Shown: positions 1-34,362 of the stretch, piece after piece
Layout of the letters: each line of letters starts with the position of its first letter
Position numbering within the stretch: the stretch's first letter is position 1
Source: Betaproteobacteria bacterium
GTDB taxonomy: Bacteria; Pseudomonadota; Gammaproteobacteria; Burkholderiales; SG8-41
Reading direction: 5' to 3'
Assembly (NCBI GenBank): GCA_947486575.1
Contig: CANKUB010000043.1
Coordinates: forward strand, 1 to 34,362
Length of the DNA stretch: 34,362 bases
Made by a program: the position numbers and the translations under genes
Notes under the pieces: generated by a model
Seen by the model: the letters and a program-made list of their open reading frames with translations, nothing else
Database searches by the model: none
What the model was told of the DNA's origin: nothing

Positions 1-67
1 CGATATCCGCCGTCGTCAGGTCACGGCCGCGGTGGCGAAACACAATCGGATCAGCGAGACTCCCCAT
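1..67 (-). CDS. Partial CDS, N-terminus only (possible DUF4338/DruA-like or transposase-related protein)
   Basis: An ATG on the minus strand at 67-65 opens a frame that runs off the left edge, giving 22 codons that begin MGSLADPIVF and continue RHRGRDLTTADI. The pattern of an 'FR.RGR.LT..DI' start resembles, from memory, the N-terminus of DUF4338-type proteins found with mobile elements and defence loci. Only a short stretch is visible and there is no strong Shine-Dalgarno sequence, so both gene and family are tentative. A small inverted repeat (TCCCC at 61-65, GGGGA at 72-76) overlaps the start codon. Confidence 0.3.
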   Translation of the reverse strand, partial: MGSLADPIVFRHRGRDLTTADI

Positions 68-152
68 AAGTGGGGAACAATACACAAAGTCCCCCTCAGA
101 CGCCAGCGAAATCTTTCAAATGGCTAAAGTCACACGAATATTATTATTATCG

Positions 153-1145
153 CTACTGTGGTTTGACCCCCGCCGCCTTGACGATTGCACCCCAGCGCGC
201 CGTTTCTGTTTTGTGGAAATTTGCGAACGATGCCGACGTGCCGCCGGCCGTGATCATGTACACGCGGCGAAAGTAGTCTTGTGCCTGCGTTGATTTCAGG
301 TAACGGTTGACCGCGCTGTTCCACTGCTGAGCCACATTGTCGGACAGGGTTTTGGGGCCGTAGAAGCCATACCAGATCGACGCTTCAAATCCGCTGATGC
401 CCGCTTCGGCAATCGTCGGAATATCCGGCGCAAAGTCGGCACGTTGCGCGCTGGTAATGGCGAGCGCACGCAGCCGTCCGCTGGCGATATGCGCGAGCAG
501 TGTGCCCGGCGTATTGAAGTGCACCTTGACCTGTCCGCCAATCAAATCGGTGATGGCGGGACCGCCGCCTTTGTACGGCACATGCAGCAGATCGATTTGC
601 GTCATGGTCTTGAACAGTTCCAGTTTCAGATGCGTGGTGCTGCCTACACCTGAAGAAGCTGCTGCGATCTGCCCCGGTTGCGATTTGGCAAGACTGATAA
701 GCTCTTTAACCGTCTTCACCGGCAGGCCCGGATGAACCACCAATAGCGATGGTGAGCTGGTGGCAAGGATAATCGGCTTTAAATCAGCAGTGGGATCAAA
801 GCGCATGTTGCGATACATGCTGGGAATGATGGCGATGGCGGAGCTGGTGCACAGCACCGAGTAACCATCGGGCTCGGCGCGCACGATGATTTCCGTGCCG
901 ATCTGCGTGCCCGCGCCGGGCCGGTTGTCGACGATGACCTGTTCTTTCCATGCTTCGGAAAGCCCGCCCGCCACCGCGCGACACACCAGATCAACCGAGC
1001 CGCCGGGCGTGTAGGGGTTGACCATGCGCACCGGGCGCGTCGGGAAGCTGCCCTGTGCGAACGCGTAATGGCTGATTAGCAGGGTGCCGAAACATGCCGA
1101 GACCGCTATGATCAGCAGTCTTGAATCGTGGTGCATCGAAAGCAT
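153..1145 (-). CDS. Bug/TctC family tripartite tricarboxylate transporter substrate-binding protein
   Basis: A periplasmic solute receptor of 330 residues, the usual length for the family. The N-terminus carries a signal peptide with a hydrophobic core (LLIIAVSACFGTLLISHYAFA) and cleavage near AFA-QG. Family landmarks follow: FPTRPVRMVNPYTPGG, VDNRPGAG, PDGYSVL, HVPYKGGGPAITDLIGGQ and PDIPTIAEAG. Bug proteins bind carboxylates, aromatic acids or amides and deliver them to TctAB-type membrane partners or act as sensors. No tctA or tctB gene lies in the window, so this is an orphan receptor and its ligand cannot be read from sequence. The ATG at 1145 has GGAGGAG at 1148-1154; an in-frame ATG three codons inside (1136) gives more usual spacing and is an alternative start. 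The gene is transcribed away from vapBC. Confidence 0.93.
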   Translation of the reverse strand: MLSMHHDSRLLIIAVSACFGTLLISHYAFAQGSFPTRPVRMVNPYTPGGSVDLVCRAVAGGLSEAWKEQVIVDNRPGAGTQIGTEIIVRAEPDGYSVLCTSSAIAIIPSMYRNMRFDPTADLKPIILATSSPSLLVVHPGLPVKTVKELISLAKSQPGQIAAASSGVGSTTHLKLELFKTMTQIDLLHVPYKGGGPAITDLIGGQVKVHFNTPGTLLAHIASGRLRALAITSAQRADFAPDIPTIAEAGISGFEASIWYGFYGPKTLSDNVAQQWNSAVNRYLKSTQAQDYFRRVYMITAGGTSASFANFHKTETARWGAIVKAAGVKPQ

Positions 1146-1374
1146 GGCTCCTCCGGGTCGTTAATGCGTCTTGTATTGGACGCGCGTTCAGGACGGGAGA
1201 GCGTAGCGTATCCCGCACCTATGGTGCAACTCGTTCCAGCCAGGAGCCGGCGCGCTTCTACCGCCCGCGAACAGCTACCGCTTGAGCTCAAGCACGTAGG
1301 GCGGGCCAGCGTAACCTGCTGTAACGAACTCGGGTATACGCGCCGTCTGGCTTGAAATATTACGCGGAATGTTG

Positions 1375-1404
1375 TTGCCAGATGAGGTGATCTCAATCTA
1401 GAAT
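1375..1404 (+). promoter_or_regulatory. Predicted sigma-70 promoter of vapBC
   Basis: TTGCCA at 1375-1380 and TAGAAT at 1399-1404 are separated by 18 nt and sit about 30 nt upstream of the vapB ATG. The -10 element directly abuts the palindrome at 1403-1432, a layout expected for an autoregulated toxin-antitoxin operon. This is a pattern call only. Confidence 0.45.
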
Positions 1405-1432
1405 GTGTAAAAATAAGCAAAACGATACACAT
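1403..1432 (+). promoter_or_regulatory. Predicted VapB/VapBC operator palindrome
   Basis: ATGTGTA (1403-1409) and TACACAT (1426-1432) form a perfect 7-bp inverted repeat around a 16-nt AT-rich spacer, between the -10 box and the vapB start at 1434. VapBC complexes usually repress their own promoter by binding such inverted repeats through the antitoxin N-terminal domain. Operator function is inferred from position and symmetry. Confidence 0.45.
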
Positions 1433-1433
1433 C

Positions 1434-1628
1434 ATGCGCACCAATATTGTGATTGACGACAAGCTCATGAGCAGCACCCTTCGGGCGACCGGTTTGAAGA
1501 CCAAGCGGGAAGCGGTCGAGCTGGGGCTTCGCACTTTGCTGCGGCTGCAGCAACAAAAGGAAATCAAGCGCTTTCGCGGCAAGCTTAACTGGCAGGGCGA
1601 CCTTGATGCGATGAGAATCGATAAATGA
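1434..1628 (+). CDS. vapB: Type II toxin-antitoxin system antitoxin, VapB family
   Basis: A 64-residue protein with the VapB layout. Its N-terminal DNA-binding part (MRTNIVIDDKLMSSTLRATG, then KTKREAVELGLRTLL, a ribbon-helix-helix-like pattern) is followed by a basic and acidic tail (IKRFRGKLNWQGDLDAMRIDK) of the kind that wraps around and blocks VapC. It lies directly upstream of vapC, and its TGA overlaps the vapC ATG by 4 nt (ATGA, 1625-1628), giving translational coupling. A promoter and palindrome immediately upstream suggest autoregulation. The family (VapB_antitoxin) is recognised from the IVIDDKL and KTKREAVELGL signatures. Confidence 0.88.
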   Translation: MRTNIVIDDKLMSSTLRATGLKTKREAVELGLRTLLRLQQQKEIKRFRGKLNWQGDLDAMRIDK

Positions 1629-2026
1629 TTTTGGTCGATTCCAGCGTTTGGATCGACTACTTTCGAGGGGGCGCGACGCCGCAGGCGGAAAAACTGGAAT
1701 CACTGCTTGGTGCTGAGCCGATAGCGACGGGCGATCTTATTTTGACCGAGGTCTTACAAGGCTTTGTCAGTGACCGTGATTTCAATCAGGGCAGGAAACT
1801 TTTGACTTCACTGGTGATTGTGGATTTGGGCGGGCAAAACATGGCGATTCAAGCGGCTAAAAATTTTCGTGTATTGCGTTCGCTCGGCATAACCGTGCGC
1901 AAGACGATTGATACCGTGATTGCCACGCGCTGCATCGAAAGCGGATTGCAACTGCTGTATAGCGACAGGGACTTTGATCCGTTCGTTGAGCATCTGGGTC
2001 TTCGCTCAGCGCTGCGTGAAACCTGA
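1625..2026 (+). CDS. vapC: Type II toxin-antitoxin system ribonuclease toxin, VapC family (PIN domain)
   Basis: A 133-residue single PIN domain, the typical size of VapC. Acidic residues expected for the Mg2+-dependent RNase site are present: Asp in MILVDSSVWIDYF at the N-terminus, Glu in LILTEVLQGF near residue 40, Asp in the central IDTVIATRC segment, and the C-terminal YSDRDFDPF motif. VapC toxins cleave tRNA or rRNA and are held inactive by VapB. The start overlaps vapB by ATGA. The gene is intact with no missing catalytic residue, so an active toxin is expected. The RNA target cannot be told from sequence. Confidence 0.9.
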   Translation: MILVDSSVWIDYFRGGATPQAEKLESLLGAEPIATGDLILTEVLQGFVSDRDFNQGRKLLTSLVIVDLGGQNMAIQAAKNFRVLRSLGITVRKTIDTVIATRCIESGLQLLYSDRDFDPFVEHLGLRSALRET

Positions 2027-2067
2027 CTCGGCTTACCTTTTGCAGAGCAAACCCGACCGGATTGCGG

Positions 2068-3867
2068 TTACGCGCCTGGCGCTGCTTTTGCATCCAGCAC
2101 TTCCCAGCGCTCATATTTCTTCGCCAGTTGTTGCTCGATTTCCGCTGCGCGTTTGTTATTGGCTTTGATCGCTTCGGCGCCCTGCTTGTGATATTCGGCG
2201 CTGCTCATGCGTGCGGTGAGTGCTTGTTGTTCTTGTTCGAGCGCTTCGAGTTCAGCGGGCAGTGCAGCGAGTTCACGCTGTTCTTTGAAGCTCATTTTTG
2301 CTTTGGGCTTGTCGAGTGCGGCAGGTTGGGCTTTGCCTGCTGACGCTGCAACAGCAGTCATGGGGCGCTGCGCTAACCAATCGCTATAGCCGCCGACGTA
2401 TTCTTTCCACTTGCCATCGCCTTCGGCGACCAGCGTTTGTGTGACGACGTTATCCAGAAATGCACGGTCGTGGCTCACCAGCAGCAAAGTGCCGGTGTAG
2501 CCTTGCAGCGTGTCTTCGAGCAGTTCCAGTGATTCGATGTCGAGGTCGTTGGTGGGTTCGTCGAGTACCAGCAGATTGGCGGGCTGTGCGAACAATCGCG
2601 CCAGCAGCAGGCGATTGCGTTCGCCGCCGGAGAGCATTTTCACGGGTGCTTGCGCGCGCTGCGGCGGGAACAGAAAGTCGTTGAGGTAACTCATCACGTG
2701 CTTGCGGCCCTGCGCTGTTTCCACCCACTCCGAGCCGGGGCTGATGGTTTCCACCAGCGTACGCTCAGGATCAAGTTGCTCGCGCATCTGGTCGAAATAG
2801 GCGACCTGGAGATTGGTGCCCAGACGCACTGTGCCCGCATCGGCTTCCAGCGTGCCGAGTATCAGTTTGATGAGTGTGGATTTGCCCGCGCCGTTGGGGC
2901 CGATGAAACCAAAGCGGTCGCCGCGCATGATGCGTAGCGATAGTTTGTTGATGACGATGTTGTCATCAAAGCGTTTAGTGACGTCTTCGAGTTCGGCCAC
3001 CAGTTTGCCGGAGCGTTCACCGGCATCGAGCGCTATTTGCACTTTGCCCAGACGTTCGCGTCGTGCATCGCGCTCAACACGCAGCGATTCGAGTCTGCGC
3101 ACGCGGCCTTCGTTACGGGTGCGGCGCGCCTGAATGCCCTTGCGTATCCACACTTCTTCCTGCGCCCAGAATTTGTCGAACTTGCGGTTCATCACTTCTT
3201 CAGCCGCGAGTTGATCGGACTTGCGCGCTTCATAGGCGGCGAAGTTGCCGGGGTAGGAGCGCAGCAGGCCGCGATCGAGTTCGATAATGCGTGTCGCGAC
3301 ACGATCCAGAAACGCGCGGTCATGGGTGATGATGATGGCCGACTTGACCGGGCCAGCGACGAGCAGGTCTTCCAGCAATGTGATACCGGTGATGTCGAGA
3401 TGGTTGGTCGGTTCGTCGAGCAATAGCAGATCAGGCTTTTTAGCCATGGCCAGCGCCAGCATCGCACGTTTGCGTTCGCCGCCAGAAGCAGTGGCGGTCG
3501 GGCGGCTTTCGTCCAGCCCGAAGCGATGCAGAAATTCTGTCAGCCGTGCTTCGCAAGCCCAACGCTCGCGGTCGTCGTGCAGGTCTTCAAATTGGGCGGC
3601 GAGCGCAAGGCTCTCACGCAACGTAGCAGCTTCGGGTGGCGCGGATTCCTGTTCGACGGTGGCGATGCGCAGACCGTCGTCTCCGCCCAATACGCCGCTA
3701 TCCAGTGCGAGTTGTCCAGCAATGATTTTCAGCAGCGATGATTTTCCGGTGCCATTGCGACCGATGAGTCCGATGCGTTCGTTGGGCTGTACGGTGAGGT
3801 TTGCGCGATCCAGCAGCGGGGTCAGGCCGAAAGCGAGTTCGGCGTCTTGCAGAGTCAGCAGGGCCAT
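2068..3867 (-). CDS. uup: ABC-F family ATPase, Uup-like
   Basis: A soluble protein of 599 residues with two ABC ATPase domains and no membrane segment. Domain 1 has Walker A GRNGTGKS (about 36-43), signature SGGERKRAMLA and Walker B DLLLLDEPTNHLD. Domain 2 has GPNGAGKST, LSGGERNRLLLA and LLVLDEPTNDLD. The linker between them is charged (RRTRNEGRVRRLESLRVERDARRERLG), and the C-terminus is a Lys/Glu/Gln-rich coiled coil (KMSFKEQRELAALPAELEALE) typical of Uup, which binds nucleic acid. ABC-F proteins act on ribosomes; Uup also lowers precise transposon excision in E. coli. The ATG at 3867 was chosen because MALLTLQDAELAFG is the usual family start; an in-frame start 25 codons upstream lacks homologous character. 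It appears to be a single-gene unit. Confidence 0.92.
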   Translation of the reverse strand: MALLTLQDAELAFGLTPLLDRANLTVQPNERIGLIGRNGTGKSSLLKIIAGQLALDSGVLGGDDGLRIATVEQESAPPEAATLRESLALAAQFEDLHDDRERWACEARLTEFLHRFGLDESRPTATASGGERKRAMLALAMAKKPDLLLLDEPTNHLDITGITLLEDLLVAGPVKSAIIITHDRAFLDRVATRIIELDRGLLRSYPGNFAAYEARKSDQLAAEEVMNRKFDKFWAQEEVWIRKGIQARRTRNEGRVRRLESLRVERDARRERLGKVQIALDAGERSGKLVAELEDVTKRFDDNIVINKLSLRIMRGDRFGFIGPNGAGKSTLIKLILGTLEADAGTVRLGTNLQVAYFDQMREQLDPERTLVETISPGSEWVETAQGRKHVMSYLNDFLFPPQRAQAPVKMLSGGERNRLLLARLFAQPANLLVLDEPTNDLDIESLELLEDTLQGYTGTLLLVSHDRAFLDNVVTQTLVAEGDGKWKEYVGGYSDWLAQRPMTAVAASAGKAQPAALDKPKAKMSFKEQRELAALPAELEALEQEQQALTARMSSAEYHKQGAEAIKANNKRAAEIEQQLAKKYERWEVLDAKAAPGA

Positions 3868-3960
3868 AGGGGAATGAGGGAAGAGCGGGGGAACGAGATA
3901 ACGAAAAAGGGCGTTTCCAGCGCAGGTGACAGCGGCTAGCATAACGCGGAGACGCTATTA

Positions 3961-3978
3961 TAACTTATTGTTTTTATT
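3961..3978 (+). repeat. AT-rich dispersed repeat, copy 1 (exact)
   Basis: TAACTTATTGTTTTTATT lies 8 nt beyond the stop codon of the leftward transglutaminase-like gene, in the gap before uup. The same 18 bases occur exactly at 30530-30547 and, on the opposite strand, at 25473-25490, with close relatives elsewhere. Function unknown. Confidence 0.6.
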
Positions 3979-3986
3979 AATGATTG

Positions 3987-6900
3987 TTACGATGGCATCC
4001 AGCGTAAATCCAGTGTAAGCGGGAACGCTGGATTGAGCGCTTCGGGCTGCAGCGCCATCGGGCCGGGGGTATGACCGTGATCCCAGAACCGCGCCATGCG
4101 TCGCGCTTCGGCTTCGTTGGCGTTCACCGGAAAGGTGTCGTAGTTGCGGCCGCCCGGATGCGAGACGTGATAAGTGCAGCCGCCGATGGATCGCTTGCTC
4201 CACGTATCAACCACATCAAATACCAGCGGCGCCTGCACATCGATAGACGGATGCAATGCCGAGGGCGGATTCCATGCACGGTAGCGCACACCGGCGACGA
4301 ATTCGCCAGGCACGCCGGTAGGATGCAGCGGCAGCGGGCGGCCATTGCAGGCCACCAGATGGCGCGACTCGGTCAGGCCGTTGACCTTGATTTGCATGCG
4401 CTCGACTGACGAATCAACGTAACGCGCGGTGGTGCCCGCGCGCACTTCTTCGCCGAGCACGTTCCACGGTTCCATCGCCTGACGCAGTTCAAGCCGCACG
4501 TTTTCGTAGGTGGCGGTGCCGTAGCGCGGGAAGCGGAATTCAATGAACGGCGAGAACCAGCTGAAATCAAACGCGTAACCGGCGCGCTGTAAATCACGCA
4601 CCACGTCGAGCATGTCGGCAGCGACGAAATGCGGCAGCATGAAGCGGTCGTGCAGTTGCGTGCCCCAGCGGATCAATTTGCCTTCGTAGGGAGTTTTCCA
4701 GAAACGCGCGACCAGTGTGCGCAGCAGCAACATTTGCGCGAGACTCATCTGCGGATGCGGCGGCATTTCAAAGGCGCGAAACTCCAGCAGGCCCAGCCGT
4801 CCGGTGGCGCTTTCTGGCGAGTAGAGCTTGTCGATGCAGAACTCGGCGCGATGCGTATTGCCCGTCAGATCAACCAGCAGATTTCGCAGCAGCCGGTCCA
4901 CCAGCCACGGCGTTAGCGATTCTTCGCCGGCCTTTTGTTTGATCGCCATCTGCTGAAAGGCGATCTCGAGTTCGTAGAGATTGTCGTCACGCGCCTCATC
5001 GACGCGTGGCGCCTGACTTGTCGGGCCGATGAAGGGGCCCGAAAACAGAAATGACAGCGCAGGATGATTTTGCCAGTAGGTAATCACGCTGCGCAGTAAA
5101 TCCGGGCGCCGCAGCAGCGGACTGTCGGCTGGTGTGGCGCCGCCGAGCGTGACGTGGTTGCCGCCACCGGTGCCGGTGTGACGGCCATCAAGCATGAATT
5201 TCTCGGTGCCCAGCCGCGTCAGACGCGCTTCTTCATAAAGCGCAAAGGTATTTGAACTGAGCGTTGCCCAGTCGGACGCCGGATGAATATTGACTTCAAT
5301 CACACCAGGATCAGGCGTGACGTTGAGCACGCTCAGTCGCGGGTCCGATACCGGGCCGTAACCCTCGATGCGCACGCGCAGTGCGAGTTTTTCGACCACA
5401 GCCTCTATGACGGCAATCAGATTCAAATAGTCTTCGGCGCGTTTGAACGGCGGCAGAAACACGTGCAGGCGCTTGTCGCGCACCTGCATGCACAATGCCG
5501 TGCGCACCACTTCGCGCGGTTTCGGCTTTGCTACATGACTGCGTGCGTGGCGTTTTTTTTCCGCAACAGTGTGTGCGTCGTGCAGATTGCCGCGGTCGTC
5601 GAAAGGATCGCGTTCGAATTCCGGTTCGATATCTTCCGGCAACCGCTCAGGCAGCGAGGCAAGCGGCAAACGATTGCCCAGCGCCGAGTCACCAAACAGC
5701 AGATAGAGTCGTTCGCGCTTGAGCGGCCAAGGTGAGCTTTCCCATTCGGTAGCCGCTGCAGGCTGTGCGGACTCTTCGTGAGCCTTGAGCGGCAGCACGT
5801 AACCTGCGGGTGTGGCGGGGCCGCGTTCCAGTGCGCGCCGCAAACGCGAGCGCTCGTCGGCATCTTTAAGCGGCACGGTCAGTGGATCGACATTGACCGG
5901 CAGCTTACCTTCGGTCGACAGCAGCAACAAAGGATCTTCGTACGCAGGAATCACCAGCTCGACCGCGATGCCCAGCGCTTCTGCCAGGGCATGTGCGCAA
6001 CGCCGTGCATCATCGCTGTTGGCGTCGGCGGGCGAATTATCTCTAGCGATACGCTCGGGATTTTTCCACACGGGTTTGCCGTCGCGGCGCCAATGTATAC
6101 CGATGGCCCAGCGCGGCAGCGGTTCGCCGGGATACCATTTGCCCTGGCCGTAGAAGACCAGCGCGCCCGGTGCGAAACGCGCTTTAAGCCGCCATGCCAA
6201 CTGTTCAGCCAGCGCCCACTTTTTGGGCGATAGCGCAGTGTAATTCCATTCTTCACCATCCATGTCGTCGATCGAGACGAAAGTCGGCTCGCCACCCTGT
6301 GTCAGCCGCACGTCGCCGGCTTGAAGTTCTGTGTCGATTTGTTGGCCGAGGTTGTCGATGTCCTGCCACTGCGCGATGGTGTACGGTTGGGTGACGCGCG
6401 GGTCTTCATGAATGCGCGTGACCGACATATTGAATGCAAATTGCGTTTCGCAGGGATCAACCGCGCCAATAATGGCGGCAGCACTGGCCGGCGATGGCGT
6501 GCAGGCAAGCGGTATATGGCCTTCACCGGCGAGCAAACCTGAGGTTGGGTCGAGACCCACCCAGCCGGCGCCGGGAATGTAGGCTTCTGCCCACGCATGC
6601 AAGTCCTTGAAATCACGCTCAGGTCCGGTTGGGCCATCGAGCGATTTAATGTCCGCAGTGAGTTGAATCAGATAGCCCGACACAAAGCGCGCGGCCAATC
6701 CGCAGTGACGCAGCAGTTGCACCAGCAGCCAGCCGCTGTCGCGACACGAGCCACTGTTCAGCGCCAGCGTTTGTTCGCCCGATTGCACGCCAGGCTCCAT
6801 GCGTACTAAGTATTTGATTTTATTGGATAATTGTTGATTTATTGCGACCAGAAAATCAATCGTATTGTTGCCGTCGCGCCAGTGTTGTTTGCGGAATTCC

Positions 6901-7295
6901 GCCAGCCACTGCATGAGCAGCGGGCCACGCTCATTGATGGCCAGATAGGGCGTGAGGTCTTTGGCAAGATCATCGCGATACGAAAATGGAAAATGATCGG
7001 CGTAACTTTCCATGAAGAAATCAAAGGGATTCACCACCGTCATATCGGCGACGAGATCAACGGTGACTTCAAGCTCGCGCGCTTTTTCGGGGAACACAAA
7101 GCGCGCGATGTAGTTGCCGAAAATATCCTGCTGCCAGTTGATGAAGTGCTGTTCCGGCTTGACGTTGAGCGAGTACGACAGGATGGGGGTGCGGCAATGC
7201 GGCGCCGGGCGCAGCCTTACCTCATGCGGCGAGAGCGTGACCAGACGATCATAGCGGTAGTGCGTCTGGTGATGCAGGGCGACCTGGATACTCAA
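3987..7295 (-). CDS. Transglutaminase-like / DUF2126 fusion protein of the Anbu operon
   Basis: A 1102-residue protein with two parts. Residues 1-80 match the bacterial transglutaminase N-terminal region (VALHHQTHYRYDRLVTLSPHEVRLRP), followed by a papain-like transglutaminase core with Cys184 (NSGSCRDSGW), His233 (DLHAWAEAYI) and Asp249 (GLDPTSG). From about residue 300 onward the protein is the large DUF2126 region, with QGGEPTFVSIDDMDG, NVTPDPGVIEVNIHPASDW and GRHTGTGGGNHVTLGG. It is the last gene of a leftward operon with ATP-grasp, alpha-E and Anbu genes, a combination predicted in the literature to make and process a peptide or peptide-like tag. The start is TTG at 7295 because family members begin at this point and no ATG or GTG lies in frame between it and the upstream stop. 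The triad is intact, so protease or amidase activity is plausible. Confidence 0.9.
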   Translation of the reverse strand: MSIQVALHHQTHYRYDRLVTLSPHEVRLRPAPHCRTPILSYSLNVKPEQHFINWQQDIFGNYIARFVFPEKARELEVTVDLVADMTVVNPFDFFMESYADHFPFSYRDDLAKDLTPYLAINERGPLLMQWLAEFRKQHWRDGNNTIDFLVAINQQLSNKIKYLVRMEPGVQSGEQTLALNSGSCRDSGWLLVQLLRHCGLAARFVSGYLIQLTADIKSLDGPTGPERDFKDLHAWAEAYIPGAGWVGLDPTSGLLAGEGHIPLACTPSPASAAAIIGAVDPCETQFAFNMSVTRIHEDPRVTQPYTIAQWQDIDNLGQQIDTELQAGDVRLTQGGEPTFVSIDDMDGEEWNYTALSPKKWALAEQLAWRLKARFAPGALVFYGQGKWYPGEPLPRWAIGIHWRRDGKPVWKNPERIARDNSPADANSDDARRCAHALAEALGIAVELVIPAYEDPLLLLSTEGKLPVNVDPLTVPLKDADERSRLRRALERGPATPAGYVLPLKAHEESAQPAAATEWESSPWPLKRERLYLLFGDSALGNRLPLASLPERLPEDIEPEFERDPFDDRGNLHDAHTVAEKKRHARSHVAKPKPREVVRTALCMQVRDKRLHVFLPPFKRAEDYLNLIAVIEAVVEKLALRVRIEGYGPVSDPRLSVLNVTPDPGVIEVNIHPASDWATLSSNTFALYEEARLTRLGTEKFMLDGRHTGTGGGNHVTLGGATPADSPLLRRPDLLRSVITYWQNHPALSFLFSGPFIGPTSQAPRVDEARDDNLYELEIAFQQMAIKQKAGEESLTPWLVDRLLRNLLVDLTGNTHRAEFCIDKLYSPESATGRLGLLEFRAFEMPPHPQMSLAQMLLLRTLVARFWKTPYEGKLIRWGTQLHDRFMLPHFVAADMLDVVRDLQRAGYAFDFSWFSPFIEFRFPRYGTATYENVRLELRQAMEPWNVLGEEVRAGTTARYVDSSVERMQIKVNGLTESRHLVACNGRPLPLHPTGVPGEFVAGVRYRAWNPPSALHPSIDVQAPLVFDVVDTWSKRSIGGCTYHVSHPGGRNYDTFPVNANEAEARRMARFWDHGHTPGPMALQPEALNPAFPLTLDLRWMPS

Positions 7296-7343
7296 AGGAT
7301 GTCTGCCAAAATCGCGCTGTGCATAACCTAATAAACCAATCGA

Positions 7344-8099
7344 CTAATCGGCATCTGGAACGCCGTCGCCATTCCAGTCGGGATTGGGCAACTGTGCAAA
7401 TACGCGGCGCAGACCTTCGCCCCACTCGGTGTGGATCATCTTGAAGTAAGCATCCGATTCGTCGATGCGGCGTTGCACGCGCACCTTGAGGCTATTGTTA
7501 TCGTAGATCACCAGATCGATAGGCAGGCCTACGGAAATATTACTGCGCATGGTGGAGTCAAACGATACCAGCACGCACTTGGCGGCTTCCAGCAAATGGG
7601 TATCGCGTTTGACCACGCGGTCGATGACCGGTTTGCCGTATTTGCTTTCGCCGATCTGAAAATAGGGCGTTTCCGGTGTGGCTTCGATAAAATTGCCTTC
7701 GGAATAGATATTGAATAAGCGCTGTGGTTCGCCGCGAATCTGCCCGCCGACAATAAACGATGCGCTGGCCTCGATATTATTCTGCAGCAGATAGGGGCCG
7801 TCTCGCTTGCGCACTTCACGTAACGCGTTGCCGACGAGATCAGCGACTTCGAACAGGGATGATGCGTTGGCCAGGGTTTTATTGGCATCGCCGCTGCGCG
7901 AATTGTGTTCAAGCAGGTTGATGGCGCTCTGCGTGATCGACAAGTTGCCCGAGCTCATGATGACAATCACGCGGTCAGCATCGCGCGTGATCAGGTGCAT
8001 TTTGCGGAACACGGATACCTGATCAACCCCCGCGTTGGTGCGCGAGTCCGAGGCGAATACCATGCCTGCATCCAGCATTAAAGCGACACAATAGGTCAT
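7344..8099 (-). CDS. Anbu (ancestral beta subunit) proteasome-type peptidase, copy 1
   Basis: A 251-residue Ntn-hydrolase of the Anbu family. After removal of the initiator Met the N-terminus is TYCVALML, giving Thr1 as nucleophile. Asp17 (FASDSRTNAGVD) and Lys32 (FRKM) match the proteasome catalytic Asp17/Lys33. Other family motifs are IVGGQIRGEPQRLFNIYSEG, FQIGESKYGKPVIDR and SFDSTMRSNISVG. The ATG at 8099 is preferred because family members start MTYC; an in-frame GTG at 8129 would add ten residues. No good Shine-Dalgarno is seen. The C-terminus ends DWNGDGVPDAD, an added tail resembling a calcium-binding loop that the second copy (15463) lacks. The gene sits between the alpha-E and transglutaminase genes. 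Anbu assembles into oligomers without an alpha subunit; its substrate is unknown. Confidence 0.92.
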   Translation of the reverse strand: MTYCVALMLDAGMVFASDSRTNAGVDQVSVFRKMHLITRDADRVIVIMSSGNLSITQSAINLLEHNSRSGDANKTLANASSLFEVADLVGNALREVRKRDGPYLLQNNIEASASFIVGGQIRGEPQRLFNIYSEGNFIEATPETPYFQIGESKYGKPVIDRVVKRDTHLLEAAKCVLVSFDSTMRSNISVGLPIDLVIYDNNSLKVRVQRRIDESDAYFKMIHTEWGEGLRRVFAQLPNPDWNGDGVPDAD

Positions 8100-8186
8100 T
8101 CTTAGAAGGCGGCGGAAGAAGTAGGGCACTAAGCTTAGTTTAAAGAAGTGGTTAATACAAGGATGTGACAGGTCAGATATGAATTG

Positions 8187-9167
8187 TCAGGCCGACACTT
8201 GTTTTTGCGAGTACACCGGCACCAGGAAATCGTGGTTGATTTCCGCGGTCAGTTTGGATAATTTTTCGAGGAAGGCCATCAGATACTCATGTAACCCAAG
8301 CTCGATGATCTGCTCGGTGCGCCCATAGTGAAGCTGGGCATGCAGTTCGCCTGCCAGCCGCTCGGCTTCAATGGACGAATCATCACACAGGCTTTTGAGA
8401 ATATCGTAGATGTCGTTCATGCACGCATGCAGTGACCGCGGCACATCCTGGCGCAGTACCAGTAACTCCGTCACCTTGGTTGGTGTGATCAGATCACGAT
8501 AAACCTTGCGATAGGCGTCGAAAGCGCTGAGCGAGCGCAGCAAGGCGCTCCACTGATAGTAGTCAACCGCTCCGCCGACATCGGCTGCGCTTGGCAGCAG
8601 CGTGTGGTACTTGACGTCCAGCAGGCGCGCGGTATTGTCTGCGCGTTCGACAAAGGTTCCCAGGCGAATAAAACTGTAGGCCTCATCGCGCAGCATGGTG
8701 CCGAAGGTAATGCCGCGAAACTGATGCGAGCGCAATTTCACCCAGTCAAAAAAGGCGCTCACGCCACTGCCGTGAAGGCGGCCGTAGTCCTGATTGCGCA
8801 TTTCCAGCCAGGATGTATTGATGTCTTCATACATCTCGGCGGTAATGGCGCCTCGTTCGGTGCGCGCGTTTTCCCGCGCAGCCTGTATGCACGAATATAA
8901 ACTCGACGAATTGGCAGGCTCCAGCACCATGAAGCGAAGCACGTTATCCGAGCTAATCGGCCCCGGATAGCGTTCATAGTAGGCGCTGGCAAGGCCGTTG
9001 ATTACCAGCGGCAGTGCCCACGGTTCCGCCCATGTTTGATCTGATTCCTGAACGCGGTAGGGCAGCAGCGACATGCGATACGTCACATCCAGCAGACGCG
9101 CGGTATTTTCAGCGCGCTCAATGTGGCGGGACATCCAGTAAAGATTATTGGCGGATCGCGATAGCAT
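8187..9167 (-). CDS. Alpha-E domain-containing protein (DUF403)
   Basis: A mostly helical soluble protein of 326 residues, the normal length for alpha-E proteins. It begins MLSRSANNLYWMSRHIERAEN and repeats the R-x-x-N-TARLLDV pattern twice (ERAENTARLLDV, then VERADNTARLLDV), which is characteristic. Alpha-E proteins are almost always encoded beside a circularly permuted ATP-grasp ligase and a transglutaminase-like protein and are thought to help in peptide synthesis, although the biochemical role is not established. The ATG at 9167 lies 5 nt after the ATP-grasp stop codon, with GGAG inside the end of that gene, so translation is probably coupled. No degradation or frameshift is seen here, unlike its upstream partner. 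Confidence 0.93.
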   Translation of the reverse strand: MLSRSANNLYWMSRHIERAENTARLLDVTYRMSLLPYRVQESDQTWAEPWALPLVINGLASAYYERYPGPISSDNVLRFMVLEPANSSSLYSCIQAARENARTERGAITAEMYEDINTSWLEMRNQDYGRLHGSGVSAFFDWVKLRSHQFRGITFGTMLRDEAYSFIRLGTFVERADNTARLLDVKYHTLLPSAADVGGAVDYYQWSALLRSLSAFDAYRKVYRDLITPTKVTELLVLRQDVPRSLHACMNDIYDILKSLCDDSSIEAERLAGELHAQLHYGRTEQIIELGLHEYLMAFLEKLSKLTAEINHDFLVPVYSQKQVSA

Positions 9168-9172
9168 GGCGA

Positions 9173-10662
9173 TTAATCTCCGGCCTCAAGTATCCAGGTG
9201 TCTTTGGTTCCGCCGCCCTGCGATGAGTTGACCACGAGTGAACCTTCACGCAGCGCCACGCGCGTCAGTCCGCCCGGCACCAATGTGACGGTTTTACCGG
9301 ATAGCACATAGGGCCGCAAATCGACATGTCGCGGCGCGATGCCTGCATCGCAGTATGTCGGGCAGGTTGAGAGTGCCAGCGTAGGCTGTGCAATGTAGTT
9401 CGCCGGGTTATGCAGGATGCGGTCGCGAAAATCGGCGATTTGCCCGGTGGTTGACGCAGGCCCGACCAGCATACCGTATCCCCCCGAACCCTGAACCTCT
9501 TTGACGACCAGTTCAGATAGATGGTCAAGAACGTATTTCAGGTCGTCAGCGCGGTCCAGTCGATAGGTTGGAACATTGGCGATGATCGGTTCTTCACCAA
9601 GATAAAAGCGAATCATCTCCGGCACGTAAATATAGGTTGATTTGTCATCGGCAACGCCTGTGCCAATGGCGTTGGCCAGGGTCACTTTGCCTGCGCGATA
9701 CGCCGCGAACAGGCCCGGCACCCCAACGATGGAATCTGCGCGAAATGCCTGGGGATCAAGAAAGTCGTCATCAACCCGGCGGTAAATCACATCCACGCGT
9801 TTAGGACCGCGAGTAGTGCGCATATAGACCGCATCATTGGTGACCAATAGGTCTTGACCCTCGACCAGTTCCACGCCCATCTGCTGCGCGAGAAATGCAT
9901 GTTCGAAGTAGGCGCTGTTGTAGCTGCCGGGTGTGAGCACGACTACCGTCGGATTGGGCGCGCCGGCAGGGGCTACCGCGCGCAGATCGTCCAGCAAAAC
10001 ATCGGTGTAGTGATCTACTGGCGCAACCGGCATGCGCGCGAACAGTTCCGGGAACAGTCGCATCATCATCTTGCGGTTTTCCAGCATATACGACACGCCG
10101 GACGGGGTACGCAGATTGTCTTCGAGCACGTAAAATTTATCTTGATCAGTCTTTACGATATCAATGCCCGCAACATGCACATACACATCACCAGGGACAT
10201 TGAATCCGCGCATTTCCGGACGATAAAGTTTATTGCCGAGCACCTGCTGCTCGGGGATTTTCCCGGCCTTGATGATCTCCTGATCGTGATAAATGTCTTT
10301 CAGGAACGCATTCAGCGCACGCACGCGCTGGCACGCACGCGCTGGCACGCACCGTCGGAAATGGTTTTCCATGCCTGTGCACGAATAATGCGCGGAATAA
10401 TGTCAAAAGGTATTGAGCGTTCGACACCGCCTTCATCACCGTAAACGGCAAAGGTAATGCCAAGCCGGGTAAACAGCGTGTCCGCCTCACGCTGCTTTTG
10501 CTTGATGAAATCCAGCGGCTTGTCTTTCAGCCAGGCCGAGTAGGGCAGGTAATGCGAGCGCACCTCAGTGTCGTCGCGATACATCTCGTTGTAGAAAACT
10601 GATCCACTCACGGTGTTGCCCCAAGTTTGCGCAGAATAAATACGCTCGTGTAACAGCAGCAA
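9173..10662 (-). pseudogene. Circularly permuted ATP-grasp protein (DUF404/DUF407), split by a 14-bp repeat expansion
   Basis: First gene of the Anbu operon. The N-terminal part (10662 down to 10312) reads [49 protein letters not shown], then ends in ...[14 protein letters not shown]-stop. The rest (10372 down to 9173) resumes in another frame as [22 protein letters not shown] and runs through ATP-grasp motifs ([52 protein letters not shown]) to the normal C-terminus. The break falls in a 14-bp tandem repeat at 10317-10351. Removing one unit joins the halves as [14 protein letters not shown], which matches the expected family sequence. The enzyme would ligate an amino acid or peptide using ATP. 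No other lesion is visible, so the change may be recent, phase-variable, or a sequencing or assembly error. The true start is uncertain: TTG 10662, GTG 10611 or ATG 10584. Confidence 0.88.
10317..10351. repeat. 14-bp tandem repeat, 2.5 copies, causing a frameshift
   Basis: GCACGCACGCGCTG occurs at 10317-10330 and 10331-10344, followed by half a unit (GCACGCA, 10345-10351). Because 14 is not a multiple of 3, each gain or loss of a unit changes the reading frame of the ATP-grasp gene. The version with one unit fewer restores the full-length protein. Confidence 0.9.
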
Positions 10663-11095
10663 TCATTGTGCCAGTGTGCGGAAATTATATCAGGAGTTAA
10701 TTTAAGTATTTGTTTTATATAATAATTTTAAAAATTAATCGTGATGCGTTTATGGTTGACTTGAATTCAGTCTGCCCATACCACTGCGGTGCAAGGGTGG
10801 AGCGCCCCGAAGTGGTGCAACTGCCGCTAGCGCACGAAAGTTGGTGGCAAATTGCGCTGCAACAGCTACGAATTCCAGAAATGCTGCAATGCAAAAAAAC
10901 ATTGCTATAGTGATTTTGCTGCCAAGTAGATTAGGGCGCGACGATGGCACGTAGTTTGCTTCTGGTATGAGGCCATCTTATAGCTGTATCGCCCAAACAT
11001 TCAGAAATTTTATTCTTTGAAGACCATCTGTCATGCGTAATGATTTTACGATTGTGCGTAGCGTCATTCAGTCGATATAAACAAGGAGCTTGATC
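10663..11095. other. Divergent intergenic region between the Anbu operon and malate synthase
   Basis: About 430 bp with no convincing gene. Bases 10681-10740 are strongly AT-rich (TTTATATAATAATTTTAAAA) and probably hold the leftward promoter. A short open frame at 10710-10910 has no ribosome-binding site or recognisable sequence. The rightward part ends with AAGGAG at 11083-11088, the Shine-Dalgarno of malate synthase. No hairpin terminator or operator stands out. Confidence 0.5.
10684..10689 (-). promoter_or_regulatory. Possible -10 element for the Anbu operon
   Basis: On the minus strand a perfect TATAAT lies upstream of the ATP-grasp gene in a very AT-rich stretch (10681-10740). No convincing -35 box is seen at 16-18 nt, so this is only a candidate. 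Confidence 0.3.
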
Positions 11096-12724
11096 ATGAT
11101 CTCCCCCATACCCGCAGGGATAACGCTACGCGCAGCCGTGACGCCGCAATTCGCAGACATTCTCACGCCACCGGCACTGGCGTTCGTGGCCATGTTGCAT
11201 CGGCAGTTTGAAAGCCGAAGACAGGAATTACTGGCCAAACGCGCCGCACGACAATTGGAATTTGATGCTGGCAAGTTGCCGGATTTTTTGCCGGAAACCC
11301 AGGCTATTCGCGATGCGGAGTGGACCATCGCACCGCAACCGGCGGATATGCTCGACCGCCGCGTTGAAATCACCGGCCCGACTGACCGCAAAATGGTGAT
11401 CAATGCGCTCAATTGCGGCGCATCAACGTTCATGGCCGATTTTGAAGACGCCAATTGCCCAACGTGGGAAAGCATGATCGATGGTCAGCGCAACCTGCGC
11501 GACGCCGTGCGCCGTACCATCTCGCTTGAGCAGGGCGCCAAGCAATACCGGCTGCAATACAAAATTGCCGTGCTGATACCGCGCCCGCGTGGCTGGCATC
11601 TTGACGAAAAACATGTGCTGATCGACGGCAAACCGGTCTCTGGTGGCATCTTTGATTTCGCGCTGTATTTTTTTCACAATGCCAAAGAATTATTGGCGCG
11701 CGGCAGCGGCCCGTATTTTTATCTGCCGAAGATGGAGTCGCATCTCGAAGCGCGACTGTGGAATGATATTTTCAATCTTGCGCAGGATGCGTTCGGCATC
11801 CCGCGTGGCACGATCAAAGCGACGGCATTGATCGAAACAGTTGTTGCTGCTTTCGAGATGGACGAATTTCTATGGGAATTACGCGAGCATTCGGCCGGGC
11901 TCAATATTGGCCGTTGGGACTATATTTTTTCGTGCATCAAGAAATTTCGCGTCAACAAAAACTTTTGTCTGGCCGACCGCGCACAGGTGACCATGACCGC
12001 ACCATTCATGCGCGCCTATGCACTGTCGTTGGTCAAGACTTGCCATCGTAGGGGCGCACCCGCGATGGGCGGCATGGCGGCGCAGATTCCGATCAAGGAT
12101 GATCCCGTGGCAAACGAAGCGGCAATGGAGAAAGTGCGCGCTGACAAATTGCGCGAGGTCACGGATGGCTGTGATGGTACCTGGGTGGCGCATCCGGGGC
12201 TAGTACCTATTGCTAAAGCTATTTTTGATGAGCATATGCCAGCGCCCAATCAGTATGGCAAACAACTTCCGGAGGTGAAATTCTCGGCAAAAGATTTGCT
12301 CGACTTTCAACCGTCGCAGCCCATCACCGAAGCCGGATTGCGTAACAATATCAGCGTGGGTATTCAGTATATCGGCGCCTGGCTGGCAGGTAATGGCTGC
12401 GTGCCCGTATTCAATCTGATGGAAGACGCAGCTACGGCGGAAATCTCACGTTCACAAATCTGGCAATGGATACGCAGCCCGAAGGGTGTGCTCGACGACG
12501 GGCGAAAGGTCACCGTTGAATTGTTTCACGAGTCGCTGGCCGCCGAAATACCTAAAATCAAGGCGTATCTGGGTGAGAATGCTTGGGCGGCAGGTAAATA
12601 TACGGAGGCCGCACAAATGTTTGATCAGATGTGCACGGGGGAATACGTAGAGTTTTTGACTTTGCCGACATACGATTGGCTTACTCGCGACCTGGAGACC
12701 TGCAGCGCTGCAATTGCGGCATGA
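11096..12724 (+). CDS. aceB: Malate synthase A
   Basis: Condenses glyoxylate and acetyl-CoA to malate in the glyoxylate bypass, needed for growth on acetate, fatty acids and C2-yielding substrates. The 542-residue length fits isoform A. Motifs include [20 protein letters not shown] (metal and substrate site), [18 protein letters not shown] with the catalytic Arg, [33 protein letters not shown], and [19 protein letters not shown] with the probable catalytic Asp near residue 444. The ATG at 11096 is chosen over an in-frame TTG at 11090 because AAGGAG (11083-11088) lies 7 nt before it. No isocitrate lyase gene is in the window. The gene ends at a strong hairpin shared with the converging PHB depolymerase, and both fit carbon storage and C2 metabolism. 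Confidence 0.96.
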
Positions 12725-12732
12725 TGCGTCCG

Positions 12733-12760
12733 GCGTAGCACCCGCAATCGGGTGCTACGC
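12733..12760. terminator. Bidirectional hairpin between aceB and phaZ
   Basis: GCGTAGCACCCG (12733-12744) and CGGGTGCTACGC (12749-12760) form a perfect 12-bp stem with loop CAAT, exactly in the 38-bp gap between two converging genes. No U-tract follows on either strand, so it may act as a bidirectional barrier or an RNA 3'-end stabiliser rather than a classic intrinsic terminator. Confidence 0.65.
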
Positions 12761-12762
12761 TG

Positions 12763-13992
12763 CTACGACGCCGCTACGTTTATCGCCTCTCGTACCACCG
12801 GATAAATGTTATTGTTCCAGCGCCTGCCGCTGAACACGCCGTAATGTCCGGCACCGGCTTCGATATAGTGCGTGAGCATGTACTGCCGCAAGCCGCTGCA
12901 TAAATCATGTGCAGCCAGTGTTTGGCCCAGCGAGCAGATATCGTCTTTTTCGCCTTCGACAGTCAGCAGTGCTGTGCGTCGAATGGCAGCAGGGTTCACT
13001 TTTCTGCCACGCCATTTTAGCTTGCCTCGCGGCAAGGCGTATTCCTGAAATACGAGCTTTACGGTCTCCAGATAAAATTCGGCGGGCAAGTCCGCAACCG
13101 CAAAATACTCTTCATAAAAACTGCGGGTGATAGCCGCTTTTTCCATGTCGCCCTTGACCAGATCGCGATAGAACTGGCGAAACGAATGGATATGACGCTT
13201 CAGATTCATGTTCGGAAAAGCTGAAATTTGCACGAATCCGGGATAGACCTGTCTCATCGCACCTCTGTGGCGGTAGGGAACCGCATCAATCAGGTTTTTC
13301 TCGAACCATCTGACGGATTTAGTCATCGCGAGTTTGTTGACTTCCGTTGGGCTGATGCGGCAGTCAATCGGGCCAGCCATTAAGGTCAGACTCGCAGGCG
13401 TTGCATCATGACCATCCTCCGACATAATGGCCACTGCAGCGAGCGCGGGCACGCACGGCTGGCAGATGGCCACCATATGCGCGCCGGGGCCTATCACATC
13501 CATAAACGTCATCAGATGTTCGATGTATTCGTCCATGCCAAAGCGTCCGCACAGCACGGGCACGTCGCGCGCGTTGTGCCAGTCTGTAATGTACACGTCG
13601 TGATCGGCAAGCATGGTGCGTACCGTTTCCCGCAGCAGGGTCGCAAAATGGCCCGACATGGGTGCAACGAGCAACACTCGCGGCTGGTTAACGGCAATAT
13701 TTTTTTTGAAATGCAATAGCGTACAAAACGGCGTGGTATACGGAGCCACTTCGCGCACGCCCACTTCTCGTGCGTCGACCTTAACGGCGTCGATGCCGAA
13801 ATCCCGGCGCACGTGGGTTAAATCGGTAAGCTTCAGAATTTCGCAGGCGGCTGTCAGCTTGCGAGTAGCCCACGTCGTCGCACCTGCGCGTGCACCATCC
13901 AGGAGTGGAGAAACGACCTTTGCCGCGGACCTTAGCGGCGACATCAAGTCGGCATTAGACTGATAAGTCTGATAAATCATCGAGTTATCCAT
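12763..13992 (-). CDS. phaZ: Intracellular polyhydroxyalkanoate (PHB) depolymerase
   Basis: A cytoplasmic alpha/beta-hydrolase of 409 residues that mobilises stored PHB granules. No signal peptide is present, as expected for the intracellular PhaZ type. The nucleophile is a Cys in the lipase-box-like VAICQPCVPALAAV (Cys177), as in Ralstonia PhaZ1, which uses Cys rather than Ser. The acid and base are probably Asp in VEGEKDDICSLGQT and His in EAGAGHYGVFSGRRW. VLLVAPMSGHFATLLRETVR and VYITDWHNARDVP are further family signatures. A second in-frame ATG at 13980 (MIYQTYQ) matches the usual family start and is an alternative. The gene converges on aceB, and both are involved in acetyl-CoA-linked storage carbon use. 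Confidence 0.93.
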   Translation of the reverse strand: MDNSMIYQTYQSNADLMSPLRSAAKVVSPLLDGARAGATTWATRKLTAACEILKLTDLTHVRRDFGIDAVKVDAREVGVREVAPYTTPFCTLLHFKKNIAVNQPRVLLVAPMSGHFATLLRETVRTMLADHDVYITDWHNARDVPVLCGRFGMDEYIEHLMTFMDVIGPGAHMVAICQPCVPALAAVAIMSEDGHDATPASLTLMAGPIDCRISPTEVNKLAMTKSVRWFEKNLIDAVPYRHRGAMRQVYPGFVQISAFPNMNLKRHIHSFRQFYRDLVKGDMEKAAITRSFYEEYFAVADLPAEFYLETVKLVFQEYALPRGKLKWRGRKVNPAAIRRTALLTVEGEKDDICSLGQTLAAHDLCSGLRQYMLTHYIEAGAGHYGVFSGRRWNNNIYPVVREAINVAAS

Positions 13993-14060
13993 GAGGTTGT
14001 CAAGGTTCAGGAAGTGGTGATTGCATATACCTACGCAAAATACAGGCCAGCTTTACGAAT

Positions 14061-14075
14061 TGGCACAGTACTTGC
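14061..14075 (+). promoter_or_regulatory. Predicted sigma-54 (-24/-12) promoter
   Basis: TGGCACAGTACTTGC has GG and GC separated by exactly 10 nt and agrees with the sigma-54 consensus TGGCACG-N4-TTGC at all but one specified position. Transcription would start near 14087, giving a leader of about 60 nt to the GST start at 14150. No enhancer-binding activator is encoded in the window. Confidence 0.6.
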
Positions 14076-14149
14076 GCATGCTTGAGGCGAGGCCCAATTG
14101 CGTAAGTGGAGTTGGGTCAGATTCGCATCGATCAGAGGAGATCCGCGCC

Positions 14150-14806
14150 ATGGCCAAAGCCACGCTTAGTATCAGCAGCAAGAATTATTCATCATGGTCA
14201 TTGCGGGGCTGGTTGCTCGCCAGGTTCGCCAAACTGGATTTTGCAGAGCTGATCATCCCGCCCGGTGATGCCAATGCGCGTAAGGAACTGCTGTTGCTGT
14301 CGCCGTCCATACTGGTGCCGTGTCTTACCCACAATGGCATCCGAGTGTGGGATACACTGGCTATCGCCGAATACCTGAATGAACAAAAACCGCTGAGTGG
14401 CCTGCTGCCCAAGCAGCGAGAGGCGCGAGCGCGCTGTCGTTCCATATGTGGCGAAATGCACAGCGGATTCAGCAGCCTGCGTTCAGCGCTGCCGATGAAT
14501 CTCAAAGCGCATTTTCCCGGGCACAAAATCTGGGCGCGTGCAGTAGGCGACATCGACCGCATTGCTGTCATCTGGCGCGAATGTCTGCGCGACTATGGCG
14601 GGCCGTATTTGTTCGGGGGCAAACGTTGCATGGCTGATGCCATGTATGCTCCGGTAGTCACGCGATTTCTTACTTACGACGTAAAGCTGGACGCCCGTTG
14701 TTCGGCTTACGCCAAAACAATTATGGCCATGCCGGAGTTGCAGGCCTGGATTGCAGACGCCAAACTTGAACATGAAGACATCGACGAACTCGATATGGAG
14801 TTCTGA
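14150..14806 (+). CDS. Glutathione S-transferase family protein
   Basis: A cytosolic 218-residue protein with the two-domain GST layout. The N-terminal thioredoxin-like domain begins LSISSKNYSSWSLRGWLLARFAKLDF (the SSWSLR segment is the usual site of the glutathione-activating Ser) and includes LSPSILVPCLTHNGIRVWDTLAIAEYL, containing the cis-Pro and the glutathione-contacting residues. The C-terminal helical domain follows, with FGGKRCMADAMYAPVVTRFLTYD. The ATG at 14150 is chosen over an in-frame start at 14021 because AGAGGAG lies 9 nt upstream and the family begins here; the extra 43 codons overlap the predicted sigma-54 promoter. The gene is a single transcription unit pointing toward the converging cupin gene. 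Substrate unknown. Confidence 0.92.
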   Translation: MAKATLSISSKNYSSWSLRGWLLARFAKLDFAELIIPPGDANARKELLLLSPSILVPCLTHNGIRVWDTLAIAEYLNEQKPLSGLLPKQREARARCRSICGEMHSGFSSLRSALPMNLKAHFPGHKIWARAVGDIDRIAVIWRECLRDYGGPYLFGGKRCMADAMYAPVVTRFLTYDVKLDARCSAYAKTIMAMPELQAWIADAKLEHEDIDELDMEF

Positions 14807-14824
14807 TCGATGTCGTGTTTTTGG

Positions 14825-15271
14825 CTAAGCCCGTAGTGCGGTAACCGTCGACGGCCAAGGCGAAGGCTCCGGTACTGCACACGGCCCCGGCACTTCCACC
14901 GTTTCGAAATCAGCCGGGCTTACAATCTCCAGATACTCCATGTCTGGCGAATAATCGAACAGGTAATGCACAATACCCGGGCGCTGATGCACGCAATCGC
15001 CCGCGTTGACCAGGGTGTTTTTGTCTTCGTACATGAAGCGCGCCCAGCCCTTAAGCATGATGACAATGTGAAAATCGGCGACATGATAGTGCCAGCCGGT
15101 GCCCTTTTCCGGCGCATTTTGGGCGCGAGTCAGTTGGGCGATGACGTTGCCGCCGGTCGCGGAGGCAATGCCCAGATCCCGGTAAGCGAAAAAATCACGC
15201 AGTCCAACATTCTTGAACTCCGTATCACCGGGTTTCACATGAGAAAATTTTACGGCAGGTGCGTCTGACAT
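14825..15271 (-). CDS. Small cupin-domain protein
   Basis: A single-domain cupin of 148 residues. The cupin core is visible as GTGWHYHVADFHIVIMLKGWARFMYED (motif 1, with metal-binding His residues in WHYHVADFH) and VNAGDCVHQRPGIVHYLFDYSPDMEYLEIVSP (motif 2). Such proteins bind a metal ion and act as isomerases, dioxygenases or ligand-binding regulators; the specific role is not evident. The start at 15271 is chosen because AGGAG lies 7 nt upstream of ATG in MSDAPAVKFSH; a longer frame to 15382 has no such site. It is divergent from the second Anbu gene and convergent with the GST gene. Confidence 0.85.
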   Translation of the reverse strand: MSDAPAVKFSHVKPGDTEFKNVGLRDFFAYRDLGIASATGGNVIAQLTRAQNAPEKGTGWHYHVADFHIVIMLKGWARFMYEDKNTLVNAGDCVHQRPGIVHYLFDYSPDMEYLEIVSPADFETVEVPGPCAVPEPSPWPSTVTALRA

Positions 15272-15462
15272 GTTGGCTCTCCTGATGGGGTAATAACTGC
15301 CACAAGGCCTAAGCATAAATTGTTCCTGCCAATCAATGCGGGGCCAGCATAGGGTCACAGCTATGCGAAAAAACGGCTGCACCTGCTTTGGGCGGCACGT
15401 TGTTCGGGTGCTGAGGCGCGGTGCGGTAAGATACGGCTTTTTCCGGGGCGGGTAGCTTTTCC

Positions 15463-16203
15463 ATGACGTATTGTGTAGCAGCAGTTACGGGTGACGGCAT
15501 TGTTTTTGCCTCGGATTCGCGTACCAATGCCGGCGTTGACCAGTTGGGTACATTCAGCAAGATGACGGTGATCGAATCGCCGGATGATCGCGTGATTGTG
15601 TTGCTGTGCGCCGGCAATCTGGCCTCCACGCAAAGTGTGATCAGCCTGCTGAAGTTGCGCATGAAAGATGAGACCGGGGAGATTGACCCAAAGGGTATTC
15701 TCGGCCTGCGCAGTCTCTACGATGTGGCGGCATTGGTAGGCGACACCATGCGCGAGGTAGTAACGCGTGACGGCGCGGCGTTGACGCAGCAGAATATTGA
15801 TCCTGGCTGCACGTTTCTGCTGGGCGGGCAGATAAAGGGCAAGGCACAAAGATTGTTCCTGATCTATCCACAGGGTAATTTTATTGAATCAAGCCGTGAT
15901 ACCAATTTTTTCCAGATCGGCGAAACCAAGTACGGTAAGCCGATTATTGACCGCGTTGTGCGTTTCGAAACGTCGTTGAAGGACGTGGCCAAGTGTCTGC
16001 TTGTGTCGTTCAACTCCACCATGCGCAGTAACCTTTCCGTCGGTCCGCCGATAGATCTGCTGGCCTATGAAAAAGACACGATGCGGGTAACCTTGCGCCA
16101 GCGCTTTACTGATAATGACGCGTATTTTTCGGAGATCGGTAAATACTGGTCAGCGGGCTTGCGCCGCATATTTGCCGAAGCGCCCGATGTACCCTGGAAC
16201 TAA
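15463..16203 (+). CDS. Anbu proteasome-type peptidase, copy 2
   Basis: A 246-residue paralogue of the Anbu protein at 7344-8099, with long identical stretches (FASDSRTNAGVDQ, GKPIIDRVV against GKPVIDRVV, STMRSN). Catalytic residues are all retained: Thr1 after Met removal (TYCVAAV), Asp17 (ASDSRT) and Lys32 (FSKM). It differs by a longer central loop (LKLRMKDETGEIDPKGILG) and by ending at ...APDVPWN, without the acidic tail of copy 1. It is not in the Anbu operon but heads a rightward gene train, 42 nt before a flavin monooxygenase-like gene. The Shine-Dalgarno region is weak (GGGGCGGG about 10 nt upstream). It could form separate or mixed oligomers with copy 1; this is inference. Confidence 0.92.
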   Translation: MTYCVAAVTGDGIVFASDSRTNAGVDQLGTFSKMTVIESPDDRVIVLLCAGNLASTQSVISLLKLRMKDETGEIDPKGILGLRSLYDVAALVGDTMREVVTRDGAALTQQNIDPGCTFLLGGQIKGKAQRLFLIYPQGNFIESSRDTNFFQIGETKYGKPIIDRVVRFETSLKDVAKCLLVSFNSTMRSNLSVGPPIDLLAYEKDTMRVTLRQRFTDNDAYFSEIGKYWSAGLRRIFAEAPDVPWN

Positions 16204-16245
16204 ATTAGAAATCAATCCATTGGAACAATTTTCCCGAGAATAACC

Positions 16246-17481
16246 ATGCCCGATTCGGTCGCCGCAAAATCCAAAAAAACGAAGTCGCATCAACGTAAGT
16301 CCGTGGCCGACGTCGATTATCACGAAGCCATGCGCCGGGCCAAGGCGATGATTCCCTTCCTCAAGGCGAATGCCGAAGCGCAGGAAAAGACCACACACAT
16401 GACCGATGCCGTGAAGAACGCGTTTCATGAAAACGGTTTGTTCCGCTACATGCAGCCGAAGTATTGGGGGGGCATGGAGTTGCCGTACGTCTCGATGGTC
16501 GATCTAAACGTTACGCTGGGGCAGGGCGACGCTTCGGCGGCGTGGACGTTCACCAATCTCGGCGGTCATCACCGACTGTTGTCGCTATGGCCTATGGAAT
16601 GCCAGGAGGAAGTCTGGGGCGACGACCCTGATGTGGGCATTGCTTCGGGCATTGCGTATTTTCAGGGACGCGGGCGGCGCGTCGATGGCGGGCTGGAGCT
16701 TTCCGGTAAATGGGGGTTTTCGTCAGGTGTCGATGTCAGTGACTGGAATATGCTCGCCTGCGTAGTGTACGACGGCGACAAACCGGTTGATTGGGTGATG
16801 AACATGGTGCCGCGCAAGGATTACGAAATCATCGACGACTGGCAGACGCTGGGCATGCGCGGCACTGGCAGCCGCTCAGTGAAGATCGAAAAAGCCTTTG
16901 TGCCCGCGCATCGCGTGTGCTCGATGGCGGTGGCCATGCCTGGGCATGAGTTTCCCGGATTGCGGGTTCACAAGAATCCGATTTACAAAATTCCGCTGGC
17001 CGGGTTTGGCGGCTACGGTATCGGCGGTTGCATGATTGGTAACGCGCAGGGCGCGCTGGATGAAGTGATTGAACACGTGAAGGCGCGCAGCACCGCCTAC
17101 ACCGGCGCGAAAATGCGCGATTTTCAGTCGGTGCAGTACCGCGTGTCGCTGGCGGCGGGCAAGATCGATGCCGCGCATCAATGGCTGCGGCATGACTGCA
17201 TAGAGGCCAACGATCTGGTCAATGCGGGCGGTACGTTCGATACACTGACGAAAATCAAATATCGGCGCAATGCTGCGATAGCCTGCAAAATGGTTACCGA
17301 GGCGGTGGATCTGTTGCACGAAATGATGGGCGCACACGGTATTTACGACAGCGCGCCACTGCAGCGCCGGTTCCGCGACGCACACGCGGCGGCTGGCCAC
17401 ATCAATTTCAATATGGATACGCAATTGCCGCAGTGGGGACAGGTGGCGCTGGGCGGGGAATATAAAAGCCCTACGTTTTAA
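16246..17481 (+). CDS. Acyl-CoA dehydrogenase-fold flavin-dependent monooxygenase-like protein, copy 1
   Basis: A 411-residue protein of the acyl-CoA dehydrogenase superfamily. The branch looks like the two-component group D flavin monooxygenases (HpaH/HsaA type) rather than true dehydrogenases. Seen are the N-terminal helical domain (YHEAMRRAKAMIPFLKANAEA), the central beta-domain WGFSSGVDVSDWNMLACVVYDG with YEIIDDWQTLGMRGTGSRSVKIEKAFVP, and the C-terminal four-helix domain ending AHAAAGHINFNMDTQLPQWG. Enzymes of this group use reduced FMN or FAD supplied by a separate reductase, and no reductase gene is in the window. A close paralogue lies at 23097-24302, and a Bug gene follows 10 nt after the stop. 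The substrate is unknown; oxygenation of an aromatic or heterocyclic compound is a reasonable guess. Confidence 0.87.
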   Translation: MPDSVAAKSKKTKSHQRKSVADVDYHEAMRRAKAMIPFLKANAEAQEKTTHMTDAVKNAFHENGLFRYMQPKYWGGMELPYVSMVDLNVTLGQGDASAAWTFTNLGGHHRLLSLWPMECQEEVWGDDPDVGIASGIAYFQGRGRRVDGGLELSGKWGFSSGVDVSDWNMLACVVYDGDKPVDWVMNMVPRKDYEIIDDWQTLGMRGTGSRSVKIEKAFVPAHRVCSMAVAMPGHEFPGLRVHKNPIYKIPLAGFGGYGIGGCMIGNAQGALDEVIEHVKARSTAYTGAKMRDFQSVQYRVSLAAGKIDAAHQWLRHDCIEANDLVNAGGTFDTLTKIKYRRNAAIACKMVTEAVDLLHEMMGAHGIYDSAPLQRRFRDAHAAAGHINFNMDTQLPQWGQVALGGEYKSPTF

Positions 17482-17491
17482 CGGTAACACT

Positions 17492-18469
17492 ATGTTTTTA
17501 TTAAGAAAATTATCACTGCCTCTTGTGGGCCTGATGCTGGCGGTGGGTGTGGGACAAGCGCGCTCGGCAGAAAATTATCCGCAACGTCCGGTGCGCATGA
17601 TTATTCCGTTTCCGCCTGCGGGCGCTGGCGACATTCTCGGGCGCATGTTGTCAGCACGGCTCACTGAAACTTTCGGCCAGCAATTCGTCAACGATAACCG
17701 GCCCGGTGGCGGCAATGTCATTGCCTCTGAACTGACGGTGCGCGCCAATCCCGATGGTTACACTTTGTTTATCGCCAGCGCGACGCACGCCATCAATCCT
17801 GCACTGCTGAAAAAACTGCCGTACGATTCGATCAAAGACTTTACCTTCATCACGCTGCTGGCGGATTCGCCATTGCTGTGTGTGGCGAACCCCGCGCTGG
17901 GTGCGGCCAATCTCAAGGAATTTATTGCCATTGCGAAATCCCGGCCGGGCAAGATCAATTACGCGTCCTCGGGGCCAGGAACCGGCGGGCATCTGGCGGT
18001 GGAGTTGATCAAGTTCAATGCGGGCATCGACATGGTTCACGTGCCGTACAAAGGCGCAGGGCCGGCACTGACGGATGTGATCGCCGGGCAATTGCAGTTC
18101 ATGTGCACCAGTCCGCTGGCGGTGCTGCCGCTCGCCAAAAGCGGACGCCTGCGCGCGATGGCGATGACCAGTGCTAAACGTTCTCGCGCCGCGCCTGAAA
18201 TTCCCACGGTGGCTGAGCAGGGATTTCCGGGGTATCAGGCGTCGCTGTGGTATCAAATGCTGGCGCCCGCGAATTTGCCCGAGTCGATCGTGAAGCGATT
18301 AAACAGCGAAATCAATCGCGTATTGAAGCTGCCGGATTTTGTCGAGCAGTTGGCAATACAAGGTGGCGAGCCACTGGGTGGTACGCCGCAGGAAGCCCGC
18401 CGCTACACGCAAGTAGAGATTGAGCGTTGGCTGAATCTGATCAAAAAAACCAGTATCAGCGCGCAGTAA
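17492..18469 (+). CDS. Bug/TctC family substrate-binding protein
   Basis: A periplasmic receptor of 325 residues. The signal peptide is MFLLRKLSLPLVGLMLAVGVGQARS-AENY, followed by YPQRPVRMIIPFPPAGAGDILGR, NDNRPGGGNVIASE, PDGYTLFIASATHAINPAL and HVPYKGAGPALTDVIAGQ. It lies 10 nt after the flavin monooxygenase-like gene and 21 nt before the selenoprotein gene, so it is probably co-transcribed and binds the compound handled by this cluster. The start codon sits inside a degenerate copy of the AT-rich repeat (17485-17502), and there is no clear Shine-Dalgarno. No membrane partner is present. Confidence 0.93.
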   Translation: MFLLRKLSLPLVGLMLAVGVGQARSAENYPQRPVRMIIPFPPAGAGDILGRMLSARLTETFGQQFVNDNRPGGGNVIASELTVRANPDGYTLFIASATHAINPALLKKLPYDSIKDFTFITLLADSPLLCVANPALGAANLKEFIAIAKSRPGKINYASSGPGTGGHLAVELIKFNAGIDMVHVPYKGAGPALTDVIAGQLQFMCTSPLAVLPLAKSGRLRAMAMTSAKRSRAAPEIPTVAEQGFPGYQASLWYQMLAPANLPESIVKRLNSEINRVLKLPDFVEQLAIQGGEPLGGTPQEARRYTQVEIERWLNLIKKTSISAQ

Positions 18470-18490
18470 CAAGTCAGCCAAGGAGCCTAA

Positions 18491-19042
18491 ATGACCGCCA
18501 GCATCATTCTTTACGACCCCACTGCGCCTCGTGCAAAAGTGCCGAGCCAGGTGGAAACCGCCAAGCCCACCCTCGATACGCTCGCGGGCAAGGTGGTCGG
18601 TTTTATCGATAACGCCAAGCCGAATTTCAATCACCTTGCTGACGACATCGGTGAGTTGTTGATGAGCAAGTATGGTGTAAAGCAGGTGCTGAAACGCCGC
18701 AAACGCGCCGCCTCGGTGCCCGCGCCGGATGCCGTATACAGGGAATTTGTCGAGCAATGCGACTTGGTGATTACCGGGTCGGGGGACTGAGGCTCCTGCA
18801 CGTCGTGGAGTATCCACGACAGTGTAGAGATGGCCAAACGCGGCAAGGCTGCGGTGACCATTTGCTCGACGGCGTTCAAAACATTGGGCCATGCACAGGC
18901 TTCCGCGCTGGGTAAAAAAGATTTGCCCATCGCGGTAATGCCGCATCCGTTCGGACTGCGCAAACGCGACGAAGTGCGTGCCATTGCGGAAAAATGCGCC
19001 GATGACATTGCGCAGTTGATGACCAAGACAGGTTCGAAATGA
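18491..19042 (+). CDS. UGSC-family selenoprotein (in-frame UGA read as selenocysteine)
   Basis: Two halves, 18491-18787 and 18791-19042, lie in the same frame and are separated only by TGA at 18788-18790. Read through, they give 183 residues: an N-terminal region (LAGKVVGFIDNAKPNFNHLADDI, LLMSKYGVKQVLKRRK), then CDLVITGSGD-Sec100-GSCTSWSIHDSVEMAKRG, then LPIAVMPHPFGLRKRDEVRAIAE. Sec-Gly-Ser-Cys is the diagnostic motif of the UGSC (seleno)protein family, in which other members have Cys at this site; it would form a selenenylsulfide-type redox pair. AAGGAG lies 5 nt before the ATG, a SECIS-like stem-loop lies at 18797-18826, and the final TGA overlaps the next gene's ATG, which shows that the second half is translated. 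The biochemical role is unknown. A TGC-to-TGA error is the main alternative. Confidence 0.88.
18797..18826 (+). promoter_or_regulatory. Predicted bacterial SECIS element
   Basis: Downstream of the UGA, GTCGTGG (18802-18808) pairs perfectly with CCACGAC (18814-18820) around loop AGTAT. The stem extends below through TGCAC (18797-18801) with GTGTA (18822-18826), with one bulged A at 18821, giving 12 pairs including one G-U. The apical loop starts 18 nt after the UGA and has G at its second position, both within the ranges described for bacterial SECIS elements that recruit SelB. Confidence 0.7.
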
Positions 19043-20088
19043 CTCAATTGAGTACCCCGGCGACAACCTTTGAAGCGCTCGACGATCTCGACGCGATCAA
19101 TAAACTTTACCGCGAGCGCCGCTGGAGCGACGGGCTGCCCATCGTGCCACCAACGCAAGAGCGCTTGGCGCGTATGCTGGCGAGTAGCAAACGCAAGCCG
19201 GATGAAGTCATCGCCATGCTGCCGCCGGGCTTCGGTGAGGCGACGGTTGAACGCATTGCGATCAACGCGGTGATGGCCGGTTGCGATCCGGAATATTTGC
19301 CAGTGCTGATCGCCGCGACGGATGCCGTGGCGCAGGCGCAATTTAATATTCAGGGCATCGAAGCCACCACCAATTCGGCGACGGTGTGGCTGGTGCTGAA
19401 CGGGCCTATCGTCAAGCAGCTTGAGGTTAACGCCACGTTTAACTGCCTGGGCCAGGGTGCCTGGGCGAATGCAACCCTGGGCCGTGCCATGCGGTTGATC
19501 CTGCAAAACATCGGCGGTGCGCTCCCCGGCGATATGGATCGTGCCACACAGGGCCAGCCCGCGAAATACACCTTTTGCTGCGGTGAAAACGAGGCGCAAA
19601 GCCCGTGGGAGCCATTGCACGTCGAGCGTGGTTTTTCGCGCGAGACCAGTACCGTGACGGTGGTGGCCGCCGAAGGTACGATGAACATGAACACACATTC
19701 CAAGGATGCGTCCGAATTGCTGCGCGTGATCGCGGAGACGCTGGTGCATCCAACCAGCAACGAGTATTGTCATGGCGGTGAGCCGTGGATTGTGTTCGCG
19801 CCGGAACATGCGGACATTCTCAAGGCGGGCGGTTTGAGCAAACGCGACGTGAAGCAGCGCTTGTGGGAACTCAGCAAAATGCCCGCAGGCCGCCTGTCCG
19901 TAAAGGAGATGTTGCGCGCGCAGGCCTCACGCGCAGATGAATACGGCGACATCAAGCCCGAAACATTACTGACAATTTCACGCTCGCCGGACGACATCTG
20001 GTTTATCGTCGCAGGCGGGCCGGGCACACATTCCGTTTATGTGCCGTGCTTCGGCAACTCGCGTGCGGTAACGCGAGAAATAATATAA
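19039..20088 (+). CDS. Conserved protein of unknown function, partner of the UGSC selenoprotein
   Basis: A soluble 349-residue protein with no signal peptide or membrane segment. I recognise it only as a conserved family encoded next to UGSC proteins; no enzymatic function is known to me. Visible features are YRERRWSDGLPIVPPTQERL at the N-terminus, MAGCDPEYLPVLIAA, IEATTNSATVWLVLNGPI, YTFCCGENEAQSPWEPLHVERGF with a Cys pair followed by Gly-Glu-Asn, TVTVVAAEGTMNMN, and EYCHGGEPWIVFAPEHADIL. The Cys residues could exchange electrons or bind substrate with the selenoprotein. The ATG overlaps the selenoprotein stop by 4 nt (ATGA), implying coupled translation and a stoichiometric complex. A Bug gene follows after 23 nt. 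Confidence 0.8.
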   Translation: MTQLSTPATTFEALDDLDAINKLYRERRWSDGLPIVPPTQERLARMLASSKRKPDEVIAMLPPGFGEATVERIAINAVMAGCDPEYLPVLIAATDAVAQAQFNIQGIEATTNSATVWLVLNGPIVKQLEVNATFNCLGQGAWANATLGRAMRLILQNIGGALPGDMDRATQGQPAKYTFCCGENEAQSPWEPLHVERGFSRETSTVTVVAAEGTMNMNTHSKDASELLRVIAETLVHPTSNEYCHGGEPWIVFAPEHADILKAGGLSKRDVKQRLWELSKMPAGRLSVKEMLRAQASRADEYGDIKPETLLTISRSPDDIWFIVAGGPGTHSVYVPCFGNSRAVTREII

Positions 20089-20111
20089 CCATTTGTTTTT
20101 AAAGGAATTTC

Positions 20112-21086
20112 ATGATTTTCGGTAAAATGGTTCTGGGAATGATTGTAACGATGGGCGCAATGTTGGCTGCCCCGGCGGGTGCGCAGTACGCGGATTATCC
20201 GAATCGCCCGATACGGCTGATTACGCCCGCGCAGCCCGGCGGCACTACAGACATTCTCGCGCGCATGTTTGGCATCAGATTGACCGAAAGTCTCAAGCAG
20301 CAAATCGTGGTGGACAATCGTGCCAGCGCGTCTGGCGTGATCGCCGGAGAGTTGACGGCGAAGGCGCTGCCTGACGGCTACACCATCTTCATGGCGTATC
20401 ACCAGCATACGGTGAATGCCGCGCTGAATCCCAGACTGCCCTACCACGCTGTTAACGACTTCACGCCGATATCGCAACTGACGCGAGCGGGCCTGATCCT
20501 GGTGGTCAATCCATCTTCGCCGCCGAAGAATCTCAAAGAATTCATCGACTGGACCAAAAATTTCAAGGGCGCGCTCAACTTTGGTTCGGCGGGTGCAGGC
20601 AGCGGCGGCCATCTCGCAGGTGAACTGTATAACCTTGCGATGAAAATCAAGGCGCAGCACATTCCGTACAAAGGTTCCGCGCCATCGCTGATTGATCTGG
20701 TGGCCGGTCAATATCACTACAATTTCGTGGGCATGCTTGCGGCGCAGGCGCTGGTTAAAGGTGGCAAGTTGCGAGCGCTGGCAGTGACAGCGCCCAAGCG
20801 TGTGCCGTCCTATGGCGACCTGCCTGCCATGAACGAGCAGGTGCCGGGTTTTGAAGTGGTCGGATGGTATGGCGTGATGGCGCCGCCGAATCTGCCGAAA
20901 CCGCTGGTCGCTAGACTGCATGGCGAATTGGTGAAGGTCGTCAAGTTGAAGGACATCAGCGATCGCATCTATGCAGACGGTGCAGAACCGGTTGGCAGCG
21001 AGCCAGAAGCGTTTCGCCAGTATCTGCTGGACGATCTGGCGAAGTGGGCACGGCTGGTCAAAGAAAGCGGCGCGAAGCTGGATTGA
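20112..21086 (+). CDS. Bug/TctC family substrate-binding protein
   Basis: A periplasmic receptor of 324 residues. The signal peptide is MIFGKMVLGMIVTMGAMLAAPAGA-QYAD, then YPNRPIRLITPAQPGGTTDILAR, VDNRASASGVIAGE (the usual NRPGAG varies here to NRASAS), PDGYTIFMAYHQHTVNAAL and HIPYKGSAPSLIDLVAGQYHYNF. The altered NRASAS loop lines the ligand pocket in this family, so the ligand may differ from those of the neighbouring paralogues. AAGGAA sits 6 nt before the ATG. It lies between the selenoprotein partner and the metallo-beta-lactamase-fold gene in the same train. Confidence 0.93.
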   Translation: MIFGKMVLGMIVTMGAMLAAPAGAQYADYPNRPIRLITPAQPGGTTDILARMFGIRLTESLKQQIVVDNRASASGVIAGELTAKALPDGYTIFMAYHQHTVNAALNPRLPYHAVNDFTPISQLTRAGLILVVNPSSPPKNLKEFIDWTKNFKGALNFGSAGAGSGGHLAGELYNLAMKIKAQHIPYKGSAPSLIDLVAGQYHYNFVGMLAAQALVKGGKLRALAVTAPKRVPSYGDLPAMNEQVPGFEVVGWYGVMAPPNLPKPLVARLHGELVKVVKLKDISDRIYADGAEPVGSEPEAFRQYLLDDLAKWARLVKESGAKLD

Positions 21087-21119
21087 TTTTGTTGCAATTG
21101 TTTTTGGGGAGGCGTGACT

Positions 21120-22070
21120 ATGCGGTTTAAATTCATGTTTGCGTGCGTGCTTGCGTTGGGTCTACCGGTGACGCATGCTCAAACCACTGCCGATGGCACT
21201 GTGCGGGAAAAATTTGTGCCGATCACGGTGACGGAGGTTGCTCCGGGTTTGTTTTTTCAATACCACCATCAAGAGTCGAACAATGCCTGGCTGGTCACCG
21301 ACGACGGCGTGCTGGTGATCGACTCGCGCCAGCACCCGAAACGTGCCGAGGAATTGCTGGCGGCCATCCGGAAAACCACGGATAAGCCGATCCGCTATGT
21401 GATCAATACGCATGCGCATGGCGATCATTATTTTGGCAATCCGGTGTTCAAGCGCGAAGGCGCGACGTTCATTGCGCATCGGGATACGCAGCGCATGATG
21501 CAGGCGCATCACGGCGCGGAAATGAAGCGGCGCACCGGCTATTTCAAGCAAACGCAGTTTGATCCGGCAGAAGTCAGGCTGGTGTTGCCGGATGTCACGT
21601 TCGATTCAAAGCTCACGCTGCATCTCGGCGGACGCACGGTGGAACTGCTGTATCTGGGCGCAGGCCAAAACCCGGGTGACACGCTGGTCTACTTCCCGAA
21701 GGAAAAGGTGATTTTCTCCGGCGGGCCCTTCTCGAAAAACAGTTGGGCCAATCCGCAGTTCACGCCGTCACTGGCGAACTGGGTAGACCTGCTGCGCAAG
21801 GTTGCGGCCATGGATATCGACCAGTATCTCGGCGGCCACGGCGACATTGGTGCAAAGCAGGATGTGCTCAATGAGGCACAGATGCTGTCAGATTTTGACG
21901 CGGGCATGCGCGCCGCTGTGAAAAAAGGCCTGAGCCGTGAGGAGATTTTCAAGAGCGCGCCGTTCGAAAAATACAAGGATGTGCGCAACTACTACCGCAT
22001 GAACCTGTTTATCAACAGCTACTATCACCTCCTGACGACCGGCAAGCCAGAGGTAGCGCTCCCCGACTAG
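21120..22070 (+). CDS. Exported metallo-beta-lactamase-fold protein with an altered metal site
   Basis: A 316-residue MBL-fold protein with an N-terminal signal peptide (MRFKFMFACVLALGLPVTHA-QTT), so probably periplasmic. The first zinc motif is intact (INTHAHGDHYFGN), and a late His is present in YLGGHGDIG. The third His normally found in 'G..HTPGDT' is replaced (GAGQNPGDTLVYFP), and the metal-bridging Asp of 'FTGD' is replaced by Gly (VIFSGGPFSK). Such proteins are usually hydrolases of esters, lactones or thioesters; this subgroup may bind one metal or use a different ligand set. The ATG at 21120 follows a GGGGAGG ribosome-binding site; an in-frame GTG lies two codons upstream. It is flanked by Bug genes in the same direction, suggesting it processes the imported compound. 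Confidence 0.87.
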   Translation: MRFKFMFACVLALGLPVTHAQTTADGTVREKFVPITVTEVAPGLFFQYHHQESNNAWLVTDDGVLVIDSRQHPKRAEELLAAIRKTTDKPIRYVINTHAHGDHYFGNPVFKREGATFIAHRDTQRMMQAHHGAEMKRRTGYFKQTQFDPAEVRLVLPDVTFDSKLTLHLGGRTVELLYLGAGQNPGDTLVYFPKEKVIFSGGPFSKNSWANPQFTPSLANWVDLLRKVAAMDIDQYLGGHGDIGAKQDVLNEAQMLSDFDAGMRAAVKKGLSREEIFKSAPFEKYKDVRNYYRMNLFINSYYHLLTTGKPEVALPD

Positions 22071-22105
22071 CCGAGTTGCGAAATTTCAATCGCAGGGAAC
22101 ATTCG

Positions 22106-23083
22106 ATGAAAATCCATAGATATATTGCGACGGCGATGTTGCTTGCCGCTGGCGCTACCCAACTGTCCGGCGCCGCGATGGCGCAATCCTCATCCACGCG
22201 ACCGATACGCCTGTTGCTCGCCTATCCGCCCGGTGCGGGCAACGATACCAATGCGCGCGCCGTGGCCGCGAAGATGACGGACAACATGAAGCAGCAGGTG
22301 ATTGTGGACAACCGGCCCGGTGCCAACGGCATCGTTGCGACGACCGTACTGGCGCGCGCAACGCCCGATGGACACACGCTGATGGCGATAGACGTGGCGC
22401 ACACCGCAAATCCGGCGCTCTACGACAAAATCCCGTATGACACGCTGAAGGATTTCGAATCGATTGGCATGATCGCACGCGTGCCGATGATCCTGCTGGT
22501 GCATCCGGCGCAGCCGTTTAAATCCGTCAGGGATCTGGTGACCTACGCCAAAGCCAACGCGGGCAAGCTGAACTACGGTTCCGCAGGTGTGGGCAGCGCA
22601 ATGTATCTGGTAGCAGAATTGTTTAAGGAGGCCGCCAGTATCGACGTGGTGCAGATCGCCTACAAAGGCGGTGCCCCCGCGCTGATTGAGTTGGCGGGCG
22701 GCCAGCTGCCGATGGCGTTTATTTCATTGATAGCGGGCATGCCAATGGTGCAAAACGGTCGCGCGCGTGTGCTCGGCGTAAGCAGCTTGCAGCGCGCGCC
22801 CGGCTTTCCTGATCTGCCGACGATTGCCGAATCGGGCGTGCCGGGTTTTGAGTTTTATTTGTGGCAGGGCATCATCGGCCCTGCGGGATTGACCCGCGCG
22901 ACCGTAACGCGCTTGAACACAGAACTCAATAGCGCGCTGTCCAATGCCGACGTGAAGGAACGCATGATTCAGGCCGGCAATGAATTGATGGGTGGCACGC
23001 CGAAGCAGGCCGATGGTTTTATTCGCGACGAGGTGGCACGCTGGAAACGGATCATCAAACCGGAAATGCGCTTGAGTCGGTAA
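22106..23083 (+). CDS. Bug/TctC family substrate-binding protein
   Basis: A periplasmic receptor of 325 residues from the ATG at 22106, which has AGGGA 7 nt upstream; a longer frame starting with TTG at 22076 is less likely. The signal peptide is MKIHRYIATAMLLAAGATQLSGAAMA-QSS, then RPIRLLLAYPPGAGNDTNARAVA, VDNRPGANGIVATT, PDGHTLMAIDVAHTANPAL and QIAYKGGAPALIELAGGQLPM. It is the third Bug gene in the train and lies just ahead of the second flavin monooxygenase-like gene. Ligand unknown. Confidence 0.93.
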   Translation: MKIHRYIATAMLLAAGATQLSGAAMAQSSSTRPIRLLLAYPPGAGNDTNARAVAAKMTDNMKQQVIVDNRPGANGIVATTVLARATPDGHTLMAIDVAHTANPALYDKIPYDTLKDFESIGMIARVPMILLVHPAQPFKSVRDLVTYAKANAGKLNYGSAGVGSAMYLVAELFKEAASIDVVQIAYKGGAPALIELAGGQLPMAFISLIAGMPMVQNGRARVLGVSSLQRAPGFPDLPTIAESGVPGFEFYLWQGIIGPAGLTRATVTRLNTELNSALSNADVKERMIQAGNELMGGTPKQADGFIRDEVARWKRIIKPEMRLSR

Positions 23084-23096
23084 TTTGAGGCAAACC

Positions 23097-24302
23097 TTGA
23101 CTGCACTTCATCAGCACAATGATTTTTCCAATGTCACCTACGACGAGGCGCTGCGACGCGCGCAGGATCTGATTCCTTTTCTGCGTGAACACGCGCCTGC
23201 CGCCGAACGCGCCACACGCATGTTGCCGGAAGTGGAAGCAGCACTGCATCGCAGCGGGTTATTCCGCTACCACCAGCCGAAAGTGTGGGGCGGCATGGAG
23301 CTGGATTTCGTCGCCTATGTCGATATCCCCGAAATGCTGGCGCGTGGCGATTGCTCGGTGGGCTGGAACGTGGCCAACCTGAGTTCGCATCATCGCAACG
23401 TCGCTCATTTTTGTGAGGCGGCGCAACAGGAAATGTGGGGTGAAAACCGCGATTGTCTGATTGCGTCGGGTATCGCTTTTGCCCAGGGCCGTGGCGTAGC
23501 GGTGGCGGGTGGCATCCAGCTCAGCGGTCGCTGGTCGTTCAGTTCCGGTGTGGATGTGGCGCAGTGGAATATGCTTGCGTGCCAATTGCGCGAGGGCGAT
23601 CAGATCATTGATTATCTTTACTGCATGGTGCCGCGTGCACAGTATGAAATCATCGATGACTGGCAGACGCTGGGCATGCGCGGTACTGGCAGCCGCTCGG
23701 TGCAGTGCGAGAACGTATTCGTGCCCACGCATCGCACGCAATCCATGTACGCTTCCAAGCCCGGACACGAATTTCCGGGGCTGCGTATCCATACCAATCC
23801 GACATTCAAAGTGCCGGCATCGTCGCTGGGCGGGCATTGCATCGCGGGCGCGATTGTCGGCAATGCGCAGGCTGCAGTGGATGCCACCATTGAGATGGTC
23901 AAATCACGCAGCACCAGTTACACCGGCGCCAAAATGCGTGATTTTCAGAGTGTGCAATTGCGCGTGGGCGCGGCGGCGGCCAAGGTGGATGCCGCACGTC
24001 TGGTGCTGCGCAATGATTGCCTGCAGGCCGATGCGCTGGTGAAGGCTGGCAAGACGCTTGATCTTGAGGCCAAAGTGCGCAACAAGCGCAATGGCGTGAC
24101 GGCGGTCAGGTGGTGTGTTGAGGCCGTAGATTCCCTGGTGGAAATGGCGGGCGCCAATGGCATTTACGACAGCGCGCCGTTGCAGCGCATGTTTCGCGAT
24201 GCCCATGCGGCAGCAGCGCACATCAATTTTAATGTGGATGTGCAGTTGACGCCGTGGGCGCTGGTCAAGTTTGGCGGCGAATTCAAGTCGCCTGTAATGT
24301 AG
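23097..24302 (+). CDS. Acyl-CoA dehydrogenase-fold flavin-dependent monooxygenase-like protein, copy 2
   Basis: About 401 residues, a clear paralogue of the protein at 16246-17481. Identical runs include YEIIDDWQTLGMRGTGSRSV, YTGAKMRDFQSVQ and GIYDSAPLQR, and length and domain order are the same. Several substrate-side segments differ (for example GDCSVGWNVANLSSHHRNVAHF), so it may act on a later intermediate or pair with copy 1. No ATG lies near the start of the homologous region. TTG at 23097 is preferred because TTGAGG precedes it with about 6 nt spacing; TTG at 23085 would add four residues. A separate flavin reductase would be needed, and none is seen. The gene follows a Bug gene closely and is followed by a CocE-like hydrolase. 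Confidence 0.86.
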   Translation: MTALHQHNDFSNVTYDEALRRAQDLIPFLREHAPAAERATRMLPEVEAALHRSGLFRYHQPKVWGGMELDFVAYVDIPEMLARGDCSVGWNVANLSSHHRNVAHFCEAAQQEMWGENRDCLIASGIAFAQGRGVAVAGGIQLSGRWSFSSGVDVAQWNMLACQLREGDQIIDYLYCMVPRAQYEIIDDWQTLGMRGTGSRSVQCENVFVPTHRTQSMYASKPGHEFPGLRIHTNPTFKVPASSLGGHCIAGAIVGNAQAAVDATIEMVKSRSTSYTGAKMRDFQSVQLRVGAAAAKVDAARLVLRNDCLQADALVKAGKTLDLEAKVRNKRNGVTAVRWCVEAVDSLVEMAGANGIYDSAPLQRMFRDAHAAAAHINFNVDVQLTPWALVKFGGEFKSPVM

Positions 24303-24321
24303 TTCTACACGACTCCAAAAG

Positions 24322-26058
24322 ATGAAACCAATGAAAAGCGAAATTCGTGACGGCATGCAAATCGATTGGGACGCACCGATCACCATGGACGACGGTGTGG
24401 TGATGCGCGCCGATGTATTTCGGCCCGTGGGCAATGGCACATGCCCGGCGATCATCAGCTACGGCCCCTATGCCAAAGGCCTGTCTTTTCAGGAGGGCTA
24501 CAAGAGTCAGTGGACGCGGCTGGAGAAAGCCGTGCCCGAGATGCTCAAGGATTCGTCCAACAAATACCAGAACTGGGAACTGGTCGATCCCGAGAGATGG
24601 GTGCCTGATGGTTACGCGGTGGTACGCGTGGATTCACGTGGCGCGGGACGTTCGCCCGGGGTGATTGATAGCTGGTCGGCGCGCGAGGCGCAGGATTTTT
24701 ATCACTGCATCGAATGGGCAGGCACGCAGCCGTGGAGTAACGGCAAGGTCGGTATCAACGGCATTTCGTATTACGCCATGAACCAATGGCAGGTGGGCGC
24801 ATTGCAGCCGCCACATCTTGCTGCCATGTGCATTTGGGAAGGTGCCTCCGACTACTATCGTGACTTGAGTCGGCACGGCGGCATCCTGTGCGACTTTTTG
24901 AACTCCTGGTACAACCGCCAGGTGCTCACCGTGCAGTACGGCTTGGGCGATCGCGGCTCAAAGAGTGTGGTGACAGGTGAACCGATTGCCGGACCGGATA
25001 ACTATACCGACGAGCAGCTCAAACAGAACCGCGCCGATGTAGACGGCGAAGCGCTGCGTCGCCCGCTCATCGACGATTACTACCGCAAGCGCATGGTGGA
25101 TTTTTCGAAGATCACAGTGCCGTTTCTTTCAGCAGGCAACTGGGGTGGGCAGGGTCTGCACCCGCGTGGCAACTTCGAAGGCTATCTGCGTGCCGCGTCG
25201 GAGCAGAAGTGGCTGGAGGTGCACGGCGACACGCACTTCACCCATTTCTACAGCCGCTATGGTGAAGGCCTGCAACGAAAATTCTTCGCACATTTTCTGA
25301 AAGGCGAAAAATCAGGCTGGGACGATCAGCCCAAGGTGTCGCTCAATGTACGCTGGCCCGGCGAAAAATTCCTGTTGCGTGCGGAAAACGAATGGCCGTT
25401 GGCGCGCACGCAGTGGACACCTTTCTACCTGCATCAGGATGATTTGCGTTTGAGTGCGGATAAAAATAGTTCAATAAAAACAATAAGTTACGAAACGTCA
25501 GGTGATGGCCTGACGTTTCTGTCAGCGCCCGTGACCAGCGACCTTGAAATCACCGGCCCGGTGGCTGCGAAAATATGGCTGTCTTCCGAAACCGCCGACG
25601 CAGATGTGTTCGTGGCGCTGCGTGTGTTTGACCCGGCAGGCAAGGAGGTGGTGTATGTCGGCTCCAACGATCCGCGTACGCCGGTTGGGCTGGGCTGGCT
25701 GCGTGCGTCGCAGCGCAAGCTGGATCAGAAAGAGAGCAAGCCGTATCGTCCATGGCACACGCACGATACAGTGCAGCCCCTTGCACCCGGCGTGCCGGTG
25801 GAACTCGATGTTGAAATTTGGCCAACCTCGATTGTTGTGCCCGTGGGCTTTCGGCTGGCGTTCACCGTGCGCGGCAAGGACTATGAGTTTGACGGCACTG
25901 ATGCGGGTGTAGCGCATGCACCCTATCCGATGAAAGGTGTGGGGCCGTTCACGCATACGCTGGATCGGCCCAAATCAATTTTCGGCGGGAAGAATACCTT
26001 GCATTTTGCCGACGGGAAAATGCCGTATGTGTTGTTGCCAGTGGTACCGGGACGATAG
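24322..26058 (+). CDS. CocE/NonD family hydrolase (X-Pro dipeptidyl-peptidase S15-like)
   Basis: A 578-residue alpha/beta-hydrolase with the S15/CocE arrangement. The hydrolase core holds Ser149 in GINGISYYAMNQW as nucleophile, VVRVDSRGAGRSPG before it, and a His near GDTHFTHFYSRY as the probable base. A helical insertion follows, then a C-terminal jelly-roll domain (LEITGPVAAKIWLSSETADADVFVALRVFDP). CocE-type enzymes cleave esters or amides, as in cocaine esterase. No signal peptide is present, so action is cytoplasmic. It is the last gene of the rightward train and may open an ester or amide in the imported compound. Codons at 25464-25490 are unusually AT-rich because the gene contains an exact antisense copy of the dispersed repeat (peptide NSSIKTIS). 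ATGs at 24322 and 24331 are both possible starts. Confidence 0.9.
   Translation: MKPMKSEIRDGMQIDWDAPITMDDGVVMRADVFRPVGNGTCPAIISYGPYAKGLSFQEGYKSQWTRLEKAVPEMLKDSSNKYQNWELVDPERWVPDGYAVVRVDSRGAGRSPGVIDSWSAREAQDFYHCIEWAGTQPWSNGKVGINGISYYAMNQWQVGALQPPHLAAMCIWEGASDYYRDLSRHGGILCDFLNSWYNRQVLTVQYGLGDRGSKSVVTGEPIAGPDNYTDEQLKQNRADVDGEALRRPLIDDYYRKRMVDFSKITVPFLSAGNWGGQGLHPRGNFEGYLRAASEQKWLEVHGDTHFTHFYSRYGEGLQRKFFAHFLKGEKSGWDDQPKVSLNVRWPGEKFLLRAENEWPLARTQWTPFYLHQDDLRLSADKNSSIKTISYETSGDGLTFLSAPVTSDLEITGPVAAKIWLSSETADADVFVALRVFDPAGKEVVYVGSNDPRTPVGLGWLRASQRKLDQKESKPYRPWHTHDTVQPLAPGVPVELDVEIWPTSIVVPVGFRLAFTVRGKDYEFDGTDAGVAHAPYPMKGVGPFTHTLDRPKSIFGGKNTLHFADGKMPYVLLPVVPGR
25473..25490 (-). repeat. AT-rich dispersed repeat, copy 2 (exact, inside a CDS)
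   Basis: AATAAAAACAATAAGTTA is the exact reverse complement of the 18-bp repeat at 3961-3978 and 30530-30547. It lies inside the CocE-like gene and keeps the frame. Identity with the 30530 copy extends to about 21 bp. Confidence 0.6.
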
Positions 26059-26108
26059 CCGCAGCAATCCCGACGTTTGCGTTTTGAAGCGCCGGGGAAG
26101 CGGGGAGG

Positions 26109-27068
26109 CTACTCCGCCCGCGCGCCGGATTCCTTCACCGCTTTGGCAAACCGCTGTACTTCACTGCGAATGTGTCGCCCGAACTGTTCGGGATTGCCCA
26201 CCGCCGAATCAAAGCCATGCGCCACTACACGCGCGGCGATGTCGGGTTCTTTCATGGTGCGTTCGATGGTGGTGTGGAGTTTTTGCACTCGGTCTTTGGG
26301 CGTGCCCGTAGGCGCGACGATGCCGACCCAGTTGCTCAGCACGAAATCCTTGTAGCCCTGCTCTGGCAAGGTGGCGATGTCCGGTAATTGCGGATGGCGT
26401 TTTTCGGCCATGGTGCCGATTACCCGCACGCGTCCTGCCTTGGCGGCTGGCGCGATATCGGTAACGGCGTTGATCATCATTTGTACCTGGCCCGCCATCA
26501 GATCGACAGCCGCCGGGCCGCCACCTTTATAGGGCACGTGAATTGCAGCGAAGCCCACCGCACGGCTTAACATCTCGCCGGATAAATGGCTGATGGTGCC
26601 GATACCGCCGCTGGAAAATCGTATGGGTTGTGTTTTGGATACCGCCACCAGATCGGCTACGCCGCGCGCATTCACGCCGGGGTGTATGGCGACGATCAGT
26701 GGAGAAGTCGCCAGTAGAATGACTGGCGTGAGATCGCGCTCCAGGTTGTAGCCAAGTCTGGCGTAGAGCGATTGCGAGATGGCCTGGGCGGTGCTGATGT
26801 TCAGCAGCGTGTGACCGTCGGGACTGGCCTTGGCCACCAGCTCGCTGCCGAGATTGCCGCCCGCACCAGGACGGTTATCAACGATCACCTGTACGCCAAA
26901 TACATCACTCATGCGCTGGCTGAGAATACGCGCGATGGCGTCATTGACGCCGCCCGGTGGAAACGCGACGACATAGCGTATGGGGCGTGTCGGAAATTCG
27001 GCGGCATGGGTCAGCGTGCAAGGCAGCACGGCAAGGCTCAACAGACGAAGAAGCATGGTCAATCGCAT
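26109..27068 (-). CDS. Bug/TctC family substrate-binding protein
   Basis: A periplasmic receptor of 319 residues. The signal peptide is MRLTMLLRLLSLAVLPCTLTHA-AEF, followed by FPTRPIRYVVAFPPGGVNDAIAR, VDNRPGAGGNLGSE, PDGHTLLNISTAQAISQSL and HVPYKGGGPAAVDLMAGQ. It converges on the CocE-like gene with a 50-bp gap. It lies 61 bp downstream of another Bug gene in the same direction, and both probably belong to a unit headed by the dehydrogenase at 28178-29107. No clear Shine-Dalgarno precedes the ATG. Ligand unknown. Confidence 0.93.
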   Translation of the reverse strand: MRLTMLLRLLSLAVLPCTLTHAAEFPTRPIRYVVAFPPGGVNDAIARILSQRMSDVFGVQVIVDNRPGAGGNLGSELVAKASPDGHTLLNISTAQAISQSLYARLGYNLERDLTPVILLATSPLIVAIHPGVNARGVADLVAVSKTQPIRFSSGGIGTISHLSGEMLSRAVGFAAIHVPYKGGGPAAVDLMAGQVQMMINAVTDIAPAAKAGRVRVIGTMAEKRHPQLPDIATLPEQGYKDFVLSNWVGIVAPTGTPKDRVQKLHTTIERTMKEPDIAARVVAHGFDSAVGNPEQFGRHIRSEVQRFAKAVKESGARAE

Positions 27069-27129
27069 GGTGGGTGTGGGTGTGTTTTCAAGGGTTGGGG
27101 ATGCAAAATGCCTTTACGTGGCAAGGCGA

Positions 27130-28131
27130 CTACTCGGGCTGTATACCCGCCCGCTTGGCGATATCGGCCAGCTTGAGCAATTCCTGTTGAAACAGGGCAG
27201 CAAAGGCTGGGGGCGAACTGCCGACGATCTCGGCGCCTTCAGCGGCGAGCCGCATTTTCAATTCAGGCCGGGCCAGCGCTTTTACGACAGCACCATGCAG
27301 TGTATTGATCACAACCTCTGGCGTGGCGGCGGGCGCGAAGAAGCCGTGCCACTGTAGCGCCTCGTAGTTGCGCACACCCTGTTCCTGCATGGTGGGAATA
27401 TTCGCGAATACCGGCGAACGCGTGCGGCTCGATACCGCGAGCACGCGCAGCTTGCCACTCGCCGCGTGCGTCTGCACCAGCGGCGGCACCAGAAAGGCCA
27501 TCTGTGTCTCGCCGGAAATCACCGAGGTCAACGCGGCGGCAGCGCCTCGATAAGGCACGTGGCGCGTGTCAATGCCGGCACTGGCATTAAGCAGTTCCAT
27601 CGTGAAATGCCCGCTGGCGCCGATGCCGGAGGAACTGTAGGTGAGAGACCCTGGTTTGGCTTTAGCCAACGCGATCAGGTCTTTCACATTCCTGACTGGC
27701 AAAGACGGATGTACCGCAAGCACCAGGGGAATGGAAATGCTCATGGATACCGGGCGCAAATCACGTTGCGCATCGAACCGGAGGTTTTTTGTGAGCACTT
27801 TGCTCACCACGATTTGCGAGGCGGTATACAGCAGGGTGTAACCGTCTGGAGCGGCTTTGGCGACAAACTCCGCGCCGATATTGCCGCCCGCGCCGCTGCG
27901 GTTGTCGATGACGATAGCCTTGTCAAACTGACGGCTCATGTCCTGTGCGATGGCGCGCGCAAACAGATCGGCGCCGCCACCGGGCGGATAGGGGACCACC
28001 AGTGCGATGTTTTTGAGTGGATAGCCCTGGGCGCAGGCGTACGGAGCTATCCCCGCCATGGCTGCTGCCAAGGACAAGGATAGGGACAGCGCAATCCGGG
28101 TACGGTCTATACAGGGTGTTGCCACTGCCAT
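27130..28131 (-). CDS. Bug/TctC family substrate-binding protein
   Basis: A periplasmic receptor of 333 residues from the ATG at 28131, which has GGAG about 6 nt upstream; a frame extended to 28155 lacks such a site. The signal peptide has an unusual Ser/Leu-rich core (ALSLSLSLAAAMAGIAPYACA-QGY). Family motifs are YPLKNIALVVPYPPGGGADLFAR, IDNRSGAGGNIGAE, PDGYTLLYTASQIVVSKVL and HVPYRGAAAALTSVISGETQM. It lies 46 bp downstream of the dehydrogenase gene and upstream of another Bug gene, all leftward, suggesting one transcript. Confidence 0.93.
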   Translation of the reverse strand: MAVATPCIDRTRIALSLSLSLAAAMAGIAPYACAQGYPLKNIALVVPYPPGGGADLFARAIAQDMSRQFDKAIVIDNRSGAGGNIGAEFVAKAAPDGYTLLYTASQIVVSKVLTKNLRFDAQRDLRPVSMSISIPLVLAVHPSLPVRNVKDLIALAKAKPGSLTYSSSGIGASGHFTMELLNASAGIDTRHVPYRGAAAALTSVISGETQMAFLVPPLVQTHAASGKLRVLAVSSRTRSPVFANIPTMQEQGVRNYEALQWHGFFAPAATPEVVINTLHGAVVKALARPELKMRLAAEGAEIVGSSPPAFAALFQQELLKLADIAKRAGIQPE

Positions 28132-28177
28132 GTTATCTCCAAAGGACCTGCTCAATGACGCGCAGCGGCCGAGGCTA

Positions 28178-29107
28178 TCAACCGTCGCGATCCAGCACCT
28201 TCTGTATCTCCGCAGCGGATACCTTGATCTCCACGCCTGCCCGCTCTTTTTGCAGCATCAGGAACGAGCGTGAATCCAGATTACCCCAGCCGCGATTCAA
28301 CGCTTCGGTCATTTCGGCGTGGGTGATGTTGGCGATTTTCATCGGCACGCCGATTTCGCGGGCCAGTTCGGTGGCGAGGGTGACGTCCTTGTGTGCGAGT
28401 TTCAATGCAAAATCGGGCGGATCGAATTTGTGCTGCATGAACTGATTGCCCATGCGATCAAATGTGCGCACGCGACCCAGCGCGCACTGGCGCAGCGCTG
28501 CCCATAACGCCACCGGTTCAACGCCCGCTTTAACGCCCATGGTCATCAGCTCGGAGATGGCCGCCTGCACTGCGTAGCCTGCGCAATTGTGTACCAGCTT
28601 GGCCACCGTGCCGTCGCCGCTGTTGCCAATGTAAAAAATCTGATCGCCAATCGCTTCAATCACCTTGCGGTATTTCTCGAACACGGCCTTGTCGCCGCCG
28701 ATCAGCAGCGCCATCTTGCCCGATTGCGCGCCCTTGGGGCCGCCGCTCACTGGCGCGTCGAGCATGTGGATGCCCTTTTCCTTGAATTTGGCGTGCAGTT
28801 CGCGTACGACAGTGACCGAGTTGGTCGACAGGTCAAACCACACCGTGCCCGGCTTCATATTGGCCAGCAGGCCGTCGGCGCGCAGTGCAACGTCCTGTAC
28901 CTCTTTCGGGCCGGGTAGTGACGTCATGATGACTTCGTTGTTTTGCGCGATGTCCTTGACCGAGTCTGCCCATTGCGCACCCACTTCGATGTGACGTTTT
29001 GACAGCTCACGATTGAGGTCGTGAACGGATACTTCAAATTCTGCCTTGCACAGGTTGTAGGCCATGTGCCCGCCCATGGTGCCGATACCGATGAATCCGA
29101 CTTTCAT
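28178..29107 (-). CDS. NAD(P)-dependent beta-hydroxyacid dehydrogenase (3-hydroxyisobutyrate dehydrogenase family)
   Basis: A cytosolic 309-residue oxidoreductase. The Rossmann fold starts at once with KVGFIGIGTMGGHMAYNL (GxGxxG), followed by the substrate-site motif DAPVSGGPKGAQSGKMALLIGG (about 118-138) and the catalytic Lys170 in GTVAKLVHNCAGY with Asn174. It would oxidise a 3-hydroxyacid such as 3-hydroxyisobutyrate, or reduce tartronate semialdehyde; the choice cannot be made from sequence. The ATG at 29107 has GGAGA 7 nt upstream and places the GxGxxG motif normally; a start at 29137 is unlikely. Two Bug genes follow in the same direction, so this may be the catabolic enzyme for their ligand. 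Confidence 0.92.
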   Translation of the reverse strand: MKVGFIGIGTMGGHMAYNLCKAEFEVSVHDLNRELSKRHIEVGAQWADSVKDIAQNNEVIMTSLPGPKEVQDVALRADGLLANMKPGTVWFDLSTNSVTVVRELHAKFKEKGIHMLDAPVSGGPKGAQSGKMALLIGGDKAVFEKYRKVIEAIGDQIFYIGNSGDGTVAKLVHNCAGYAVQAAISELMTMGVKAGVEPVALWAALRQCALGRVRTFDRMGNQFMQHKFDPPDFALKLAHKDVTLATELAREIGVPMKIANITHAEMTEALNRGWGNLDSRSFLMLQKERAGVEIKVSAAEIQKVLDRDG

Positions 29108-29141
29108 GCCTATCTCCAGTAAAATTAAAAACCACACTCAC

Positions 29142-29207
29142 CGCAAAGGTGCAAACACGCAAAGCATTTCCGCAAAGAAACACAACAAATCAAAGGCGTA
29201 CTTTGCG
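29142..29207. repeat. Cluster of CGCAAAG repeats
   Basis: CGCAAAG occurs directly at 29142-29148, 29158-29164 and 29171-29177, and inverted (CTTTGCG) at 29201-29207. It lies in the 197-bp divergent gap between the dehydrogenase and the MFS gene. Similar CGCAAAG-rich intergenic runs occur in many proteobacteria. The same gap holds a 6-bp inverted repeat, AATGCT at 29226-29231 and AGCATT at 29240-29245, which could be an operator. Confidence 0.45.
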
Positions 29208-29304
29208 TCGCTGCGATTGTTGTCGAATGCTGGAATTTTAGCATTCAATGTATACGTGCAAATTCGTGGTTGCGGCGGTTCATCAAGTGGTCTATCGTCA
29301 TGCA

Positions 29305-30519
29305 ATGCAAAACGCAGACAAACTGACGTACTGGCCGCTGGTGCTTTGCGCATCCGCCATTCTCATGATCACCATGGGCGCACGTCAGTCGCTGGGTCTG
29401 TTTGTGTCACCGCTCAACACATCGACGGGCCTGGGCATTGTCACCATCAGTTTTGCGCTGGCTGTCGGGCAATTTGTATGGGGCGCGGCGCAGCCGATTT
29501 TCGGTGCGCTGCTCGATCGCGCGGGTACGGTGCGCATTATTGTGACCGGCGCGCTGATGATGGCGTGCGGGCTGGCAGCAACGCCGTTCATGTCTAGCGG
29601 CATTGGGCTGGTACTGATGCTGGGTATTTTGACGGCGGCTGGTGCGGGCGCAGGCAGCTTTTCGATCTTGATCGGTTCGGCTGCGCAGCGCTTGCCAGTC
29701 GAGAAACGCGCGTTTGCTTCGGGCTTCATCAACGCGGGCGGCTCGTTCGGGCAATTTGTGTTTGCGCCGCTGTCGCAGGCCATTATCGCGGCATTCGGCT
29801 GGGTGGCAGCGATGTGGACGCTGGCAGTAGCGTGTCTCGCCACCATACCGCTGGCGTTCAAGCTCGGCAATAAACCGCCTGCCGCGCCTGTTGCGGGCGC
29901 GCCTGCGGAAATCACGCTCAAGGCGCAAATCCGCGTGGCGTTTCAGGATCGCAGCTATTGGTGTTTGCACGCGGGATTTTTCACCTGCGGTTTTCATATT
30001 GCTTTTCTGGTGACGCACTTGCCTGGCGAGGTGGGCTTGTGTGGTTTGCCCGCAAGTGTGTCGGCGGCTTCACTGGCGATTATCGGCGTTGCCAATATTG
30101 TTGGCAGTTTAACCGTGGGTTGGCTGGCGCAAATGCAGCGCATGAAGATGCTGCTGTTTTGGGTGTATGGCGCACGTGCGGTGGCGGTAGCGTGTTTTCT
30201 CGCAGCACCTAAAACCGCGATGACGTTCTACATTTTCGGTGCAGTGTTGGGTGTGACCTGGCTTGCCACCGTACCGCCGACAGCGGGCCTCGTCGGCAAA
30301 CTGTTTGGCGCGCGTTATCTGGCGACACTGTTTGGCTTGACGTTACTGTCGCACCAGATCGGCGGCTTCTTCGGTGCGTGGCTGGGCGGCGTTGCTGTGG
30401 ACAGTACCGGCAATTATCAATGGATGTGGTACGCCGATATCGCGCTGGCAAGTCTGGCGGCGCTGGTGAATTTGCCGATCCGTGAAGCGTATCCGAAAGC
30501 GGTTGCGACTTCTGCGTAG
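29305..30519 (+). CDS. MFS transporter, probable organic-anion/monocarboxylate type
   Basis: An inner-membrane protein of 404 residues with about 12 hydrophobic segments in two six-helix halves joined by a polar loop (KLGNKPPAAPVAGAPAEITLKAQIRVAFQDRSYW). The MFS loop between helices 2 and 3 reads GALLDRAGTVRIIVTG. Helix 1 has the MGARQSLGLFVSPL pattern seen in bacterial MFS carriers of monocarboxylates and related anions. The start at 29305 (MQNADKLTYWPL) puts the first helix near the N-terminus; a longer frame from 29248 adds an unlikely 19 residues. The gene is divergent from the dehydrogenase/Bug unit and could import or export the related acid. Substrate unknown. Confidence 0.9.
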   Translation: MQNADKLTYWPLVLCASAILMITMGARQSLGLFVSPLNTSTGLGIVTISFALAVGQFVWGAAQPIFGALLDRAGTVRIIVTGALMMACGLAATPFMSSGIGLVLMLGILTAAGAGAGSFSILIGSAAQRLPVEKRAFASGFINAGGSFGQFVFAPLSQAIIAAFGWVAAMWTLAVACLATIPLAFKLGNKPPAAPVAGAPAEITLKAQIRVAFQDRSYWCLHAGFFTCGFHIAFLVTHLPGEVGLCGLPASVSAASLAIIGVANIVGSLTVGWLAQMQRMKMLLFWVYGARAVAVACFLAAPKTAMTFYIFGAVLGVTWLATVPPTAGLVGKLFGARYLATLFGLTLLSHQIGGFFGAWLGGVAVDSTGNYQWMWYADIALASLAALVNLPIREAYPKAVATSA

Positions 30520-30529
30520 TGATATATTG

Positions 30530-30547
30530 TAACTTATTGTTTTTATT
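30530..30547 (+). repeat. AT-rich dispersed repeat, copy 3 (exact)
   Basis: TAACTTATTGTTTTTATT in the 52-bp gap between the MFS gene and the PhoD-like gene, identical to 3961-3978 and, inverted, to 25473-25490. Confidence 0.6.
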
Positions 30548-30571
30548 GATATTTTTAATGCAGAGTACATT

Positions 30572-32182
30572 ATGCCCCTACGCTTTCCAAAACACCTGAA
30601 CGTCGACGAATTCGCAACCATTAATCGCCGCCACCTGCTACGGGGGTTGGGTGCATCGGCGCTGCTCACTGTAACCGGCGGATTGTTTTCGCGCTCCGTG
30701 TGGAGCCAGCCGGTATTCACGGGCAATCCATTTACGCTCGGCGTGTCGTCGGGCGACCCCGCGCCCGATGGCTTTGTGATCTGGACAAAACTCGCGCCCA
30801 AGCCGCTGGAGCGCGGCGCGGGCATGCCCATGCAGCCGGTTGAGGTCGACTGGGCAGTGGCGGGCGATGAAGGTATGAAGCAGGTGGTGCAAAAGGGCAA
30901 GGCCATAGCCCATCCTGAACTGGGGCACTCGGTGCATGTCGAGGTGGCGGGCCTTGAACCGCTACGTGATTATTTTTATCAATTCACGGTGGCTGGCGAA
31001 AAAAGTCGCGTGGGCCGTTCACGCACCTTTCCACGTGCAGGCGCGCCGCTGGCGCAATTGCGCTTTGGCGTGGCGGGTTGTCAGCGTTACGAGGCGGGGT
31101 TCTACACGGCCTACCGGCGTATTGCTGAAGAACGCTTTGACTTTGTTTACCACTACGGCGACTACATCTACGAATATCGTACTGTACAGCCCGGCGCGTT
31201 GCCGTATCCGGTGGTGCGCGTGATGCCCGGCGAGCCTGGTGAGTGCTTCACGCTGGAAGACTATCGGCATCGTTACAGCCTGCATCAGCTGGATGCCGAT
31301 TTGCAGGCGGCGCATGCGTCTGCCCCGTTCATCATGAGTTTTGATGATCATGAGGTGGCCAACAACTGGGCGGGCGATGTGCCCGATAAACCGGCGTCGC
31401 GCGAGGCGTTTTTGCTGCGGCGTGCAGCGGCGTTTCAGACCTGGTACGAACACATGCCGCTGCGCCGTGCGCAAATACCCAGCGGACCAGACATACAGGG
31501 CTACCGGCGGCTGCTGGTGGGTGATCTGCTGTCGGTTAACGTGCTCGATACCCGGCAATACCGCTCGGATCAACCGTGTGGCGACGGCATTAAAGCCAAT
31601 TGCGCCGAAGCGCTGGAGCCGAACCGCACCATGCTCGGCGATAAGCAGGAGCGCTGGCTGTACGACGGCTTTCGCACACCCTCGCGGTGGAACCTGCTGG
31701 CGCAGCAGGTGCCCATCATGCGCGCGGATCGCAATCCTGATCTGGCCATTTTTGCGCCCAGCATGGACAAATGGGATGGTGCGGTGGCCGCTCGCGACCG
31801 CTTGTTCGCCGCTGTGGAGCAATCAAAATTGCCTAATCTTGTCGTCACCGATGGCGACGTGCATTTCAACTGTGCCGGGGAACTCAAGAAAAACTTTGCC
31901 GATGAGAAGTCGGTCACGCTGGGTGTGGAATTCGTCGCGACTTCAATTTCGTCGCTGGGCGACGGCTACGATACCAACAATCGTCACAAAGCTCTGATGC
32001 AGCAGGATCCGCACATCAAGTTTTACAACGCCCAGCGCGGCTACGTGCGCTACGTGGTGACGCCAGAGCGCTGGCAGACGGATTTTCAGGTGCTCGACAA
32101 GGTATCAGTGCCAGATGGTCGCATGACGACACGCAGGCGTTTTGTGGTTGAAAGCGGCAACAGCAAGCTGCTGGATGGCTGA
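30572..32182 (+). CDS. Alkaline phosphatase D family protein (PhoD-like)
   Basis: A 536-residue exported phosphatase. The N-terminus has a Tat-type signal (INRRHLLRGLGASALLTVTGGLF) with the twin Arg, consistent with PhoD enzymes, which fold around metals in the cytoplasm. An N-terminal beta domain (FTLGVSSGDPAPDGFVIWTKL) precedes the metallophosphatase domain, with metal-ligand motifs AGCQRYEAGFYTAY, FVYHYGDYIYEY, IMSFDDHEVANNW and VVTDGDVHFN. PhoD enzymes are Ca2+/Fe-dependent phosphodiesterases and monoesterases, often induced by phosphate starvation; no Pho box is evident. The ATG at 30572 is the only start that keeps the signal intact. The gene follows the MFS gene by 52 bp and may be co-transcribed or independent. 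Confidence 0.92.
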   Translation: MPLRFPKHLNVDEFATINRRHLLRGLGASALLTVTGGLFSRSVWSQPVFTGNPFTLGVSSGDPAPDGFVIWTKLAPKPLERGAGMPMQPVEVDWAVAGDEGMKQVVQKGKAIAHPELGHSVHVEVAGLEPLRDYFYQFTVAGEKSRVGRSRTFPRAGAPLAQLRFGVAGCQRYEAGFYTAYRRIAEERFDFVYHYGDYIYEYRTVQPGALPYPVVRVMPGEPGECFTLEDYRHRYSLHQLDADLQAAHASAPFIMSFDDHEVANNWAGDVPDKPASREAFLLRRAAAFQTWYEHMPLRRAQIPSGPDIQGYRRLLVGDLLSVNVLDTRQYRSDQPCGDGIKANCAEALEPNRTMLGDKQERWLYDGFRTPSRWNLLAQQVPIMRADRNPDLAIFAPSMDKWDGAVAARDRLFAAVEQSKLPNLVVTDGDVHFNCAGELKKNFADEKSVTLGVEFVATSISSLGDGYDTNNRHKALMQQDPHIKFYNAQRGYVRYVVTPERWQTDFQVLDKVSVPDGRMTTRRRFVVESGNSKLLDG

Positions 32183-32195
32183 ACGTCCAGCGCAT

Positions 32196-32753
32196 TCAAC
32201 GCGCCAGGCCAGTTGCTCCCGGCGGCACGTCGTAGAAAGCGAGTGTCATCGACGTAGCCGTGTAAGAGCCCATCAGCACAATCACGTCGGTGATGCCGAC
32301 ATGGCCCAGGGCTTCAACCGCGCGGTCATATAAGCCTTTGGACACCCAGCGAGAATTGGCGAGACACGTTGCCATTTCGTAAATAACCTGCTCGCGCTTG
32401 TCGTCGAAAGAAGTGGTAAGTCCTGACAGGATGGCCTCAACGTTGTCGTGCGGCAGCCCTGCTGCCTTGGCCGCTCGCTCGTGCGCGCTGGTGGGATAGG
32501 CCGAGCGCCATCGGCTGGTGATGATGCAGACGGCGATTTCGCGCTCGCGTTCGCTGAGTGAAAAGCCCGTGCGCAAATGGCGACCGAGCGCCCCGATGAC
32601 CTTCGCCAGTTTGGGATTATGCACATAGATTTTGTTGGGGCCCGGCAGCCGGCCCCGTGTTTCGATCAGCGAGCGGTAGCCTTCCTGCTGCTCCGGCGTC
32701 ATCTGATCGTAGGGAATCTCAGTGTAGCGTCCCAGGGTGGGTGTGCCGGTCAT
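32196..32753 (-). CDS. Carboxymuconolactone decarboxylase family protein (AhpD-like fold, no CxxC)
   Basis: A soluble all-helical protein of 185 residues. The CMD core is visible as LSEREREIAVCIITSRWRSAYPTSAHERAAKAAGL. The redox CxxC of AhpD is absent (YPTSAHE at the equivalent place), so peroxidase-reductase activity is unlikely and a decarboxylase or lyase-like role is possible. FDDKREQVIYEMATCLANSRWVSKGLYDRAVEALG and GITDVIVLMGSYTATSMTLAFYDVP complete the domain. The stop lies 13 bp from the end of the converging PhoD-like gene. Homologues occur widely in aromatic-degradation regions; the substrate here is unknown. Confidence 0.87.
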   Translation of the reverse strand: MTGTPTLGRYTEIPYDQMTPEQQEGYRSLIETRGRLPGPNKIYVHNPKLAKVIGALGRHLRTGFSLSEREREIAVCIITSRWRSAYPTSAHERAAKAAGLPHDNVEAILSGLTTSFDDKREQVIYEMATCLANSRWVSKGLYDRAVEALGHVGITDVIVLMGSYTATSMTLAFYDVPPGATGLAR

Positions 32754-33162
32754 GGTGTGTCTCTTGCGCTGACTCAGGTCAATTTCGCGTTACTTTTCCT
32801 TGGCCAAGTGCCGTGGAAATTCGAGAACACCGAGCACGCGGACTACCATCATGCGCCGTTTGCATACCGGACAAATCGCACTCGAGTGTCTTGAGGTCGT
32901 CGTTTTAAGCCCATGCCGCTCGCCACGAACCGGGCGGCGGCTGCCATCACATAGTATTTTCATCAGCCTTGCCTGATTTCAGGCTTTCCAGTGCAGTATT
33001 TAAGTGGTGATAGTACAGCAGCAGGCGCAATCAGGCCAATCCTGTGCGTCGATCGGGGGCTTATTGCCGTAACCGGCAAAGACCGCAACATGCAGAGGGA
33101 CATCATCAGGGAACTGTCGTATATTCAAAAGCATGTATTTACCGATACTGCGGGAATTGTCC
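32754..33162. other. Intergenic region without a supported gene
   Basis: About 410 bp between two divergent genes. Short open frames exist on both strands, but none has a recognisable domain or a convincing ribosome-binding site. A 5-bp hairpin (GCCTG at 32971-32975, CAGGC at 32980-32984) followed by TTTCC is too weak to call a terminator. The region presumably holds promoters for the flanking genes, but I could not identify a clear -35/-10 pair. Confidence 0.45.
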
Positions 33163-34134
33163 ATGCGGATGCGCCTACGTTTTTGTTGCAGTTTTTTCCT
33201 CGTCAGCGTGCTGGCGGTTGCGGTTAACGCCCAGCCGTGGCCCACCAAGCCGGTGCGGCTGATTTCACCGTTTGCGCCCGGCGGCCCCACCGATCTGCTG
33301 GGCAGGCCGGTGGGGGCCAAGCTGCAAGAGGCCTTCGGGCAACCTTTTGTCATCGACTACAAGGCCGGGGCCAGCGGCAACATCGGTGCAGATCATGTCG
33401 CCAAATCGCCGGCGGATGGCTACACCTTCCTGCTCATCACCGGTTCATTTACCACGGCGCCCAGCGCGCAGCAATCATTGCCATACGATACGTTGAAGGA
33501 TTTTATCGGCGTCAGTCCGCTGGCCCGGGGCCATTCACTGCTGGTGGTGAACCCCAGAATTCCGGCGCGTGATCTGAAGGCGCTGGTGGCGCTGGCCAAA
33601 GCACAGCCGGGCAAATTGAGCTATGCGTCATCGGGCGCGGGCGGCATCGTTCATCTCGGCATGGAGCAGTTCAAGCTGGCTGCCGGCATCAATATGCTGC
33701 ACGTGCCGTACAAAGGGGTTGGCCCGGCGCTGCAGGATGTGATTGGCGGCTATGTCGATTTGATGTTCATTGGCGCGTCACCATCCATTGCGCAGATCAA
33801 GGCCGGCAAGGTGCGCGCGCTTGCGGTGGCCAGCCCTCAACGTTCAGCGGCGTTTCCGGATACGCCGACCGTCGCCGAACTCGGCTATCCCAACTTCGAG
33901 ATCAGCTCCAACTACGGCGTACTCGCCGCCGCTGCCGTGCCCCGCGCCATCATCAGTCGTATGAACGCCGCGCTGGAAAAGGCGCTGTCGCATCCTGACA
34001 TCAAAAAGGCCTACGCCGGGTTCGGCGTTGACCCGTGGTGGGATACGCCCGAACGCTTTACGGCGTGGATAGCCGAGGACGTTGCCCGCTGGGCGCGCGT
34101 GGCCAAGGCGATCAATTACCAGCCGAGTTACTGA
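33163..34134 (+). CDS. Bug/TctC family substrate-binding protein
   Basis: A periplasmic receptor of about 323 residues. The ATG at 33163 (MRMRLRFCCSFFLVSVLAVAVNA-QPW) gives a compact signal peptide; a frame from 33133 adds ten residues, and an ATG at 33169 is also possible. Family motifs: WPTKPVRLISPFAPGGPTDLLGR, IDYKAGASGNIGAD, ADGYTFLLITGSFTTAPSA and HVPYKGVGPALQDVIGGYVDLMF. The usual NRPGAG is YKAGAS here, implying a different ligand contact. It is not adjacent to a catabolic gene inside the window; the next gene begins at 34341. Confidence 0.92.
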   Translation: MRMRLRFCCSFFLVSVLAVAVNAQPWPTKPVRLISPFAPGGPTDLLGRPVGAKLQEAFGQPFVIDYKAGASGNIGADHVAKSPADGYTFLLITGSFTTAPSAQQSLPYDTLKDFIGVSPLARGHSLLVVNPRIPARDLKALVALAKAQPGKLSYASSGAGGIVHLGMEQFKLAAGINMLHVPYKGVGPALQDVIGGYVDLMFIGASPSIAQIKAGKVRALAVASPQRSAAFPDTPTVAELGYPNFEISSNYGVLAAAAVPRAIISRMNAALEKALSHPDIKKAYAGFGVDPWWDTPERFTAWIAEDVARWARVAKAINYQPSY

Positions 34135-34180
34135 GCGGGTTTTATCGGCTGGTGACGTCTAACGACTGGCGAGAATACTG

Positions 34181-34198
34181 TAACTATCTGTTTTTATT
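34181..34198 (+). repeat. AT-rich dispersed repeat, divergent copy
   Basis: TAACTATCTGTTTTTATT matches the 18-bp repeat at 15 positions and lies 46 bp after a Bug gene. Weaker relatives sharing TAAC-N4-TGTTTTT are at 17485-17502 and 20086-20103. Confidence 0.4.
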
Positions 34199-34340
34199 AT
34201 CTTATTTAACATTTGGCTATTCGATGCATGGGGTCACATCACCAGGGCAATTGCATCAAAATCCGGTAGCTGAACGGCTATGATAAGGGGCTTGTACTTT
34301 TTGCATAGGCTGTGTAGTTTCCTGTCTTTTTGGAGTCAAT

Positions 34341-34362
34341 ATGGCGACAGGAACGTCGGTGA
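34341..34362 (+). CDS. Partial CDS, first seven codons only
   Basis: ATG at 34341, preceded by GGAG (34332-34335) at 5 nt spacing, opens a frame MATGTSV that runs off the right edge. The good ribosome-binding site after a 200-bp non-coding gap supports a real start, but nothing can be said about the product. Confidence 0.4.

Follow-up and report, generated by a model that had tools for sequence, protein, structure and literature searches.

A forward-strand gene at 18491–19042 of the window, which is the whole 34,362-nucleotide stretch of betaproteobacterial DNA that was analyzed, encodes a 183-residue member of the UGSC family with a predicted alpha/beta fold, in which an in-frame TGA at 18788–18790 most likely encodes selenocysteine (Sec) at residue 100. 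The family itself is known, and the interest lies in the expansion of its copies within this genome and in their pairing with a second protein, encoded here by the adjoining forward-strand gene at 19039–20088. We give about even chances to the reading that the two proteins form a substrate-specific reductase, fed by a thioredoxin reductase (TrxB), which would work like glycine or proline reductase with Sec at the TGA. An SECIS hairpin, 16 other copies of the gene, the partner protein, a link to thioredoxin reductase, and a fold are added here to what the preliminary description of this DNA had contained.

Probable selenocysteine decoding of the in-frame TGA

The preliminary description had reported two same-frame halves split by one TGA with U-G-S-C at the junction, and reading TGA as a residue indeed yielded a single 183-residue frame with one internal TGA in the context ITGSGDUGSCTSWS. 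The Shine-Dalgarno sequence that it had placed before the first half was located as AAGGAG at 18480–18485, 5 nt ahead of the ATG, and the ATGA overlap that it had described with the next gene was recovered at 19039–19042, where the UGSC gene ends with TGA at 19040–19042 and the next open reading frame begins at 19039. Its assignment to the UGSC family was borne out by two profiles, both of whose matches span the TGA: the joined protein scored 165.7 bits against PF24696, the Pfam UGSC family (E value, 1.5e-48; cut-off, 25), and 127.2 bits against NF041046, barely above the cut-off of 125. Across 64 sequences the U/C-G-x-C motif, which is UGSC at residues 100 to 103 in this protein, was invariant at U/C100, G101, and C103.

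The search for Sec machinery that had been suggested earlier was carried out on the genome (5.35 Mb, 98% complete), and selA, selB, tRNA-Sec, and selD were all present. The selA (579 bits) and selB (455 bits) genes adjoin each other, the tRNA-Sec (77.7 bits, also detected by ARAGORN) has the anticodon TCA, and selD (426 bits) lies on contig C248. The active site encoded by selD, GGGUGCK, itself contains a TGA, and the selenium donor is therefore likely to be a selenoprotein as well.

The TGA is conserved among relatives. It occupies the Sec site in all 97 UGSC genes of 80 related loci from GTDB, which were the best 80 of 159 and bear titles that are mostly uncultured Betaproteobacteria or Burkholderiales; one of the two patterns used in this search included Cys, and the search was thus open to Cys forms. 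A codon-by-codon comparison with 8 of the 12 closest orthologues found TGA at the site in all 8, with 28 to 41 synonymous versus 8 to 19 nonsynonymous codon changes before the TGA and 17 to 29 versus 5 to 14 after it. We read this synonymous excess on both sides, in raw counts, as suggesting purifying selection. Relatives containing Cys, of which the preliminary description had also spoken, were found with TGC or TGT at the site. Two genomes with a Cys codon lack selA (G241 and G372, the latter having a 19-bit, sub-threshold selA match), and selA occurs together with TGA in G237, G064, and G071. The apparent correlation between selA and the codon is not perfect, the exceptions being G061, where selA accompanies TGC, and two genomes with TGA in which no selA was found, G026 (92% complete) and G050 (72% complete). 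Among 11 places scanned for the motif, a site was read at 10 loci, with none at L207 and the same site at L213 and L215.

A candidate bacterial SECIS element follows the TGA. Its upper hairpin (18802–18820, forward strand) consists of an 8-bp stem and a GUA loop located 19 nt after the UGA, within an extended fold at 18791–18835, and it displays every bacterial SECIS criterion given in the portions of PMC13188914 consulted. The folding energy of the DNA following the TGA was −25.1 kcal/mol (z = −5.1 versus dinucleotide shuffles), a stability that none of 1,000 synonymous recodings matched (mean, −12.5). For 103 distinct sequences, 757 pairs were counted versus 493 expected under synonymous recoding (sd, 14; highest of 300 draws, 547). 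Taken by itself, the exact 8-pair register was reached by 1,360 of 20,000 synonymous recodings, and because it arises so often in this way the SECIS claim rests on the energy test and the 103-sequence sum. In 11 paralogues chosen from the 17 of this genome, a set that excludes five with a weak hairpin or one in another register as well as one that a contig end truncates, 96.6% of cells pair and the covariation score was 0.177, a value as high as which was seen in none of 500 shuffles; the number of pairs changed on both sides was two, which 31 of 500 shuffles reached.

Seven or eight of the 8 pairs form in 97 of 113 sequences. Of the 16 with fewer than seven, ten pair in a stem displaced by one position, and the registers tried revealed no clear stem in six. 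Where CTP follows the motif (11 sequences), a displaced stem of 5 to 7 bp is usual, with one exception; the remaining five, four of them of the GSCAT type, lack a clear stem in those registers. The z value of −1.7 for the class labeled "GSCA (C153-like)" should not be taken for the value of the C153 type, since this class mixes GSCAT-type sequences with GSCAS sequences that do pair. Two Cys relatives showed no excess stability after the site (z = −0.3 and −0.9), and an Rfam search of the SECIS region returned no match.

At the level of sequence, then, Sec decoding appears to be established; the reading of the TGA as a true stop, with the standard-code frames at 18491–18790 and 18830–19042 being a pseudogene or two short genes, is already contradicted by the TGA in 97 of 97 relatives' genes, the synonymous excess on either side of it, the hairpin that follows it, the complete sel machinery, and the TGA at the same site in 17 paralogues of this genome, and we hold it to be extremely improbable. 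The earlier expectation that gene callers split such genes also proved correct, in that the Paracoccus ferrooxidans UGSC gene is annotated as two hypothetical proteins and a hypothetical protein of 96 aa stands for the one in Acidovorax sp. T1; public annotation thus truncates or splits at least some UGSC genes.

Copy number and the partner protein

Above the cut-off, the genome contains 17 UGSC matches; a single internal TGA interrupts each of them, and the motif U-G-S/A/T/G-C is present in all 17, one of which is truncated by a contig end. An eighteenth hit was dropped; it was below the cut-off, had no TGA, and resembled an unrelated flavoprotein. UGSC matches were found in 63 of 100 relatives searched: in all 60 genomes of the same family, this one included, and in 3 of 40 genomes from other families of the order. 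Counts within the family ranged from 1 to at least 31 matches per genome; since some 31 candidates per genome were scored, the high counts are possible lower bounds, which fragments and contamination may also inflate. Every match listed for the relatives contains one TGA, and the per-genome figures count matches and not Sec sites, because a TGA within a match may lie off the Sec site. This is the case in G372 (locus L141), where the site is TGC, a TGA lies elsewhere, and the frame is broken; that gene may be a pseudogene or an assembly error. Among 299 genomes across the phylum, UGSC was present in 4, this one included, and the sites read were TGA in both genes of G237 and TGC in G241 and G372. 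Of 12 plasmids with UGSC, the Acidovorax plasmid and three Paracoccus records have TGA at the site and the other eight have TGC or TGT.

Several of these records have distinctive surroundings. In Acidovorax sp. T1, UGSC with TGA and the partner (8640–10193) are carried by p2-T1, a conjugative IncP plasmid, near IS1071 and IS91-like elements. In the three Paracoccus plasmid records (L178, L203, and L204), UGSC with TGA and the partner lie a few kilobases from selB, and in two haloarchaeal plasmids (L181 and L201), UGSC with the Cys codon TGT lies between two partner genes. Two further likely selenoproteins lie together at the end of a small contig of the present genome (C244): one frame is PrdB-like, with its TGA preceding PNC, and the other is OsmC-like and interrupted by a TGA. 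Metagenome-assembled genome records titled Bordetella parapertussis (L055, L056, and L058, among others) contain close orthologues that fall among those of uncultured betaproteobacteria, and the label looks like a submission error.

The partner encoded at 19039–20088 is a 349-residue protein that is recognized by a profile built for it and matches no Pfam or NCBIfam family; among 16 partner proteins, one touched DUF7889, with an E value of 0.18. In the present genome, the profile found the partner at 15 of 16 UGSC loci, in 17 copies, and 16 of the 17 UGSC genes have a partner fused to them (7) or adjacent, either downstream (5) or upstream (4). The remaining gene has no partner within its 9-kb contig (C171). 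In relatives, the partner accompanies 96 of 97 UGSC genes (39 fused, 54 downstream, and 3 upstream), the sole gene lacking it being located at a contig end, and in the sample of 299 genomes the partner and UGSC are confined to the same 4 genomes, this one included. At one locus (L049, 347–2458), a UGSC gene that is cut by the contig end follows two partner genes in tandem.

The two proteins also seem to have diverged together. The distances between UGSC sequences and between their partners correlated with r = 0.93 over 131 pairs, fused ones included (best of 500 permutations, 0.19), and with r = 0.86 over 16 pairs, fused ones included, within the present genome (best of 2,000 permutations, 0.46), as would be expected of cognate pairs that rarely swap partners. 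Pairing and co-divergence are, as judged from these sequence comparisons, well established. Invariant or nearly invariant positions of the partner include DG, PT, MAGC, GP, GR, N, E, and W.

Predicted fold, gene neighborhood, and proposed enzyme

The predicted UGSC model (pLDDT, 92.6) consists of five successive strand-helix units, with residue 100 placed directly before the helix formed by residues 101 to 116. Its neighbors in the PDB, with TM scores by query length of 0.29 to 0.50 for the best 50 of 1,758 hits, include proteins of three-layer alpha/beta architecture such as WrbA, flavodiiron and diflavin flavoproteins, lumazine synthase, and GTPases, and no thioredoxin is among those best 50. 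The fold is therefore predicted to be flavodoxin-like and not thioredoxin-like. A relative in which UGSC and the partner are fused was modeled with a pLDDT of 86.2 and a pTM of 0.88, and the Foldseek hits listed for it were of the same kinds as for the UGSC domain alone, with none pointing to the partner. PDB sequence searches with the UGSC, partner, and GRDB profiles returned nothing significant.

The UGSC gene and its partner are contained in a tightly packed forward-strand run at 15463–26058. The run is headed by a gene with a weak proteasome-family match (15463–16203; 25.2 bits, cut-off 22.4), followed by an HsaA-like flavin-dependent monooxygenase with an acyl-CoA dehydrogenase fold that scores under the HsaA cut-off (16246–17481) and, directly upstream of UGSC, a TctC (Bug-type) solute-binding protein (17492–18469). 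After the partner come a TctC protein (20112–21086), a metallo-beta-lactamase-fold hydrolase of superfamily PF00753 (21114–22070), another TctC protein (22076–23083), a second HsaA-like flavin monooxygenase (23085–24302), and a CocE/NonD family hydrolase that closes the run (24322–26058). The metallo-beta-lactamase-fold hydrolase was under the curated cut-off of the best 25 of the 48 NCBIfam models that it touched. Scans for sigma-70 promoters and terminators gave results no better than chance.

TctC proteins made up 21 of 57 close same-strand neighbors of UGSC, versus 7 of 57 random genes, a set that covered both strands. Their density was 1.96 per 10 kb near the UGSC genes of this genome (30 in 153 kb) and 1.52 per 10 kb near those of relatives (126 in 831 kb), versus 1.28 per 10 kb in the background of this genome (51 in 400 kb), where Bug-type solute-binding proteins are abundant throughout. 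The density excess is weak, and the neighbor-gene count is stronger.

A connection to thioredoxin reductase is supported by gene linkage that recurs in several unrelated organisms and is not universal. On contig C47 of the present genome the order is a UGSC/partner fusion on the other strand, selA, selB, a TrxB-like gene, tRNA-Sec, and a second UGSC/partner fusion; this TrxB-like protein scored 230 bits against TIGR01292, below the cut-off of 343, which two of the three TrxB-like proteins tested missed. In Arthrobacter the order is trxB-trxA-partner-UGSC, in Variovorax SRS16 trxB lies inside the UGSC run, as does a TrxB-like gene in V. boronicumulans, and in two records of Paracoccus versutus a TrxB-like gene follows selB a few kilobases from UGSC. 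A TrxB-like gene is located directly before UGSC in G237, in G241 one lies on the opposite strand at a distance of 2.7 kb, and the selA-selB loci of G020 and G064 carry one too. Within the stretches examined, such a gene was found at 7 of 21 UGSC loci of plasmids and distant genomes (two of the 7 being from the same species), at 1 of 16 loci of the present genome, and at 1 of the 80 from GTDB, and it was missing from 4 of the 7 loci that carry both selA and selB; 20 background stretches of the present genome (400 kb) contained none.

Under the reading that we prefer, UGSC and its partner would be a single two-part enzyme, often made as one fused chain. In this enzyme the U-G-S-C motif would place its Sec where a helix of a flavodoxin-like domain begins, this residue would attack or reduce a substrate bound between UGSC and the partner, and the Cys of the motif would resolve the resulting selenenylsulfide. 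A TrxB-like flavoprotein, acting directly or through thioredoxin, would then re-reduce the enzyme with NAD(P)H. Paralogous pairs would serve different substrates, probably of the carboxylate type, each within its own catabolic cluster, which here would consist of the two flavin monooxygenases, the CocE/NonD hydrolase, the metallo-beta-lactamase-fold hydrolase, and the three TctC uptake proteins. We infer the reductase chemistry, the substrate class, and the residue roles.

A UxxC motif and TrxB and TrxA genes as neighbors would also suit a general thiol/disulfide or peroxide-type oxidoreductase, with the partner being a protein that it keeps reduced or a peroxidase module, and the consulted portions of two sources lean in this direction, PMC2398784 calling the protein likely thioredoxin-like and PMC13188914 grouping UGSC with thioredoxin-fold proteins. 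The predicted model argues against this, resembling flavodoxin, lumazine synthase, and GTPases with no thioredoxin in the best 50 of 1,758 hits, as do the number of paralogues, 17 in this genome and at least 31 matches in a relative, and their co-divergence with the partners, neither of which a housekeeping redox protein should need; we put this alternative at perhaps half the likelihood of the reductase. Slightly less probable again is that the pair catalyzes a Sec-dependent lyase, isomerase, or transferase reaction of catabolism through a covalent adduct on Sec, in which case the only role of TrxB would be to restore Sec after its oxidation. The CoA transferases, enoyl-CoA hydratase, lyases, and hydrolases of the haloarchaeal surroundings and the conservation of DG, PPT, MAGC, GP, and GR in the partner would be in keeping with such chemistry, but the recurring TrxB linkage fits redox turnover better.

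A broader and more tentative possibility is that UGSC/partner pairs are a large, unrecognized class of substrate-specific selenoenzymes outside anaerobes with dissolved organic acids as substrates. This class would be a counterpart of glycine and proline reductases with a new combination of domains, a flavodoxin-like Sec domain plus the partner, and with reducing power from a TrxB retained in the sel operon. In one family of betaproteobacteria, which the titles of close relatives place in lakes and groundwater, the paralogous pairs, numbering from 17 to about 31 or more, would each serve a different dissolved organic acid, and selenium supply would therefore gate much of the carbon diet.

Comparison with known systems

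UGSC makes up 8.2% of the selenoprotein genes in aquatic metagenomes according to the portions of PMC9402790 consulted, and its function is listed as uncharacterized in those of a 2026 review (PMC13188914). The same review, in these portions, quotes 57 and 63 selenoproteins in total for the largest selenoproteomes; one family giving 17 selenoprotein genes makes for an unusual selenoproteome. The table of a 2016 survey (PMC5029168), as read, holds 33 UGSC sequences in 26 organisms, versus 17 in one genome and at least 31 matches in relatives here. In the portions of the UGSC literature covered by an incomplete search we met no mention of the copy number, of a partner gene with a name, of the link to TrxB, or of a fold like that of flavodoxin, and we cautiously regard the genomic context of UGSC as new. 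Given the partner, the co-divergence, the reductase neighbors, and the nonthioredoxin fold, UGSC is no longer an orphan and can be tested as an enzyme of two proteins. With a partner and many copies per genome, UGSC would therefore resemble a whole set of selenium-using enzymes.

The present protein agrees with the family defined by PF24696 and NF041046 in its full-length match across the Sec site, its UxxC motif, and the existence of both Sec and Cys forms. The Global Ocean Sampling (GOS) survey (PMC2398784) reported UGSC in fusion with a conserved but functionally unassigned domain, Unknown_1, which we infer to be the partner found here; a separate partner gene, regular pairing, and a TrxB link are not described in the text of that survey that was examined, and its thioredoxin-like fold guess is not supported by the present predicted model.

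GrdB and PrdB (PF07355) share the UxxC(xxC) Sec motif with UGSC and are parts of multi-part reductases, as the proposed UGSC enzyme would be, and trx genes are linked to grd operons. Thioredoxin is the reductant of glycine reductase in the consulted portions of PMC13188914. Homology to these proteins is attractive by eye (VDAVI..UxxC..LE..GIP) and was set aside, the profile comparisons and a null set of 341 proteins making it a suggestion at most, so that the likeness is used as an analogy only. Seven proteins searched against Pfam at E values up to 10 gave no match to GRDB (PF07355), which was also absent from the best 25 of 29 Pfam families matched by 64 UGSC members; hhalign of the UGSC and GRDB profiles gave a probability of 28% (E value, 6e-4), and five GRDB-type proteins ranked 6, 11, 38, 105, and 228 among the 341 mostly unrelated proteins. 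The pyruvoyl subunit Gly_reductase (PF09338) was matched by none of 16 partner proteins at E values up to 10 and was found in none of 299 genomes, in a search that returned nothing in controls either.

The UGSC selenoproteins of Geodermatophilaceae, described as having Sec at UAG in the portions of PMC5330540 consulted, belong to the same family and likewise use a recoded stop codon, whereas the codon here is UGA and is matched by a tRNA-Sec with the anticodon TCA.
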